Position numbers and translations under genes: made by a program
The notes under the pieces: generated by a model
What the model saw: only the letters and a program-made list of their open reading frames with translations
The model's database searches: none
Told to the model about the DNA's origin: nothing
Origin: Tahibacter harae
Lineage (GTDB): Bacteria; Pseudomonadota; Gammaproteobacteria; Xanthomonadales; Rhodanobacteraceae
Direction of reading: 5' to 3'
Length of the DNA: 64,000 nucleotides
NCBI RefSeq assembly: GCF_024437735.1
Contig: NZ_JANFQO010000024.1
Span: 1-64,000 of the forward strand
In this document: positions 1 to 64,000 of the stretch, one piece after another
Numbering within the stretch: position 1 is the first letter of the stretch
How the letters are laid out: each line of letters starts with the position of its first letter

Positions 1-94
1 TCGGGATTCGGGATTCGGGATTCGGGATTCGGGATTCGGGATTCGGGATTCGGGATTCGGGATTCGGGATTCGGGATTCGGGATTCGGGATTCG
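1..94. repeat. Heptanucleotide tandem repeat, about 13 copies of TCGGGAT
   Basis: The window opens inside a perfect array of the 7-base unit TCGGGAT, about 13.4 uninterrupted copies that end at the C of position 95. The array may continue to the left of the window, so its full length is unknown. It lies about 430 bases upstream of the pirin gene. A period of 7 without spacers is a simple-sequence array and not a CRISPR. Perfect arrays of this kind are prone to slippage, so copy number probably varies between strains (inference). Confidence 0.95.
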
Positions 95-317
95 CAGGGA
101 GTGTGCGGCGGAATCCGGGGTTTTTGGCAAGTGACAATTGCCCGATTTCTTCGAGAAAAAGCGGAAGGCTCCCTCTCCCCCAGGCAAGCTTGGGGAAGAG
201 AGCTGGGGTGAGGGGGCGACGATCAATGCCCCTCGCCGTTGGATTTTCGCAAAAATCTTCAACACGCGAAGAGCCGGCGAAAACCGGAATTCCTCGCGAC
301 TGAAGCGCCGCCCCCAA

Positions 318-353
318 CCCTCTCCCCAAGCGCGTTCGCGCTTGGGGAGAGGG
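318..353. repeat. Perfect 17-bp intergenic inverted repeat (CCCTCTCCCC type)
   Basis: The arms 318-334 and 337-353 are perfect reverse complements (CCCTCTCCCCAAGCGCG) separated by two bases. A degenerate relative lies at about 171-214, with CCCTCTCCCC facing GGGGTGAGGG. Both sit in the roughly 430-base gene-poor stretch before the pirin gene. Palindromes of the CCCTCTCCCC...GGGGAGAGGG type are common intergenic repeats in GC-rich gammaproteobacteria. I see no coding sequence in 95-529. Confidence 0.75.
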
Positions 354-529
354 CTTCCAGGCCTGCAGCAATCCCGCAGCCCATAGCCCGCAATCCACAA
401 CGCATCTTTCCCCCAACCCCGAAACCAGCGCGATTGTTTCCCCCACACAGCTACGCTGTTCACGCCAGCCGGCTTGGCACAAAGCATCGCAGCAACCATC
501 TTGCGCGGATGAGTCCACCGGAGCCGTCC

Positions 530-1387
530 ATGAACACCGTAGCCCCCACGCCCCGCACCATCATCAAGACCGTACGCGGCATGCCCGCCAGCGACGGCGC
601 CGGCGTCAAGCTCAACCGCGTGATCGGCCAGCCCGCGCTGGACATGCTGGATCCCTTCCTGATGCTGGACGAATTCCGCTCCGACCAGCCCGGCGACTAC
701 CTGGCCGGCTTCCCCGACCATCCGCACCGCGGTTTCGAGACCGTCACCTACATGCTCGCCGGCAACATGCGCCATGGCGACAACCAGGGCAATACCGGCC
801 GCCTGCGCGCCGGCAGCGTGCAGTGGATGACGGCCGGTCGCGGCATCGTGCATTCGGAGATGCCGGAGCAGGAAGACGGCCTGATGTGGGGCTTCCAGCT
901 GTGGGTGAATCTGCCGGGCAAGGACAAGATGTGCGCGCCGCGCTACCAGGACATCGCGCCGGAACAAGTGCCGCGCCTGCAGCCGGCGGACGGCGTGGAA
1001 CTGCGCCTGCTCACCGGCCGCATCGGCGATGTGGCCGGCCCGGTCACCGATGTCGCGACGGCGCCTCTGTACGTCGATGTGCGCCTGCAGGCCGGCGCGC
1101 AGTGGACCGCCGATGTGCCGGCGACGCACAACGCCTTCGTCTACGTCTACGAAGGCGAGGCCACGATCGGCAGCGATGCTTCGGCACGCAGGCTGGCACG
1201 CGGCGAGCTGGGCGTGCTTGGCCAGGGCGACAGCGTGACGCTCGCCGCCGGCGGTGCCGCGACGAAACTGATTCTCGTCGCCGGCAAGCCGCTGAACGAG
1301 CCGGTGGCGAAATACGGCCCCTTCGTCATGAATACGCAGGAGCAGATCATGACGGCAATCCGCGATTTCCAGGCCGGGCGGTTCTGA
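530..1387 (+). CDS. Pirin family protein (cupin)
   Basis: This 285-residue protein has the normal length for the pirin family, which are bicupin metalloproteins; some oxidise quercetin and others act as redox-sensitive regulators in the cytosol. The N-terminal cupin carries the metal-ligand pattern of the family: H64 and H66 in H-P-H-R-G-F-E-T, and H108 and E110 in I-V-H-S-E-M. The Q-W-M-T-A-G-R-G stretch before H108 is also characteristic. The C-terminal half (about residues 160-280) is the second, usually metal-free, cupin. The ATG at 530 is preferred because CCGGAG precedes it; an in-frame ATG at 509 would add seven residues. The gene stands alone, with a long repeat-bearing gap upstream. 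Whether it is a quercetinase or a regulator cannot be read from the sequence. Confidence 0.9.
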   Translation: MNTVAPTPRTIIKTVRGMPASDGAGVKLNRVIGQPALDMLDPFLMLDEFRSDQPGDYLAGFPDHPHRGFETVTYMLAGNMRHGDNQGNTGRLRAGSVQWMTAGRGIVHSEMPEQEDGLMWGFQLWVNLPGKDKMCAPRYQDIAPEQVPRLQPADGVELRLLTGRIGDVAGPVTDVATAPLYVDVRLQAGAQWTADVPATHNAFVYVYEGEATIGSDASARRLARGELGVLGQGDSVTLAAGGAATKLILVAGKPLNEPVAKYGPFVMNTQEQIMTAIRDFQAGRF

Positions 1388-1651
1388 TACCACCGCAGCC
1401 GAGCTGTCCTGACCGGGCCGGCGCGGCGGCGAACCGGATATGCCGGCGGCACTCCAGGCTATGACGCTTCACACTGCCTCAGCCTGCGGGTGCCGTCCTG
1501 CTGCAGCACCGACCGCACCCTCTGCACCAATCGGGTGCACCTCGATTTTGAGTTGACCGGGCGCGTACTGGATCCCGTCGCCAGTGACGGACAGGGCGGA
1601 GGGTTGCGCCGGATAGCTTGAAATTTTCCTGATTCTTTCGCCGCAAACGAA

Positions 1652-1671
1652 GAAGGGGCCACAGCCCCTTC
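1652..1671. terminator. Hairpin between convergent pirin and S9 peptidase genes
   Basis: GAAGGGGC (1652-1659), a CACA loop and GCCCCTTC (1664-1671) form a perfect 8-bp stem in the 309-base gap between two converging genes. On the minus strand it follows the peptidase stop by about 25 bases and leads into a short T-rich stretch, so it may be a weak terminator for that gene. Nothing else is evident in 1388-1696. Confidence 0.45.
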
Positions 1672-1696
1672 CTCGTTCCCCCATCGCTCCGATTGA

Positions 1697-3934
1697 TTAC
1701 GGCGCGGCTGGCTTCAGCTGCCGGTCGAACCAGCGCTTGAGCGTGTTGTAGACATGCTTCTTCATCGCCGGCGTGGACATGCCGTGCTTGCCGCCGGGAT
1801 AGGTCATCAGCTCGAACGCCTTGCCGCGGTTCTGCAGTTCCGCCATCAGCTTGGTGGAATGGGTGAACAGCACATTGTCGTCAGCCATGCCGTGGATCAG
1901 CAGCAGCGGCGAGGTCAGGCCGTCCAGCCAGGGCAGCACGCCGCTCTTGCGATAGCCCTCGGCATTGTCCTTGGGCAGGCTGAGATAGCGTTCGGTGTAG
2001 TGTGTGTCATACAGCGTCCACTCCGTCACCGGCGCGACCGAGACGCCGGCAGCGACGATGTCGGAGGACTTGGCCAGCATCATCAGCGTGAGATAGCCGC
2101 CGTAACTCCAGCCGAACACGCCCATATGGCGTGCATCGACCCAGGGCTGCTTGGCCAGCCACTGCAGCGCGGCGCGCTGGTCTTCCACCTCGACCGCGCC
2201 GAGCTGGCGGTAAATCGGATCGGAGAAGGCGCGGCCGCGCCGCGACATGCCGCGGTTGTCCAGGGTGATGACGACATAGCCCTGCTGCGCCAGGTACTGG
2301 TCCAGCAGATCGCCGAAATCGCGCTTGGCCAGCTGCACCGTGGGTCCGCCGTAGAAATGCGAGATCACCGGATAGCGCTTGGCCGGATCGAAGCCCGCCG
2401 GCTTGTACAGGCGGTACCACAGGTCCTGGCCGTCGGCGGCCTTGATGCTGCCGAACTCGGGCACGATGTGCTCGGCCTGGTAGGGTGCGTACGGGTGCTT
2501 GTCGTCGACCTTATTCTCGGCGATCCAGGCCAGGCGCGAGCCGTCGGGCCTGCGCACGCTGACCTGGGTCGGCGTGCGCGGATCGCTCCAGCTGTCGACG
2601 AACAGCTTCACGCCCTCGCTGTCGCCGGCAAAGCTGGCTTCATGCCAGCCATCCTCGGCGGTGATGCGCTGCGGCGCCGCGGCGTTGCTGCCGTCCAGCT
2701 TGAGTGCGTAGACCTGCTTGTCCAGCGCGTGGTCGCGGTTGCCGGCGACGTAGACCAGACCGGCGGCCTCGTCCACGGCCAGCACTTTGTCCACGACCCA
2801 ATTGCCGCTGGAAAGTGCAAATTTTTCCTTTCCATCCATATCGTACAGATACAGATGCTTGTAGCCGCTGCGCTCGGAGGCCCAGATGAAGGCCTGCTGG
2901 CGCTTGAGGAAGCGCAGGTCTTCGTGCAGGTTGATCCAGTTGGGCTGGGTCTCGCTGAGCAGCACGCGCTGCTTGAGCGTCTCCTGGTCGACCAGCACCA
3001 GGTCGATGCGGCGCTGGTCGCGGCTCTGACGCTGGAAGGCGAGGTGCTTGCCGTCCGGCGTCCAGTTGACCCGGTTGAGGTAGATGTCCTCGTCCTTGCC
3101 CAGGTCTATCCAGCGTGGCCGGCCGCCGGAAGGACGGATCAGGCCCAGCTGCACGCGCGCATTGGGCTGGCCCGCGGCCGGATAGCGCTGCTCGGTCACG
3201 TCGGTGCCTTCGGCCTGGATCTCGAAGCGCTTCACCTCGGGCACCTGGGCTTCGTCGTAGCGTTCGAACGCGATCCATTCACCGGTCGGCGACCACCAGT
3301 AGCCGCTGAAGCGGTCCATTTCTTCCTGCGCGATGAACTCGGCCTCGCCGTTGTGCACCGTGCCCTTGCCGTCGTCGGTCAGGCGGAACTTGAGATTGGT
3401 CTTGAGATCGACCACCCACAGGTTCTGCTGGCTCACGAAGGAAACGTAGCGTCCGCTGGGGGCGACCTGGGCGTCGATGATCTCGGCATCCTTGGGCGTG
3501 AGCGAACGTACGGCGTCATCGGGCGCGGCCTTGAGGTCGTACAGGTACAGCTGCCCGGCCAGCGGGAACAGCAGGCGCTGGCCGTCCGGCGACCAGCGGT
3601 AGCTGACGATGCCCTTGAGGCCGGCGATGCGCTGGCGTTCGCGCGTAGCCTTTTCCGCATCCGACAGCACTTCCTCGGCAGGCTGCAGGCGGCGCGAATC
3701 CACCAGCAGGCGCGTGGCGTCGTCGGCCAGGTTGTATTCCCACAGATCCAGCAGGTTCTGGTCGTCGGCCTTGCCGCGCAGGAAGGTGACGCGGCTGCCG
3801 TCGGGCGAGATCTTCAGGCCGCGCGGCGTGGGGCCGAGCAGGGCCGGGTCGTCCAGCAGGCGTTCAACGGTGAGTTTTTCGGACATCGCAGGCAGGGAAA
3901 TGGCCATCAGGCCGGCCAGAAGCATCGTACGCAT
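1697..3934 (-). CDS. S9 family peptidase, dipeptidyl peptidase IV-like
   Basis: A secreted or periplasmic prolyl-type serine peptidase of 745 residues, the usual length for DPP IV (family S9B). A signal peptide (R-T-M-L-L-A-G-L-M-A-I-S) opens the protein. A seven- or eight-bladed propeller follows (about residues 30-480, with blades such as I-S-P-D-G-S and W-S-P-D-G-Q), then an alpha/beta hydrolase domain. The catalytic triad is visible: S610 in G-W-S-Y-G-G, D685 in H-G-M-A-D-D-N-V, and H717 in G-G-K-H-G-M. The motif E-E-M-D-R-F near residue 200 fits the DPP IV double-Glu that anchors the substrate N-terminus. I start at the ATG at 3934 because the 19 residues before it in frame do not look like part of a signal peptide. 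Expected role: removing X-Pro (or X-Ala) dipeptides from peptides taken up as food. Confidence 0.9.
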   Translation of the reverse strand: MRTMLLAGLMAISLPAMSEKLTVERLLDDPALLGPTPRGLKISPDGSRVTFLRGKADDQNLLDLWEYNLADDATRLLVDSRRLQPAEEVLSDAEKATRERQRIAGLKGIVSYRWSPDGQRLLFPLAGQLYLYDLKAAPDDAVRSLTPKDAEIIDAQVAPSGRYVSFVSQQNLWVVDLKTNLKFRLTDDGKGTVHNGEAEFIAQEEMDRFSGYWWSPTGEWIAFERYDEAQVPEVKRFEIQAEGTDVTEQRYPAAGQPNARVQLGLIRPSGGRPRWIDLGKDEDIYLNRVNWTPDGKHLAFQRQSRDQRRIDLVLVDQETLKQRVLLSETQPNWINLHEDLRFLKRQQAFIWASERSGYKHLYLYDMDGKEKFALSSGNWVVDKVLAVDEAAGLVYVAGNRDHALDKQVYALKLDGSNAAAPQRITAEDGWHEASFAGDSEGVKLFVDSWSDPRTPTQVSVRRPDGSRLAWIAENKVDDKHPYAPYQAEHIVPEFGSIKAADGQDLWYRLYKPAGFDPAKRYPVISHFYGGPTVQLAKRDFGDLLDQYLAQQGYVVITLDNRGMSRRGRAFSDPIYRQLGAVEVEDQRAALQWLAKQPWVDARHMGVFGWSYGGYLTLMMLAKSSDIVAAGVSVAPVTEWTLYDTHYTERYLSLPKDNAEGYRKSGVLPWLDGLTSPLLLIHGMADDNVLFTHSTKLMAELQNRGKAFELMTYPGGKHGMSTPAMKKHVYNTLKRWFDRQLKPAAP

Positions 3935-4077
3935 AAAGCACCATCGGCGGGCGAAGGCCCCATTAGACCGGGTTTGGGTGGCCGCAGTCATGTCGCGCCG
4001 CGTTGCGGGGGGCGCGTTTTGCGCCTTATTCCGCCGGTTCGCCTGCTAGCATGCGCGCACTCGCACGGAGAGCCCCC

Positions 4078-5103
4078 ATGATCCAGCGCGCATTCGCCGC
4101 CGTCCTGTTGCTGCTGACCCTGACCGCGGCCCATGCCGCCAGCCCGACCGACCCGCGCGCCTGCGCCGGGATCACATCGGATTCCGAGCGCCTGGCGTGC
4201 TACGACACACTGTTTCCGCGCCGGGTCGCGCCGGCCGCCGGCCCGGCCGCGGAGCAGCAGACGCTCTACGCCCACGACGACCGCGACGCCGCGCAACAGC
4301 CGCCGCGCTCCCTGCTCGACAGCCGCTGGGAGCTGGATCCGCAATCCAAGCTCGGCGTCTTCAATATCCGCGCCTACAAGCCGCTGTACGTTCTTCCCTT
4401 TTTTCACACCTCCAATATCAACGCCTCGCCACGCAGCCCCTCGCCCGGTCATGACGTGGAACTGCCGGAGCGCCTGAAGGCCGCCGAGATGAAGTTCCAG
4501 CTCAGCTTCAAGGGCAAGATCGCCGAGAACCTGTTCGGTGACAACGGCGATATCTGGCTGGGCTATACCCAGGCCTCGCACTGGCAGGTGGCCAACCCGC
4601 AGATCTCGCGCCCGTTCCGCGAGACCAACTACGAACCGGAGCTGATGCTGACGCTGCGCTCCAACTATCACATCCTGGGCTGGGACGGCCGCCTGTTCGG
4701 CATCGGCGTCAACCACCAGTCCAACGGCCGCAGCCTGCCGCTGTCACGCAGCTGGAACCGCGTCATAGGGCAGGTCGGCTTTGAACGCGGCGACTGGACA
4801 GTGATGCTGCGGCCGTGGTGGATCTTCAAGGAATCCTTCGACAAATCCGACAACCCCGATATCGGCGACTACGTCGGCCACGGCGACGTGCAGCTGGTGC
4901 GCGTGTGGAACGGCCACGAATTCGCGCTGATGCTGCGGCCCTCCAGCGAAGGCGGCGCGGCGCAGTTCGACTGGGCGTTTCCGATCCACAACCAGCTGCG
5001 CGGGCATGTGCAGGTGTTCGATGGGTATGGCGAGAGTCTGATCGACTACAACCATCGGGCGACGTATATCGGGGTGGGGCTGTCGTTGCTGGAGTGGTAT
5101 TGA
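4078..5103 (+). CDS. pldA: Outer-membrane phospholipase A (PldA family)
   Basis: A 341-residue outer-membrane beta-barrel phospholipase that hydrolyses acyl chains from phospholipids reaching the outer leaflet. The catalytic signature is clear: H213 and S215 in N-H-Q-S-N-G-R-S, and N227 in S-W-N-R. The 12-residue Ser-to-Asn spacing equals that of Escherichia coli PldA (S144/N156). A signal peptide (A-V-L-L-L-L-T-L-T-A-A-H-A-A) is followed by a short soluble region with two Cys (residues about 27-42), and then alternating barrel strands ending in an aromatic residue (E-W-Y). GGAGAG seven bases before the ATG supports this start. The gene diverges from the S9 peptidase across 143 bases. An imperfect stem at 5114-5143 may end the transcript. 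Confidence 0.92.
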   Translation: MIQRAFAAVLLLLTLTAAHAASPTDPRACAGITSDSERLACYDTLFPRRVAPAAGPAAEQQTLYAHDDRDAAQQPPRSLLDSRWELDPQSKLGVFNIRAYKPLYVLPFFHTSNINASPRSPSPGHDVELPERLKAAEMKFQLSFKGKIAENLFGDNGDIWLGYTQASHWQVANPQISRPFRETNYEPELMLTLRSNYHILGWDGRLFGIGVNHQSNGRSLPLSRSWNRVIGQVGFERGDWTVMLRPWWIFKESFDKSDNPDIGDYVGHGDVQLVRVWNGHEFALMLRPSSEGGAAQFDWAFPIHNQLRGHVQVFDGYGESLIDYNHRATYIGVGLSLLEWY

Positions 5104-5206
5104 GCGGGCGGCGGGCGGTTTCAACGAGTGTGGTTGAACCGCCGGCCAGCATTTGTTCTGCCGCCAGCTCAGTCGTCGTGCGCCGCCACCTGCGCCTTGG
5201 ACGGAC

Positions 5207-5605
5207 TTACACCAGCAGATTTGCCGACTGCGCCACCCCGTCGATGTGATCCGCCCACGCCTGTAGCGTTTCCCGCCGCTGTTCGGCGTATTCCATCTGG
5301 TTGTAGACGCCACGCACATCGCCAATGATGTGGTTTAACGCTTTCTCCCACGTCCAAAGACCAGCCTTGCTCCTGCACCAATGTCGGTGCGGTAGGTCAT
5401 AGGTCGCATGGGGGCACACCTAGGCGGCAGCGGCGTGGAAGGCTTGCTCTTTGCTTGCGCCAGGTAGCGCTGCGTACGTACTCGGCGGTCATGGCCCGGG
5501 CAGCTTGCTGCCGATGCGCGGCAGAATGTCCTTTTCCAGGTAGCGGAGAGACATCGTCACGTGCTTGCGGTCGTGCGAATGGATGTCCCTGACGAAGCGC
5601 TCGGC
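5207..5605 (-). pseudogene. Decayed P4-type phage integrase (tyrosine recombinase) remnant
   Basis: Two fragments of a P4-like integrase survive on the minus strand. At about 5605-5490 one frame reads A-E-R-F-V-R-D-I-H-S-H-D-R-K and then L-R-Y-L-E-K-D-I-L-P-R-I-G, the core-binding domain of these integrases, before a stop. About 100 bases on, another frame (to the stop at 5207) reads A-L-N-H-I-I-G-D-V-R-G-V-Y-N and E-Q-R-R-E-T-L-Q-A-W-A-D-H-I, the typical C-terminus. The catalytic middle, about 200 residues, is missing. The remnant abuts the 3' end of mnmE. I looked for a tRNA here as a possible target and found none. Confidence 0.75.
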
Positions 5606-5626
5606 AAAGCCGGCCAAGGTGGTGCT

Positions 5627-6973
5627 TCACTTCCCAATGCAGAAGTTGGAAAAGATCGCACCGAGCAAATCATCGCTGCTGAACTCACCAGTCAACTCCC
5701 CCAGATCCCGCTGCGCATGGCGCAGTTCCTCGGCGGCCAGTTCACCAGCCTGCTGCGCCACCAGCGCGAATTCCGCTGCGGCGAGATGCGCAGCTACGCG
5801 CTCCAATGCCAGGACATGCCGCGTGCGCGCGCTGAATGCGCCGGTCGCTGCATCTCCGCCGTGGGCGAGGGATTTGAGTTCGCTGCGCAGCAGATCGAGG
5901 CCGGCGCCGGTGCGCGCGGAAAGGTCGATGCGGATGCCGCTGGCTTCTTCGCGACGCTGCGGTTCCGTGCCGCTGAGATCGATCTTGTTGCAGATCAGCA
6001 GGCGCGTGCCGCCGGACTGGGCGGGGCCCAGCAGCTTGAGGTCTTCACTTAGGTGTTCGGCATCGGTAACGAGCAGCGCGACGTCGGCGCGTTCGAGTTC
6101 CTGGCGCGCGCGGCGCATGCCTTCGCGTTCGACCACGTCGGTCGAATCGCGCAGGCCAGCGGTGTCGACCAAGGTCAGCAACACGCCGTCGAGCTGGATG
6201 TTCTCGCGCAGCAGGTCGCGGGTGGTGCCGGCGACAGGGGTGACGATGGCGCGGTCCTGGGCGGCGAGGGCGTTGAGCAGGCTGGATTTGCCGGCGTTGG
6301 GACGGCCGGCGATGACGACGTGGAGGCCGTCGGCCAGGCGTACGCCGCGGCGGGTCTCGCTGAGCAGGGTGGAAAGTTCGTCGCTGACGGCGTCCAGGCG
6401 GTTGCGCAGTTCGGGTTCGGCGAGGAAGTCGATTTCGTCTTCAGGGAAGTCGATGGCGGCTTCGATGTAGACGCGCAGGTCGATCAGATTCCTGAGCAGC
6501 TTGCGCACGCGCGCGGAGAAGGCGCCGTCGAGCGAGCGCAGCGCGGCGCGGGCGGCGGTTTCGGACTGGCTGGCGATCAGGTCGGCGATGGCTTCGGCCT
6601 GGGCCAGGTCGAGTTTGCCGTTGAGGAAGGCGCGTTCGGAGAATTCGCCGGCGCGGGCCGGGCGGGCGCCGAGTTCGCAGACGCGGCGCAGCAGCAGGTC
6701 CAGCACCACGGGCGCGCCGTGGGTCTGCAGTTCGACCACGTCTTCGCCAGTGAACGAGTTCGGTAGTGGAAAATGCAGCAGCAGGCCGCGGTCGATGAGA
6801 TCGCCGGCAGCGTCGCGAAAAGCGCAATAGTGCGCATGGCGCGGCTGTGGCGTGCGGCCCAGCAAGGTGGTTGCGATGGCCGTGGCATCGGCGCCGGAGA
6901 CGCGCAGCACGCCGATGCCTGCCGCGCCCGGCGCGGTGGCGATGGCGGCGATGGTTTCGGCGTTCTTGCTCAT
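5627..6973 (-). CDS. mnmE: tRNA modification GTPase MnmE
   Basis: A 448-residue GTPase that, with MnmG, makes the 5-carboxymethylaminomethyl group on wobble uridine 34 of certain tRNAs. The N-terminal folate-binding domain begins with A-I-A-T-A-P-G-A-A-G-I-G-V-L-R-V-S-G. The inserted G domain shows G1 (G-R-P-N-A-G-K-S-S), D-T-A-G-L-R-D and N-K-I-D. The protein ends in the invariant C-I-G-K. Normal family length is about 450. It is downstream of yidC on the same strand, a usual origin-proximal order, with 120 bases between. Confidence 0.97.
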   Translation of the reverse strand: MSKNAETIAAIATAPGAAGIGVLRVSGADATAIATTLLGRTPQPRHAHYCAFRDAAGDLIDRGLLLHFPLPNSFTGEDVVELQTHGAPVVLDLLLRRVCELGARPARAGEFSERAFLNGKLDLAQAEAIADLIASQSETAARAALRSLDGAFSARVRKLLRNLIDLRVYIEAAIDFPEDEIDFLAEPELRNRLDAVSDELSTLLSETRRGVRLADGLHVVIAGRPNAGKSSLLNALAAQDRAIVTPVAGTTRDLLRENIQLDGVLLTLVDTAGLRDSTDVVEREGMRRARQELERADVALLVTDAEHLSEDLKLLGPAQSGGTRLLICNKIDLSGTEPQRREEASGIRIDLSARTGAGLDLLRSELKSLAHGGDAATGAFSARTRHVLALERVAAHLAAAEFALVAQQAGELAAEELRHAQRDLGELTGEFSSDDLLGAIFSNFCIGK

Positions 6974-7053
6974 GGCAGGCCTTTGGCGTCGCGCCTGCCT
7001 GCGGAGGGGAGCTGCCGCGGCGGCGACAAGCGGTGAAGCGGAAGGGAGTGACG

Positions 7054-7084
7054 GCGCGCCCGGACCACTCAGGCCCGGGCGCGC
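7054..7084 (-). terminator. Strong GC hairpin just downstream of yidC
   Basis: GCGCGCCCGG (7054-7063) pairs with CCGGGCGCGC (7075-7084), ten bases past the yidC stop codon. There is no T run after it on the minus strand, so it may be a Rho-dependent or processing element rather than a classic intrinsic terminator. It lies in the gap between yidC and mnmE. Confidence 0.4.
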
Positions 7085-7093
7085 GAGTGAAGC

Positions 7094-8815
7094 TTACTTG
7101 GCGTCGGCGGCTTCGATGCGGCGCGTGATGATCCACTGCTGCAGCAGCGAGGTCATGCCGTTGACGGTCCAGTACAGCACCAGGCCGGCAGGGAAGAAGG
7201 CAAACAGCACCGAGAAGATCACCGGCATGATTTTCATCATGCGCGCCTGCACCGGATCCATGCCGGTGGTCGGGGTGAGGTACTGGGTCGCGATCATGGT
7301 CGCGGCATTGAGCAGCGGCAGCACGAAGTACGGGTCCGGCGCGGTCAAGTTCTGGATCCACAGGAAGAACGGCGCCTGGCGCAGCTCCACGCTTTCCACC
7401 AGCACCCAGTACAGGGCGAAGAACACCGGGATCTGCACCAGCATGGGCAGGCAGCTGCCCAGCGGATTGATCTTCTCCTTCTGGTACAGCTCCATCATCG
7501 CCTGGTTCATTTTCTGGCGATCATCGCCGTAGCGATCCTTCAGCGCCTGCACGCGCGGCTGCAGCTTGCGCATCTTGGCCATGGAGCGGTACTGCGCTTC
7601 GCTGAGCTTGAAGAACACGGCCTTGATCAGCAGCACCAGCAGGATGATGGCGAAGCCCCAGTTGCCGGTCAGCGCGTAGAGCTTGGCCAGCACCCAATGC
7701 AGCGGCTCGGAGATGAAGGTGAGCACGCCGTAGTCGATGGTCAGGGCCAGGCCCGGGGCGACGTCGTTGAGGGTGCTCTGCAGCTTGGGGCCGACGTACA
7801 GGCGCGCCTCGCTGGTGGCGCTGCCGCCGGCGGGCACGCTGATGCCCGGGCCCATGCTGCGGATCAGGAAGCGCGGCGCCGCGTTGGCGTTGCCGCCATG
7901 GATCTCGGTGGTATAGCTCTCGGGCGACTTGTCCTGCGGCAGCCAGGCGGCGAAGAAGTAGTGCTGCAGCATGGCGATCCAGCCGCCGGTCACTGCCTGA
8001 TCCTTCAGCGGATTCTTGGCAAATTTATCGAATGCGAGCTTCTGGAATTTTTCTTCCGGCGAATACCAGGCCGCGCCGGTGAAGCTGTAGGTCTGCGGGT
8101 TGGTGATGGAGCCGAAGAAGCCATGCTTGGCCGCCGGCGGAATCACCCGCTGCAGCTGGCGGTAGGCGTTGCCGCTCCAGGCCGCGCCGCCTTCGTTCTT
8201 GATTTCCTGGCGGGTGCCGACGACGTAGCTGCCGCGCTCCAGCACATAGACCTTGCGCACGCTCAGGCCGGTGGCGGAATCGGTCCAGGTGAAGGGGACT
8301 TCCAGCGTCTTCTGGTCGGCGCCGAGGCTGTAGCTTTTCTGTTCGCTGCTGAAGACGTCCTGGTGGCTGGGCGACTTGGCCGAGCCGGTGGCGCTGGTCA
8401 GGCCGGACTGGGCGACGAAGAAGTGATCGGCGCTGTCGTCGAGCAGGCGCACCGGGTGGGCGTAGTCCTTAGGCTGCTGCGGATAGGCCAGCAGCTCGGC
8501 GCGGATCACGCTGGCGCCGCGGCTGTCTATCCACAGCTTGAGCACATCGGTGCTCACTTCGATCAGCTCGCCCTGGGCGGCGGCGGCGCTGTCGGGTACC
8601 GCGCCAGCGGCGGCGGGCACGGCCGCGGCATTGCTGGCGGCCGGCACGTCAGTACTCTGGCCGGTGGCGGCGGTGCCGTTCGCGGCGGCCGGCGCCGCGG
8701 CGGTGGGCGCGGTGCCGGGGGCAGGGGCCTGGGCATAGTCCTGCTGCCACTGGTTCCACATGAGGAAGGAAACCAGCAGCAGGGCGATCAGCAATATGGA
8801 ACGCGGATTAGTCAT
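7094..8815 (-). CDS. yidC: Membrane protein insertase YidC
   Basis: A 573-residue inner-membrane insertase that works with SecYEG or alone to insert and fold membrane proteins. It has an N-terminal anchor (I-L-L-I-A-L-L-L-V-S-F-L-M-W-N-Q-W), an Ala/Pro-rich linker (about residues 30-80), the large periplasmic P1 beta-sandwich domain (about 85-350), and the conserved core with five C-terminal helices. That core includes the W-G-F-A-I-I-L-L-V region and the coiled C1 loop (M-A-K-M-R-K-L-Q-P). Length and architecture match the gram-negative type. It lies 127 bases downstream of rnpA. The small membrane-protein gene yidD that often sits between them is not seen. Confidence 0.97.
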   Translation of the reverse strand: MTNPRSILLIALLLVSFLMWNQWQQDYAQAPAPGTAPTAAAPAAANGTAATGQSTDVPAASNAAAVPAAAGAVPDSAAAAQGELIEVSTDVLKLWIDSRGASVIRAELLAYPQQPKDYAHPVRLLDDSADHFFVAQSGLTSATGSAKSPSHQDVFSSEQKSYSLGADQKTLEVPFTWTDSATGLSVRKVYVLERGSYVVGTRQEIKNEGGAAWSGNAYRQLQRVIPPAAKHGFFGSITNPQTYSFTGAAWYSPEEKFQKLAFDKFAKNPLKDQAVTGGWIAMLQHYFFAAWLPQDKSPESYTTEIHGGNANAAPRFLIRSMGPGISVPAGGSATSEARLYVGPKLQSTLNDVAPGLALTIDYGVLTFISEPLHWVLAKLYALTGNWGFAIILLVLLIKAVFFKLSEAQYRSMAKMRKLQPRVQALKDRYGDDRQKMNQAMMELYQKEKINPLGSCLPMLVQIPVFFALYWVLVESVELRQAPFFLWIQNLTAPDPYFVLPLLNAATMIATQYLTPTTGMDPVQARMMKIMPVIFSVLFAFFPAGLVLYWTVNGMTSLLQQWIITRRIEAADAK

Positions 8816-8942
8816 GGGCTAGGCAAGGCTGGCTGCCGGAGAAGTTCCGACGCGGATGGGGACGGGGCGCAGTGCGATCAAGACAGGCGCGCCGCAAGCG
8901 GCGCGAATCGACCGCGCATTGTGCCGGGGGCGTGTTGCGGCT

Positions 8943-9296
8943 TCAACGCTGGGGCGGCGGAAGTTTGCTCCAGAGCAGTTCCAGGTCGGCCAGCAGCTCG
9001 GCGCCGGACGTGGTGACTGCGGCGCTGCGCGCGATGACCAGGATATCGACGGCCGGAAACTGCGCGCGGTGGCGGCGGAAGCTTTCGCGCACCAGGCGCT
9101 TGAGCCGGTTGCGCTGTACCGCCAGTTTCGAGACACGGCGAGACACCGCCAAGCCCAGCCGGGCGGCGGTGTCTGCGGTAGTGCGGTATTCGGCGCTGAA
9201 GTAGCGGCTGCCGATGCGGCGGCTGCCCTGGCGCAAGCGGGCGAAATCGCCCGGCTTGAGCATCCGCGCGGCGCGCGGGAAGCGGAACGCTCCCAT
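8943..9296 (-). CDS. rnpA: Ribonuclease P protein component
   Basis: A 117-residue basic protein that binds the RNase P RNA and helps it remove 5' leaders from pre-tRNAs. The family signature R-N-R-L-K-R-L-V-R-E-S-F-R (about residues 62-74) and the N-terminal F-A-R-L-R-Q are present. It is encoded 20 bases after rpmH, the nearly universal pairing, so the two are probably co-transcribed. The Pro-rich tail (K-L-P-P-P-Q-R) is short. Confidence 0.95.
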   Translation of the reverse strand: MGAFRFPRAARMLKPGDFARLRQGSRRIGSRYFSAEYRTTADTAARLGLAVSRRVSKLAVQRNRLKRLVRESFRRHRAQFPAVDILVIARSAAVTTSGAELLADLELLWSKLPPPQR

Positions 9297-9316
9297 GGCG
9301 CCGCGGCGGTACGGCT

Positions 9317-9451
9317 TCAGACAGCCAGACGCTTGCGGCCCTTGGCGCGGCGAGCGTTGATGACCTTGCGGCCGTTCTTGGTCTTCATGCGGCTGCGGAA
9401 GCCGTGGTCACGGGCGCGCTTGAGGCGGCTCGGCTGGTACGTGCGCTTCAT
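9317..9451 (-). CDS. rpmH: 50S ribosomal protein L34
   Basis: A 44-residue, very basic protein identical in pattern to bacterial L34: [12 protein letters not shown] at the start and K-G-R-K-R-L-A-V at the end. It is a structural component of the large ribosomal subunit. It diverges from dnaA across 158 bases that hold the promoters of both genes, and is followed closely by rnpA. Confidence 0.98.
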
Positions 9452-9609
9452 GGCGTCGTCTCCGAAAGGGCAGGATGGGGGAAAAGGGGCGGGAGAATAG
9501 TAGCCGCCGCGCCGCAGTGTCAAGCCGCGCGTGGCGGAAAAACCAGCGTCGGCGTAGACTTCCGCGCTTTGCCGGGATCCCCGGCACCCCGCCAGTCGAC
9601 GAGGAAGTA

Positions 9610-10965
9610 ATGAGCGAACTCTGGCGGCGCTGTCTGGAACGCCTGGAAGGCGAGTTCGGCGCCGAAGATATCCACACCTATCTCAAACCGCTGCAGTCGG
9701 TCGAAGGCGACGACGGCCTGCGCCTGCTCGCGCCCAATGCGTATACGCTGGAACGCATCGAGGGCGAGTTCCTACCGCGCATCCGCGCCATTCTCGGCCA
9801 TCTGGCCGGGAAACCGGTATCGGTGCGGCTGGAAGTGGGCACGCTGAGTTCGCGCCGCGCGGCGCCGGCGGCGCGTACGGCGTCGAACCGGCCGGCCGCC
9901 GCCGCCGCGGTCGTGGCCGAGGCGCCGCCGCCGCCGGCCGAGTTCGACGGCAACCTGGATCCGAACTACACCTTCGACAGCTTTGTCGAGGGCAAGTCGA
10001 ACCAGCTGGGCAAGGCCGCGGCGATCCAGGTCGCGACCAATCCGGGCCGCGCCTACAACCCGCTGCTGCTGTACGGCGGCACTGGCCTGGGCAAGACCCA
10101 TCTGATGCACGCCGCCGGCAACCTGATCCGCGAGAACAACCCGCGTACCAAGGTGATGTACCTGCGCTCGGAGCAGTTCGTGTCGGCCATGATCGACGCG
10201 CTGCGCAACAAGAACATGGACGAGTTCAAACGCCGCTTCCGCGAGGTGGACGCGCTGCTGATCGACGATATCCAGTTCTTCGCCGGCAAGAACACCACGC
10301 AGGAAGAGTTCTTCCACACCTTCAACGCGCTGTTTGAAGGCAAGCAGCAGATCATCCTGACCTGCGACCGCTACCCCAAGGAAGTGGAGAACCTGGAGCC
10401 GCGGCTGAAGTCGCGCCTGGGCTGGGGCCTGTCGGTGGCGATCGAGCCGCCGGACTTCGAGACGCGCGCGGCCATCCTGCTGTCCAAGGCCCAGGCCAAG
10501 GGGATGAACCTGCCCGAGGAAGTGGCCCTGCTGATCGCCAAGCGCATGCGCTCCAACGTGCGCGACCTGGAAGGCGCGCTCAATACGCTGGCCGCCCGCG
10601 CCAATTTCCTCGGCCGCGCGATCACGCTGGAGTTCGCCCAGGAGACGCTGCGCGACCTGCTGACCGTGCACGCCCAGGCGATCACGGTGCCCAACATCCA
10701 GAAGACCGTGGCCGACTTCTACCAACTGCGCCTGCAGGATCTGCTGTCCAAGCGCCGCTCGCGCTCGCTGGCGCGTCCTCGCCAGGTAGCGATGGCCTTG
10801 TCCAAGGAATTGACCGAACACAGCCTGCCGGAAATCGGCGAGGCCTTCGGCGGACGCGACCACACCACGGTGCTGCACGCCTGCCGGACCATCCGCGACC
10901 TCACGGAAACCGACGGAAAGCTGCGCCAGGATTACGAAAAGCTGGTGCGCATCTTGACCGGTTGA
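9610..10965 (+). CDS. dnaA: Chromosomal replication initiator protein DnaA
   Basis: A 451-residue AAA+ initiator that binds DnaA boxes and opens oriC. Domain I starts with the typical W-R-R-C-L-E-R-L. A variable Ala/Pro-rich domain II follows (about residues 80-115). Domain III has Walker [10 protein letters not shown] (about 155-163) and Walker B L-L-I-D-D-I-Q-F. Domain IV ends with the DNA-binding signature [11 protein letters not shown]. The ATG at 9610 follows GAGGAAG at good spacing. The gene is the first of dnaA-dnaN-recF-gyrB. Confidence 0.98.
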
Positions 10966-10970
10966 CTGCC

Positions 10971-10979
10971 TGTGGATAA
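10971..10979 (-). promoter_or_regulatory. DnaA box (TTATCCACA on minus strand)
   Basis: TGTGGATAA on the plus strand is a perfect 9/9 match to the consensus DnaA box read on the minus strand. It starts five bases after the dnaA stop codon and faces the second box. Confidence 0.9.
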
Positions 10980-11005
10980 ACAGGGGGCAGCGCTGGGGGC
11001 CGAAG

Positions 11006-11014
11006 TTATCCACA
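11006..11014 (+). promoter_or_regulatory. DnaA box (TTATCCACA)
   Basis: A perfect 9/9 consensus DnaA box on the plus strand, 26 bases from the first box and in inverted orientation to it. It lies beside the AT-rich stretch proposed as the unwinding element. Confidence 0.9.
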
Positions 11015-11180
11015 GTTGGTCGACAAGCGTACGGCGCGTTTCCAGCACAGTTTGCGGAACATCAAGTTTCTGATTTTAAAGCGGAAATTCGGGTTTTCCC
11101 GATTTTTCGCCTACGCTACAACCACTGAAACCTTCCTAAAAGAACAAGAACTTTCTTTAGCGATCCGGGAATCCTCGAAC

Positions 11181-12281
11181 ATGCGATTCAGCCTCCAACG
11201 CGAAGCACTGCTAAAACCGCTGCAACAAGTCGTCGGCGTAGTCGAACGGCGGCAGACACTGCCGGTGCTGGCCAACCTGCTGGTCAATGTCTCGGATGGC
11301 CGGGTGTCCTTTACGGGTACGGACCTGGAAGTCGAGATGGTGGCTGCGACTGCCGCCGTGACCAGCGAGCCCGGTGAAGTCACGATTCCGGCGCGCAAGC
11401 TGTTCGACATCTGCCGCGCACTGCCTGATGGCGTGAATGTGGATGTGAAACTCAGCGGCGACCGCGTGGTCATCAGCGCTGGCCGCAGTCGTTTCACGCT
11501 GGCCACGTTGCCTGCCGGCGAATTTCCCACGGTCGAGAACATCGAAGTGGTGGAGAAGGTAGAGCTGCCGGAAGCGACCCTGAAGAACCTGATGGATCGC
11601 ACGGCGTTTGCGATGGCGCATCAGGACGTTCGCTACTACCTCAACGGCATGCTGGTCGACCTGCGCGAGAATGCGCTGCGTTGTGTTGCCACCGACGGCC
11701 ATCGTCTGGCCCTGGGCGAAACGGCGGTCGAAGCCAAGGTTTCGCAGCGCCGGCAGATCATCATTCCGCGCAAGGGCGTGCTGGAGCTGCAGGGCTTGTT
11801 CGAGAACGGCGACGGTGTGGTCGCGCTGGAATTCGGCAAGAACCATCTGCGTGTACGTCGCGGTGATGTGCAGTTCACCTCGAAGCTGATTGACGGCCGC
11901 TTCCCGGATTACGAGGCTGTGATTCCGATTGGTGCGGACAAGGAAGTGCGCATCGGGCGGGACACGTTGCGCACGGCGCTGCAGCGCGCGGCCATTCTGT
12001 CTAACGAGAAGTATCGCGGTGTGAAGCTGGACGTGGCGCCAGGCCGACTCGGCATCGTGGCGCACAACCCGGAGCAGGAAGAGGCGAACGAGGAGCTGGA
12101 AGCCGATACCTCGGTCAGCGATCTGAGTGTCGGCTTCAACGTGAACTATCTGCTGGATGCGCTGGGCGCACTGAGCGGCGAGAACGTGCTGCTCTGTCTG
12201 CGTGATGGGCAGTCCAGCTGCCTGCTGCGGGCGCAGGATTCGGAGGAATCCCGCCACGTGGTGATGCCGCTGCGGCTCTGA
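11181..12281 (+). CDS. dnaN: DNA polymerase III beta subunit (sliding clamp)
   Basis: A 366-residue ring-forming processivity clamp, the usual length (E. coli 366). It begins M-R-F-S-L-Q-R-E-A-L-L-K-P-L and ends with V-V-M-P-L-R-L, the conserved C-terminus that lines the partner-binding pocket. The central N-G-M-L-V-D-L and A-T-D-G-H-R-L-A motifs are intact. GGGA lies upstream of the ATG at 11181. Longer in-frame extensions run through the oriC region and are not plausible. A strong terminator follows. Confidence 0.98.
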   Translation: MRFSLQREALLKPLQQVVGVVERRQTLPVLANLLVNVSDGRVSFTGTDLEVEMVAATAAVTSEPGEVTIPARKLFDICRALPDGVNVDVKLSGDRVVISAGRSRFTLATLPAGEFPTVENIEVVEKVELPEATLKNLMDRTAFAMAHQDVRYYLNGMLVDLRENALRCVATDGHRLALGETAVEAKVSQRRQIIIPRKGVLELQGLFENGDGVVALEFGKNHLRVRRGDVQFTSKLIDGRFPDYEAVIPIGADKEVRIGRDTLRTALQRAAILSNEKYRGVKLDVAPGRLGIVAHNPEQEEANEELEADTSVSDLSVGFNVNYLLDALGALSGENVLLCLRDGQSSCLLRAQDSEESRHVVMPLRL

Positions 12282-12306
12282 CCCGCAACGAACCCGGTAA
12301 TCAGCA

Positions 12307-12339
12307 AAGCCTGCGGTGATTTCAGCCGCAGGCTTTTTT
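12307..12339 (+). terminator. Rho-independent terminator between dnaN and recF
   Basis: AAGCCTGCGG (12307-12316) pairs with CCGCAGGCTT (12326-12335) and is followed by a run of T. The T run ends only about 14 bases before the recF ATG, so the hairpin also covers the place where recF's leader would lie. Confidence 0.85.
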
Positions 12340-12352
12340 GTTGGCGAAGCGA

Positions 12353-13429
12353 ATGGAAATCCTGGAACTCAGACTGGCCAATGTCAGGAACGTGGAATTC
12401 GCGGAGCTGATGCCAGCGCCGGGGATCAGCGAGTTCGTGGGCGAGAACGGCGCGGGTAAGACGTCGGTGCTGGAGTCGGTGTTCATGCTCTCGCATGGCC
12501 GCTCGTTCCGTTCGGTAAAACGGGAGAGCTTGATCCAGTTTGGGGCCGATTCATTGGATGTGTTCGCGCGCTTGCGCGGCGCGGCGGGGGAACGGCGCCT
12601 GGGTTTGTCGCGGCGGCGAGGCGATTGGGCCGCACGAGTAGATGGGCGCGAAGTCGCATCGCTGGCGGAGCTGTTGGGCGAGATTGCGGTGGTCTGTTTT
12701 GAACCCGGTTCGCATGCTTTGATTTCCGGCGCTTCGGAGGAACGGCGGCACTTCGTCGATTGGGCGTTGTTCCACGTGGAACCTGAATACATGGAAGTAT
12801 CGCGGCGTTACCGCCGCGCGCTGAAGCAGCGTAATACCTTGCTCAGGTCGGGCAGGGCAGTAGCGGAGTTGGAGAGCTGGGATGTGGAGTTGGCGCGATC
12901 CGGTGTTCTGCTGGATAACTGGCGCGACCGTTATTTGCGTGAGCTGCTGCCGGAGTTGCAGCAACTCTGTCTGCTGCTGCTGCCGGAGCTGGGTGCGCCG
13001 GATTTGCGCTATTCGCGAGGCTGGCTACCCGAGCTGGATCTGCTCGATGCCTTGCGCGAACGGCGCATCCGAGACCTGGAGCGGGGGCATACGAGTACCG
13101 GACCCCATCGAGCTGACTGGAAGATAGGCTTCGAACTGGCCCCGGAGCGGGAGCACCTTTCGCGCGGACAGGAGAAGCTCTGCGCGCTGGCTTTTCTGCT
13201 GGCCCAGGCTGCGCTGTTTTCACGGCAGCGGGGCGAGTGGCCCGTATTGTGTCTGGACGACCTGGCTTCAGAGTTGGATGCCGGACATCAGCGGCGGGTG
13301 CTGAGCTGGCTATTGCAAACGGGAGCGCAGGTGATGATTACCGGTACCGCAGCCTTGGACCAGAATGGGTTCGAGGCAAGCTCCTATCAAATGTTCCACG
13401 TGGAACGTGGACGGGTTTTGGCATATTGA
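12353..13429 (+). CDS. recF: DNA replication and repair protein RecF
   Basis: A 358-residue SMC-like ATPase that works with RecO and RecR to load RecA at gaps and stalled forks. Walker A is G-E-N-G-A-G-K-T (residues 30-37). The ABC-type signature region L-S-R-G-Q-E-K-L-C and Walker B L-C-L-D-D-L-A-S-E-L-D are present. The ATG at 12353 gives the standard N-terminus M-E-I-L-E-L-R-L-A-N-V-R-N. The recF reading frame contains two parS-like palindromes, each read as F-H-V-E, at 12768 and 13392. Confidence 0.97.
   Translation: MEILELRLANVRNVEFAELMPAPGISEFVGENGAGKTSVLESVFMLSHGRSFRSVKRESLIQFGADSLDVFARLRGAAGERRLGLSRRRGDWAARVDGREVASLAELLGEIAVVCFEPGSHALISGASEERRHFVDWALFHVEPEYMEVSRRYRRALKQRNTLLRSGRAVAELESWDVELARSGVLLDNWRDRYLRELLPELQQLCLLLLPELGAPDLRYSRGWLPELDLLDALRERRIRDLERGHTSTGPHRADWKIGFELAPEREHLSRGQEKLCALAFLLAQAALFSRQRGEWPVLCLDDLASELDAGHQRRVLSWLLQTGAQVMITGTAALDQNGFEASSYQMFHVERGRVLAY
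12768..12783. promoter_or_regulatory. parS-like ParB binding site inside recF
   Basis: TGTTCCACGTGGAACC matches the palindrome TGTTCCACGTGGAACA at 15 of 16 positions. That palindrome is a recognised variant of the bacterial parS consensus TGTTTCACGTGAAACA. It lies within the recF coding sequence. Confidence 0.8.
13392..13407. promoter_or_regulatory. parS-like ParB binding site at the 3' end of recF
   Basis: TGTTCCACGTGGAACG, 15 of 16 positions of the perfect palindrome, overlaps the last codons of recF (M-F-H-V-E-R). Confidence 0.8.
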
Positions 13430-16494
<3,065 letters not shown>

Positions 16495-17016
16495 ACGAAA
16501 CGCCCAGGTCGCCCGGCCGCCGGCCGGCGCTGGGCGGCCCCCCGCGCCGGCAGGAAACGGTGTGCAACCCGCTTCAACCCCGCAGCGCCCGCTCCCGCGT
16601 TATCGCGGCTCGCGCTGCCGGCGCCGGCCGCCGCTCCGCCCCGTCCGCGCGGGTTTTGCGCAAATGGACGGCTGAACGGCCCGGGGCAGGGCGCCGCAGG
16701 GTGCAAGCCCGCCAGAACCCAATGGTCCGGACAATTTTTATTTGGGAATTTTTACTGATTTACGTTTGTGGTTTTCCGGCGCGGACTACGAAAACCCCCG
16801 TAAACAAGCCGGGATTCGACTAAGTTCCACACGTCCAGACATATTCGTAACAACTCGTTGCAAGCGGTTGGAATGCTTGAGATTCTGTTTAACGCCGCGG
16901 TAACGAACCGGGCCGGACATATGCTTGTAGTTTGCACATTCGCGGATTAACCTCTGCGACCCCTTTACCGCTTGCGCATTGCGCAGGCCTAGAGAAACCA
17001 GTCGAGGCGCCATCCA
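16495..17016. other. Intergenic region between gyrB and the TPR gene
   Basis: The first 50 bases form a GC-rich inverted repeat suited to ending the gyrB transcript. From about 16735 the sequence becomes AT-richer and probably carries the promoter of the TPR-tonB group, although I cannot assign -35 and -10 boxes with confidence. No coding sequence is supported in these 522 bases. Confidence 0.55.
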
Positions 17017-18336
17017 ATGCACGTTCCCAACGTCAAGAAGCTCGTCCTTTGTCTCGGTGCAGCAACCCTGCTCGCGGCCGGTGTCGCTTCGGCTTCGCGC
17101 ATACCGGGTGAGCGTTCGTCCGAATCGCAGCGTTCCAGCAAGAGTTCCAAGAAAGAAGAGAACGCCTATCCGAACGCCAAGCGCCATGATCCGAAAACGG
17201 ACATGCCGAGTTCGCTGGGCACCAAGCTGAACAAGGCGCAGGACGCGGCGACCGAAGGCGACACCGACAAGGCCCTGGGCCTGATCGAGGAAGTGCTCAA
17301 CGACAAGAAGGTCACGCCGTACGCCAAGGCCTTCGCGCTCTACCTGCGTTCCAACGCCAAGTGGGAAAAGGAAGACGGCGCCGGCGCCATTGCCGACCTC
17401 AAGGAATCCATCGCCCTCGACGCGCTGCCGAACAACAACCAGTTCCCGGCCATCTACACCCTGGCCCAGTTCCAGCTGCAGGAAGAGCAGTACGCCGACA
17501 CCATCAAGACGGTCGACCAGTACATCGACCAGAGCGGCGACCGCAAGGCCGAGGCGATCGCGCTGAAGGGCAACGCCCTGTACCGCGCCGAGCGCTACCA
17601 GGAAGCTGCCGACACCATGAAGGCGGCAATCGCCGCCAGCGACAAGCCGCAGGACAGCTGGAACCAGATCCTGATGGCCAGCTACTTCGAGCTGAACAAC
17701 TACGGCGAAGCCGCCAAGATCTCCGAGGCGCAGCTGGCCAAGAACCCCACCGACAAGAAGCTGATCCAGCAGCTCGCCTCGATCTACGTCAACAGCGACC
17801 AGAACGACAAGGCACTCAAGCTGCTGGCCGATTCCAAGTCCAAGGGCCTGATGACCACGGCCGAGGACTACAAGCTGCTGGCCCAGCTCTACGCCCAGGC
17901 CGACAAGCCGGCCGAAGGCGCCGCGCTGCTGGAAGAGGGCTTCCAGAAGGGCGTGATTCCCGCCTCCAACTATGAGCTGACCAAGCTGCTCGGCGACTCC
18001 TACGCGCTGGCCGACAACGAGCCCAAGGCGATCGAGGCCTACAACAAGGCCTCGCCGCTGGCCAAGGACGGTGAAGTCGACTTCCTGCGCGGCCAGCTGC
18101 AGATCAATGCGCAGCAGTGGGCGCCGGCCAAGGAGTCGCTGACCAAGTCGCTGCAACGCGGCGTCAAGCGCCAGGGCGCGGCGTACGTGCTGCTCGGCAA
18201 TGCCGAAAACGAACTTGGAAACAAAGCTGCAGCAATTGCGGCCATGGAAAAGGCCAAGGGTTATCCGGAAACCGCCGACATGGCGGGGAAATGGCTCAAG
18301 ATGATCAAGGGCTCCGGCGTTCCTAATAAAAAGTAA
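17017..18336 (+). CDS. Secreted tetratricopeptide-repeat protein preceding tonB
   Basis: A 439-residue protein with a signal peptide (K-L-V-L-C-L-G-A-A-T-L-L-A-A-G-V-A-S-A-S), a Ser/Lys-rich linker, and at least eight TPR-like helical pairs (for example A-L-G-L-I-E-E-V-L, A-L-Y-R-A-E-R-Y-Q-E-A-A-D-T, A-Y-V-L-L-G-N-A-E-N-E-L-G). It should be periplasmic. GAGG nine bases before the ATG supports the start. A TPR protein at this point, followed by tonB-exbB-exbD-exbD, is the conserved xanthomonad order. TPR partners of TonB systems are known in Vibrio (TtpC, a different architecture), so a scaffolding role in TonB energy transfer is reasonable but inferred. Confidence 0.8.
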   Translation: MHVPNVKKLVLCLGAATLLAAGVASASRIPGERSSESQRSSKSSKKEENAYPNAKRHDPKTDMPSSLGTKLNKAQDAATEGDTDKALGLIEEVLNDKKVTPYAKAFALYLRSNAKWEKEDGAGAIADLKESIALDALPNNNQFPAIYTLAQFQLQEEQYADTIKTVDQYIDQSGDRKAEAIALKGNALYRAERYQEAADTMKAAIAASDKPQDSWNQILMASYFELNNYGEAAKISEAQLAKNPTDKKLIQQLASIYVNSDQNDKALKLLADSKSKGLMTTAEDYKLLAQLYAQADKPAEGAALLEEGFQKGVIPASNYELTKLLGDSYALADNEPKAIEAYNKASPLAKDGEVDFLRGQLQINAQQWAPAKESLTKSLQRGVKRQGAAYVLLGNAENELGNKAAAIAAMEKAKGYPETADMAGKWLKMIKGSGVPNKK

Positions 18337-18530
18337 GTCACTCCGCATTCCGCGCAATACCGGCGCGGTATTCGGCGACCTTCAGGCCGGGTTAATATAG
18401 CCACTCCGACGACTCAGCTTGAGCGTCGGGCTGGCCTCGTGTACGGTGCCAGCCCCGCAAAACAGCTGCATTGCGGTCCACCCCGCGACTAGCCCATAGA
18501 TCTCACACAGCGAACCTTGGTTCAAAGCAA

Positions 18531-19190
18531 ATGGCGTTGACGACAGAAGACCAGCGCGAAACCTACAGTTGGAGGCGCACCTCAGCGCTGGCCGCCGCCA
18601 TGGCCGTGCATGCACTCGCCTTCATCATGATGATTGCGCCGGTGGCTCCGCCGCAGGCGAAGGAAAAGAAGAAGGAGGCCATCGTCTCGGTCGAATTCGT
18701 CGAGCCGCCGCCGCCGCCCCCGCCGCCGCCGCCCCCGCCGCCGGAGCCGCCGAAGAAGCCGCCGCCGAAGATCATTGAAAAGGTCAAGCCGCCGCCGACT
18801 CCGCCACCGGAGCCGCCGCCGGCGATCGTGACCGAAGAGGCCACTCCGATGTCGATTCCGGCGCCGCCGCCGGCACCGCCGGCTCCCCCGGCGCCGCCCG
18901 CCGATATCGCGCCGAGTGAGAACATCAGCTATCGCAAGGCGCGTCCGCCGCGCTATCCGCCGCAGGCTGTGCGTCAGCGCCATGAAGGCGAAGTCGTGCT
19001 GCGCGTGCTGGTAGGCGTGGATGGCAAGCCCAAGGATATTCAGGTCGAGAAATCCTCCGGATATCGCGAACTGGATCGCGCGGCGATTGATGCCGCCCAG
19101 ACTTGGGTGTTCAATCCGGGTCAGAAAAACGGTGCTGCGGTTGAGGGCTGGGCACTGGTTCCGTTCCGCTTCAGCCTCAACGAACTGTAA
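18531..19190 (+). CDS. tonB: Energy transducer TonB
   Basis: A 219-residue inner-membrane protein that transmits proton-motive energy from ExbB/ExbD to outer-membrane receptors. The N-terminal membrane anchor (A-A-A-M-A-V-H-A-L-A-F-I-M-M-I) contains the His expected of TonB. A long periplasmic Pro-rich spacer follows (runs of Pro with Glu-Pro and Lys-Pro, about residues 55-125). The C-terminal TonB domain then has P-P-R-Y-P-P-Q-A-V-R-Q-R-H-E-G-E-V and G-W-A-L-V-P-F-R-F. The ATG at 18531 has no strong ribosome-binding site before it. It lies 38 bases before exbB and is probably co-transcribed with it. The receptor encoded at 44847-47081 is one likely client. Confidence 0.95.
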   Translation: MALTTEDQRETYSWRRTSALAAAMAVHALAFIMMIAPVAPPQAKEKKKEAIVSVEFVEPPPPPPPPPPPPPEPPKKPPPKIIEKVKPPPTPPPEPPPAIVTEEATPMSIPAPPPAPPAPPAPPADIAPSENISYRKARPPRYPPQAVRQRHEGEVVLRVLVGVDGKPKDIQVEKSSGYRELDRAAIDAAQTWVFNPGQKNGAAVEGWALVPFRFSLNEL

Positions 19191-19228
19191 CTTCCACACC
19201 ACGTAACACTTAATTCAAGGGTAGCGTC

Positions 19229-20092
19229 ATGTTCCAAGATACTTCGACCCCGGCGGGGTCCGTTCCTCCGGCGGCGGACGCAGCGGCTGCCGCTGCACCC
19301 ACCCTCGGCACCAACAGCAATGCTGCAGCCCTGAAGGAAATGGGCTTTGGCCACCTGATCCAGAACTACAACCCGTCGAACCCGAACTTCGACCTGGTCG
19401 GCGCCATCGTCTTCGTGACGCTGTGCCTGTTCTCGGTCATGTCGATCTACTGGATCGTGCTGAACCTGATCCGCAACACGGCTATCCGCGGTCGCATGAA
19501 CAACATCATGAAGACCTTCTGGGAAACGCCGTCGGCCCAGGAAGCGATCCGCTTCATGGAAGAGCAGCCGGCTTCCGAGCCGTTCTCCAAGATCGCCCTG
19601 GACTGCGCTTCGGCCGCCGCCCACCACCAGCGCCATGAAGGCAGCCGTCTGGTGGAAGCGCTGAACCGCTCCGAGTTCATCGACCGCGCCCTGCGCCAGG
19701 CCGTCGCCCGCGAAAGCGGCCGTCTGGAAGGCGGCCTGACCGTGCTCGCCACGGTGGGTTCGACCGGTCCGTTCGTCGGTCTGCTCGGTACGGTGTGGGG
19801 CATCTACCACGCCCTGATCCGCATTTCGGCTTCCGGCGACGCCTCCATGTCCGCAGTGGCGGGTCCGGTGGGCGAAGCGCTGATCATGACCGCGTTCGGT
19901 CTGTTCGTCGCAATCCCGGCCGTGCTGGCGTACAACTTCTTCGTCCGCTCCAACCGTGTGATCCTGGCGCGCTTCGACGAATTTGCCCACGACCTGCACG
20001 ATTTCTTTGCTACCGGTTCGCGTGTCGAAGCTGGCGCGGCTCCCGCTCCGGCCCGTGGCGCGGCTCCGGCGGCGCCTGCTGCGAGGAAGTAA
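19229..20092 (+). CDS. exbB: Biopolymer transport protein ExbB (MotA/TolQ/ExbB family)
   Basis: A 287-residue proton-channel subunit of the TonB motor. It has an N-terminal extension rich in Ala/Pro. The first helix is L-V-G-A-I-V-F-V-T-L-C-L-F-S-V. A cytoplasmic segment follows, then the paired helices with the family motif L-A-T-V-G-S-T-G-P-F-V-G-L-L-G-T-V-W-G-I, and A-L-I-M-T-A-F-G-L-F-V-A-I-P-A-V. The C-terminal Ala/Pro tail is short. Three bases separate it from exbD, so the two are surely one operon. Confidence 0.95.
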   Translation: MFQDTSTPAGSVPPAADAAAAAAPTLGTNSNAAALKEMGFGHLIQNYNPSNPNFDLVGAIVFVTLCLFSVMSIYWIVLNLIRNTAIRGRMNNIMKTFWETPSAQEAIRFMEEQPASEPFSKIALDCASAAAHHQRHEGSRLVEALNRSEFIDRALRQAVARESGRLEGGLTVLATVGSTGPFVGLLGTVWGIYHALIRISASGDASMSAVAGPVGEALIMTAFGLFVAIPAVLAYNFFVRSNRVILARFDEFAHDLHDFFATGSRVEAGAAPAPARGAAPAAPAARK

Positions 20093-20095
20093 GCC

Positions 20096-20527
20096 ATGGC
20101 ATTCAGTTCAGGCGGCGGCGGCGGTGGCGCGCCGATGGCCGAAATCAACGTCACGCCGCTGGTCGACGTGATGCTGGTGCTGCTGATCATCTTCATGATC
20201 ACGGCGCCGATGATGCAGCACAAAATCCGTATCGACCTGCCGCAGGCCTCGCTCAATCAGACGCAGACCGAACAGGTCGATCCGATCGACCTGGCCATCA
20301 AGGAAGATGGGACGATGTACTGGAACGACAGCCAGATCAGCGATCTGGAACTGAAGGCCCAGCTCGCCGTCAGCGCACAGAAGACCGTGCAGCCGGAACT
20401 GCAGATTCGTGCCGAGAAGAACACTCGCTACGAAATCGTGGCCAAGGTCATGGCGGATGCCAAGAACCAGGGCATGGTCAAGATCGGCTTCGTCACCACG
20501 CCGGGTGCGCGAGGCAGCCAGCAGTAA
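20096..20527 (+). CDS. exbD: Biopolymer transport protein ExbD (first copy)
   Basis: A 143-residue inner-membrane protein with one N-terminal helix. The hallmark M-A-E-I-N-V-T-P-L-V-D-V-M-L-V-L-L-I-I-F-M-I contains the essential Asp that carries protons. The periplasmic domain follows. A Gly-rich stretch precedes the helix. It starts three bases after exbB and is closed by a strong intrinsic terminator. Confidence 0.95.
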   Translation: MAFSSGGGGGGAPMAEINVTPLVDVMLVLLIIFMITAPMMQHKIRIDLPQASLNQTQTEQVDPIDLAIKEDGTMYWNDSQISDLELKAQLAVSAQKTVQPELQIRAEKNTRYEIVAKVMADAKNQGMVKIGFVTTPGARGSQQ

Positions 20528-20580
20528 GCAGTAAACAACGCAAGCTCGCCAACGCTACCCTGCCGGTGCGAGCCGGAGAA

Positions 20581-20609
20581 AACGCCTCGGGAAACCGAGG
20601 CGTTTTTTT
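20581..20609 (+). terminator. Rho-independent terminator after exbD
   Basis: AACGCCTCGG (20581-20590), GAAA loop, CCGAGGCGTT (20595-20604) and a run of seven T. The stem is perfect and the loop is a stable GNRA type. It separates the second exbD copy from the operon. Between it and 20916 (about 300 bases) I see no gene. Confidence 0.95.
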
Positions 20610-20916
20610 GTGCCCGGAAGAAAGCGGCGAGCTGGGCCGCCACGGCGATTTCCGGCCGAGCCGTGTAGCCGAAGCGAGGACCGATAACTGATGCCGCTGT
20701 GGTTTCGAGCCGGAAGCATTCGATTCCTGCCGCTTTCTGCCTCGCGGACCGGGCCAATGTCCGGTGGAACATCGCCCCGGATCGGCTCATCCCGCCGCCA
20801 GCCACCCCGCAAACGCGCAATTTCCGCAAACATCCCATACGGCCGACCATGACCAATGGCCTATGCCGCGTTCTATGCTGGGGCCGCCACCCTCGGCGAA
20901 TCCGGAGCGCAAGCGC

Positions 20917-21312
20917 ATGTCGGCACTCACCGTACGTTCCACCGAACGGCCATTGGCCGAAATCAACATAACCCCGCTGATCGACGTGATGCTGGCGCTG
21001 CTGCTGATCTTCATGATCGCCGCGCCGCTGGTGACCAAGACCATACCGCTGCCGCTGGGCGGCAGGGATAGTGCCGCCCAGCCGCGCACGGTGGAGCTGG
21101 GCATCGCCGCCGACGGCCAGGTCATGTTCAATGACCAGGCCCTGCAGTCCGTGGAAGTGCAGGCCCAGCTGCTGAGCTGGGCTGGTCAGAAGGAAAAGCC
21201 GCTGCTGCAGTTGCGGCCGGACAAGGCCACACCGCATCAGTATCTGATCGATGTACTGGCCCTGGCGCGGCAGAGCGGCATGGAGAGCATCGCGATCGAG
21301 ACGCCGCGCTGA
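20917..21312 (+). CDS. Biopolymer transport protein ExbD (second copy)
   Basis: A 131-residue ExbD paralogue with the hallmark L-A-E-I-N-I-T-P-L-I-D-V-M-L-A-L-L-L-I-F-M-I and a periplasmic domain. Xanthomonas carries two exbD genes after exbB, of which the second is dispensable for iron uptake but needed in planta. The order here is the same. GGAG about ten bases before the ATG at 20917 supports this start; in-frame ATGs upstream lack a ribosome-binding site. Because a terminator intervenes it probably has its own promoter. It converges on pdxJ. Confidence 0.88.
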   Translation: MSALTVRSTERPLAEINITPLIDVMLALLLIFMIAAPLVTKTIPLPLGGRDSAAQPRTVELGIAADGQVMFNDQALQSVEVQAQLLSWAGQKEKPLLQLRPDKATPHQYLIDVLALARQSGMESIAIETPR

Positions 21313-21431
21313 ATTATTGATTTATCGTTTTATTCATTTATTCCAAAGTCGGCGAAGTCGCGTTTGCGCTTCGCCGGCAGGAATCTGCGGCTTCGATCTG
21401 CAGCACACGAGCCGCTGCCGCATCCGCCCGG

Positions 21432-22181
21432 TCAATCGCGCCGCAGCAGCTGCAGATAATTGCGCACCGTCGGCGCCAGGCCGTCATACAGCGCCTCGCC
21501 GATCAGCGCGTGGCCTATGGAAACCTCGGCCAGAAACGGAATCGCCTGGGCCAGCGCGGCCAGGTTGGCCTGGCTCAGATCGTGGCCGGCATTGACCCCC
21601 AGCCCTGCCGCCCGGGCACGTTCCGCCGTTTCCACGCAGCGCGCCAGCTCGGCCGCGACTGCGCCGGCCGCATACGCCTTGGCGAACGGCCCGGTATAGA
21701 TTTCCACCCGCTGCGCGCCGAGTTCCGCTGCGCGCTCGACCTCGGCGCAGCCCGCGTCGACGAACAGGCTGACGCGGGCGCCGAGTTCGCGCAGCTGCGC
21801 GATCAGCGGACGCAGTTTTTCCGCATCGGCGACCAGATCGAAGCCGTGATCGGAGGTGATCTGCGCATCGCCATCGGGCACCAGCGTCACCTGTTGCGGA
21901 CGTACGGCACGCACCAGTTCCACCAGCCCCGGATAGTCGCCGCGCGGCGGCGCGAAGCCGTTGCCTTCGATATTGAATTCCACCCGGCCGGCGATGCGCT
22001 CGGCCAGGGCATAGACATCGCCGGGCCGCACATGGCGCTGGTCCGGTCGCGGATGCACGGTGATACCGCCGGCGCCGGCCTCGATCACGCAGTCGCAGGC
22101 GCGCAGCGGATCCGGCTCGTGCTCGCCGCGGGAATTCCGCAGTACGGCGATCTTGTTCAGATTGACACTAAGTAGCGTCAT
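21432..22181 (-). CDS. pdxJ: Pyridoxine 5'-phosphate synthase
   Basis: A 249-residue TIM-barrel enzyme that condenses 3-amino-2-oxopropyl phosphate with 1-deoxy-xylulose 5-phosphate in the last ring-forming step of vitamin B6 synthesis. It begins with the family pattern [16 protein letters not shown]. The segments [17 protein letters not shown] and L-G-V-N-A-G-H-D-L are conserved phosphate- and substrate-binding loops. Its start overlaps the end of the upstream hydrolase-like gene by 14 bases, so the two are translationally coupled. Confidence 0.96.
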
Positions 22182-24300
22182 GCTTGTTGTCCTTGAGAGG
22201 CGGTGGCGGCACGAAACGCGGGCGCTGTTCGCGCTCGGGCAAGGCCTCGATCGCCGCGGGCGGCGGCGCTGTCACGGGCCGCACCTGGGCCGGCGCCGCG
22301 GCGCGGCCCGTGGTGGTCGTCGCCGGCAAGGCCGACGCGGATGCTGCCGATGCGGGGACCGCTGCTGGCGCGGATACCGCTCGTACCGTTGAAACCGTCT
22401 GTGCCGCCGGTGCCGATTCGTTTCGCCCTGGCGCCGCCGGCCTGATCGCGGCGGCCGGCGCAGTGTGACCTACGGAGCCCAGCGGACCGAGTACCACTGG
22501 CGCCGGCGGCGCAGGTTCCGCCGGCTGCAACGCCGCAACAGCAGGCTGCCAGGGCGCCGGTGCGGCGGCTTGCGCCGGCGCGGTATCCGGCGGCGCAGCC
22601 TGCCGGGCCGCAGCGATTTCCGCGGCGCGGTGCTGTTGTTCGCGCTGCAGGCTCTGCACCACTTCCGGCGCCAGCGCCGGCCAGTGCACGCGCGGCAATT
22701 CGGCCTCGTCGCCCAGCAGCACCAGTTGCAGGCCGCTGACCGTGCCATCGGCGCCGCGCCGGGCGGCCAGTTCAAAATCGCCGTCGGCGCTGCCGAAATG
22801 ATCGCCGCCGTAGGCATTCAGCTCGCGCCAGATACCGCCGCTGAATTGCAGCCCCGGTTTTTCACCGCAGTGGAAGCGCACCAGCACGTCGCCATCGACG
22901 CGGTAATCGCCGCAGAACGCGGCGAGTTGCCCGGCGCTGAGCGTCACCGGCGTGCGCGGCAGCTGCGGTGCGCGCGTGCTGAGGCGCTGCACTGGCACGA
23001 TCAGGCCGTTCTCCACCCAGCGCAGGGCGTCGATGCGGCCCAGCGCGTCGCGCTGGAAATTCAGCTGGATCGCTTCGCCAGGCAGGTCGAACTGGTCCGG
23101 CCCCAGCGGCCGCAGGCGCGCGGCGAGGCGGCCGCTGGCCTGGGCGCTCAGGCCGGCCGGGGTAACCCGTATCAGCAGTTGGCTGCCGGGCGAAAATTCG
23201 TAGAGGCCGGCGTACTGCGCCGGATCCGCCGGCGCGGCGGCTTCGCGCGGCGGCAAAGTGGGCAGCGATCCGCCCATCAGCTGGGCCAGGCCCTGCGGTG
23301 TCAGGTTGGCGTCGGAATTACCGAGCAGGACCAGCGCGCGCTGCTGGTCGGTGCGGAAACCCAGGAAGACCGAATAGCCGCCGCGATTGGATTGCTGCCA
23401 TACCAGCGGCCACTCCTGTTCGCCATCGCGCACCAGGCTGATGCGCCAGCCCAGGCCGGCATTGCCGCGGCGGTCCTGCGGCTGGCGCGACAGCAGCAGC
23501 GCCGGCCGCAGCGGCGAGTCGCCGGGCCGCAGCATGGCCTGCACCAGGCGCAACAGATCGCCGGCGCTGGTATTGAGGTTCAGCGGCAGGGCGAACTCCG
23601 CAGCCGGCGGCGGCAAGCTCTGGCGGCCGTCGTAGCTGCCGGGCACCAGGCCCTGCGCCGAGCCGCTGGTCTCGACCAGGCCCAGCGGGCCGGTGACTTC
23701 CTGCGCCAGCGCCGCCGCGTAGCCGCCGCCGTGCACACGGCCCAGTATCCAGCCCAGCAGCAATTGGCCCAGGGCCGATTCGCGCGCCGCAGGTTGTGGC
23801 GGCAGCTGATAATTGGCAAGGAATTCGAGCAGGTCGGTTTCGCGGTAATCGCGCCAGAGCTGGCCCGGATGACGCGGAAACAGGTTGGCCGGCAGCGGCG
23901 GCAGGCCGGAATCGTTGGTGGCGAGCTGCTGCAGCGTGATCGCGCAGACGCGCGCATCGGCGCAGGCGAAACCGGCAGGCAGGTAATCGGCGATGCGATC
24001 ATCCAGGCGCAGGCGGCCGTGGCTCGCGAGCCGGGCCAGCAGCAGCCCGTTGTAGATCGCGCCGGCGTCGCCCAGGGCGAACCGCGCTCCCGCGCCGGCC
24101 GTGGTATCGCTATTGCCCGGCAGTGCCAAGCTGCTGGCCGCGCCGTCGGCATAGCCCGCAGCCACCAGCGGCCACACGCCGTGTTCCACGCCGCGCTGCA
24201 GCTGGGCCTGCAGCGCCGGCGGCAGGCCGGCGTCTTCGGCCAGGGCCGTGCCGCCCAGGCCGGCCAGGGCAGCCATCAGTAGTCGAGGTAGCAGGCGCAT
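22168..24300 (-). CDS. Secreted beta-lactamase-fold protein lacking the catalytic residues
   Basis: A 710-residue protein with a signal peptide ([12 protein letters not shown]). About 380 residues follow the class C beta-lactamase / serine hydrolase fold, as seen in [24 protein letters not shown] and [16 protein letters not shown]. The nucleophile motif S-x-x-K should fall just before G-L-L-L-A-R-L, but the sequence there is G-D-A-G-A-I-Y-N. The Y-x-N and H-x-G motifs are also not recognisable. Beta-strand-rich segments follow, then an Ala/Pro-rich tail of roughly 150 residues. It is probably a non-enzymatic binding protein of the envelope. It overlaps pdxJ by 14 bases. The start at 24300 is set by the signal peptide. 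Confidence 0.75.
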
Positions 24301-24519
24301 GACGCCCAAGCATAGCGTCTGGCATGCGCCGGCGGCGCGGGCCGGCATCACAGCCGACAACACGAACGGCCGCGGTGTTGCCGGCGGCCGTCGCGAAAAA
24401 TCCAGAAAGAGCGCCACATCCGTGTGGCTCCAGGTTGCACCCTGTGGGAGGGGAGTGCGGGGTTTTTGAGCATTCCGGCGCGGGAAAGTTCCGCCGCGGC
24501 AACTAACTCCGCGCTGCGT

Positions 24520-25479
24520 TCAGCGGCAGTCGGCCGCGGTTTCCTTCCACACCACCGGATCCCAGTACTCGCCGCCGGCCGGACTGTTGCGCTGCTCCTC
24601 GTTGAGCTGCGCGGCCAGGTAGTAAGTGGTATTCGGCTGCACCGTTACGGTCAGTTCCTTGGCGCCGCTGTTGTTGATGCCGCTGCCGCGCTGGCCGAAG
24701 CGGCGGAAGGCGTTGTCGTCGATCTGCTCGGCGATCTTCAGCGTATGCGTGCCGGCCGGCACGCGGAACTGATGCACGCCGGTGGGGCCGGCGGCGTTGC
24801 CGTCGATGCTGAGCAGCTTCACGCCGTAGAGCTTGCGCTGGCGCGGTGCCGAATCGAACACATTGAGATGACCGCAGCCGGCCAGCGCTTCGGCGGATTC
24901 GGACTTGCGTCCGCTGCCGGCATTGCCGGCGGCGGCCAGCAGTTCGTCGCGGCCGACCTTCAGGTGGATGGGCGGCAGGGTGATGCTGCTCAGCTCACCG
25001 CTGAGCACGAGCTGCCTGTCGTCGCGCTGTACGGAGAACTCCAGCCGCGTGCCGTCGGGCAGGCCGTCGACCAGGGTGCGCATGGTGGTTGCGGCCTGGG
25101 CCCGGCCGGCGGCGTCGGCGCCCAGGCCGACCAGGCTGCTGCCGTTGATCGCGAGGATACGGTCGCCGGCCTTCACGCCCATGCGCTGGGCGCTGCTGCG
25201 CGGCGTCACGCCAAGCACGCGCAGGCCGTCGCGGGCGCGCTCGGCACTGGCGCTGTCCACCAGCAGGCCCAGGTTGGTCACGCGCCGCGCGGGCTCGTCC
25301 AGGGTGAAGGCGATCTGCTCGCTGGACTGCCCGGCGAAGGCGCCGGATTCGATCAGGCGCACCAGGGCCAGCTGCACTTCTTCGCTGAGGCGCTGCTCGC
25401 CCGCCGGCGCCTGCGCCAGCGCAAAGGCCGGGGCGAGCAGGGCGATCAATCCGACAACAGGGTGTTTGAACATCAACAT
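24520..25479 (-). CDS. Secreted PDZ-domain protein of unknown function
   Basis: A 319-residue protein with a cleavable signal peptide (L-I-A-L-L-A-P-A-F-A-L-A-Q-A). A PDZ-like domain lies at about residues 75-170 (G-L-R-V-L-G-V-T-P, then M-G-V-K-A-G-D-R-I-L-A-I-N-G). A C-terminal region with two Cys has a beta-rich pattern ending N-T-T-Y-Y-L-A-A-Q-L. No protease domain is present, so it is not a DegP-type enzyme. GGAGAG before the ATG at 25479 sets the start. It follows the anti-sigma-like gene by 12 bases and is the last gene of the sigma-factor group. A role in envelope sensing or as a target of the sigma factor is inferred from position. Confidence 0.7.
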   Translation of the reverse strand: MLMFKHPVVGLIALLAPAFALAQAPAGEQRLSEEVQLALVRLIESGAFAGQSSEQIAFTLDEPARRVTNLGLLVDSASAERARDGLRVLGVTPRSSAQRMGVKAGDRILAINGSSLVGLGADAAGRAQAATTMRTLVDGLPDGTRLEFSVQRDDRQLVLSGELSSITLPPIHLKVGRDELLAAAGNAGSGRKSESAEALAGCGHLNVFDSAPRQRKLYGVKLLSIDGNAAGPTGVHQFRVPAGTHTLKIAEQIDDNAFRRFGQRGSGINNSGAKELTVTVQPNTTYYLAAQLNEEQRNSPAGGEYWDPVVWKETAADCR

Positions 25480-25491
25480 CGTACTCTCCGC

Positions 25492-25944
25492 TCAAATCCG
25501 CGTGAGCTGCGCACCGTCAGCCGACAGTGCGATCAGGCTCGACAACACGGCATTGCGCTGTTCCCACAGCGGTGCCAATTCTTCTGCCGCCGCGCCGCGG
25601 TCGTAGGCCTGCTGCAGGGCCGTCTCGATCGCATGCAATTCCACTTCGCTCTCCAGCGGCGAGAAAGGCTGCGCCAGTCCCGCGTAGACCTGCTCCAATT
25701 CCTGCGATTGCCGCTCCAACTGCAGCAGGGCGCTGGGCCTGGCCGGCGCCGGCGGTGCCACCACGGCAACCAGACCGGCCACGGCAAGCACCACGCCGGC
25801 GGCGGCGCTCCAGTACGTCAGGCGGCGCTGCTGGCGGCGGCGCGCGTGGGCGGCCTCGATGCGCGCCCACAGCTGCGGCGGCGGATCGAATTCCGGCAGG
25901 CCGGCCAGGCGCAGCGATTTCAGACTCAACTCCTGCTCGGCCAT
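25492..25944 (-). CDS. Small single-pass membrane protein, probable anti-sigma factor
   Basis: A 150-residue protein with a cytoplasmic N-terminus, one transmembrane helix at about residues 43-65 (W-S-A-A-A-G-V-V-L-A-V-A-G-L-V-A-V-V-A), and a periplasmic helical region. No zinc-binding H-x-x-x-C-x-x-C motif is seen, so it is not a ZAS-type anti-sigma factor. The call rests on topology and on its overlap (19 bases) with the ECF sigma gene. GGAG nine bases before the ATG at 25944 favours this start over the one at 25980. Confidence 0.6.
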   Translation of the reverse strand: MAEQELSLKSLRLAGLPEFDPPPQLWARIEAAHARRRQQRRLTYWSAAAGVVLAVAGLVAVVAPPAPARPSALLQLERQSQELEQVYAGLAQPFSPLESEVELHAIETALQQAYDRGAAAEELAPLWEQRNAVLSSLIALSADGAQLTRI

Positions 25945-26522
25945 GCCTGCAGCTCCACGTCGGGTTTGGTGTTCAGCCATTCCTGCAGCCGCTTGAGTGA
26001 GCGCGACAGGATGGACTTGGAATAACTCTCGGTCTGGCCGAACAACTCGGCCAGTTCCTTGTGCGTATAGCCTTCCAGCTCATGCAGCACGAGGATAAGA
26101 CGTGCCCGCGGCGGCAGCCGTTGCAGCAGGGCCATCACGTCATGCACATCCGCGGCCAGCACCGCGCCGGTTTCCGCTGCATTGGCGAACAGGCGCTCGG
26201 GATCGTCCGGACCGATATGACGCTGGCTGCGCAACTGGTCTATCGCCGCATTCACCGTCATGCGCTTGAGCCACGCGCCGAACGGCGCATCGCCGCGGTA
26301 CTGGCGCACGGCGTCCATCAGCTTGAGGAAGACATCCTGGACGATGTCCTCGGCGGCGGCCGGGCTGCCCAGTACGCGCATGGCCAGGGTGTAGCAGGGC
26401 CGGGCGAAAGTCTTGTAGATCACCGCATGGGCCGAGACGTCGCCGCGGCGCGCCCGCGCCAGGGTGACCGCGTCGATCTCCTGGGCGAAGCCGGATCTGG
26501 GTTCTGGGGAGTTCATGTTCAT
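25926..26522 (-). CDS. RNA polymerase sigma factor, ECF subfamily
   Basis: A 198-residue sigma-70 factor with only regions 2 and 4. Region 2 shows A-E-D-I-V-Q-D-V-F-L-K-L-M and W-L-K-R-M-T-V-N-A-A-I-D. Region 4 shows L-P-P-R-A-R-L-I-L-V-L-H-E-L-E-G-Y-T-H-K-E-L-A-E, split by the usual helix-turn-helix. The ATG at 26522 has GAGG seven bases upstream. It is followed, with overlap, by the anti-sigma-like gene and then the PDZ protein. The stimulus is unknown; periplasmic stress is a reasonable guess from its partners. Confidence 0.92.
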   Translation of the reverse strand: MNMNSPEPRSGFAQEIDAVTLARARRGDVSAHAVIYKTFARPCYTLAMRVLGSPAAAEDIVQDVFLKLMDAVRQYRGDAPFGAWLKRMTVNAAIDQLRSQRHIGPDDPERLFANAAETGAVLAADVHDVMALLQRLPPRARLILVLHELEGYTHKELAELFGQTESYSKSILSRSLKRLQEWLNTKPDVELQAWPSRS

Positions 26523-26585
26523 GCTGAAACCTCGGACGCTGCGGCGGCGCCGGCCGTCGCAGCCGGCCGGCATTTGCCGCTGCGT

Positions 26586-28241
26586 TCAGCCCCGCCGCGG
26601 CACGCGGATCTCCAGGATGCGCTTGCGCTCGACGTAGATGCGGGCCTGGCCGGTCTCGCGGGTGACACTGACGGTCACGCCGTCGCCGTCCACGGCGGCA
26701 ATCTTGCCGTCGATCTCCTTGCCGGCGTTCGTTATCAACACAATGCGGCTGCCGACCAGGGCGGACAAGCCGCCGTAGGCGACCACGCTGAACGGGCGTT
26801 CACGCGGCGTGGTCTGGGTCTCGGGCAGGCGATCTATGCGCGGACCCTGCCAGACCAGGGCCGCGGTGGAACCCGGCGGCGGCGGCGGCGCCGACGGTAT
26901 GCCGGCGATGCGCGGGTCTATGCGGGTATTGGACGGCCGCGCGGTGACCACGGCAGGCGCGGCGGGCTCGCGGGCTGGCAGGCGCTCCACGACGGGGCGG
27001 CTGCTTTCCGGCGGCGGGCTGGGCGGCGCGGCGGCGACGGGCTCGGCGGGTGCGGGCGCCGCAGGCGCGGGTTCCGCCACCGGCGGCGGCGCGGCGGGTG
27101 GTGCCGCTGCGGCCGCGGGCACGCCGGTCGTCGTCGCCAGCACCGGATTGGCTTCCGGACGCACGACCACGGTTTCCGGTTCCGGCTCGGCCAACGGATC
27201 GTGCACCAGGGCGCGGTCTATGCCGGCCAGGGCCTGTACCGGTTCGGCCAGGAAGAACAGCTTGAACAGCACCGGCGGCGCGTTGTTGTGGCGCGCGGTC
27301 AGGTTGAGCCAGCGCATTACTTCTTCGGGATCGTAGGTGTCGTACTGGGCCGGGGCGATGTCCTCGCGCGGCAGGCTCAACAGCTTGATCTGGCCGCCCT
27401 TGAGCTGCAGGTCGCGGTAGATCTCGACCACGCCTTCGGCCGGTACCAGGTGGGCCGCCTTGAGGCGTTCCTGCACCGCGGCGATATGGCGTTCGACGAA
27501 CGTGTCCACGTCCACGCCGGTCTGGCGCGCGCAGTACTTGTTGCGCTGATCCAGATAGCCGGTGTCCTGGTATTCCACGTCGGCCGAGGCGATGCGCAGC
27601 GCCTCGCGCGCCGCCGCGTCGTCGAGCAGGCGCAGGGTGAACGGCTTGAGTTCCAGGTGCAGGCGCAGCGCGGCGAACGGCGCGTTGCCGATGCGCGCAT
27701 CGGCGCGCAGTTCGGTGCCGGCGCTTTCCAGGCGGTAATCCAGTTCCAGCTGCGGCAGCGCCGGCTGCACGCGCATGGACTGGTATTCGCGCGGACCCAG
27801 CCGCGCCGGTTCGCCGCAGGCGAAGGTCTCGAACGGCACCAGGCTGAGGGGGCCGAACCAGGGCGGATCCGTGCGCATGGCCAGGCGCTCCAGCGCCGGC
27901 AGGCTCACGTCCCTGAGGCGCAGGCCCAGCTGTTCGGGTACCGAATCATCGCGCGTGATCGCGCGTCTGAGCAGCCAGAGCAGGCCGGGCGGACGCAGGC
28001 TAAGCTCGGCCGCGCTGAAGCTGGCGATCTCGTGCCCGGGCCTGGGCTGGAAGCGCACGCCGCCGAGGTGGATCTCGCCGTTGAACGATCCGCTGGCACT
28101 GGACCAGCTCAGCGTGCCCCAGCGCGCCAGACTGGCCGCCAGCCACTGCGCCTGCTGCTGCGCCGCCGTCCATAAGGCGAGCTTGAGCGCGATCGCGAGC
28201 ACGACAGCCGACAGCAGCAGATTGCGCAGCAGCTTCCACAT
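26586..28241 (-). CDS. Membrane-anchored protein with Pro-rich linker and small C-terminal beta domain
   Basis: A 551-residue protein I cannot assign to a named family. It has one N-terminal helix (L-L-S-A-V-V-L-A-I-A-L-K-L-A-L-W) and about 330 residues of an AsmA-like or lipid-transfer-like beta pattern with alternating strands (W-G-T-L-S-W-S-S-A-S-G-S-F). A Pro/Ala linker follows at about residues 370-450. The last 60 residues resemble a small Sm-like/SH3-like barrel (V-G-S-R-I-V-L-I-T-N-A-G-K-E-I-D-G-K, then V-D-G-D-G-V-T-V-S-V). It lies 63 bases upstream of the sigma gene on the same strand. Confidence 0.6.
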   Translation of the reverse strand: MWKLLRNLLLSAVVLAIALKLALWTAAQQQAQWLAASLARWGTLSWSSASGSFNGEIHLGGVRFQPRPGHEIASFSAAELSLRPPGLLWLLRRAITRDDSVPEQLGLRLRDVSLPALERLAMRTDPPWFGPLSLVPFETFACGEPARLGPREYQSMRVQPALPQLELDYRLESAGTELRADARIGNAPFAALRLHLELKPFTLRLLDDAAAREALRIASADVEYQDTGYLDQRNKYCARQTGVDVDTFVERHIAAVQERLKAAHLVPAEGVVEIYRDLQLKGGQIKLLSLPREDIAPAQYDTYDPEEVMRWLNLTARHNNAPPVLFKLFFLAEPVQALAGIDRALVHDPLAEPEPETVVVRPEANPVLATTTGVPAAAAAPPAAPPPVAEPAPAAPAPAEPVAAAPPSPPPESSRPVVERLPAREPAAPAVVTARPSNTRIDPRIAGIPSAPPPPPGSTAALVWQGPRIDRLPETQTTPRERPFSVVAYGGLSALVGSRIVLITNAGKEIDGKIAAVDGDGVTVSVTRETGQARIYVERKRILEIRVPRRG

Positions 28242-28348
28242 GTTGACGGCTGATCTCGGCGACGCGGGGTTTAACCGGAACTTAGCCCGTTAGGGCGTGA
28301 GCCACAACTGGCGATTGGCTTGGTCGCCGGTCACTGCGCTGTCATGTT

Positions 28349-29005
28349 TCACGCCTGCGCCAGAACTTGCGGCGGCAGGCGAAAACGGCGCAGCGTGCGC
28401 GCCTGGCCGTACCAGGCGACGTGTCCGTTCCAGGGCGCCGCGGCACTCAGCGCATGCACCTGCCAGTGCTGCGCCTCGCCGCCGTCGGCGGCGATGTGCA
28501 GCAGCTGCGCCGGCACTCCGGCGGCGAATTCCAGCCGCTCCAGACCGAAGGCGAGGCCGCGGCCCAGCGCCTTGAGCACGGCCTCCTTGGCGGTCCACAG
28601 GTGCAGGAACAGCGCCTCGCGCGCCGCGCCTTCGGCGGCGGCGACGGCGTCGGCCTCGCGCGGACAGAAAAAGCGCCGCGCCAGTTCGGCATGCCGCCGG
28701 CGCCGGCCCGGGCGCTCCAGATCCACGCCCAGCTCCAGTCCCGGCGCCAGCGCGACCACGGCGGCATCGCCGCTGTGGCTCAGGTTGAAACCCGGGCCGC
28801 CGGCCAGGCGCGGCTTGCCGTGTTCGCCGGTGTCCAGGTCGGCGCTGCCGACCGGCCGCCCGCAGTAGGCCGAGAGCAGGTGCAGCAGCAGGCGCTGGGC
28901 CTGCACGCGCGTGCCGGTGCTGGCGGAAAATTCACAAAACCACAGGTGGATCTCATCGGCCGCCAGCGGCTGCGGGGCGGTGGCGGGCGGGAAGGGCTGG
29001 TCCAT
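28349..29005 (-). CDS. 4'-phosphopantetheinyl transferase (Sfp type)
   Basis: A 218-residue enzyme that moves 4'-phosphopantetheine from CoA to a serine of carrier proteins. It has the two Sfp signatures: G-V-D-L-E (about residues 105-109) and W-T-A-K-E-A-V-L-K-A-L-G-R-G-L (about 150-164), plus F-N-L-S-H-S for the CoA phosphate site. The size is that of Sfp-type enzymes acting on NRPS/PKS or AcpP carriers, not the 120-residue AcpS. No carrier-protein gene is near. It diverges from the hybrid kinase at 29093 across 87 bases. Confidence 0.92.
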   Translation of the reverse strand: MDQPFPPATAPQPLAADEIHLWFCEFSASTGTRVQAQRLLLHLLSAYCGRPVGSADLDTGEHGKPRLAGGPGFNLSHSGDAAVVALAPGLELGVDLERPGRRRRHAELARRFFCPREADAVAAAEGAAREALFLHLWTAKEAVLKALGRGLAFGLERLEFAAGVPAQLLHIAADGGEAQHWQVHALSAAAPWNGHVAWYGQARTLRRFRLPPQVLAQA

Positions 29006-29092
29006 GCGGCATGCTTGGGCCGGCGGCCGGCGGCGGTCAAGCACGGCGGCGCGCATTCACTACAATCGGGCGTCCATCCGGGGAATTTCGCA

Positions 29093-32000
29093 ATGATCGC
29101 AGGCTGGGTCTTGCTGCTGGTGTCGCTGGCCTACGTCGCCCTGCTGTTCGGCGTGGCCTACTGGGGCGACACGCGCCCGCTGTATCCGGCCCGGCCCGGG
29201 CTGCGGCCCTGGGTCTACAGCCTGGCCCTGGCGGTGTACTGCTCCTCCTGGACCTTCTACGGCGCGGTGGGCAGCGCCGCCAGTTCCACCCTGGCCTATC
29301 TGCCGATCTACCTCGGGCCCATGCTGCTGTTCCTGTTCGGCAGCGGCCTGCCCGAGCGCCTGACCCGCGTGGCCAAGGCCAACAACATCACCTCCATCGC
29401 CGATTTCATCGGCTCGCGCTTCGGCAAGTCGCACGCGCTGGGTGCGCTGGTCACGCTGATCGCGATTGTCGCGGCGATTCCCTACATCGCCCTGCAATAC
29501 AAGGCCGTGGCGCTGAGCATCGGCGTGCTCAGCCGCGGCGAGCTGGCCCGCGAAGGCGTGGACCTGCTGCACGACTCGGCCTTCTACACGGCGCTGATGC
29601 TGGCCCTGTTCGCCATCCTGTTCGGCACGCGCCGGGTCGATGCGACCGAGCACCACCACGGCATGGTGCTGGCCGTGGCGGTGGAATCCCTGGTCAAGCT
29701 GATCGCCTTCCTGGTCATAGGCCTGTACGCCCAGCAGCACCTGGCCGATCTGCCCGCGGCGCAGGTGGACCTGCGCCTGGATGCGCAGCTGCCGCCAGCG
29801 TTCCTCGCCCAGACCCTGCTCGCCTTCACCGCCATGTTCTGCCTGCCGCGCCAGTTCCACGTCGGCGTGGTCGAGTGCGAGGACCCGCAGGACGTGCGCC
29901 GCGCGCGCTGGCTGTTTCCGCTGTACCTGCTGCTGATCTGCCTGTTCGTGCCGGTGATCGTCGCCGCCGGACGCAGCGCGGCCGCGGGCACCGGCCTGAG
30001 CCCGGACGTGTGGCTGCTGTGGCTGCCGCTGGCCCACGACAACAACGTGCTGGCCCTGCTGGCCTATATCGGCGGCTTCTCCGCCGCGACCGGCATGGTC
30101 ATCGTCGCCTCGGTGGCGCTGGCGACCATGATCTCCAACGACCTGGTGATGCCGGCCCTGCTGCGCTGGCGCGCGCTGCGGCTGGACCAGCGCCACGATC
30201 TTTCCGCCGTCGTGCTCGGCGTGCGCCGCGTGGCCATCGTCGTGATGGCCTTGCTGGCGATGGCCTACTACCGCGCCATGCCCCAGGGCGAGCAGCTGGC
30301 CTCGATCGGCCTGCTCTCCTTCGCCGCGGTGGCGCAGTTCGCGCCGGCCATCGTCGCGGGGCTGTACTGGCGCAGCGCCAGCCGCGTCGGCGTGCAGACC
30401 GGGCTGGCGGTGGGCTTCGTGGTCTGGGCCTATACCTTGCTGCTGCCCAGCCTGTCGGTGGCCGGCTGGATGGACACGCGCTGGCTCAGCCACGGCCCCT
30501 GGGGCCTGGAATGGCTGCGGCCGCAGGCCCTGTTCCAGCTCAGCGGCTGGCATCCGCTCACCCACGGCACCTTCTGGTCGCTGCTGGCCAATACTGCCTG
30601 CTGCCTGGTGCTGTCGCTGCGCCACCGGCCGAGCATGGAAGAGCGCCTGCGCGCAGCCAGCTTCCTCGATCTTTCCGCCGACCGCAGCAGCGGCGTGGTC
30701 GGCGAATGGCGCGGCCGCGTCAGCGTGGCCGACCTGCGCGCCATCGTCGGCCGCATCATCGGCGAACGCGGCGCACGGCGCGCCTTCGACGACTACGCCG
30801 CCGCCACCGCCAAGCCGCTGCAGGATGCCGCCGCCGCCGACCGGCCGCTGCTGCAGCACAGCGAGCGCATCCTGGCCGCGTCCATCGGCGCGGCCTCGGC
30901 CCGGCGCATGCTGACCAGCGCGCTGCGCGGCACCGGCCTGGATTTCAGCGAGGCGGTGGCCCTGCTGGACGAAGCCTCGCAGGAATTGCGCTACAACCGC
31001 GAGCTGCTGTCCACCACCATGGAGAACATCTCCCAGGGCATCAGCGTGGTCGATGCGGACATGCGCCTGGTGGCATGGAATCGCCGCTATATGGAAATGT
31101 TCGGTTATCCCGACGACTCGGTCTACGTGGGCCGGCCCATCGCCGACCTGATCCGCTACAACGCCGAGCACGGCGAATGCGGCCCGGGCGAGGTGGAGAC
31201 GCACGTGGCCAAGCGCCTGCAGCACATGCGCGCCGGTACCGCCCACGTCTACCAGCGCGTGCGCGCCGACGGCAGCGTGCTGGAGATGCGCGGCCAGCCC
31301 CTGCCCGGCGGCGGCTTCGTCACCACCTTCACCGACGTCACCGATTACAAGCGCGCCGAGCAGGCCCTGCGCGAGGCCAACGAAACCCTGGAGCAGCGCG
31401 TATCCCAGCGCACCGCCCAGCTGTCCAACGCGCTGGCCGCGCAGGAGCGGGCCAAGTTCGAGGCCGAGGCGGCCAACCAGTCCAAGACCCGCTTCCTCGC
31501 CGCCGCCAGCCACGACCTGCTGCAGCCGCTGAATGCGGCCAAGCTGTTTACCTCGGCGCTGCGCCACCAGCCTGGCCTGGATGCCGAATCGGCCCAGCTG
31601 GCCGAACGCATAGACACCGCCTTCCGCGCCGCGGAGACCCTGCTCGACGCCCTGCTCGAAGCCTCGCGCCTGGACGCCGGCAAATACCGCCCGGATATCG
31701 CCAGCGTCGCTTACAACGAAGTGGTCGAGCCGCTGCAGCAGCAGTTCGCCATGATCGCCGAGCGGCGCGGGCTGGAGCTGAGCTTCCACCCCAGCCGTGT
31801 CGTGGTGCGCACCGACGCCCACCTGCTCAGCCGCATCCTGCAGAACTTCATTTCCAACGCGCTGCGCTATACCCGCAGCGGCCGTGTCGTAGTCGGCGTG
31901 CGGCCGCGCGGGCCGGATGTGCTGATCCAGGTCTGGGACACCGGCCCGGGCATAGCGCCGGCCCAGCTCAAGCGCATCTTCGACGAGTTCCAGCGCCTGG

Positions 32001-32593
32001 ATCAGGCTTCGCCGTGGGGCGAGCAGGGCCTGGGCCTGGGGTTGTCGATCTGCGAGCGCATCTCGCGCATCCTGGGCCATCGCCTCAGCGTGCATTCGCA
32101 GCCGGGCAAGGGCAGCTGCTTCGCCGTGCGCGTGCCGGTGGTGACGCGGCGCGCCCGCGATGCCGCGCGCAGCAGCCGCGAACGCGAACCGGCCAGTGCC
32201 GATCTGTCGCCGCTGCATGTGCTGTGCCTGGACAACGAGCCGGCGATCCTCGAAGGCATGTCCGCCCTGCTCACGCGCTGGGGCATGAGCTGCGATCTCG
32301 CCGCCAGCCTGGACGAGGCGCGCGCGGCCATCGCCCAGCGCCGGCCCGACTTGATCATCGCCGACTTCCACCTGGGCACGGTGCAGGACGGCATGGACGC
32401 CCTGGCCGAACTGCAGGGCAGCCTCAGCCCGCCGCCGCCGGCCGCGCTGCTGACCGCCGACCGCAGCCCCGAACTCAAGCAGCGCGCACGCCTGCGCCGC
32501 TACGCCCTGCTGCACAAGCCGGTCAAGCCGGCCGCGCTGCGCGCACTGCTGTCGGCCATGGCCAGGCTGGCGCCGCTGCGGAATCCGCCGTGA
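29093..32593 (+). CDS. Hybrid sensor histidine kinase with SSF transporter-like domain (first copy)
   Basis: A 1166-residue hybrid kinase. Residues about 1-500 are a sodium:solute-symporter-like (SLC5/SSF) membrane domain with many helices. A helical linker, a PAS domain (E-N-I-S-Q-G-I-S-V-V-D-A-D-M-R-L-V-A-W-N-R-R), a HisKA domain with phospho-accepting H807 in A-A-S-H-D-L-L-Q-P, a HATPase domain (D-T-G-P-G-I-A, G-L-G-L-G-L-S-I) and a receiver with D1091 in I-A-D-F-H-L-G follow. This is the CrbS/MxtR/ErcS class, which controls acetate and related carbon use through a NarL-type regulator. The matching regulator is probably the one at 38501. The stop overlaps the GTG start of the next gene. 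Confidence 0.92.
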   Translation: MIAGWVLLLVSLAYVALLFGVAYWGDTRPLYPARPGLRPWVYSLALAVYCSSWTFYGAVGSAASSTLAYLPIYLGPMLLFLFGSGLPERLTRVAKANNITSIADFIGSRFGKSHALGALVTLIAIVAAIPYIALQYKAVALSIGVLSRGELAREGVDLLHDSAFYTALMLALFAILFGTRRVDATEHHHGMVLAVAVESLVKLIAFLVIGLYAQQHLADLPAAQVDLRLDAQLPPAFLAQTLLAFTAMFCLPRQFHVGVVECEDPQDVRRARWLFPLYLLLICLFVPVIVAAGRSAAAGTGLSPDVWLLWLPLAHDNNVLALLAYIGGFSAATGMVIVASVALATMISNDLVMPALLRWRALRLDQRHDLSAVVLGVRRVAIVVMALLAMAYYRAMPQGEQLASIGLLSFAAVAQFAPAIVAGLYWRSASRVGVQTGLAVGFVVWAYTLLLPSLSVAGWMDTRWLSHGPWGLEWLRPQALFQLSGWHPLTHGTFWSLLANTACCLVLSLRHRPSMEERLRAASFLDLSADRSSGVVGEWRGRVSVADLRAIVGRIIGERGARRAFDDYAAATAKPLQDAAAADRPLLQHSERILAASIGAASARRMLTSALRGTGLDFSEAVALLDEASQELRYNRELLSTTMENISQGISVVDADMRLVAWNRRYMEMFGYPDDSVYVGRPIADLIRYNAEHGECGPGEVETHVAKRLQHMRAGTAHVYQRVRADGSVLEMRGQPLPGGGFVTTFTDVTDYKRAEQALREANETLEQRVSQRTAQLSNALAAQERAKFEAEAANQSKTRFLAAASHDLLQPLNAAKLFTSALRHQPGLDAESAQLAERIDTAFRAAETLLDALLEASRLDAGKYRPDIASVAYNEVVEPLQQQFAMIAERRGLELSFHPSRVVVRTDAHLLSRILQNFISNALRYTRSGRVVVGVRPRGPDVLIQVWDTGPGIAPAQLKRIFDEFQRLDQASPWGEQGLGLGLSICERISRILGHRLSVHSQPGKGSCFAVRVPVVTRRARDAARSSREREPASADLSPLHVLCLDNEPAILEGMSALLTRWGMSCDLAASLDEARAAIAQRRPDLIIADFHLGTVQDGMDALAELQGSLSPPPPAALLTADRSPELKQRARLRRYALLHKPVKPAALRALLSAMARLAPLRNPP

Positions 32594-33114
32594 GCCGCGC
32601 CGGGCGGTTCCGGCCCGCGCTGCGGCGCCTGCCGGTCGCGGTGATGGTTGCCGCCGGCGCGGCGGCGGTTGCGGCCCCGCCGGCGGCTGCCGATGCGCCG
32701 TTCACGCCGCCGCCGGCCGTACCGGCAACGCCGCCGGCCGGCGCGGCGACAGCGGTCACGCCGGCCGCGCAGAAAACCGAACCCTTCGACGACCGCTGCA
32801 TGTCCGGCCTGGCCGCGGCCGATCGCCAGCTGATCCGCGCCACGCGCGCGCGCCTGCGGCGCTCGGCCCCGGGCGAGGCGCCGGCGGCACTGTTCCACAA
32901 CAGCGCGCGCTGGGGCTGTGCGCGCATCCGCTTCCGCATCGACGCGGCGGGCATGACGCAGGAACTCAAGATCGACCACGCCTGGCCCGACTGGACCTAT
33001 GCCCGTGCCGCCTGGCGTCTGGTGCAGGAGCTGCGCTTCCTCCCGTCCCAGGCGGCCGCCGGCGAAGCGGCACTGATCGTGATTAATCTGGCCGGCGGCG
33101 ACACCAGCGACTGA
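32590..33114 (+). CDS. Secreted protein with TonB C-terminal-like domain
   Basis: A 174-residue protein starting at GTG 32590, which overlaps the kinase stop (GTGA). From there it has a plausible signal peptide with an Arg-rich n-region and the segment [13 protein letters not shown]. The ATG at 32644 would remove the n-region. A Pro-rich spacer follows. The last 70 residues resemble the TonB C-terminal fold: I-R-F-R-I-D-A-A-G-M-T-Q-E-L-K-I, then A-R-A-A-W-R-L-V-Q-E-L-R-F. No membrane anchor remains after signal cleavage, so it is not a classical energy transducer. Coupling to the kinase gene suggests a link to its signalling, with no direct proof. Confidence 0.6.
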   Translation: MSRAGRFRPALRRLPVAVMVAAGAAAVAAPPAAADAPFTPPPAVPATPPAGAATAVTPAAQKTEPFDDRCMSGLAAADRQLIRATRARLRRSAPGEAPAALFHNSARWGCARIRFRIDAAGMTQELKIDHAWPDWTYARAAWRLVQELRFLPSQAAAGEAALIVINLAGGDTSD

Positions 33115-33252
33115 AGCGCTGCGGATCGCTGCGCCTGACGTGTTCGCGCCGGCACCCGCGGGGCGGCCGTCCGCCGGCGCATGTCACTTTTGTTGCGGCT
33201 GCCGGGGCTGCGCAGTAAAAACCGGCTGTCCGTCGCTCCGGGAAGAGCCGTC

Positions 33253-35235
33253 ATGCGCCTGCCGCTGCTGTGCCTGTCCGCGCTGTGCTGCGCGCTGCCG
33301 TTCCCGCAGGCCGCGGCCCTGGACGAACCCATGTTCGGCGACGGTTTCGACAGCGGCATCGGCTTCCGCACCGTGCGCATCCCCGACCGCAACGACGCCG
33401 TTGCGTGCAGCGGCGCCGCCAATGCCTCGGCCCGCATCGACCGCGTCTACCTGGCCCAGACCCACGTGCTGGAACCCGAGCACCCGCTGTTCGTGCTGGC
33501 GGCGCGGCGGCCGGCCCTGCTCAAGGTGAACGTCACGGGCAGCGGCGCTTCGCCCCAGGTACGGGTCAGCGCGACGGCCGGCGCGGTCGCTCTGGGCAGC
33601 CTGTGCCTGGCCGGCCCGGCCAGCCTGCCGGCGAGCGTGGACACCGCCACCCAGACCCGCGCCGACAGCTTCACCGTCACCCTGCCCGCGGCTTGGCTGC
33701 AGCCCGGCCTGGCGCTCACCGTCACCGCCGGCGGCGCGAGCCGGGTGCTGGATGCGGCCACGCTCAAGGTTGGCCCGGAACCGGTGCTGGCCCTGCTTGC
33801 GCCCGACCTGTACCTGTTCGGCGACCAGCAGCCCACGCCCAAGCCGCCCAATTGGGAAATCCAGTATTTGTCCACTTTGATGGCGAGCGCGCTGCAGGTG
33901 TCCACCCTGGCGCCCATCGTCAGCGACCGCCTGCCGATAGAACCGCGCAGCGACGGCCGCGACGGCTTCGGCGTCGCCGCGCCGCAGCCGGCCCTGATCG
34001 CGACCACCGCGCCGAGCTGCACCGCGGCCCAGGCTGGCGCCGGCAACTGCACGCGCTATGGCGGCTATGCGGTGCTCAACGGCGCCCGCGGCGTGCTCGG
34101 CGCGATACGCAATGCCAACGGCCTGGAACGCTATGCGCAGATCTACGGCACGATGGCGGCGAACACCCACGTCGGCGGCGGCCTGGCCGGCGGCGGTGTC
34201 GGTGCCGGCGACGACTACGGCCTGACCTTCAACCACGAGATGGGCCACAGCGCCGATATGCCGCACTGGGGCACCAGCTGGTACGGCCGCGTGGCCGCCG
34301 ACAACAGCCAGAAACATCCGTATGCGGGCGAATACGGCAGCCTGCCGGCCAATCCCACCGGCGGCGGCTTCGGCAACAGCTGGGGCTACGACCTGGCCGC
34401 CGACCGTTTCATCGCGCCGGTCTGCGCCGGCACCGGCAAGGAGCGCCAGGAACCCATGCAGCGCAGCGGCAGCAGCTGCCTGCCGGCGGGCCAGGCGTAT
34501 GACTATTTCAGCGACTATTCCTCGCTGTTCCTGTTCCGCTTCCTGGTCGGCGCGGCGGAAACCTATGCCGGTACCGTGGCCTATCCGCGCGATCCTTCAG
34601 GCAATGCCGCCGCCACGCCGTTCAGTTTTCCCGGCAAGGGCGGCCGTGTCGTCGCGCTGCAGCCGAACCGGCCGCAGCCCTTCCTGAAGAAGTGGGATGC
34701 CGCGCTGGCCGACTACGTCGAGCAGGCGCCGCCGGCGCTCAGTGCCAACCAGATGAAGCACTACTACCCGCAGCGCCACAACACCAAGGTGGTGACGATC
34801 TGGGGCTCCTTCAGCACCACCACGCCGGCGGCGCGCATGATAGGCCCGCCCATGCACTACACCGGGCATCTGAAGAAAACCTGGAACCCGAGCGATCCGG
34901 CGGATTTCGCCGACATCAAGAGCTGGATTTCCGGCGATGCCTTCTGGTGGGGCGCCGACCTGGTGCTGCGGGTCAACTACAGCGACGGCAGCTTCCGTCA
35001 GGCGGTGCTGAAATACGCCCCGCGCGGCACCGATCCGCTCGATGGCGACAGCTTTGCGATCTGGGCAGTCAACTTTCCCGACGACAGGACCCTCGTCGGC
35101 GCCCAGCTCTTCCACCGGCCGATGGAAGTGCGTTATCCCGGCACGGTCTCGCCCTACAACATCAACCAGACCGGCAATGCCACGACTGCGGCGAACTATC
35201 TGGACGGCGCGCCCGTAGTTGCCACCTGGCCCTGA
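33253..35235 (+). CDS. Secreted zinc metalloprotease, M66 (StcE/TagA)-like
   Basis: A 660-residue exported protein with signal peptide (L-P-L-L-C-L-S-A-L-C-C-A-L-P). The zinc site is H-E-M-G-H-S-A-D-M-P-H-W, with H328, E329 and H332 as HExxH and a further His in M-P-H as probable third ligand, the extended pattern of M66 mucinases such as StcE and of TagA. A beta-rich N-terminal half precedes it, and the C-terminal beta domain ends V-V-A-T-W-P. Near the N-terminus it also carries M-F-G-D-G-F-D-S-G, a motif usually found at the end of secreted xanthomonad proteins. GGAAGAG precedes the ATG at 33253. It probably cleaves host or environmental glycoproteins (inference). Confidence 0.75.
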   Translation: MRLPLLCLSALCCALPFPQAAALDEPMFGDGFDSGIGFRTVRIPDRNDAVACSGAANASARIDRVYLAQTHVLEPEHPLFVLAARRPALLKVNVTGSGASPQVRVSATAGAVALGSLCLAGPASLPASVDTATQTRADSFTVTLPAAWLQPGLALTVTAGGASRVLDAATLKVGPEPVLALLAPDLYLFGDQQPTPKPPNWEIQYLSTLMASALQVSTLAPIVSDRLPIEPRSDGRDGFGVAAPQPALIATTAPSCTAAQAGAGNCTRYGGYAVLNGARGVLGAIRNANGLERYAQIYGTMAANTHVGGGLAGGGVGAGDDYGLTFNHEMGHSADMPHWGTSWYGRVAADNSQKHPYAGEYGSLPANPTGGGFGNSWGYDLAADRFIAPVCAGTGKERQEPMQRSGSSCLPAGQAYDYFSDYSSLFLFRFLVGAAETYAGTVAYPRDPSGNAAATPFSFPGKGGRVVALQPNRPQPFLKKWDAALADYVEQAPPALSANQMKHYYPQRHNTKVVTIWGSFSTTTPAARMIGPPMHYTGHLKKTWNPSDPADFADIKSWISGDAFWWGADLVLRVNYSDGSFRQAVLKYAPRGTDPLDGDSFAIWAVNFPDDRTLVGAQLFHRPMEVRYPGTVSPYNINQTGNATTAANYLDGAPVVATWP

Positions 35236-35260
35236 GCCGGACCTGGCCGCCGGGGCGGTT

Positions 35261-35656
35261 TCAGTCGTGGTGTTCCCGCGTCGGCGGCCGTTCCAGCCAG
35301 GCGTGGCGGCGGCTTTCGTAGACGGAAATCCAGGCCGGCGGGAAATCCGGATCGGCGAAGGCGCCCACGGGAATGGCGATCAGGTCGGGCTGGGCATCCA
35401 GCTGGTAGTGCACGGTGGCGCCGCAGTCGGGACAGAAATAAAAACGCAGCAGGCCGCCGCTGTCGCCGCGGCGCACGAACTCGCGCGCGACGCCGCTGAT
35501 GCGCACATTCGCCCGCGCAAAGCGCGCCTGGGCCGAAAACAGCGCGCCGGTGCGGCGCTGGCAGGCCAGGCAATGGCAGATCGACACACGGACCGGCTCG
35601 CCTTCCACCGTCACGCGCAGGGCGCCGCAGCTGCAGTGGGCTTCTCGCGTGGTCAT
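35261..35656 (-). CDS. GFA (CENP-V/GFA-type zinc) family protein
   Basis: A 131-residue zinc protein with the full Cys set of the family: C-S-C-G near the N-terminus, C-H-C-L-A-C-Q-R-R-T-G (about residues 28-38), and F-C-P-D-C-G-A-T (about 74-81). Family members were named for glutathione-dependent formaldehyde activation, but most have no proven substrate, so no reaction is claimed. It lies between the metalloprotease (convergent) and the oligomer hydrolase (68 bases upstream on the same strand). Confidence 0.9.
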   Translation of the reverse strand: MTTREAHCSCGALRVTVEGEPVRVSICHCLACQRRTGALFSAQARFARANVRISGVAREFVRRGDSGGLLRFYFCPDCGATVHYQLDAQPDLIAIPVGAFADPDFPPAWISVYESRRHAWLERPPTREHHD

Positions 35657-35723
35657 GCGGCGCTCCGGTTTGCGGCAATGCCAAAGACGGGCGGCGTATC
35701 TGCGCCACCCGCAGGACAGCAGG

Positions 35724-37574
35724 CTACTTCGGCATGGCCAGATTGTCCGCCTGCAGCGGCTTGCCCATGCCGCGCGGTGTGGTTTCGATTACCGCATCGG
35801 CCGGCAGCTCGCCGCCGCCATCGAGTTTGGCCCAGACCCGGTCCAGCGCGCTGTAGACGTAAGGCAGCAGCGGCAGGTAATTGGCGCCGTACTGCGGCAG
35901 GCCGAGGAAGGCGTCGAAATGCTGCGCATGGCGCACCTGCCAGTAGCGCACATCGCTGCCGGCGGCCTTGGCCAGGGCGACATACGGCGCGCTGCTGAAG
36001 GCGGCCGGCACCAGGCCGTCGTCCAGGCCGTGGATCACGAATACCGGCAGGCCCTTGCGCGGCGCCGCGGCGCGGGTCTGCGCGATGCCCTGCTGCACGC
36101 GCGCGGCCGCGGCATCGCTGCCGCTGGCGAGGGCGCGCAGGCAGCCCAGGCCCTTCCACGGCGCCGCCGCCTCCGCATCGACGATGCCCACGCCGGCGCC
36201 CGGCGGAATGCCGCTGCCGTCGGCCCACCAGGCCGCACGTTCGGCCGGCGTGGCGGCACGGGCGCTGCGGTCGGCGTTCACCGCGGCGAAGCGGTAGCCG
36301 CAGGGCTCCTCGCCGGCGGCATAGCGGCCGTAGGCGGCGGCATAGGTCACTGCGACCGCGCGCCACAGATCGAAGGTCACGCTGATGGAGCCGGCGCGCA
36401 GGGCTTCGTCGGTCCAGCCGCTGGCGTGCAGTGCGGCATAGGCGGCCTTCTGCTGTGCGGCCAGATCGGCGCCCTGGATCAGTCCGGCTTCGACCAGCGC
36501 CGTACAGCGCGCCGCGATATCCGGCACCGCCGGCAGGCCGAGCTGGGGCAGGGCGCAGGGCATCAGCAGGGCGGCTTCGGTGGTGTAGTCGTAGAGCGCG
36601 CGCGCGCCCTGCACGTAGACATTCGGCTCGCCCGCGACCACCGCCGCCAGCCAGTCGCCGTCCAGCTCCGCCGCGCGCAGCACCGCACCGCCGCCGTTGG
36701 AAATGCCGACGGCGATCACGCGCGTATTGGCGAAAGTGAACGGCGCCTGCTGCGGCAGTGCTTCGTTGAGCGCCTGCAGGCCGTATTCGGCCGCCTGTTT
36801 CACATGGCGGCCCCAGTCGGCCTCGGGATTGTCCTGGGAATGGGCATGCTTGAAGGCGATGCCGCTGCCCGCTGCGGTTTCCGGCTTGAACGCGAGCACT
36901 TCGTCGGCGCCGCCCAGCGTGCCGTCCACGCGCACGCCGCGTTTCTCGGCCAGGTCGTAATAGTCCGTGCCCGCGCCCTTGTCGGTATAGGCCACCGCGC
37001 AGCCCTTGGGCAGGCCCCAGGCGCCGGCGACGGCGATGGCACCGTAGATGCCACGCGAACCGGACGAGGCTGTCACCACCAGGCAGCGCTTCTTCGCGTC
37101 GAAGCGGTCGGGAATCTGTGCCAGTACGCGGTGCGGCTGCTTCGCGCCCGGCAGCCGCGCCAGGGCCTGGAATTCACGCCCGGGCACGGCGGCCAGGGAA
37201 CCGTAGACATCGCCATAGCCGCCGCCCGGCGCGAGATCGGCGATGCCGCGCCAGTTCGCCCACAGCGCGCGGCGGCGCAGTTCGGCCGGCGTGGGCGCCT
37301 CGGGCTTGGCAAACGCCGGCGGCGCCATGCCGCGCAGGCCGTCCAGGCCCAGGCCCGCGCTGAGCAGGTCGTCGCCGTCACGGTGCTCGCTGACACGCTG
37401 GGCGCTGAACATGGCGGCATCCTCCGGGGCGCCGCGCGGCGCAGGCTGGGCGGTGGGCGGACTGGCGGCCGGCTGGGGAGCGGGCGCGGCCGGTGCCGGG
37501 GCGCGCTCGCAGCCGGCCAGCAGGGCGAGCAGGGCGAGGGCGGAGGAAATGCGCGTCATCGGTCTGATCTTCAT
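35724..37574 (-). CDS. D-(-)-3-hydroxybutyrate oligomer hydrolase
   Basis: A 616-residue exported hydrolase that cuts 3-hydroxybutyrate oligomers, the products of polyhydroxybutyrate breakdown, to monomers. It starts with a lipoprotein signal (A-L-L-A-L-L-A-G-C), so it is probably anchored to a membrane. The catalytic Ser is S292 in G-I-S-N-G-G-G-A. Long stretches such as L-P-K-G-C-A-V-A-Y-T-D-K-G and I-A-F-K-H-A-H-S-Q-D-N-P-E fit the 3HB-oligomer hydrolase family. It is divergent from the 3-hydroxybutyrate dehydrogenase across 97 bases, so oligomer cleavage and monomer oxidation are encoded side by side. Confidence 0.88.
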   Translation of the reverse strand: MKIRPMTRISSALALLALLAGCERAPAPAAPAPQPAASPPTAQPAPRGAPEDAAMFSAQRVSEHRDGDDLLSAGLGLDGLRGMAPPAFAKPEAPTPAELRRRALWANWRGIADLAPGGGYGDVYGSLAAVPGREFQALARLPGAKQPHRVLAQIPDRFDAKKRCLVVTASSGSRGIYGAIAVAGAWGLPKGCAVAYTDKGAGTDYYDLAEKRGVRVDGTLGGADEVLAFKPETAAGSGIAFKHAHSQDNPEADWGRHVKQAAEYGLQALNEALPQQAPFTFANTRVIAVGISNGGGAVLRAAELDGDWLAAVVAGEPNVYVQGARALYDYTTEAALLMPCALPQLGLPAVPDIAARCTALVEAGLIQGADLAAQQKAAYAALHASGWTDEALRAGSISVTFDLWRAVAVTYAAAYGRYAAGEEPCGYRFAAVNADRSARAATPAERAAWWADGSGIPPGAGVGIVDAEAAAPWKGLGCLRALASGSDAAAARVQQGIAQTRAAAPRKGLPVFVIHGLDDGLVPAAFSSAPYVALAKAAGSDVRYWQVRHAQHFDAFLGLPQYGANYLPLLPYVYSALDRVWAKLDGGGELPADAVIETTPRGMGKPLQADNLAMPK

Positions 37575-37582
37575 ACGCCCAC

Positions 37583-37650
37583 CCTAGCAAGCCCGATATC
37601 CTCGACTATCGTACTTTCGTACCAAGCCAGCGTGCAGGGTGCTTGCTAGG
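37583..37650. promoter_or_regulatory. Candidate operator region between oligomer hydrolase and dehydrogenase genes
   Basis: A perfect 10-base inverted repeat, CCTAGCAAGC (37583-37592) and GCTTGCTAGG (37641-37650), brackets the divergent promoter region. Between the arms lies ATCGTACTTTCGTACC (37608-37623), which matches 13 of 16 positions of ATCGTACCTTCGGACA at 47168 in front of the permease gene. Both are candidate regulator sites for coordinated control; the regulator is not known. Confidence 0.5.
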
Positions 37651-37671
37651 CTTGCGCCAGGAGAAAAACCC

Positions 37672-38436
37672 ATGACCCATCGCTGCATTCTCATCACCGG
37701 TGCCGGCAGCGGCATCGGCGCCGGCATCGCCACGGAACTGGCGGCGGCCGGCCACCATATCGTGCTTACCGACCTGGACCGCACCGCAGTCGATGCGGTC
37801 GCCGCGCAGATCCTCGCCGCCGGCGGCTCGGCCGAGGCCGTGGCGCTGGACGTGACTTCCGACGACAGTGTCGCCGCCGCCCTCGCCGCGATCTCGCGCC
37901 CGGTCGACGTGCTGGTCAACAACGCCGGCCTGCAGCACGTCGCGCCGCTGGAAGAATTCCCCATCCAGAAATGGGATTTCCTGATCCAGGTGATGCTGGT
38001 CGGCGTAGCCCGCCTGACCCGCGCTCTGCTGCCGGGCATGCGCGAGCGCGGCTTCGGCCGCATCGTCAACATCGGCTCCATCCACTCGCTGGTGGCCAGC
38101 CCGTTCAAGAGCGCCTACGTCGCCGCCAAGCACGGCCTGCTCGGTTTCTCCAAGGTGATCGCGCTGGAAACCGCCGATACCGACATCACCATCAACACCA
38201 TCTGCCCGACCTACGTGAAGACGCCGCTGGTGGACAAGCAGATCGCCGACCAGGCGCGCACCCGCGGCATACCCGAAGAAAAAGTCGTCAGCGACGTCAT
38301 GCTCAAGCCCATGCCCAAGGGCGTGTTCATCGGCTTCGACGAACTGGCCGGCATCACCGCGTTCCTGATCTCGCCGCCCGCGCGCAACATCACCGGCCAC
38401 ACCATCGACGTGGACGGCGGCTGGACGGTGCAGTAA
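37672..38436 (+). CDS. 3-hydroxybutyrate dehydrogenase
   Basis: A 254-residue short-chain dehydrogenase that oxidises D-3-hydroxybutyrate to acetoacetate with NAD+. The nucleotide motif T-G-A-G-S-G-I-G and N-N-A-G are intact. The catalytic Ser lies in N-I-G-S-I-H-S-L-V-A-S, with Y149 and K153 in S-A-Y-V-A-A-K-H-G. The V-N-N-A-G-L-Q-H-V-A-P-L-E-E-F-P stretch and the C-terminal A-R-N-I-T-G-H-T-I-D-V-D-G-G-W-T are typical of 3HB dehydrogenases rather than other SDRs. AGGAG lies about eight bases before the ATG. The response regulator follows on the same strand 64 bases later. Confidence 0.93.
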   Translation: MTHRCILITGAGSGIGAGIATELAAAGHHIVLTDLDRTAVDAVAAQILAAGGSAEAVALDVTSDDSVAAALAAISRPVDVLVNNAGLQHVAPLEEFPIQKWDFLIQVMLVGVARLTRALLPGMRERGFGRIVNIGSIHSLVASPFKSAYVAAKHGLLGFSKVIALETADTDITINTICPTYVKTPLVDKQIADQARTRGIPEEKVVSDVMLKPMPKGVFIGFDELAGITAFLISPPARNITGHTIDVDGGWTVQ

Positions 38437-38500
38437 CCGTGACGGGCGCAGGCCGGCGCCGGCACATATTCGCCGCGCCACCGGCCGCGTGCACACGCCC

Positions 38501-39160
38501 ATGCCTTCGCTGCTGATCGCCGACGACCATCCGCTGTTCCGCGCCGCCCTGCGCGGTGCCGCGGCCGACGCCGTCGCCGATCTGCGCGTGCACGAAGCCG
38601 ATTCGCTGGACGGCGTGCTCGCTGCGCTGGAACGCGAACCCGACATAGACCTCGTGCTGCTCGATCTGCACATGCCCGGCAATCACGGCCTGGCCGGCCT
38701 GGCCGCGATCCGCGCGCAGCACCCGGGCGTGGCGGTGGTGGTGGTCTCGGCCAACGACGATCCCCGCGTCATCCGCCGCGCGCTGGACCACGGCGCCGCC
38801 GGCTACCTACCGAAAAGCTCCGGCTTCGACGAACTGCGCGACGCCATCCGTACCGTGCTCTCCTGCGAACAATGGCTGCCGCCGGCCCTGCGCGGCAGCG
38901 TGGCCCGCGCCCAGTCTTCCGCCCAGGACGCCGACCTCGCCGCGCGCCTGGCCAGCCTGTCGCCGCAGCAATTCCGCGTGCTGGTGCTGGTGGCCGAAGG
39001 CCTGCTCAACAAACAGATCGCCGACCGGCTCGACGTGCAGGAACGCACGGTGAAGGCACATCTCACCGCGATCTTCGAGCGGCTAGGAGTGCGCAATCGC
39101 ACGCAGGCGGGGGTGGTGTTGCGCGAGCTGGAGTTGAGTGATCCGGCGCGGCAGTTATAG
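38501..39160 (+). CDS. NarL-type response regulator, CrbR/ErdR-like
   Basis: A 219-residue regulator: receiver (I-A-D-D-H-P-L-F at the start, phospho-acceptor D55 in L-L-D-L-H-M-P-G, K in P-K-S-S) and a LuxR-type helix-turn-helix (L-N-K-Q-I-A-D-R-L-D-V-Q-E-R-T-V-K-A-H-L-T-A-I-F). This short form with P-K-S-S matches ErdR/CrbR, the partners of SSF-type hybrid kinases that switch on acetate and related carbon use. No cognate kinase gene is adjacent; the two SSF hybrids at 29093 and 41239 are the natural candidates. The start is the ATG at 38501, with a GTG at 38489 possible. Neither has a clear ribosome-binding site. Confidence 0.88.
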   Translation: MPSLLIADDHPLFRAALRGAAADAVADLRVHEADSLDGVLAALEREPDIDLVLLDLHMPGNHGLAGLAAIRAQHPGVAVVVVSANDDPRVIRRALDHGAAGYLPKSSGFDELRDAIRTVLSCEQWLPPALRGSVARAQSSAQDADLAARLASLSPQQFRVLVLVAEGLLNKQIADRLDVQERTVKAHLTAIFERLGVRNRTQAGVVLRELELSDPARQL

Positions 39161-39239
39161 CCTTTGAGGTAAAGGATTTGCGTCGTTTTCCGAATTCCGC
39201 CTGATACCATGGGGCCCTTGTCCAAATGGATCACTTCGA

Positions 39240-40439
39240 ATGAGCGCACCCTTCATTTCACGAGTCATGCTGCGCAACTATCGCAGCATAGGTCAGTGCG
39301 ATGTGGCTCTGGGAGCGCTCACATACCTGGTTGGGCCTAATGGCGCTGGAAAGAGCAACTTTCTTGACGCGCTTCATTTGGTTTCAGATGCGCTGACCAG
39401 CTCGCTGGAACAGGCACTGAACACCCGTGGCGGACTGTCTGAAGTACGTCGTCGCTCCGGTGGACACCCCACCCATTTTGGTGTGCGACTTGAGTACAAC
39501 ATAGACGGAAAAACCGGTATCTACGCGTTCAACGTCGCCGCACTCAAGGATCGGGGCTTTGAAGTGCAGACAGAGATCTGCAGTTTGGGTGGACCAGGGA
39601 AAGGTCCATATTACCGAATTGAACGAGGTGTCTTAAAAGCAAGCAGCGAGCCAACGTTGCCTGCGTTAACCAAGGATCGTCTGGCGCTCGTGGCGCTATC
39701 TGGACTCAGCTCTTTCCGCCCGATATTCGATGGTCTTACGTCGATGGGGTTTTACAACTTAAACCCCAAGCTGATGCGGGACCTACAAAAACCACAGGAG
39801 GGGCGTCTGTTGAAGTCGGTTGGGGAGAATGTCGCCAGCGTAATAGGCCATTTGGAACGAGTATGTCCCGAAGGACTGCGCACGATAGAGGAATATCTGC
39901 AAACTGTAGTTCCTACGGTACATGCGGTGAAGCGGCTGGCAGTTGGTCCAATGGAAACGCTGGAGTTTCGTCAGGATGTCCCGGGCGCGCGTGATCCTTG
40001 GCGTTTCACAGCCCAAAATATGTCGGATGGAACTCTGCGCGCGCTGGGTGTATTGACTGCGTTGTTCCAGCGAAACGACGACTTTGCACCGACACTTATA
40101 GGCATTGAGGAACCTGAAACTGCCTTGCATCCAGCAGCCAGTGCGGCATTGAGGGAGGCGCTGGCTCTCGCTTCGACTCATACGCAGGTCATCGTGACTA
40201 GCCACAGCCCCGAGTTGCTGGATGACACATCAATACGCGATGACCACATTCTCGCTGTTAGTTCCGACGCGGGAGAAACCAGGCTGGCACCGGTCGACGG
40301 TGCATCGCGCAAGGCAATACGCGAAGAACTGTTCTCTGCAGGCGAACTGCTGAAGCTTGGACAGCTGCAGCCAGATCCGGATTTGCTTCGTCAGCAATCT
40401 ACGAGCCAGCGCGATCTTTTCGACGAGGCAGTCGGATGA
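39240..40439 (+). CDS. AAA ATPase of the RecF/SMC-like (AAA_21) type, probable defence protein
   Basis: A 399-residue ATPase with Walker A G-P-N-G-A-G-K-S (residues 32-39) and a Walker B region I-G-I-E-E-P-E-T-A-L-H-P with E290 and E291, followed by the T-S-H-S-P-E-L-L-D D-loop/H-loop region. The absence of long coiled coils and the L-R-N-Y-R-S-I start are typical of OLD/RecF-like defence ATPases. Base composition is visibly lower in GC and codon use less skewed than in neighbours, a sign of transfer. It overlaps the next gene by four bases (ATGA), so the products should act together. Confidence 0.85.
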   Translation: MSAPFISRVMLRNYRSIGQCDVALGALTYLVGPNGAGKSNFLDALHLVSDALTSSLEQALNTRGGLSEVRRRSGGHPTHFGVRLEYNIDGKTGIYAFNVAALKDRGFEVQTEICSLGGPGKGPYYRIERGVLKASSEPTLPALTKDRLALVALSGLSSFRPIFDGLTSMGFYNLNPKLMRDLQKPQEGRLLKSVGENVASVIGHLERVCPEGLRTIEEYLQTVVPTVHAVKRLAVGPMETLEFRQDVPGARDPWRFTAQNMSDGTLRALGVLTALFQRNDDFAPTLIGIEEPETALHPAASAALREALALASTHTQVIVTSHSPELLDDTSIRDDHILAVSSDAGETRLAPVDGASRKAIREELFSAGELLKLGQLQPDPDLLRQQSTSQRDLFDEAVG

Positions 40440-41026
40440 GTCGTGTGATTTGCATAGTGGAGGGACACGGCGAGGTAATCGCTTTGCCCGTCTTACTTCG
40501 ACGTATTGCCGCATGGCGGTTCCCCGAACGTCATATCGACGTCCTTCCTCCTATTCGAGTGAAGCGGGACCAGTTCCTTAACGATGAAGAACAGTTCAAA
40601 CGTTTCATGCAACTTGCAGGGATGAAATCCAGGGAAGAGGATGCAGTTCTGGTGCTGCTCGATGCTGACGATGATTGCCCTGCGTCATTCGGACCTTTCC
40701 TCCTGCAGCGCGCACGCCACGCAATTCCGCACCGTTCGGTATCTGTTGTTCTTGCTAATCGTGAGTTTGAGGCTTGGTACATAGGTGCTGCAAAGTCGCT
40801 GGATGGTTACCGCGGACTCACAATATCTCCCGCTGATCTAAAATCTGACCCAGAGCAGCCTCGCGATGCAAAAGGATGGCTGCGTAGTCGTATGGGCGCG
40901 CGTAGCTACGGGGAAACAACAGACCAACCCGCTTTTGCTGCTAAAATGGACATGGACGCCGCATATGAGCGCTGCAGATCTTTCAGGAAGCTGTGCAGTG
41001 ACCTGGATCGTTGGTTTATGTCCTGA
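40436..41026 (+). CDS. DUF4276 TOPRIM-like protein, probable nuclease partner of the ATPase
   Basis: A 196-residue protein beginning I-C-I-V-E-G-H-G-E-V (E9, E13) and holding V-L-L-D-A-D-D-D-C-P (D76, D78-D80), the acidic layout of a TOPRIM-type metal site, followed by N-R-E-F-E-A-W-Y as in DUF4276. Known two-gene systems that pair such an ATPase with a TOPRIM protein (PARIS AriA/AriB, AbiL) act in abortive anti-phage defence, and OLD proteins fuse the same domains. The gene shares the low GC of its partner. A palindrome GCAAAATTTTGC (41035-41046) follows the stop. Confidence 0.82.
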   Translation: MSRVICIVEGHGEVIALPVLLRRIAAWRFPERHIDVLPPIRVKRDQFLNDEEQFKRFMQLAGMKSREEDAVLVLLDADDDCPASFGPFLLQRARHAIPHRSVSVVLANREFEAWYIGAAKSLDGYRGLTISPADLKSDPEQPRDAKGWLRSRMGARSYGETTDQPAFAAKMDMDAAYERCRSFRKLCSDLDRWFMS

Positions 41027-41238
41027 TCGATTTTGCAAAATTTTGCTGCTAGTTTCGGTCGTCATGCTTTGCTCAAATGCGTGCAGACACTGCAACTCGC
41101 TTGAAGTACACAGTATCGAGAAGCGAACTTGCTTGGACCGCTCGGAGTGCCGGAAGAAACTTGCGGCGAGCAGCTTCGCGCAGCAGCGGGGCTGACATCA
41201 GTCGAATGAATCCTGCGGAAGCCAGCGCAGCGTGTCTT

Positions 41239-44200
41239 CTACTGCACGCTGCGCGCCGCCAGCAGCCGGTCCAGCACCGATTTCAGCGCCAGCGGCTTGA
41301 CGGGCTTGATCAGCAGCGGCAGGCCGGCTTCGTGCACGGCGCGGCGTACGGTTTCGCCGGGATCGGCGCTGAGGATGACCGCGGGCCGCGGGCCGTGGAG
41401 CGGGCGCAGGCGCTCGTGCAGGGCCACGCCGGTGTCGCCGCCGTCCAGGTGATAGTCGAACAGCCACAGATCGGCCGGCTGCGTCGCCAGTACGCGCTGC
41501 GCGGCCTCGCCGGCGGCGGCGGCACTGACACGGCAGCCCCAGCCGGCCAGCAGCTTGCGCAGCGCTTCCAGCGTGGCGGTTTCGTTATCGACGACGAGTA
41601 CGTGGGTGCCGGCCAGGCGCGGCCGCGCGCCGGCTGCCGGTTCGTCCTTGTTGCGCGCCGCGGCGCGCGGCAGCGTGATGGCGAATACCGTGCCGACGGC
41701 TACGCGGCTGCGCAGGCCCAGCGGCGCCTGCAGCAACTGGGCCATGCGCTCGGCGATGGCCAGGCCCAGGCCCAGCCCCGGGCCGGCGACGTCGTCGCCG
41801 CGGCGGAATTCCTCGAAGATGCGCTGCTGTTCGGCGGCCGCGATGCCGGGGCCGGTATCGTGGACTTCCACCCGCAGCGTGCCGCCGTTGCGGCGCAGGC
41901 CGAGCAGGATGCGGCCGCGTGCGGTGTAGCGCACGGCGTTGGCGAGGAAGTTCTGCAGCACGCGGCGCAGCAGCTGCGGATCGCTGCGCACCCAGGCGCG
42001 GCTGGGGCGGTAGCGGAATTGCAGGCCGCGTTCCGCCGCCAGCACGCGGAATTCCGACACCAGCGGTTCCAGCACTTCGGCCAGGGGGAAATCGCGCAGC
42101 TGCGCGGAAAGCCCGCCGGCTTCCAGGCGCGACATGTCGAGCAGGCCGGTGAGCAGGTCCGTGGTCGAATCCAGCGCGCCGCGGGTCTGCGTCACCAGTT
42201 CGCGCTGGGCCGGTCCGGTAAGCTGCTGGGCCAGCGCCTCAGTGAACAGGTGCGCCGCGTGCAGCGGCTGCAGCAGGTCGTGGCCGATGGCGGCGAGGAA
42301 GCGGCTCTTGGCTTCGTTGGCGCGCTCGGCTTCGCGCTTGGCGTGTTCGAGCAGGGTGGTGCGGTCGGCCACGCGCTGTTCCAGGGTTTCATTGGCCTGG
42401 ATCAGCGCGGCCTCGGCGCGGCGGAAGGCGGTGACTTCGGTGAAGGTGGCGACGAAGCCGCCGCCGGGCATGGGATTGCCGCGGATCTCCACGATGCTGC
42501 CGTCGGGAAACACGCGCTCGGACAGGTGCGGCGTGCCGTTGCGCATGAAGTCCAGGCGGCGCTGCAGCGCCTGGGCGGCGTCGCCGCGGTGGGGCAGGCG
42601 GCGCAGCGCCCATTCCGCCAGCTCGGCGATGGGCGCGCCCACGCGCAGCAGCTCGTGTGGAAAACCGAACATTTCCGCATAGCGCCGGTTCCACGCCACC
42701 AGACGCAGCTGGGCGTCCACCACGCTGATGCCCTGGCTCATGTTCTCCAGCGCGGCTTCGAGCAGGCGCTGGTTAAAGCGCAGGTCCTGCGAGACTTCGC
42801 CGACGATGGCGGCGACCGTGTCCAGATCCGGCCCGGCTTCGCGCTGGGCCGCGTCCAGCAGCAGGCGCGCCGAGGCGCTGCCCAGCACCGCGGCCAGCTC
42901 ATGTTCCAGGCGCGCCTCGATCGCCGCCGGCACCGGGCCGCGCGGCGGCGCGTCGCGCAGCAGTTCGTCCAGGCGCGGTTCCGGCAGAAAGCGGCGGCCG
43001 GCATTGCGCAGCGCGCGCAGATCGAAGCCAGGCTTGGCCAGGCGCGGGCCCTGCCGCCAGGCCGCGACGACAAACGTGACCGCCGTGCCCACGAACAGGC
43101 TGGCGGCCACCGCGCGGCCGAGCCGGCTCCAGCCGGTGAGGCCGAACAGGGCATCCGGCGCCAGCCAGGCATGGCCGTACAGTCCCTGTTGCAGCCATTC
43201 CGGCGCCACGCCGCGCACCTGCGCCGCCAGCGGCACCAGCAGCGCCCAGCACCAGATGACGAAGCCCGCGATGATGCCGGCGACCACCGCACGCGGCGGC
43301 GTCTGCGGCCGCCACACGGCAAAGCCCAGGGCCGGTGTCAATGTGGCCAATGCGGAAAACGATACCGCGCCCACATCGGCCAGCGCCTCATTGCCGGCGA
43401 TCAGCCGGTTGTAGGCCCAGGCCAGCAGCATGATGGCCACGATGCCGATGCGGCGCAGACGCAGCACCGTGGCGCGCAGATCGCCGCCGCCGGAACGCAG
43501 CCAGGCGCCGCGCAGCAGGCCCGGCGCCAGCCAGTGGTTGCCGATCATCAGGCTAAGGGTGAGCGTGCTGACCACGACCATGCCGGTCGCCGCACTCAGC
43601 CCCCCGAGGAAGCCGAACAGGGCCACGCCGGCATGGCCTTGCGACAGCGGCAGGGCCAGCACGTACAGGTCCGGCGAAAGCCCTTGCCCGCCCAGCAGCA
43701 CATCGCCGGCGTGGGCCAGCGGCAGCAGCGGCAGCGCGATCAGCAGCAGGTACAGCGGGAACAGCCAGCGCGCCGTGCGCAGATGCGATTCGTCGCGGCA
43801 TTCCACCACGCCCACGTGGAACTGGTGCGGCAGGGTGAACATGGCCAGCACGCCCAGCAGCACCAGCGGCAGGAAGCCGCCGGTCTCGGGCCGCGCGGGG
43901 GCGACGCTGGCGGCCGGCATGTCCAGGCCGAACACGACAAATACGCCCAGCGCCAGCATCGCCGCCAGCTTGAACAGCGATTCAAAGGCGATGGCCAGCA
44001 CCAGGCCGCGGTTGTGCTCGGCCGCGCTGATGCGGCGCGTACCGAACAGCATGGCGAACAGGGCCATGGCCAGGGCCACGTACAGCGCACCGTCCTGCCA
44101 CAGCGGCTGCGGCGCCTGTGCGGCAGACTGGGTCAGCACGGCATAGCTCATGGCCACGGCCTTGAGCTGCAGCGCGATATAGGGAATCAGGCCCAGCGCG

Positions 44201-44565
44201 GCGACGGCGGTGACGGTGGCGGCGATCCACGAATCCTTGCCCAGGCGGCTGGCGATGAGATCGGCCAGCGAGGTCGCATTGGACGCCCGCGCCAGGCGCA
44301 CCAGCTTCACCACCGACACCGTCGCGAAGGCGTAGAGCAGGATGGTGCCGATGAATGTCGGCGGCAGCGGCCAGCCGTAGCGCGCGGCCTGGGTGACCGT
44401 GCCGTAGAAGGTCCACGAGGTGCAGTACACCGCCAGCGACAGCGCGTAGACGTACGGCCACCAGCGCGCCAGCGCAGCCGGCCGGCGTTCGGCGTACAGG
44501 GCCACGCCGAACAGCGCGCCCAGCCAGACCAGGGCGGCGAAGACGACCAGGCTGACGCTCAGCAT
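41239..44565 (-). CDS. Hybrid sensor histidine kinase with SSF transporter-like domain (second copy)
   Basis: A 1108-residue paralogue of the kinase at 29093. An SSF/SLC5-like membrane domain (about residues 1-500; Y-C-T-S-W-T-F-Y-G-T matches Y-C-S-S-W-T-F-Y-G-A of the first copy) is followed by a PAS domain (E-N-M-S-Q-G-I-S-V-V-D-A-Q). HisKA has H762 in A-I-G-H-D-L-L-Q-P-L-H-A, the HATPase has G-L-G-L-G-L-A-I, and the receiver has D1037 in W-L-F-D-Y-H-L-D-G-G. It is shorter than the first copy in the linker regions. It lies on the opposite strand, 212 bases from the defence pair. CrbS/MxtR-type function in carbon sensing is inferred from architecture. Confidence 0.92.
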   Translation of the reverse strand: MLSVSLVVFAALVWLGALFGVALYAERRPAALARWWPYVYALSLAVYCTSWTFYGTVTQAARYGWPLPPTFIGTILLYAFATVSVVKLVRLARASNATSLADLIASRLGKDSWIAATVTAVAALGLIPYIALQLKAVAMSYAVLTQSAAQAPQPLWQDGALYVALAMALFAMLFGTRRISAAEHNRGLVLAIAFESLFKLAAMLALGVFVVFGLDMPAASVAPARPETGGFLPLVLLGVLAMFTLPHQFHVGVVECRDESHLRTARWLFPLYLLLIALPLLPLAHAGDVLLGGQGLSPDLYVLALPLSQGHAGVALFGFLGGLSAATGMVVVSTLTLSLMIGNHWLAPGLLRGAWLRSGGGDLRATVLRLRRIGIVAIMLLAWAYNRLIAGNEALADVGAVSFSALATLTPALGFAVWRPQTPPRAVVAGIIAGFVIWCWALLVPLAAQVRGVAPEWLQQGLYGHAWLAPDALFGLTGWSRLGRAVAASLFVGTAVTFVVAAWRQGPRLAKPGFDLRALRNAGRRFLPEPRLDELLRDAPPRGPVPAAIEARLEHELAAVLGSASARLLLDAAQREAGPDLDTVAAIVGEVSQDLRFNQRLLEAALENMSQGISVVDAQLRLVAWNRRYAEMFGFPHELLRVGAPIAELAEWALRRLPHRGDAAQALQRRLDFMRNGTPHLSERVFPDGSIVEIRGNPMPGGGFVATFTEVTAFRRAEAALIQANETLEQRVADRTTLLEHAKREAERANEAKSRFLAAIGHDLLQPLHAAHLFTEALAQQLTGPAQRELVTQTRGALDSTTDLLTGLLDMSRLEAGGLSAQLRDFPLAEVLEPLVSEFRVLAAERGLQFRYRPSRAWVRSDPQLLRRVLQNFLANAVRYTARGRILLGLRRNGGTLRVEVHDTGPGIAAAEQQRIFEEFRRGDDVAGPGLGLGLAIAERMAQLLQAPLGLRSRVAVGTVFAITLPRAAARNKDEPAAGARPRLAGTHVLVVDNETATLEALRKLLAGWGCRVSAAAAGEAAQRVLATQPADLWLFDYHLDGGDTGVALHERLRPLHGPRPAVILSADPGETVRRAVHEAGLPLLIKPVKPLALKSVLDRLLAARSVQ

Positions 44566-44785
44566 GGAAAGGCTCTGGCAGGCATGGGCTGGGGTGTGGA
44601 CGCGCTGCGGCCGAGCATAGCGCAGGCCGCCGCCGGCGCCGCGCTGCTGCCGTTGCAGCGGCAGGCAGGGCCCCGCGGCGCCGCGGAAGGGTCAGCCCAG
44701 GCGGCGCAACCGGGTCGATACGGCTTCGCCGTCATCCGGAACAGTGTCCGGATGCGATGCAGAAAAAGGCATCCTTGCCCGCCCG

Positions 44786-44832
44786 AAAAAAGGACGGCGC
44801 GCGGGCGTTGGAGGGGAGGCAGCCCGCGCGCC
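44786..44832 (-). terminator. Rho-independent terminator of the TonB-dependent receptor gene
   Basis: Read on the minus strand, GGCGCGCGGGC (44832-44822), a 15-base loop, GCCCGCGCGCC (44806-44796), then GTCC and six T (to 44786). The stem is perfect, and it begins 15 bases after the receptor stop. The rest of the 281-base gap to the second kinase holds no gene. Confidence 0.9.
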
Positions 44833-44846
44833 GGTAGTCGCGCCGA

Positions 44847-47081
44847 TCAGAAATCGTAGCGCGCGCTCAAGGTGTACTGGCGCGGCGGGCCGTAGAAGCC
44901 GGTCAGCACGCCCAGCACCGGGATGTTGTAGCCCGTGGTGCGGTAGGCCTTGTCGGTCAGGTTGGTGCCCTGCAGCGAGAAGCTCAGCGACGGGTTCAGG
45001 CGCCAGATCACGCCGGCGTTGAGCAGGCCGTAGCCGTCCTGGCGTATCACCGGGCTGAGATCGGTGGTCGGCCACACTTCGCTCTGGTAGCTGTAGCCCA
45101 CGCGCGTGGAGAGATTGCCGCCGCTGGCCAGCTCGGTGCGGTATTCCAGGTTCACGGCGCCGGAGAAGCGCGGCGCGTTGGTGAATTTCTGGCTGTCGGA
45201 AACATCCACGCCCGAGGTGATGAACTCGTCGTACTTCGCATCCAGCCACGCCAGGTTGCCGCTGAGCAGCCAGTGCTCGTTGGGCAGCCACTGGTATTCC
45301 ATTTCCAGGCCCTGCACATGGCCGCGGCCGGCGTTGGTGAAATCGCCGAAGAAGGCGTCGTCGGTGCCGTCGCCGTTGCTGTCGAAGGCGGTGAACACCG
45401 ACAGCTGGATGTCTTCGTACTTGTTGTAGAAGTAGGCAAAATTGAGGAACAGCGACTGCTCGGCCAGGGCCATCTTGGTGCCGATCTCGTAGCTGTCGAC
45501 CTTCTCGTCGTCGAAGGGCTCGGCCGAACGCGGCACCGCCACCGAATTGGCGCGGATGTTGAAACCGCCGGACTTGAAGCCGCGCGAAGCCACGCCGTAG
45601 AGCATGGTCGTGTCGCTGAGCTTGTAATCCAGCGCCAGCTTGGGCGAGACGTTGGTGAAGTCCACCTTGCGGTTGAAATTCGCCACGGTTGTCGTCGGCA
45701 CAGTGAAGGTGGCGTCGGTATAGCCGCGGTTGAGCACGACGGCGTGCTTTTCCTCGTCGGTCCAGCGTGCGCCGGCATCCAGCGACAGGCGGTCGGTGAA
45801 ATCGAAGGTCCAGTCCGCATAGGCGGCGAAGGCCTTGGTATAGACCGTGCCCTGGGTGTCGCCGAAGGAGGCGTTGAAGAAGTTGTTCAGCACCTGGCCG
45901 CCGGCTTCGCCGTCGAAGTGGTACAGGCCCATCACGCCGCGCGCCTTGCCGCCGCCGTCGAAATTGGCCTGCAGCTCGTTGGTGGTCTGCTCATCGCGGT
46001 AGAACGCCTTCACGTCGGCGATCTTGTTGGGCAGGGTGTCGAAGTCGATATTGGTTTCGGTATCGGAATCGCGCCGGGCGAATACGTATTTGAAGGCCCA
46101 GGAATCAGTTGCGCGCCAGTTTGCCGTGCCGGAGGCGCCCTTCATTTTGGTGTCGTTGACGTTGGGCATGCCGCTGCGGATGTCGTAGCGGTCGCTCAGC
46201 GGCGCGACGGTCGGCGCAAAGCGGTTCGGCGCGAGCATCTTGGCGCCGCGCACGCCGGACTGGTCGTCCATCCAGTCGAAGGCGAACAGCAGGTCGAAGC
46301 GTTCGTTCACATCGGCGCCGATGCTGGCGCGGAAGGCATTGATCTCCTTGTCGCTGACCGGTGCGCCGTTGGTCAGGTTCTCACCGAAGCCGTCGCGGTT
46401 GAGGCTGGCCACGGCCAGGCGCGCGCGGATCGGACTGTCGCTGCCGCCGATGGGACCGCCCAGCGCGCCCTTGGCGTCGAGCTGGCCGTAGCTGCCGACC
46501 GTGAGCTGGGCATAGCCTTCGGCCTCTTTCGGCAGGCTCTTGGAGATGTACTTGATCGCGCCGCCGATGGTGTTCTTGCCGTACAGCGTGCCCTGCGGAC
46601 CGCGCAGCACTTCGACCCGGTCCACGTCGAACACATCGAGCAGGGCGCCCTGCGGCCGCGCGATGTAGACATCGTCGAGGTAGATGCCCACGCCCGGATC
46701 CACGCCCCACAGCGGATCGGACTGGCCTATGCCGCGGATATACGCCGTGACCGTGCTGCTGGAACCGCGCGCAGCGTAGACGGTGAGGTTGGGCACCTGG
46801 GCATCGAGGTCGCCGATGTCCTCGACATTGAGCTTCTCCATCGCGTCGGCGGTGAAGGCAGTGACGGCGACGGGCACGTCCTGCAGGGTTTCCTCGCGCT
46901 TGCGCGCGGTGACGGTGACCTGATCCAGCGTGGTGGCCTTGCTGTCGGCGGCGCCATCGGGGCTGTCCGCGGCGGCGGTCTCGGCTGCCGTTTCCGCCGT
47001 GCTTTCCGCCGAATCGTTCGCCCAGGCCATGGGCGCGAGCAGCACGCAGCCGATCGCCAGAGCCAGATAGTTGCGCTTCAT
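44847..47081 (-). CDS. TonB-dependent receptor
   Basis: A 744-residue outer-membrane receptor with signal peptide (A-L-A-I-G-C-V-L-L-A-P-M-A-W-A). An acidic, Ala-rich N-terminal stretch is followed by the TonB box region T-L-D-Q-V-T-V-T-A-R-K-R-E-E and the plug (D-V-P-V-A-V-T-A-F, V-E-V-L-R-G-P-Q-G-T-L-Y-G-K-N-T-I-G-G-A). The beta-barrel ends in Y-T-L-S-A-R-Y-D-F, a correct aromatic C-terminus. AGGAGG six bases before the ATG at 47081 is a strong site. It is divergent from the GntP permease, so the pair probably brings one substrate across both membranes. The substrate is inferred only from neighbours (3-hydroxybutyrate or a related compound). Confidence 0.93.
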   Translation of the reverse strand: MKRNYLALAIGCVLLAPMAWANDSAESTAETAAETAAADSPDGAADSKATTLDQVTVTARKREETLQDVPVAVTAFTADAMEKLNVEDIGDLDAQVPNLTVYAARGSSSTVTAYIRGIGQSDPLWGVDPGVGIYLDDVYIARPQGALLDVFDVDRVEVLRGPQGTLYGKNTIGGAIKYISKSLPKEAEGYAQLTVGSYGQLDAKGALGGPIGGSDSPIRARLAVASLNRDGFGENLTNGAPVSDKEINAFRASIGADVNERFDLLFAFDWMDDQSGVRGAKMLAPNRFAPTVAPLSDRYDIRSGMPNVNDTKMKGASGTANWRATDSWAFKYVFARRDSDTETNIDFDTLPNKIADVKAFYRDEQTTNELQANFDGGGKARGVMGLYHFDGEAGGQVLNNFFNASFGDTQGTVYTKAFAAYADWTFDFTDRLSLDAGARWTDEEKHAVVLNRGYTDATFTVPTTTVANFNRKVDFTNVSPKLALDYKLSDTTMLYGVASRGFKSGGFNIRANSVAVPRSAEPFDDEKVDSYEIGTKMALAEQSLFLNFAYFYNKYEDIQLSVFTAFDSNGDGTDDAFFGDFTNAGRGHVQGLEMEYQWLPNEHWLLSGNLAWLDAKYDEFITSGVDVSDSQKFTNAPRFSGAVNLEYRTELASGGNLSTRVGYSYQSEVWPTTDLSPVIRQDGYGLLNAGVIWRLNPSLSFSLQGTNLTDKAYRTTGYNIPVLGVLTGFYGPPRQYTLSARYDF

Positions 47082-47167
47082 GCTGCCCCTCCTACGGGTG
47101 TGTTTCTTGTGGGCGGACCCCTGCCGCCGTTCTCCGCACAGGCTAGGCCGCGCCCCCGCCGCGCGGC

Positions 47168-47183
47168 ATCGTACCTTCGGACA
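47168..47183. promoter_or_regulatory. Candidate regulator site shared with the dehydrogenase promoter
   Basis: ATCGTACCTTCGGACA lies in the 159-base divergent region between the receptor and the permease and ends 57 bases before the permease ATG. The same orientation and a similar distance (48 bases) apply to the related motif ATCGTACTTTCGTACC before the 3-hydroxybutyrate dehydrogenase gene (37608-37623). Thirteen of 16 positions agree. Confidence 0.4.
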
Positions 47184-47240
47184 ATGGGCCGTCCCGGGCG
47201 GCTTCCCGACACTCGCCGGGTCGGGCTCTGGAGCCAGGGA

Positions 47241-48644
47241 ATGTCTTTTCTGATCGTATTGGCCGCGCTGTGTTTTCTGATGTGGATTGCCTACCGCGGC
47301 CACAGCGTGATCCTGTTCGCGCCGGTCGCGGCCCTGGGCGCGGTGCTGCTGACCGACCCGGCCCTGGTCGCGCCCATGTTCACCGGCCTGTTCATGGACA
47401 AGATGGTCGGTTTTCTCAAGCTGTATTTTCCGGTGTTCGTGCTGGGCGCGATCTTCGGCAAGCTGATCGAGCTGTCGGGCTTTTCCAAGGCCATCGTCGC
47501 CGCCACCATCCGCCTGTTCGGCGCCGACCGCGCCATGCTGTCCATCGTCGCCGTATGCGCGCTGCTGACCTACGGCGGCGTGTCGCTGTTTGTGGTGGTG
47601 TTCGCGGTCTATCCCTTTGCGGCGGAGCTGTTCCGCCAGAGCAACATCCCCAAGCGCCTAATCCCCGGCACCATCGCCCTGGGCGCCTTCACCTTCACCA
47701 TGGATGCGCTGCCCGGTACGCCGCAGATCCAGAACATCATTCCGTCGACCTTCTTCGGCACCAATTCCTGGGCCGCGCCGGTGCTGGGCTGCGCCGGTGC
47801 GGTGTTCATCCTGATCGTGGGCCTGGTCTATCTCGACTGGCGCCGCCGCGCCGCGGCCGCCGCCGGCGAGGGCTATGGCGATGCGGCAAGCCTGCTCAAC
47901 GAGCCGGCCCCGTTCGCCGGCAGCACGCTGGCCAACCCGCTGGTCGCGCTGCTGCCGCTGGTGCTGGTCGGCGTGTCGAACAAGCTGTTCACCGCGCTGA
48001 TCCCGGGTTTCTATGGCGCAAAACACGAATTCGTGCCGGCTGCCATGGGCACGGCTGCGCCGGTGGTACAGGAAGTTTCCAAGGTCGCCGCGATCTGGGC
48101 GGTGGAAGGCGCACTGCTGGTCGGCATCGCCTGCGTGCTGCTGACGGCGTGGAAGCCGGTGATGGCCAGCTTCGCCGAAGGCAGCAAGAGCGCCATCGGC
48201 GGCGCCTTGCTGGCTTCGATGAATACGGCTTCGGAGTACGGTTTCGGCGCGGTGATCGCGGCGCTGCCGGGTTTCGTCGTGGTGGCCCAGGCGCTGGCGG
48301 CGATACCCAATCCGCTGGTCAACGAAGCCGTCACCATCACTGCGCTGGCCGGCATCACCGGCTCGGCTTCCGGCGGCATGAGCATCGCGCTGGCGGCCAT
48401 GGCCGAGACCTTCGTCGCCAATGCCCAGGCCGCGGGAATTTCCATGGAAGTACTGCACCGCGTGGCCGCGATGGCTTCCGGCGGCATGGACACGCTGCCG
48501 CACAACGGCGCGGTGATCACCCTGCTCGCCGTGACCGGCCTGAGCCACCGCCAGGCTTACAAGGACATCTTCGCCATCACCCTGATCAAGACCGCGGCGG
48601 TGTTCGTGGTGATCGGCGTGTTCTACGTCAGCGGCTGGGTCTGA
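47241..48644 (+). CDS. GntP family permease, probable 3-hydroxybutyrate transporter
   Basis: A 467-residue inner-membrane permease with about 12-14 helices and the GntP pattern. It opens with F-L-I-V-L-A-A-L-C-F-L-M-W-I, has G-G-V-S-L-F-V-V-V-F-A-V-Y-P and D-A-L-P-G-T-P-Q-I-Q-N in the middle, and A-S-G-G-M-D-T-L-P-H-N-G-A near the end. Classical members carry gluconate, but in Pseudomonas a GntP member lies beside the 3-hydroxybutyrate dehydrogenase gene and takes up 3-hydroxybutyrate. The dehydrogenase and oligomer hydrolase 10 kb away here suggest the same. The start at 47241 follows CAGGGA. Its last 22 bases overlap the convergent DMT gene. Confidence 0.85.
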   Translation: MSFLIVLAALCFLMWIAYRGHSVILFAPVAALGAVLLTDPALVAPMFTGLFMDKMVGFLKLYFPVFVLGAIFGKLIELSGFSKAIVAATIRLFGADRAMLSIVAVCALLTYGGVSLFVVVFAVYPFAAELFRQSNIPKRLIPGTIALGAFTFTMDALPGTPQIQNIIPSTFFGTNSWAAPVLGCAGAVFILIVGLVYLDWRRRAAAAAGEGYGDAASLLNEPAPFAGSTLANPLVALLPLVLVGVSNKLFTALIPGFYGAKHEFVPAAMGTAAPVVQEVSKVAAIWAVEGALLVGIACVLLTAWKPVMASFAEGSKSAIGGALLASMNTASEYGFGAVIAALPGFVVVAQALAAIPNPLVNEAVTITALAGITGSASGGMSIALAAMAETFVANAQAAGISMEVLHRVAAMASGGMDTLPHNGAVITLLAVTGLSHRQAYKDIFAITLIKTAAVFVVIGVFYVSGWV

Positions 48645-49597
48645 GCCGTCGTTGCCGGCTCAGGTTTGACCTGGGTGGCCCACAGCACACCGGCGATCAG
48701 CAACGCAATGCCGGACAGCGTCAGCGCCGGCGGTACGTGACCGCGCAGGATGAAAGCGTAGCTCAGCGCGGCCAGCGTCTCGAACACGATCAGCTGCCCG
48801 GCCAGCACCGTAGGCAGGCGCTGGCTGGCCTGGTTCCAGCAGATCGTGCCCAGCCAGGACGCGAACAGGCCAATCGCCACCATCAGGCCGACGAAACGCA
48901 GCGGATCCGGACCCAGCGGCATGGGAAAGGGATTGTCCACCAGCCGCATGCCGCCCCAGAGCAGCGCATAACCCAGCGCCGCCAGCGGCAGCGTGACCAG
49001 GCCTTGCGCCGTCGCCCAGGCACGCGGGCTGCGGTCCGGGTGCGCGCGCAGCCAGTCCGCGTTGCGCAGCGGATACCAGGTCCAGCAGGCGACGGCGATC
49101 AGAGCAAGCAGCGCACCGCCGGCGTAACGCCAGGCATCGGCCTGCGGATCCGCGCGCAGCGCCTGCAATTCGACCTGGTTGACGCAGGCCACGCCCAGCG
49201 CGATCAGCCCCAGCGATGGCGCCAGCCTGCGCCAGGGCAGGCGGCCGTCGCGGCCGGCATTGCGGCGATTGGCGCAGATCGCGATGACCACGGGCAGGGT
49301 GCCTATGAGCATGGTCGGCAGCGGCCCGCCGGCGCGCTGTATCGCGGCGGCGAGGCAGACGTAGTAGAGCAGGTTGCCGATGGCCGAGAGCTTCAGCGCC
49401 TCGATCCAGTCGGCGCGGGACAGGCGCCTGAGTTCGGCGCGATCCAGCCAGGCCAGCGGCAGGGCGATCAGGCCGAAGGCGAGATAGCGTCCCACCGACT
49501 GCAATGCCGCGGGATAGTCCGGCAGCAGCAGCGGACCGAGGAAGACCAGGCCCCACATCAGGCCGGCGGCGAGTGCGTAAAGCGTTCCGGTAAGCAT
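48623..49597 (-). CDS. EamA/DMT family transporter
   Basis: A 324-residue protein with ten predicted helices in two repeats, the EamA (drug/metabolite transporter) pattern. The first repeat begins G-T-L-Y-A-L-A-A-G-L-M-W-G. The second contains G-L-F-A-S-W-L-G-T-I-C-W-N-Q-A-S and L-S-G-I-A-L-L-I-A-G-V-L-W-A. Such proteins export amino acids or metabolites across the inner membrane; the substrate is unknown. It is probably read with the AraC-type regulator 48 bases upstream. Confidence 0.88.
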   Translation of the reverse strand: MLTGTLYALAAGLMWGLVFLGPLLLPDYPAALQSVGRYLAFGLIALPLAWLDRAELRRLSRADWIEALKLSAIGNLLYYVCLAAAIQRAGGPLPTMLIGTLPVVIAICANRRNAGRDGRLPWRRLAPSLGLIALGVACVNQVELQALRADPQADAWRYAGGALLALIAVACWTWYPLRNADWLRAHPDRSPRAWATAQGLVTLPLAALGYALLWGGMRLVDNPFPMPLGPDPLRFVGLMVAIGLFASWLGTICWNQASQRLPTVLAGQLIVFETLAALSYAFILRGHVPPALTLSGIALLIAGVLWATQVKPEPATTAQTQPLT

Positions 49598-49644
49598 GCC
49601 GCCAGCATGCGCCGGCGCGCCGGCACCGTCTTGCACCAGATTGC

Positions 49645-50469
49645 TCAGCCGCGCAGCTGACGCTGGTAGCGCGCCGGCGTGGTGCCGTAGCGGCGGCTGA
49701 AGGCGCGGGTCAGATGGGCCTGGTCAGCGAGGCCTGTTTCCACCGCCACCCGCACCGGCGCCACCCCGCGCGCGAGCAGGCCCTTGGCCCGCTCCAGCCG
49801 CAGCGCCATCAGCCACTGCTGCGGCGTGGCGTCGTACTGGTCGCGGAAGCGGCGCAGGAAATGGAACGGACTCAGTCCCGCTACGGCGGCCAGCTGCTCC
49901 AGCGTGATCCGTTCGGCCATATGTGCCTGCAGATAGTCGATCACCCCGGCAAAACGCTGCCGTCCCTCCGCCGCCAGCGGCCGCGGCCGGCGTGCGTGCG
50001 GTTGAATTTCACGCAGCAATTCCAGCAGCAGACTGTCCAGCGCCAGCGGCGACTGCGCCTGCCACAACCGCTCCAGCAACTGCCCCGCCCGCCGCGCGCG
50101 CTGCGGATCGTGCTGCACCGCCGCGGTAAACCACCAGCTGCGCTCGCCGCTGATTTCCTCCAGCACCTCCGCATCCAGATAGATCATGCGATAGCGCCAG
50201 CCACCCTCGGTTTCCGCCCGGCCCGTATGCACCTCGCACGGGTTCATCAGCACCAGCGAATCCGGCGGCGCCAGATGCTCGGCCCCCGCATAGCGGAACC
50301 GCTCCACGCCGCTTTCGATCGCGCCCAGGCCGAAAGCAGCATGCATATGCGGCTCGAAGGCGTGGCGCACGATATGCGCGCGGTACAGTTCGATGCCGCC
50401 GCGGTGCGCCGGGTGGCGGAATTCGGCAGCGTCGGTGGGGGAGTCGAAGTGGGTGGGGACGCCTTGCAT
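49645..50469 (-). CDS. AraC family transcriptional regulator
   Basis: A 274-residue regulator with an N-terminal cupin-like sensing domain (H-M-H-A-A-F-G-L-G-A, about residues 40-55) and a C-terminal double helix-turn-helix (I-T-L-E-Q-L-A-A-V-A-G-L-S-P-F-H-F-L-R-R-F, then P-Q-Q-W-L-M-A-L-R-L-E-R-A). It lies upstream of, and in line with, the EamA exporter, a common arrangement in which the regulator controls the exporter. No ligand is evident. Confidence 0.92.
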   Translation of the reverse strand: MQGVPTHFDSPTDAAEFRHPAHRGGIELYRAHIVRHAFEPHMHAAFGLGAIESGVERFRYAGAEHLAPPDSLVLMNPCEVHTGRAETEGGWRYRMIYLDAEVLEEISGERSWWFTAAVQHDPQRARRAGQLLERLWQAQSPLALDSLLLELLREIQPHARRPRPLAAEGRQRFAGVIDYLQAHMAERITLEQLAAVAGLSPFHFLRRFRDQYDATPQQWLMALRLERAKGLLARGVAPVRVAVETGLADQAHLTRAFSRRYGTTPARYQRQLRG

Positions 50470-50646
50470 GGGGGTAGCTTGCCATAGCGGGGCGGGGGCG
50501 TCTGGCGGGCGGGTAGTGCGGTAGCGGGTTGAAGCCCGGAATGGCAGGAATGCGGTGCCGGCTCTGTAGGCAGGCTCTGGGGCGGTTTATCCGAGTCTGC
50601 CGAAATGGACCAAACCGCGCCGATCGTTTTGACGGTTGGCCACCGC

Positions 50647-50925
50647 TCAGGCACCAGCCGCAGGAATGCTGAAGCGGTCTGCGATGATCTCGATGACATC
50701 GCCCGACTGCATTTCGATCTTCAACTGCAGCTTGCCCTGGAATTGCACAGGGCCATCGACGGTGTTGATGCTGATGCTGTGTCCCCAGGGAAATTCCCTG
50801 GGCATGACCAGGCGCTGGGTGCCCTGAAAACGTATCTCGCGTTCCTGTCCGTCTCTGCGGATCTGCAGAGACCCGGAACCGGAAATCCAATCGATCGTGA
50901 CCAGCGAAAGCGTCCAGTCGTGCAT
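50647..50925 (-). CDS. Small hypothetical protein, possible orphan immunity-type protein
   Basis: A 92-residue protein (starts M-H-D-W-T-L-S-L) with a mainly beta pattern and a central G-H-S-I-S-I-N-T-V-D-G stretch. It ends with I-E-M-Q-S-G-D-V-I-E-I. It resembles small conserved proteins often found beside polymorphic-toxin genes, and it lies next to an Rhs/YD remnant. I do not recognise a named family. No signal peptide or membrane segment is seen. Confidence 0.5.
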   Translation of the reverse strand: MHDWTLSLVTIDWISGSGSLQIRRDGQEREIRFQGTQRLVMPREFPWGHSISINTVDGPVQFQGKLQLKIEMQSGDVIEIIADRFSIPAAGA

Positions 50926-51078
50926 GGCGTTTCCTTGTACAAGCAGCCGGGAAGCAGAAGCTTCCCTGTCGAATCCCGATGCGCTTTTATCGGAATCGCG
51001 AGAGCGCCCATCACACCGATCTTGATTTTCCTGGATCGCGCGAAGGATTCGCCGTGGCGAACAGTCCGGCTCATCCGC

Positions 51079-51203
51079 GCTCTCAATTGGTTTCGCCGGT
51101 CATAGGCCTGGGTCGCGCTGTTGCCCGCGCGGGCCGGGCTCTTCAGGTTGGGGAAACCGTCGTAGCTGTAATTGATTTGATCCAGTGTGCTGCCGTTGCG
51201 CGT
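51079..51203 (-). pseudogene. Rhs/YD-repeat remnant
   Basis: On the minus strand one frame reads L-D-Q-I-N-Y-S-Y-D-G-F-P-N-L-K-S and, about 10 residues on, A-Y-D-R-R-N-Q-L, the alternating Y-D ... N-L ... Y-D ... N-x-L pattern of Rhs/YD repeats. A stop precedes it, and the frame drifts into non-repeat sequence afterwards. It is a relic of a polymorphic-toxin gene. The surrounding 50926-51254 holds no other gene. Confidence 0.55.
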
Positions 51204-51254
51204 TCAGGTGCGATGTGGGCTGGTCAGCCGACGGGGAGGGACCCGGGAAGGCTC

Positions 51255-51524
51255 CTAAGTCGCTTGTATCGCTTCCAACATCGCCTCCAGACGGCACAAC
51301 TCCGCCACGAGATACGGAATATCCTGGCGCGCATGTGCCAAGAATTCGATGTCCTCGTCAGAGGCGCCATCAAGGTCAATTCCACCTGCTGAGGTCACGA
51401 TGCAACTGGACCCGCTTGTGTGGTCTCGCCCCTCGATCATGGGTTTCCAGGGTCCCTTGGTTGCGGCATCGACCCGAGCGTTGATCGCTGCTATCCGTTG
51501 TTTGTCGAGAAGGTGAGTGGACAT
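51255..51524 (-). CDS. Small hypothetical protein with A-A-T-x-G-P-W motif
   Basis: An 89-residue protein: I-N-A-R-V-D-A-A-T-K-G-P-W near the N-terminus, then D-I-E-F-L-A-H-A-R-Q-D-I-P-Y-L-V-A-E-L at the end. This spacing of a G-P-W and an F-x-A-x-A-R-x-D-I-P motif recurs in small phage- and mobile-element-borne proteins of unknown function. It lies between the Rhs remnant and an inverted-repeat element. No reaction can be proposed. Confidence 0.6.
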   Translation of the reverse strand: MSTHLLDKQRIAAINARVDAATKGPWKPMIEGRDHTSGSSCIVTSAGGIDLDGASDEDIEFLAHARQDIPYLVAELCRLEAMLEAIQAT

Positions 51525-51560
51525 GGCATGTGCCTACCTATTTGGATTGGAAACCAGGCG

Positions 51561-51615
51561 AACGGGTTCAGGTTAACTTCCACGAACAACGAGCTGGAAG
51601 TTAACCTGACCCGTT
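51561..51615. repeat. Inverted-repeat element A (51-bp-class member of the GGGTCAGGTT family)
   Basis: AACGGGTTCAGGTTAACTTC (from 51561) pairs with a right arm at 51595-51615 that reads as its reverse complement with one base missing. A 12-base loop separates them. The core CAGGTTNAC matches the arms of elements B, C and D at 56.9, 58.1 and 60.8 kb. It directly follows the stop of the propeller gene and may act as its terminator. Confidence 0.7.
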
Positions 51616-53072
51616 CATCGGCGACCGGCCAGGGCCCCCAGGGCGGCTGCAGCGAGCAATCCGGCGATGACAAACAGGGCTCGAGGCGAAGCTGCCGGTA
51701 CGGCCGCTGCGGTGGAAGCCGGCGGCTCCAGGCCATCGAGATCTACGACATAAATCAGGTATCGGCGGCGCAGCGACGGATCCGCTGTGTCGTCGGCTCG
51801 CCAACTGAAAGCCACGGTACGGCCGTCCTCGGACAGATCGACCTGCGGCGAGAAGTTGCCGAACAGCGGTGCCAGCGCGGTGGAGACGGTGATCCGCTCG
51901 CCCGTAAGTCGATCCTCGACATAGACTGCCGGCGGGCTGGTCACGCCCGGCAGCATATTGGTTGCACGTGAGAAATAGGCGATGACGCGGCCGTCGGCGC
52001 TGATGTCCGGGGAATAAGCGTACCCATCAGCAGGGGCAGTGTTTCGACTGCGTGTGACCAACTGCGTGGACTGGGTGTGCCGATCGAACAAATAGACGTC
52101 GCTGACGCCGGGATTGTCGTCAGGTGTTATGCCATCTACCAATCCAACCAGGAACAGGACAAATCTGCCATCGCGGGTCAGCGCGGGCTTTCCATAGTAG
52201 ATAAAGCCGGTAGGAAACTCGCCGCCGTTCCAGGGGCGCGCAAGCCGCTGCGTCGTGCGTGCCAGCCGGTCTCGCAGGAACAGCTGCGAGTAGCCCAACG
52301 GATTATCGCCGGTCAGGTCGGTAGCCCCGGACTGGAACACCACAAAGCGACCATCGCCCGACCAGCCGGCATTGCCTGAGCCCCGGCGGCTGATTTCACC
52401 GTCGGGCCGTGCGGAAATCAGTTCAATCTGGCCCGTCAGCCAGCTGCGTGCGAACAGCTGCGCGTCGTTCAATATCAGTGGGCTATTGGTGAGGAAGTTG
52501 CCGCTGCTCGAAAACAGTACTTCTTGCCGGTCGAGGTTCGCAGCCTGAAGAAGTGCGCTGCGTCCTCCAGGATTGCCTCCGCCATCGGGACCTCGGCTCA
52601 GCATCTCGGTACTGGGCACGGTGAAGTCCCTGAGAAATACATTCGCGACCGTCGCGTCACCATTGGGGTCTGCATCGCCGTTTACATCGGGATGAAACAT
52701 GCCCTGACCGAGAAATACGACCTGGCTGCCATCCGTCGACGGGAAGCCTACATCGGCGTGGTTTCTCTGCTCGGTATTGGCCGCGTTGAGGCTGGCACGC
52801 TGCAGCACACCGGTTCGCCGGTCGAGCAGGAAAACGTCATAGCGCTCGTTGCTATCGTCCGGCACCAGGTCATCGGCGGCGCAGCTGAACGCGATGAACT
52901 GACCATTGGTGGAAAGATTGGGGAAGCCACAAGGGCCATCCGTAGGACCGCCGTACCATGCCCGGCTGGCCAACTGCGGCGCACCCGCGCTCAGCGCATA
53001 CGCCGCCGGTGCAGGCAGCAATGCGGGAAGTGTCGACAGGAGATACAAGAGCCTGTTCAAGATCGTGTACAA
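51615..53072 (-). CDS. Secreted TolB/PD40-type beta-propeller protein with sorting-like C-terminal tail
   Basis: A 485-residue exported protein. The N-terminus (L-N-R-L-L-Y-L-L-S-T-L-P-A-L-L-P) is a signal sequence. Repeated blades such as L-S-T-N-G-Q-F-I-A-F, G-W-S-G-D-G-R-F-V-V-F and I-S-A-D-G-R-V-I-A-Y are PD40/TolB-like propeller motifs. The last 30 residues have a Pro-Ala pattern, a hydrophobic helix (L-F-V-I-A-G-L-L-A-A-A-A-L-G-A-L) and G-R-R, the tripartite form of IPTL/PEP-CTERM sorting tails. Its function is unknown. The element A palindrome begins right at its stop. Confidence 0.75.
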   Translation of the reverse strand: MYTILNRLLYLLSTLPALLPAPAAYALSAGAPQLASRAWYGGPTDGPCGFPNLSTNGQFIAFSCAADDLVPDDSNERYDVFLLDRRTGVLQRASLNAANTEQRNHADVGFPSTDGSQVVFLGQGMFHPDVNGDADPNGDATVANVFLRDFTVPSTEMLSRGPDGGGNPGGRSALLQAANLDRQEVLFSSSGNFLTNSPLILNDAQLFARSWLTGQIELISARPDGEISRRGSGNAGWSGDGRFVVFQSGATDLTGDNPLGYSQLFLRDRLARTTQRLARPWNGGEFPTGFIYYGKPALTRDGRFVLFLVGLVDGITPDDNPGVSDVYLFDRHTQSTQLVTRSRNTAPADGYAYSPDISADGRVIAYFSRATNMLPGVTSPPAVYVEDRLTGERITVSTALAPLFGNFSPQVDLSEDGRTVAFSWRADDTADPSLRRRYLIYVVDLDGLEPPASTAAAVPAASPRALFVIAGLLAAAALGALAGRR

Positions 53073-53302
53073 AGATGTTGTCCGCTGTAGAGCCCACGCT
53101 AAAGCCCTCAGATATAGCGAAGGGGCCCAGGTAGGTTTTCAACTTCCGCTGAAAGGCCCGTCGAGTCATCGGTAGTCCGGACCGCAATGGCGTAGACCAA
53201 TTCGCCGCGCGAAGTTGCGCAGACCCAAATCCACACGGAACGATATCAAGGCATTGCAGCAGCACGGCACCGTTATCGCCGCACCACCCAACGCTCACAC
53301 GC

Positions 53303-55102
53303 TTACGGCAACACCGCCCCCAACGCCCCCTGCTTCCCCTGATACAGCACCACCTGATTCCTCCCATCCCGCTTGGCCTGATACAGCGCCGCATCCGCAC
53401 TGGCCAGCAGCTGGCGCAGTTCATAGCCGGCGGTGACGCTGGAAACCACGCCGAAGCTGCAGGAGATGTTCACGCCGGGCAGGCCGCTGCCGACGCTGGT
53501 GGCGGCGACGGCCTGGCGCAGTTGTTCGGCCAGGGCCATGGCGCGGACGGCGCTGCAGTCGGCCAGCAGGATGGCGAATTCTTCGCCGCCGATGCGGCCG
53601 AACAGCTGGTTGGGGCGCAGATAGGTGGAGCAGGCGGCGACGACCTGTTTCAGCACCTGGTCGCCGGCGGCATGGCCGTGCAGGTCGTTGATGGTCTTGA
53701 AGTGATCCAGGTCGAGCAGGATCAGGCTGCATTCGCGCACGCTGCGGCGGCAGTCGTCCAGGGTGCGGCGGGCGACGTCGATGAAGTGCGGCCGGTTGAT
53801 GATGCCGGTCAGGCCGTCGTGCTGGGAAAGATGGCGGAAATGCAGCTGGCGGCGCTTGGTGTGGAAGGCCCACAGGAACAGCATCAGCAGCCCGGCGATA
53901 AGCAGGGCGATGTACAGCCGGCTGGTCTCGGCGGCCTTGCCGGCGAGCTGCTGTTGCAGTTGCAGCACCTGGTTCTGCTTGTTCAGCGCCTCGATCTGCA
54001 GCTTGGTCGCGATGGCCTGGTGACGCGCCATCTGGTAGGCCAGGGCGCGGGCGCTGACATCGTCGAGGTGCTGCTTGTCGGCTTCGGCGTATTTCTCGTA
54101 ATAGGCCAGCGCGGTCTTGGTTTCGCCCTGTTGCTGGGCGATGCGGTAGAGCAGCTGGTAGGCCGCGACCAGCGGCTCGGTCACCTCGTTGGGCACGCGC
54201 TTGTCGACCGAGCGCAGCGCATAGGCGCGGGCCTTGGCCAGGTCGCCGAGATTGAAATGCGCATTGGCCAGCAACACGTCGAACTCCGACACCATGCGCA
54301 GGTAGCGCGTGCGCTGCAGTTCCTCATAGCTCGCGTCGAGCAGGGTGATGGCGTCGCGGTAGCGGCCCTTGTCGATGCGCGCCTTGGCCTGGTAGCCGCG
54401 CACGATGTTGGCGAACACCACCTCGCCGTGGCTGTTGCAGGTTTCCAGGGCCAGGGCGACGTCTTCGCCTTCGGGGTCGAGCCGGTTGGATTTGTATAAC
54501 GATTCCACGCGCAGCTCGCGTGCGATGCATTCGCCGCGCAGGCCTTTGCGTTCCTGCAGCAGACGGTTGCTGAAATCCAGGCCCAGGTCGTACTGGCCGG
54601 CCTGGATGTTGAGCAGGGCGGCGGCGTGCAGGCCCTGTTCGCGTGCCTGCGGATTGCTGGTCTGCGGCAGGCGCTCGACCAGCATGTCGAGGTAGGTATA
54701 GGCCTCCTGGTAGCGCCGCGCGATGGTCAGGTTGCTGACCAGGCTGGCGGTGGCGCGGAACTGCAGCACCGCGTCTTCGGACTGGCTGATCACCGCCTTG
54801 TACAGCGGGATGGCCTGTTCGTAGTCGCCGGCGTAGCCGCGCTCCCAGGCCTTGAGGTAGTTCAGGTATTGCAGCTGGGCCGGCGCCAGTTCGGCCTTGG
54901 CGGCATCGACGTCGGTGAGGATCGCGGCGAAGCGCGGGTAGTCGGAACTCTTGAGCGCGTCGGCTTCGCCCAGCTTGCGGTCGAAGTCGCCGGGCTGGGC
55001 GGCGATGCCGCCCGCCACGGCGAGGAGCGCACACAGCACCGCCGCGCCGGCACGAAGGCCGCCGCGCAGCGGTGCTGCAAGCCTGCGCAACCGACCTTGC
55101 AA
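53303..55102 (-). CDS. TPR-containing diguanylate cyclase (GGDEF) ending the borosin-like operon
   Basis: A 599-residue protein read from a TTG at 55102, one base after the stop of the precursor gene. It has a signal-like N-terminus, TPR-like helices (about residues 45-390), a transmembrane helix (L-Y-I-A-L-L-I-A-G-L-L-M-L-F-L-W), and a GGDEF domain with G-G-E-E-F at residues 505-509. That motif is active-type, so the protein should make cyclic di-GMP in the cytoplasm while its repeats face the periplasm. No better start is present, and a signal peptide follows this TTG. Coupling to the precursor gene suggests shared translation. Confidence 0.85.
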   Translation of the reverse strand: MQGRLRRLAAPLRGGLRAGAAVLCALLAVAGGIAAQPGDFDRKLGEADALKSSDYPRFAAILTDVDAAKAELAPAQLQYLNYLKAWERGYAGDYEQAIPLYKAVISQSEDAVLQFRATASLVSNLTIARRYQEAYTYLDMLVERLPQTSNPQAREQGLHAAALLNIQAGQYDLGLDFSNRLLQERKGLRGECIARELRVESLYKSNRLDPEGEDVALALETCNSHGEVVFANIVRGYQAKARIDKGRYRDAITLLDASYEELQRTRYLRMVSEFDVLLANAHFNLGDLAKARAYALRSVDKRVPNEVTEPLVAAYQLLYRIAQQQGETKTALAYYEKYAEADKQHLDDVSARALAYQMARHQAIATKLQIEALNKQNQVLQLQQQLAGKAAETSRLYIALLIAGLLMLFLWAFHTKRRQLHFRHLSQHDGLTGIINRPHFIDVARRTLDDCRRSVRECSLILLDLDHFKTINDLHGHAAGDQVLKQVVAACSTYLRPNQLFGRIGGEEFAILLADCSAVRAMALAEQLRQAVAATSVGSGLPGVNISCSFGVVSSVTAGYELRQLLASADAALYQAKRDGRNQVVLYQGKQGALGAVLP

Positions 55103-55103
55103 G

Positions 55104-55376
55104 TCAGCCTGCCGCGGCGCGCGCGGGACGGATTTCCTCTTCCTCGCGGTCCTTGTCGGGCTGCTGTTCCTCTTCTGCCGGCGCCATGCCGCAGATCACG
55201 TTGGTGCGCGCACCCAGCAGGATTTCCAGGCGCTTCTGGTCGCCGGCCAGGATCGCGGCGGCAAGCTCCGGATCCAGGTTCGACTGCTGCAGCGTGGCGG
55301 CGATCTGGCCGGTGCCGGAATGGCGCAGGCGTGCGTCGCTGCCCATCTTTTCCAGGAACTCGATGACGTTGGACAT
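55104..55376 (-). CDS. Candidate split-borosin precursor peptide
   Basis: A 90-residue protein, ATG at 55376 with GAGGGG upstream. Residues 1-55 form a helical leader-like domain (V-I-E-F-L-E-K-M-G-S-D-A-R-L, then L-D-P-E-L-A-A-A-I-L-A-G-D-Q-K-R-L). The same pattern, a short F-L-x-x-x-G-x-D-A-x-L helix and a later A-I-L/V-M-x-G-D-x-x-x-L helix, occurs in the borosin-binding domain of SonA, the Shewanella split-borosin precursor. Residues 57-64 (R-T-N-V-I-C-G-M) would be the core. A tail rich in Glu, Pro and Lys follows (66-90). It lies 10 bases downstream of the GNAT gene and ends one base before the GGDEF start. There is no signal peptide. Confidence 0.78.
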   Translation of the reverse strand: MSNVIEFLEKMGSDARLRHSGTGQIAATLQQSNLDPELAAAILAGDQKRLEILLGARTNVICGMAPAEEEQQPDKDREEEEIRPARAAAG

Positions 55377-55386
55377 CACTTTCCCC

Positions 55387-55944
55387 TCAGTGGCTGGTGG
55401 TGGTGCTGGGTTGGACATCAGGCCGGTATACAACGAACAGACAGGCTCCTTCCGCCGGCCCGGCAGCAGGATGCGGCTGGTATTTCATGCCGGCGCGCTC
55501 GGCCAGGCGCCGCGCGCGCAGGTTGGCGGGATCGGTCAGGCTGTAGAGCTGCGCCAGCGGCAGGCGGCGGAAGCCCCAGGCGATCAGGCCGCTCAGTGCT
55601 TCGCAGGCGTAGCCCTGGGCGAAGGTTTCGCGCCGCAGCATCAAGCCCAGTTCGGCGCGGCTGGCGGCGGTGTCGATGGCGCGCAGCGCGCAGACGCCTA
55701 CCGCCGCACCGCCGTCGTGCGGACGCAGGCTGAGGTAGAGGTGCGGCGGCTGCGGCCTGGCCGCGGCGGCGAGGGCGGCGCGGAAGCTGCGCTGCGCGGC
55801 GGCGGCGGGCAGGGGCGCGCCGACGTAGCGCATCAGCTCGGCGTCGGTATACAGCCCGCAGTACAGCGCCTCGTCGGCATCGGCCAGCGGCCGCACGCGC
55901 AGGCGCGGCGTCTCGAAGCCGGCGGCGGCGGCGGACGGGTTCAT
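55387..55944 (-). CDS. GNAT family N-acetyltransferase in the borosin-like operon
   Basis: A 185-residue RimJ/RimL-like acetyltransferase. T-P-R-L-R-V-R-P-L-A opens the fold. The acetyl-CoA loop region follows (L-M-L-R-R-E-T-F-A-Q-G-Y-A-C-E-A-L-S-G-L), and then T-D-P-A-N-L-R-A-R-R-L-A-E-R-A-G-M-K-Y, with the Asn and Arg pattern of this subfamily. Its ATG overlaps the methyltransferase stop (ATGA), and the precursor gene starts 10 bases after its own stop. Acetylation of the precursor (side chain or newly exposed N-terminus) is possible; a small-molecule acceptor is the alternative. Confidence 0.85.
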   Translation of the reverse strand: MNPSAAAAGFETPRLRVRPLADADEALYCGLYTDAELMRYVGAPLPAAAAQRSFRAALAAAARPQPPHLYLSLRPHDGGAAVGVCALRAIDTAASRAELGLMLRRETFAQGYACEALSGLIAWGFRRLPLAQLYSLTDPANLRARRLAERAGMKYQPHPAAGPAEGACLFVVYRPDVQPSTTTSH

Positions 55945-56738
55945 GCGTAGCCCACGGCCTGGTCCAGGCGGCGCAGGCGTTCGCGGATCTCGTGATTGAC
56001 TTCAAGCGCGCGCGCCGGCGGCAGCACCACGGTCGCGTGCAGGTCGATGTCGGCATCGACCAGGCCGGCCAGGGTCGTGTGCTCGATGCGCGGCGGGTGG
56101 ATGGGCAGGGTGGCGACCTTGTAGATGATCGCCGGATGCGCCGCCGGATAGTCCTGCGCCAGCACATCGACCAGCACCTGGCGATACTCGGCCGGCGTGG
56201 AGAAACGCGCCAGCGACAGGTCGCCGGCAATGCCGACCTGCCACAGCACCAGATAGGCCGAAGTGTCGAGGCGGCGGCGGTAGAACATCAGCTGGCTGGC
56301 CTCGAAATGCTGGCAGCCGACCCGGCCCGGGTCTATGCCCAGGTCGGCGTAGAGGCAGTCCTCGGCCGAGATGCCCGGTTCCATGTGCGCCGCGTAGCCT
56401 TCGGCACGGGCGCGCTCGATGGCGCGGTGCGGCGGCAGGGCGAATACGCCGGGGTGGCCGTAGAACGCGCCGACCACGCGGCGGCCCTCGCGCACCGGCG
56501 CGAGCATGGTTTCGACCATGGCCTCGTAGGTGTGCAGGCGCGACTGCCCTTCGCGGTAATGCGGCTGCAGACTGCGCACATCGGCGTGCAGGCGCTGCAG
56601 CCACAGCTCGACGATGCCGTCGGAGACGCCGGCGAACACCACGTCGGCCTGTTCGATATGACTGCGTGCGAGCGGACTCAGGTGCGAGCCCAGGGTCATG
56701 CCCAGGCCCACGCAAACCAGACTGCCCTTGTGCGCCAT
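55941..56738 (-). CDS. SonM/OphMA-like borosin backbone N-methyltransferase (TP-methylase fold)
   Basis: A 265-residue SAM methyltransferase of the tetrapyrrole-methylase fold. It reads almost throughout like SonM: G-S-L-V-C-V-G-L-G-M at the start, then S-H-I-E-Q-A-D-V-V-F, Y-G-H-P-G-V-F-A-L at 93-101, M-E-P-G-I-S-A-E-D-C-L-Y-A-D-L-G-I-D-P-G, and F-E-A-S-Q-L-M-F-Y. The residues that matter for backbone methylation in OphMA/SonM have counterparts: Y61, R67 and Y71 in H-Y-R-E-G-Q-S-R-L-H-T-Y, and Y93. Ordinary cobalamin/siroheme methylases lack this set. Such enzymes methylate amide nitrogens of a separate precursor; its neighbour at 55104 fits. GGAGGGG lies five bases before the ATG at 56738. 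Confidence 0.88.
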   Translation of the reverse strand: MAHKGSLVCVGLGMTLGSHLSPLARSHIEQADVVFAGVSDGIVELWLQRLHADVRSLQPHYREGQSRLHTYEAMVETMLAPVREGRRVVGAFYGHPGVFALPPHRAIERARAEGYAAHMEPGISAEDCLYADLGIDPGRVGCQHFEASQLMFYRRRLDTSAYLVLWQVGIAGDLSLARFSTPAEYRQVLVDVLAQDYPAAHPAIIYKVATLPIHPPRIEHTTLAGLVDADIDLHATVVLPPARALEVNHEIRERLRRLDQAVGYA

Positions 56739-56869
56739 CAGCCCCTCCGCCTCACGCGCGCCGTGCACGGCGCGGGTTGCCGTGCACTTCTGGTACGAAT
56801 TGTGAGATCGGAACTTATGCGCAATCGCAGCGGCGCGGCAAGTACGGCGTTGCCGTCTGCCGCGCCGGG

Positions 56870-56947
56870 GAAAACGGGGTCAGGTTCACCTGCCGGATTG
56901 CAGGGCAGTTCTTATCCCTTCGGGGAAGTGAACCTGACCCCGTTTTC
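56870..56947. repeat. 78-bp inverted-repeat element B
   Basis: Arms of 20 bases (GAAAACGGGGTCAGGTTCAC at 56870-56889, its exact reverse complement at 56928-56947) enclose 38 bases. The element overlaps the end of the nitronate monooxygenase gene and supplies its last 11 codons and stop. It matches element C in length and arms, which suggests a small non-autonomous mobile element (inference). Confidence 0.85.
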
Positions 56948-58048
56948 GAGTCGCTGCACGGCGGCGGCGGTCTCGCGCATCAGCCGCGCGATGTAGTCGG
57001 CGGCGGCGGGAAAGGTCGCTTCGGGTGCATCCGGCGTGGCCAGCAGCGGTGCGGACTGGCCGCACCACAGCGACATAAGATCGGCGCGGCCCTGCGCGGT
57101 CGCGGCCGGGCGCAGCCGTGCGGTAAGCCAGTTCTGCTGCGGATACGGCGCCACCGGCTGCGCCGCCAGCTCGCGCATGAAGCGGTTGCGGATGCCGCGC
57201 GCGAGGCGGCCGCTGAATGCGCGGGTGAGGCCGGTGTCGCGCGCCTGCGGCCCCAGCAGTGCGCGCCGGTGCAGATCGCTGGTGCCGGATTCGCGGCAGG
57301 CGAGAAAGCCGGTGCCGATCTGCGCGGCCTGGGCGCCCAGCGCCAGCACGGCGGCGATGCCGCGGCCGTCGGCGATACCGCCGGCGGCGACCACCGGCAC
57401 GCGCACCGCGTCGGCCACCTGCGGCACCAGGGCCAGGGTGCCGGTCAGCGATTCTTCCGCGGGACGCAGGAAGGACACGCGGTGGCCGCCAGCCTCGAAG
57501 CCGCTGGCGACGACGCCGTCCACGCCGGCCTGTTCCAGCGCGACGGCTTCGTCCGGCGTGGTCGCTGCGCCCAGGGTGAAGATGCCGAGGTCGCGGCAGC
57601 GCGCGAGGATGTCGGCCGAGGGAATGCCGTAGACAAAGCTGAACACCGCCGGCCTTGCCGCGAGCACGGCCTCGACCTGTTCCGCGTACGCCGGCGAGTA
57701 GCGTGCCGGCCGCTGCGGCGGCGCCACGCCGAGTTCGTCGAAATACGGCTGCAGCGGCGCCAGCCAGGCGGCGAACTGGGCGTCGTCAGCGCTGGCGGCG
57801 TCGCTGCCCTCGAACGGGATCCACAGGTTCAGCGCAAACGGGCGCGCGGTGCGCTGGCGGATCGCGGCGGCGGTTGCGGCAATGCCGGCGGCGTCCAGGT
57901 GATGCACGCCGAAGGAACCCAGGCCGCCGGCCTCGCTGACCGCGGCAGCCAGCTCCGCCGCCGATAGCCCGCCGCCGAACGGGCCCTGGACCAGCGGCAG
58001 GGACAGGTCCAGCCGGCGCATCAGTTCGGTCTGCTTCCACGTGTTCAT
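56912..58048 (-). CDS. Nitronate monooxygenase (2-nitropropane dioxygenase family)
   Basis: A 378-residue FMN enzyme that oxidises nitronates. The TIM-barrel flavin motifs are present: P-L-V-Q-G-P-F-G-G-G near the start, G-V-D-G-V-V-A-S-G-F-E-A-G-G-H-R (about residues 185-200), and V-P-V-V-A-A-G-G-I-A-D-G-R-G-I. The His in G-G-H-R and the G-T-G-F-L-A stretch are typical. Residues 368-378 are encoded by element B and so probably replace the original C-terminus. The ATG at 58048 is chosen; a start at 58093 would use codons from element C. It is divergent from the LysR regulator. The start has GGAGTCGCC before it. Confidence 0.88.
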   Translation of the reverse strand: MNTWKQTELMRRLDLSLPLVQGPFGGGLSAAELAAAVSEAGGLGSFGVHHLDAAGIAATAAAIRQRTARPFALNLWIPFEGSDAASADDAQFAAWLAPLQPYFDELGVAPPQRPARYSPAYAEQVEAVLAARPAVFSFVYGIPSADILARCRDLGIFTLGAATTPDEAVALEQAGVDGVVASGFEAGGHRVSFLRPAEESLTGTLALVPQVADAVRVPVVAAGGIADGRGIAAVLALGAQAAQIGTGFLACRESGTSDLHRRALLGPQARDTGLTRAFSGRLARGIRNRFMRELAAQPVAPYPQQNWLTARLRPAATAQGRADLMSLWCGQSAPLLATPDAPEATFPAAADYIARLMRETAAAVQRLENGVRFTSPKG

Positions 58049-58073
58049 GGCGACTCCGGATTTCAGGGAAGGA

Positions 58074-58151
58074 GAAAACGGGGTCAGGTTCACTTACCTG
58101 AGCAGGCAAAGCGCTGTCGTGCCGCTGGTCAGTAAACCTGACCCCGTTTTC
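58074..58151. repeat. 78-bp inverted-repeat element C
   Basis: Arms 58074-58093 and 58132-58151 match with one mismatch (GTGAAC versus GTAAAC). The arms are the same as those of element B, and the total length, 78 bases, is identical, while the 38-base centre differs. It sits between the nitronate monooxygenase and lysR genes, 25 bases upstream of the former, where the promoter should be. Confidence 0.85.
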
Positions 58152-58222
58152 ACCACGGTAATTGCGTGTACGCCGCGCAGTAATCCCGCATCATTCAATT
58201 CATTCATTACCTGATGTAAGCA

Positions 58223-59140
58223 ATGAGCCGACAGTTCGACGACCTCATGCTCGGCAGCATCGAGCTGTTCTGCCTCACCGCCGAGCACGCCAGCTTCACC
58301 GCCGCGGCCGCCGCCGCCGGGCTGACGCCGGCCGCGGTCAGCCGTGCCGTGACCCGGCTGGAACAGCGCCTGGGCGTGCGCCTGTTCTTCCGCACCACGC
58401 GCCAGGTGCGCCTGACCGACGATGGCCGCGCGTACTACCAGCAGTGCCGCCAGGCGCTGAACCAGCTGGCCGAGGCCGAGCGCGAACTCAGCGGCCAGCA
58501 GCAGCGTCCGGCCGGCACCTTGCGCATCAGCCTGCCCACGCCGCTGGGGCATTGCCGCATCCTGCCGCTGCTGCCGGAATTCCGCCGCCGCCATCCGGAG
58601 GTATCGCTGGACGTGCAGCTCAGCGACCGCAACGTCGATCTGCTGGCCGAGGGCTACGACCTGGCCGTGCGCGGCCGCGCCCAGCCCGATTCCAGCCTGG
58701 TCGCGCGCAAGCTCTGCGATGCGGAACTGGTGGTGGTGGCCACGCCGGACTATCTGGCGCGCCACGGCACGCCGCGCACGCCGGCCGACCTGGCCGCGCA
58801 CGACTGCCTGCAATTCCTGCTGCCGCGCAACGGCCAGCCTGTGCCCTGGCTGTTCCGCCAGGACGGCCGCGAGCTGGAGCTGCCGACCAGCGGCGCCATC
58901 CATACCCGCGAACACCTGCTCTGCGCCGTCACCCTGGCGCGCCACGGCGCCGGCGTGCTGCAGACCTACCGCTTCATCGTCGAGGACGACCTGGCCAGCG
59001 GCCGCCTGGTGGAGTTGCTGCAGCCCTACGGTGGCCGTTCCCGGCCGTTCTCGCTGCTGTATCCCGGCGCGCGGCATATGCCGCTGCGCCTGCGCGTGTT
59101 CATCGACTACCTGCTGCGTGCGTTCGGCCAGGCGGTATAG
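58223..59140 (+). CDS. LysR family transcriptional regulator
   Basis: A 305-residue regulator with the N-terminal winged helix-turn-helix (F-T-A-A-A-A-A-A-G-L-T-P-A-A-V-S-R-A-V-T-R-L-E, about residues 25-47) and a C-terminal two-lobed ligand domain (L-A-V-R-G-R-A-Q-P-D-S-S-L, about 150-165). It is divergent from the nitronate monooxygenase gene, the usual place for a regulator of that gene. An alternative start at 58247 is possible. Confidence 0.92.
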   Translation: MSRQFDDLMLGSIELFCLTAEHASFTAAAAAAGLTPAAVSRAVTRLEQRLGVRLFFRTTRQVRLTDDGRAYYQQCRQALNQLAEAERELSGQQQRPAGTLRISLPTPLGHCRILPLLPEFRRRHPEVSLDVQLSDRNVDLLAEGYDLAVRGRAQPDSSLVARKLCDAELVVVATPDYLARHGTPRTPADLAAHDCLQFLLPRNGQPVPWLFRQDGRELELPTSGAIHTREHLLCAVTLARHGAGVLQTYRFIVEDDLASGRLVELLQPYGGRSRPFSLLYPGARHMPLRLRVFIDYLLRAFGQAV

Positions 59141-59211
59141 CGGGCGGCGGGCCGGAACGCTTCCACCCAGCCGCTCGCCCCGGCGGCTTCCACATGCCGA
59201 ATCCCGGCTTG

Positions 59212-60591
59212 TTACCAGCCATCGGCAAACAGATAGTCCGGCCGCATGCGCGCGACCAGATAATCCTCGCTGTTCGCCTCCGCGCCGCAATCCGGCGTCA
59301 CGCCGCCGACCAGCACCGGCATGCCCAGCCACAGGGTCAGGCGCGAGACGCGGTGTTCCGGCGGCGTTCCGGCGCACGGCGGCGTGGCGGGACGGAAGGC
59401 GATGACGCTGGACTCCGTCGCGCCGAAACCGTTTTCGGTGTAGATCGCGCCGTCGCGCCGTACGTGCGCCATGCCCAGGTAGATGCCGGAATGCTGCATG
59501 TGGCTGTAGGGCCTTATCTGGCCGCTGAGCAGTACGCGGCGTCCCGGCAGCACGGTAATCAGCTGGCGTCCCGGAGCGAGGTCGATCGTCACCGGCTGGC
59601 CGTCCAGCGTGACCGGCTCCAGCTCGTCGACCGAAGCCGAGTCTTCGTCGAAGACGAACAGCAGCACCCGGTCGGCACTGTTGCCGCGGACGTTGTAGCG
59701 GATGGCGCCGGCCAGTGCGACAGTCCGCGCATCGAGCGCGCGACCGGCGCCGACCACCGCACTGTTGGAAAACGGCAGCGGCCGTTCGAGTATATCTTCC
59801 TGCTCCAGCGTGGTGCGGCTGAGCGTCAGCCGGTAGGCGCCGCCGTTGCGGCCGTTCTGGCCGAACACCCAGAGGCGGCCGTCCGGCGCCTCGACCGTGG
59901 TGGTGGCGTTGTCGCTGATGTCGGTGGTGAAGACGCGCGCGCGCTTCAGGCTGCCGTTGGCGGCCAGCAGCACGATGAAGCCGCGGTACTCGCTGGAATC
60001 CTGCAGCTGGGCCTGCCCGGTGACGGCGATATCGCCGTTGGGCAGGGCGTTCACGCCCAGCGGCATTTCCTGCCGGCCGAGTGCGGTGACCACCTGCGCA
60101 TCCAGGTCGAGGTTGACGATGCCGCCGCTGCCGAACTGCGGATCGAGCTGGCCGGTGTGCTTGAGCACGCGCAGGATCTGCAGGTTCTGCTCCTCGCCGG
60201 CGGCAGTGCTGGCCCGCGCCATCACCATGTGGCCGTCCGGCTGGCACAGGCCGGGCACAAAATCGTTCGGGCTGCCCGGCAAGGTCACGCTGACGCGGCC
60301 CTGGGCGCCGTAGGTCTCGTCATAGTCGCCGTCGGGCTTCAGGCGCAGGGTGACCAGGCGGTTCTCGCCGGAGGCGATGCCGGTGACGGTGAAACTGCCG
60401 TCGGCGGCGGCGCAGCCGACCGAGGCCTGGTCGTTGCTGCCGCCGTTGACGGCCTGGAAGGCGTAGTTGCGCATGCCGCCGTCGCCAAAGGCGGGATCGA
60501 GCGGGCCGACATGGGCGCCGGCGCTGCCGCCCAGCGCGGCGGCGGTCAGGCCCAGCGACAGGGCAATCGAGGACAAGGTGAACGGTTTCAT
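59212..60591 (-). CDS. Secreted delta-60 repeat protein (first paralogue)
   Basis: A 459-residue exported protein with signal peptide (A-L-S-L-G-L-T-A-A-A-L-G-G-S-A-G-A). Repeats of about 60 residues open with L-D-P-A-F-G-D-G-G or L-D-P-Q-F-G-S-G-G, the delta-60 pattern, which probably folds as a beta-propeller. The protein ends D-Y-L-V-A-R-M-R-P-D-Y-L-F-A-D-G-W, a short tail shared with its neighbour and like the F-x-D-G-F tails of other xanthomonad secreted proteins. Its role is unknown. It converges on lysR, 71 bases apart. Confidence 0.85.
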   Translation of the reverse strand: MKPFTLSSIALSLGLTAAALGGSAGAHVGPLDPAFGDGGMRNYAFQAVNGGSNDQASVGCAAADGSFTVTGIASGENRLVTLRLKPDGDYDETYGAQGRVSVTLPGSPNDFVPGLCQPDGHMVMARASTAAGEEQNLQILRVLKHTGQLDPQFGSGGIVNLDLDAQVVTALGRQEMPLGVNALPNGDIAVTGQAQLQDSSEYRGFIVLLAANGSLKRARVFTTDISDNATTTVEAPDGRLWVFGQNGRNGGAYRLTLSRTTLEQEDILERPLPFSNSAVVGAGRALDARTVALAGAIRYNVRGNSADRVLLFVFDEDSASVDELEPVTLDGQPVTIDLAPGRQLITVLPGRRVLLSGQIRPYSHMQHSGIYLGMAHVRRDGAIYTENGFGATESSVIAFRPATPPCAGTPPEHRVSRLTLWLGMPVLVGGVTPDCGAEANSEDYLVARMRPDYLFADGW

Positions 60592-60731
60592 GGTGGCTTC
60601 TCGCGTTGACGCCCGACGGCGCAGGGCGCAGTACGCGGCGGGACGGTGTTTTCTCCGCGCTGCAGCGGCGCGGTGGGGCGGCGTTCAGGCAGGCGGTGCC
60701 GCGCGTACTTATGGAAATGGGTATTTGTGCC

Positions 60732-60809
60732 TAAACGGAGATCAGGTCCACGTACGCGGACTGCGCGGCAATTTCTATTTTTCAGGTAAGTGAACCTGAC
60801 CCGTTTTCC
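60732..60809. repeat. Degenerate inverted-repeat element D
   Basis: The right arm GTGAACCTGACCCGTTTTCC (60790-60809) matches the arms of elements B and C. The left arm (about 60732-60751, AAACGGAGATCAGGTCCAC) has decayed by several bases. The span, about 78 bases, equals that of B and C. It lies in the 235-base gap between the two delta-60 genes, about 140 bases upstream of the first paralogue and just past the stop of the second. Confidence 0.6.
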
Positions 60810-60826
60810 GTTTTCCGTTTTTCGGC

Positions 60827-62164
60827 TCAGTCCATGCCGTCGCCGAACAGGTAGTCCGGGCGCAGGCGACCGATCAGATAATCCAGCGCATCCGTGCCGC
60901 CTTGGCAGTTCTGCAGCACGCCGCCGGCCAGCACTGGCAGGCCGTCCCACAGGGTGAGGCGCAGGAAGCTGTGCAGCGGCACCACGGTGGCGCAGGCCGG
61001 ATCGGGTGCGCGGAAGGAGACGAGCTGGGTGCCGCCGTCGCCGAACTGCGTTTCCAGGCGGTCGCCATCCGTGTCGTAGCCGATGCGCGCGGTGGCGAAA
61101 TGGATGGCCGAGCGGCTGTTGCTGCCGCTCGTCGAGGCCAGGCTGGAAAGCAGCACGCGGCGGCCGGGCAACACGGTCAGCCCCAGATCGCCGCTGGCCA
61201 GGTAGCCGGCCGGCGGTCCCGGCAGCGGCAGCGCGGTGATGCTGTTGGCGCGGAACACGATCACCTGAGGCGCCGCGCCGGGATTCTGCGACACCGTCGC
61301 TGCGGGCATGACGACGGTATCCGCGTCGACCGGCCGCGCCGGACCCAGCGCGTACACGTAGCCGGGCGGCGCCGCGTATTCCAGCACGCCTTCCCAGGCC
61401 AGCGAGTCACGGTTGAGCGTAGCGCGGTACACGCCGCTGATGCGGCCGTTGCGTCCGAATGCCCAGAGCCGTCCGTCCGGCGCCTGCACTGCGGCATAGA
61501 CGTTGGCGGAGCGCAGGTTGGCCAGGGCTTGCACGGTGCGCACGCTGCCGTCGGCGCGCAGCAGGGCGATGAATCCGCGCGAGCTGCCGTCGGCCAGCTG
61601 GGCATCGCCGCCGATGGCAAGATCGCCGTTGGGCAGGGCGTTCACGCTCAGCGGCGTTTCGCGTTGGCCCAGGCCTGGTATCCAGCTGTCCAGGTCGATG
61701 TCGGCCGCGCCGTTGCTGCCGAAGGATGGATCCGGCTGGCCGCTCTGCTTGAGTACGCGCACGATCTGCAGGGCCTGCTCGCCGTCCTGGCCGGTGAGCG
61801 TGCGTACCAGGACCAGGTTCCCGTCGGGCTGGCACAGGCCGGGAATGTAGCCGCTGAAAGTGCCTGGCAGGTCGAAGCTCGCTTTGCCGTCCACGCCAAA
61901 GGCGGGATCGTAGCCGCCGTTGGCGTGCAGCCGGATGGTGACCACGCGCCGGCTATTCGAGGCGATGCCGGCCGCGGTCAGGGTGCCGTTGGCGCTGGCG
62001 CAGGCCACTACGCCCTGGTCATTGTTGCCGCCGCTGACCGGCTGGAAGCCATAGTGGCGCAGACCGCCGTCGCCGAAGGCCGGGTCCAGTGCGTTGGCGG
62101 CCTGGGCCGCGCCGGTCGTCGCGCAGAAACTCAGACAGAGCAGGAAAAGACGAGGCAGGATCAT
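60827..62164 (-). CDS. Secreted delta-60 repeat protein (second paralogue)
   Basis: A 445-residue exported protein closely related to the one at 59212: signal peptide, L-D-P-A-F-G-D-G-G near the N-terminus, L-C-Q-P-D-G blade motif at the same place, and the end R-P-D-Y-L-F-G-D-G-M-D. The pair is a tandem duplication with divergence. Its product should reach the periplasm or cell surface. Function unknown. It is downstream of, and in line with, the kinase gene at 62275. Confidence 0.85.
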   Translation of the reverse strand: MILPRLFLLCLSFCATTGAAQAANALDPAFGDGGLRHYGFQPVSGGNNDQGVVACASANGTLTAAGIASNSRRVVTIRLHANGGYDPAFGVDGKASFDLPGTFSGYIPGLCQPDGNLVLVRTLTGQDGEQALQIVRVLKQSGQPDPSFGSNGAADIDLDSWIPGLGQRETPLSVNALPNGDLAIGGDAQLADGSSRGFIALLRADGSVRTVQALANLRSANVYAAVQAPDGRLWAFGRNGRISGVYRATLNRDSLAWEGVLEYAAPPGYVYALGPARPVDADTVVMPAATVSQNPGAAPQVIVFRANSITALPLPGPPAGYLASGDLGLTVLPGRRVLLSSLASTSGSNSRSAIHFATARIGYDTDGDRLETQFGDGGTQLVSFRAPDPACATVVPLHSFLRLTLWDGLPVLAGGVLQNCQGGTDALDYLIGRLRPDYLFGDGMD

Positions 62165-62274
62165 GGCAGTGCCGCTTGACGCGCCGGAGTGCGCGTCTTG
62201 CAGTACGCAGCGGTGGGCCGCTTTCTCCGCCGCTGGCGGTCAGCGGCGGTGTCTGAAAGCCCGCTGTGCCGGCT

Positions 62275-64000
62275 TCAGTCGCGCGCCGCCGCCGCCACGA
62301 CGCGCACGCCGCAGTCGGCCAGCCAGCCTTCGGCCTGGGCCAGGCCGGCATAGGGCAGCGGCGGCCGCTCGCGCAGGGCGACCACGGCGGCGGCCAGGCT
62401 GTCGTGGGTCTGCGCCGATGCGGCCAGGCGGCAGCGCGCATAGGCCAGTGCCGCGCGCTCGGCGTCGACGCTGGCCGATTCCACCGCGCGTTCGCTGCCG
62501 CGGCCGGCGATGACGGGAGCGAGCAGGGCTTCGGCCTCGCGGAATTCGCCGCGGCCCAGATGCACGCGGGCGCGGTCGGCCTGCAGCGACAGCAGGCGCG
62601 GATTGTTCTGCGCCTGCAGGCGCGTCTCCAGCGCGCGGGTTTCCTCGATCACGGCCAGCGCGCGCGGCCAGTCGCGGCGCAGCAGGTACAGCTGCAGCTG
62701 CGAATGCAGGATGCGCGCGACTTCCACATGGGTGTCGCCGTAGAAGGCGCGCGCATCGGCCAGCACCTTGGCATAGGCCGCCTCGGCTTCGGCGTCGCGG
62801 CGCAGCTCGCGCAGGCTGGCGGCGATGCCGCGTTCGATCTGCAGCCGGCCGGCGGTGCGTTCCGGCACCAGCTGCCCATTCTGCGCGCGCGCTTCCAGCA
62901 GGTAGGCGTGACCCTGCGCCGCGGCGCCGCGGTACAGCTCGGTCATGCCCAGGCTGCTCAGGGTGACGGCGTAGTTCGCGCGCGAGCCGGGCAGGTTCGC
63001 CCGCAGCACGCCGGCGGCGCGGCGCAGGTCGGCGCGGGAGCCTTCGCGGTCGCCGAGCATGAGGCGGTAGACCGAGGCATTGCCGTACAGCACGCCGAGG
63101 AAATAGCTGTCGTCGTCGCCCAGGTCGGTGCGCCGCTGTATCGCCTGCTGCTCCAGCGCCAGCGCGCCGGCGTAGTCGCCGCGGGCGTAGGCGATGACAC
63201 CCAGCTCATGCAGCGCGTCGGTAATGTCGTCCTCCGGCGGCTGCGGCAGCGGCTGCCACAGCGCCAGCGCGCGCTTGTACAGGGATTCGGCCTCGTTGTT
63301 CAGGCCCTGCTTGGCCATCACGCGCGCGGCTGCGGCCAGCATGTTGGCGCGGGCGTCCTCGCCCATGCCGAACACCGTATCGCCTTCCTCCAGCAGGCGC
63401 CGGCTGCTGCGGCGCAGGAGTTCCTGCGCGCTGATCTCGCCGGCGCGGGTCTCGCCGGGGTTGGCGGCGTTGAACAGTTCCTGGAAGAAGGTGGCCACGG
63501 CGCGGGCCTTGTCGCGCTCGCGCTGGGTTTCGTCGAGCTGGCGTTGCACCCGGTACAGATGGAAGGCGAAGAACAGCGCCGCCGCCGCCGCGGCCGCGAG
63601 CCAGGGCCAGTACTGCCGCAGCGTGCTGCGCAGGCGGTAGCCGCGTTCGCCGCGGCGCGCCTCCACGGCTTCGCCGCGCAGCCAGCGCTGCAGGTCGCCG
63701 AGCAGGGCCTCGGCGCTGAGATAGCGCTGGGCCGGATCCTTGCGCAGCGCCTTGAGACAGATCGCATCCAGATCGCGGTTGATGCCGCGGCGCGCGCCCG
63801 CCTGCGACGGCGGCAGCGGTTCCTGGCTCAGGATCGCGGCGACCAGGGCCTTGCTTTCCTTTGCCTCGCCGTAGGGCGAGCGGCCGCTGATCAATTCGTA
63901 CAGCACCACGCCCAGCGAATAGATGTCGCTGCCCACGCCGGCGCCCGCATCGGCCTGCAGCTGTTCCGGCGCGGCGTAGCGCAGGGTCAGCTGGCTGGCG
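62275..64000 (-). CDS. Serine/threonine protein kinase with TPR domain (N-terminus beyond window)
   Basis: The visible 575 residues begin inside the kinase domain (L-R-Y-A-A-P-E-Q-L, the activation-segment A-P-E; then D-I-Y-S-L-G-V-V-L-Y-E-L-I-S-G-R-S-P-Y) and run through the C-lobe (A-I-C-L-K-A-L-R-K-D-P). A transmembrane helix follows (W-P-W-L-A-A-A-A-A-A-A-L-F-F-A-F), and then a long periplasmic TPR-like region with A-L-A-L-E-Q-Q-A-I-Q-R and similar helices. The N-lobe, with the ATP site, lies beyond base 64000. Kinases with this layout are common in Xanthomonadales and often work with ECF sigma factors. It lies upstream of the two delta-60 genes. Confidence 0.9.
   Translation of the reverse strand, partial: ASQLTLRYAAPEQLQADAGAGVGSDIYSLGVVLYELISGRSPYGEAKESKALVAAILSQEPLPPSQAGARRGINRDLDAICLKALRKDPAQRYLSAEALLGDLQRWLRGEAVEARRGERGYRLRSTLRQYWPWLAAAAAAALFFAFHLYRVQRQLDETQRERDKARAVATFFQELFNAANPGETRAGEISAQELLRRSSRRLLEEGDTVFGMGEDARANMLAAAARVMAKQGLNNEAESLYKRALALWQPLPQPPEDDITDALHELGVIAYARGDYAGALALEQQAIQRRTDLGDDDSYFLGVLYGNASVYRLMLGDREGSRADLRRAAGVLRANLPGSRANYAVTLSSLGMTELYRGAAAQGHAYLLEARAQNGQLVPERTAGRLQIERGIAASLRELRRDAEAEAAYAKVLADARAFYGDTHVEVARILHSQLQLYLLRRDWPRALAVIEETRALETRLQAQNNPRLLSLQADRARVHLGRGEFREAEALLAPVIAGRGSERAVESASVDAERAALAYARCRLAASAQTHDSLAAAVVALRERPPLPYAGLAQAEGWLADCGVRVVAAAARD

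Follow-up and report, generated by a model that had tools for sequence, protein, structure and literature searches.

Introduction

The closest described relative of the locus analysed here is the SonM–SonA pair of Shewanella oneidensis (SO1478 and SO1479), a split (type IV) borosin system that combines a separate TP-methylase-fold methyltransferase with a precursor bearing a five-helix leader (PMC8429565). SonM residues Y58, R67, Y71 and Y93 were shown to matter, with a Y71F exchange strongly reducing SonM activity; SonA L63 and I65 supply a register for placing the core, and, according to a passage of that paper, no split pathway had been tied to a final product as of 2021. Its main text contains no mention of GGDEF, diguanylate, TPR or acetyltransferase; the Fig. 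1 legend of PMC11395268 includes GGDEF as one component in its list for borosin architectures. No biological role for bacterial split borosins is stated in the portions of the borosin literature consulted. Here, we compare with this system an operon found in the window, the whole 64,000-nucleotide stretch of Tahibacter harae DNA that was analysed, which belongs to a genome of 6.0 Mb (G000). The closest named locus is that of Tahibacter aquaticus, whose methyltransferase is 89% identical (L001).

Results

Organization of the operon

Four minus-strand open reading frames (ORFs) placed here by an earlier sequence-only reading are all present, with the junctions it described: a 4-base ATGA overlap, a 10-base gap and a 1-base gap. 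The locus comprises the following features.

55941-56738, minus strand: borosin-type peptide backbone (alpha-N) methyltransferase, 265 aa, a SonM homologue (ORF, Pfam, homology)
55387-55944, minus strand: GNAT acetyltransferase, 185 aa, accessory enzyme (ORF, Pfam)
55104-55376, minus strand: SonA-like borosin precursor, 90 aa (ORF, SonA matches, profile, leader fold)
55212-55376, minus strand: leader (borosin-binding domain), precursor residues 1-55, five helices (profile, fold)
55179-55211, minus strand: predicted core, precursor residues 56-66, ARTNVICGMAP (sequence, register of SonA L63 and I65)
53303-55102, minus strand: membrane TPR-GGDEF protein, predicted diguanylate cyclase, 599 aa (ORF, Pfam)
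53903-55012, minus strand: TPR sensor and long helix, residues 31-400, predicted periplasmic
53861-53917, minus strand: predicted transmembrane helix, residues about 396-414
53354-53824, minus strand: GGDEF domain, GGEEF at residue 505
56876-56941, no strand assigned: long hairpin with ends GGGGTCAGGTTCAC, separating the operon from the upstream nitronate-monooxygenase-like gene

The methyltransferase is taken to start at the ATG at 56738 (the ORF program gives a GTG at 56768), and the TTG start of the TPR-GGDEF gene at 55102 is the program's choice. Pfam recognized TP_methylase (E = 1e-18), Acetyltransf_3 (2.9e-26) and GGDEF (6.7e-39) in the operon. The hairpin is a possible terminator or repeated palindrome. 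Because sister genomes carry the same genes in the same order, the four-gene arrangement did not arise by chance.

A split borosin methyltransferase and its precursor

The proposed likeness to SonM was borne out: the window enzyme matches SonM with E = 1.7e-74 (51% pairwise identity over 251 residues) and OphMA with E of about 4e-48. SonM Y58, R67, Y71 and Y93 correspond to Y61, R67, Y71 and Y93 of the window protein, as the sequence-only reading had it, and none of the four varies among 20 diverse methyltransferases that were aligned, the window's included. That reading would have been abandoned had porphyrin methylases matched best; the best matches are SonM and OphMA. A porphyrin or cobalamin methylase is ruled out, the single NCBIfam match (YabN) scoring 30.5 bits against a cut-off of 525.

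The 265-residue enzyme is encoded apart from its precursor, a discrete 90-residue protein with a five-helix borosin-binding leader, which is the arrangement of split (type IV) borosins. On its own, the precursor matched SonA weakly (E = 0.048 to 0.37), and neither Pfam nor NCBIfam recognized it. A profile of 26 relatives, built without the short Shewanella-type precursors, retrieved seven distinct SonA sequences at E = 1.1e-5 to 4.4e-5, the next match standing at 0.14, in agreement with the SonA-type helical leader proposed earlier. Methylation sites would lie within core residues 56-66. The proposed split borosin pathway is thus backed by homology, by the active-site residues and by both the profile and the fold of the leader; by homology the operon belongs to the split (type IV) borosins, with N-methylation predicted. 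It differs from SonM–SonA in having a GNAT gene between methyltransferase and precursor and in the precursor's end: residues 67-90 form an acidic 24-residue tail behind the predicted core, whereas Shewanella-type precursors stop 16 residues past the leader.

The TPR-GGDEF protein, a proposed receptor

The protein encoded directly downstream of the precursor has an N-terminal hydrophobic segment, a membrane helix and a GGDEF domain. Its TPR matches in Pfam all fell below the cut-offs. Sensor residues C192 and C222 each occur in 181 of 182 aligned sequences, the window's included, and the sensor is predicted from its layout and this cysteine pair to be periplasmic. The GG(D/E)EF motif is intact in the window and in 116 of 117 homologues, and the usual RxxD inhibitory site reads RPNQ in the window domain. 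The protein is predicted to be a diguanylate cyclase.

When the structural model of the TPR domain was compared with known structures, eukaryotic TPR proteins ranked first, and RapF, Rap, NprR and AimR were among the 50 matches listed. As modelled, the domain is similar to pheromone receptors of bacteria but also to other TPR proteins. Rap, NprR and AimR belong to the RRNPP receptors, which Gram-positive bacteria and their phages encode as soluble proteins of the cytoplasm and which carry a helix-turn-helix or phosphatase module. We do not file the window receptor among them because it has a hydrophobic N-terminus, a membrane helix and a GGDEF domain. Unlike theirs, its TPR domain is predicted to be periplasmic and is tied to a membrane GGDEF enzyme, and its candidate peptide is predicted to be backbone-methylated.

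Conservation of gene order and co-occurrence

The order methyltransferase, precursor and TPR sensor, on one strand and within 3 kb, was found in 79 of the 80 best loci, which were chosen for closeness to the window; in the sole exception, the stretch ends directly after the methyltransferase. With distant loci added, a receptor lies at most 6 kb from 135 of 145 distinct methyltransferase copies, and six of the ten copies without one are distant (L112, L115-L119; 26 to 43% identical to SonM). Conversely, a precursor occurs within 700 bp upstream of 146 of 160 distinct receptors. The arrangement extends to L171, presumably a Shewanella genome, where SonM is 98% identical to the S. oneidensis protein and a TPR-GGDEF ORF begins directly past the SonA stop codon. 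The sequence-only reading had regarded an acetyltransferase together with a cyclic-di-GMP enzyme in a borosin operon as, to its knowledge, undescribed, a view that fails for the GGDEF enzyme given this recurrence, the L171 locus and the PMC11395268 figure legend. The GGDEF partner is a constant feature and no novelty of the window; its recurrence across relatives rules out a local oddity. The GNAT is a recurring accessory that possibly acetylates the peptide; among 142 loci whose methyltransferases are distinct, 50 show a GNAT match at some point of the stretch.

These counts follow a scan of 151 loci from which L081-L111 (stretches that were short or repeated, that of the window being one), L164-L170 and L189 had been omitted; loci L191-L217 count solely where named, and two repeated methyltransferases were dropped from the locus-order counts. 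Methyltransferase matches were also found in 12 plasmid records, all below 60% identity; none of these records matched the sensor.

Across 348 genomes of the order, the methyltransferase (E of 1e-20 or better) occurs in 175 and the receptor (E of 1e-40 or better) in 185: 166 carry both, 9 the methyltransferase only, 19 the receptor only and 154 neither. The receptor cut-off was set after the list had been seen and leaves out 17 genomes whose matches were weaker; two of these carry the methyltransferase. In a smaller table of 61 genomes, evaluated with the Fisher test after one methyltransferase match of 9.4e-4 (G042) had been dropped, 32 carry both, 1 the methyltransferase only, none the receptor only and 28 neither. 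In that table the receptor seemed to depend perfectly on the methyltransferase, but the 19 receptor-only genomes among the 348 rule out a strict dependence. A methyltransferase profile gave no match in these 19, and the two of them that were read yielded no detectable precursor beside the receptor.

Pairing and co-variation of precursor and receptor

Receptors far from their genome's methyltransferase genes have a precursor directly upstream in 23 of 27 cases (6/7 and 17/20 in two sets, lying partly outside the 160 distinct receptors), with no methyltransferase in the stretches read around them. By eye, two of the three misses in the set of 20 show an apparently truncated precursor start. At L042, L022 and L159, several precursor-receptor units surround one methyltransferase. 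Given these multiple units and the far pairs, one enzyme probably can serve several precursors in trans. Comparison of the loci points to precursor and receptor as the constant pair.

To relate core and leader to their neighbours, we used 100 non-redundant linked sets, which remained after near-identical sensors were removed from 121 sets (121 of 147 had one methyltransferase in the stretch). The partial rank correlation between core and sensor was 0.23, a value reached by none of 500 permutations, against -0.05 between core and methyltransferase and 0.11 between core and GGDEF domain. The leader correlated at 0.33 with the methyltransferase and 0.20 with the sensor. When the sensor was divided into four parts, the core gave 0.21, 0.14 and 0.18 with the TPR parts and 0.125 with the long helix. 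Comparatively, the core thus appears to vary with the receptor's TPR domain and the leader with the methyltransferase, as would be expected if the enzyme contacts the leader and the sensor contacts the core. Ancestry is only partly controlled in these correlations, however, and the permutation p-values presuppose independent rows.

A pepsin-like protease associated with the methyltransferase

In 13 distinct loci, an aspartic protease gene lies next to the operon and on its strand, in the order protease, GNAT, methyltransferase in 12; all seven scanned proteases matched Pfam Asp. Among relatives, the protease occurs in 7 of 33 genomes with the methyltransferase and 0 of 28 others, and in a second order in 19 of 40 and 0 of 40, these genomes being hand-picked from 94 and 300. 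Taken together, it is present in 26 of 73 genomes with the methyltransferase and 0 of 68 without, or 18 of 65 and 0 of 68 once the eight known beforehand as carriers (seven of the second-order 40, plus G060) are set aside, so that the contrast remains clear after this correction; both comparisons are uncorrected for kinship. Within the genomes searched, the protease occurs only alongside the methyltransferase, and it lies within about 2.3 kb of it in 13 of the 19 second-order genomes. The ORFs of the window operon include no protease gene; an intact-looking copy lies elsewhere in the genome (G000:C1:334114-335355) and, by eye, lacks a signal peptide.

The borosin-locus proteases have two DTG-type motifs and are linked by family description to the shewasins, pepsin-like aspartic proteases of Shewanella (PMC4814920); the best solved match of one queried protease was beta-secretase 2. 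According to that source, shewasin D accumulates mainly in the cytoplasm and has an acid pH optimum. By analogy, the cytoplasm is where a leader protease would act, but the acid optimum argues against a simple role. The main text on shewasin D contains no mention of operon, methyltransferase, acetyltransferase, GGDEF or neighbor.

Discussion

We read the locus as a split-borosin operon that encodes both a peptide signal and the receptor for it, that is, a peptide-gated cyclic-di-GMP signalling module, and give this reading a probability of roughly 0.55. The methyltransferase would dock on the five-helix leader and N-methylate amides of the backbone at about residues 59-65, in the short, hydrophobic core that follows. 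Next, this core would be cut free, in this lineage perhaps by the pepsin-like aspartic protease whose gene lies elsewhere in the genome, and the GNAT may acetylate the N-terminus thus exposed; the protease and GNAT steps are weaker inferences than the peptide-ligand reading. Once it has reached the periplasm, the methylated peptide would bind to the TPR domain of the membrane protein whose gene comes next, altering the activity of its GGDEF domain in the cytoplasm and raising or lowering cyclic-di-GMP. Since the pairing of precursor and cyclase recurs in many relatives, the peptide may be a signal and not an antibiotic. Two observations count against such a module: no conserved exporter was found among 35 representative loci, where of the shared ORFs only the protease was checked against a family library, and the receptor stands alone in 19 of the 348 genomes.

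The receptor-only genomes would suit an ordinary split-borosin cluster, in which a natural product has some other target and the GGDEF protein regulates the cluster or related behaviour while sensing something else; regulators are frequent in RiPP clusters. We nevertheless consider this unlikely, as precursor-receptor pairs persist far from the methyltransferase and occur several times per locus, where a mere regulator would need no copy per precursor, and variation in the core follows the sensor, not the methyltransferase. The missing exporter bears on another possibility, that the precursor, perhaps uncut, is a cytoplasmic partner of the cyclase through its GGDEF domain or coiled coil, with methylation tuning the interaction. 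The nearly touching genes and the long acidic tails that many precursors carry past the core speak for it as well. Against it stand the sensor's layout and cysteine pair, which are those of a domain in the periplasm, and the correlations of the core, which lie between 0.14 and 0.21 for the three parts of the TPR region, at 0.125 for the long helix and at 0.106 for GGDEF under other controls, although these differences are small; we regard such a partnership as improbable. Many of the genomes compared are related, so the counts are not independent, and the neighbours could share a lineage-specific or chance order without a common function. This we judge very improbable, because linkage is kept across several families and Shewanella-type genomes despite changes in gene order, and the genes co-occur across the 348 genomes.

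Extending the signalling reading from this operon to the family is more tentative, and we would put it at somewhat short of even odds: bacterial split borosins may in general be peptide signalling systems, each backbone-methylated peptide being the ligand of the adjacent, periplasmic TPR receptor-cyclase, one methyltransferase serving scattered pairs in trans, and pepsin homologues maturing a subset. The portions consulted of a limited literature (PMC8429565, PMC11395268, PMC11285071, PMC4814920, PMC10885120) hold no statement of the peptide-receptor idea or of the pepsin link. What we add is inferred by comparison: the constant pair, the co-variation of core and leader, the TPR resemblance and the protease association. 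Part of the answer may already lie in Crone et al. 2023, whose title reportedly announces a bacterial borosin product.

Should the adjacent cyclase indeed have the peptide as its ligand, cyclic-di-GMP would receive direct input from a ribosomal signal with a methylated backbone. Its receptor would already be identified, and the proposal could be tested in Shewanella. It would also explain why several precursor-receptor pairs can stand away from the methyltransferase of their genome, and it would offer a role for bacterial pepsins.

A pepsin-like aspartic protease seen, among the genomes searched, in methyltransferase carriers alone

A gene for a pepsin-like aspartic protease was found in the genome to which the window belongs (G000, contig C1), and outside this genome such a gene often adjoins the GNAT, methyltransferase, precursor and GGDEF genes.

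G000:C1:334114-335355 (L213:4618-5862, + in locus L213), pepsin-like aspartic protease
Loci L019, L051, L079, L127, L138, L139, L142, L174, L176, L179, L184, L187, L188, pepsin-like aspartic protease

Among the genomes searched, the protease was restricted to methyltransferase carriers, occurring in 26 of 73 methyltransferase-bearing genomes versus 0 of 68 lacking the methyltransferase; with genomes already known to carry it removed, 18 of 65 methyltransferase-bearing genomes remained positive.

Precursor and GGDEF protein variation

The Tahibacter aquaticus precursor (L001:7367-7786, +) has a 15-residue tail repeat, with EEEIR at positions 80, 95, 110 and 125; the window precursor has a single copy. 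At four loci (L016, L022, L029 and L033) one precursor has a doubled CCML-x-P-like core, and in 3/4 it precedes a second precursor. Most homologues possess the RxxD inhibitory site of GGDEF domains, which RPNQ replaces in the window protein (53576-53617).

Repeats upstream of the operon

Five matches to GGGGTCAGGTTCAC were observed in the window, against 0.02 expected, including two inverted pairs. Immediately upstream of the operon, one inverted pair folds into a highly stable hairpin (-55.2 kcal/mol, z -6.0). By eye, two similar neighbouring proteins look like a tandem duplication.

56876-56941, 58080-58145, 60790-60803, GGGGTCAGGTTCAC copies
59212-60591, minus strand, 459-aa protein
60827-62164, minus strand, 445-aa protein
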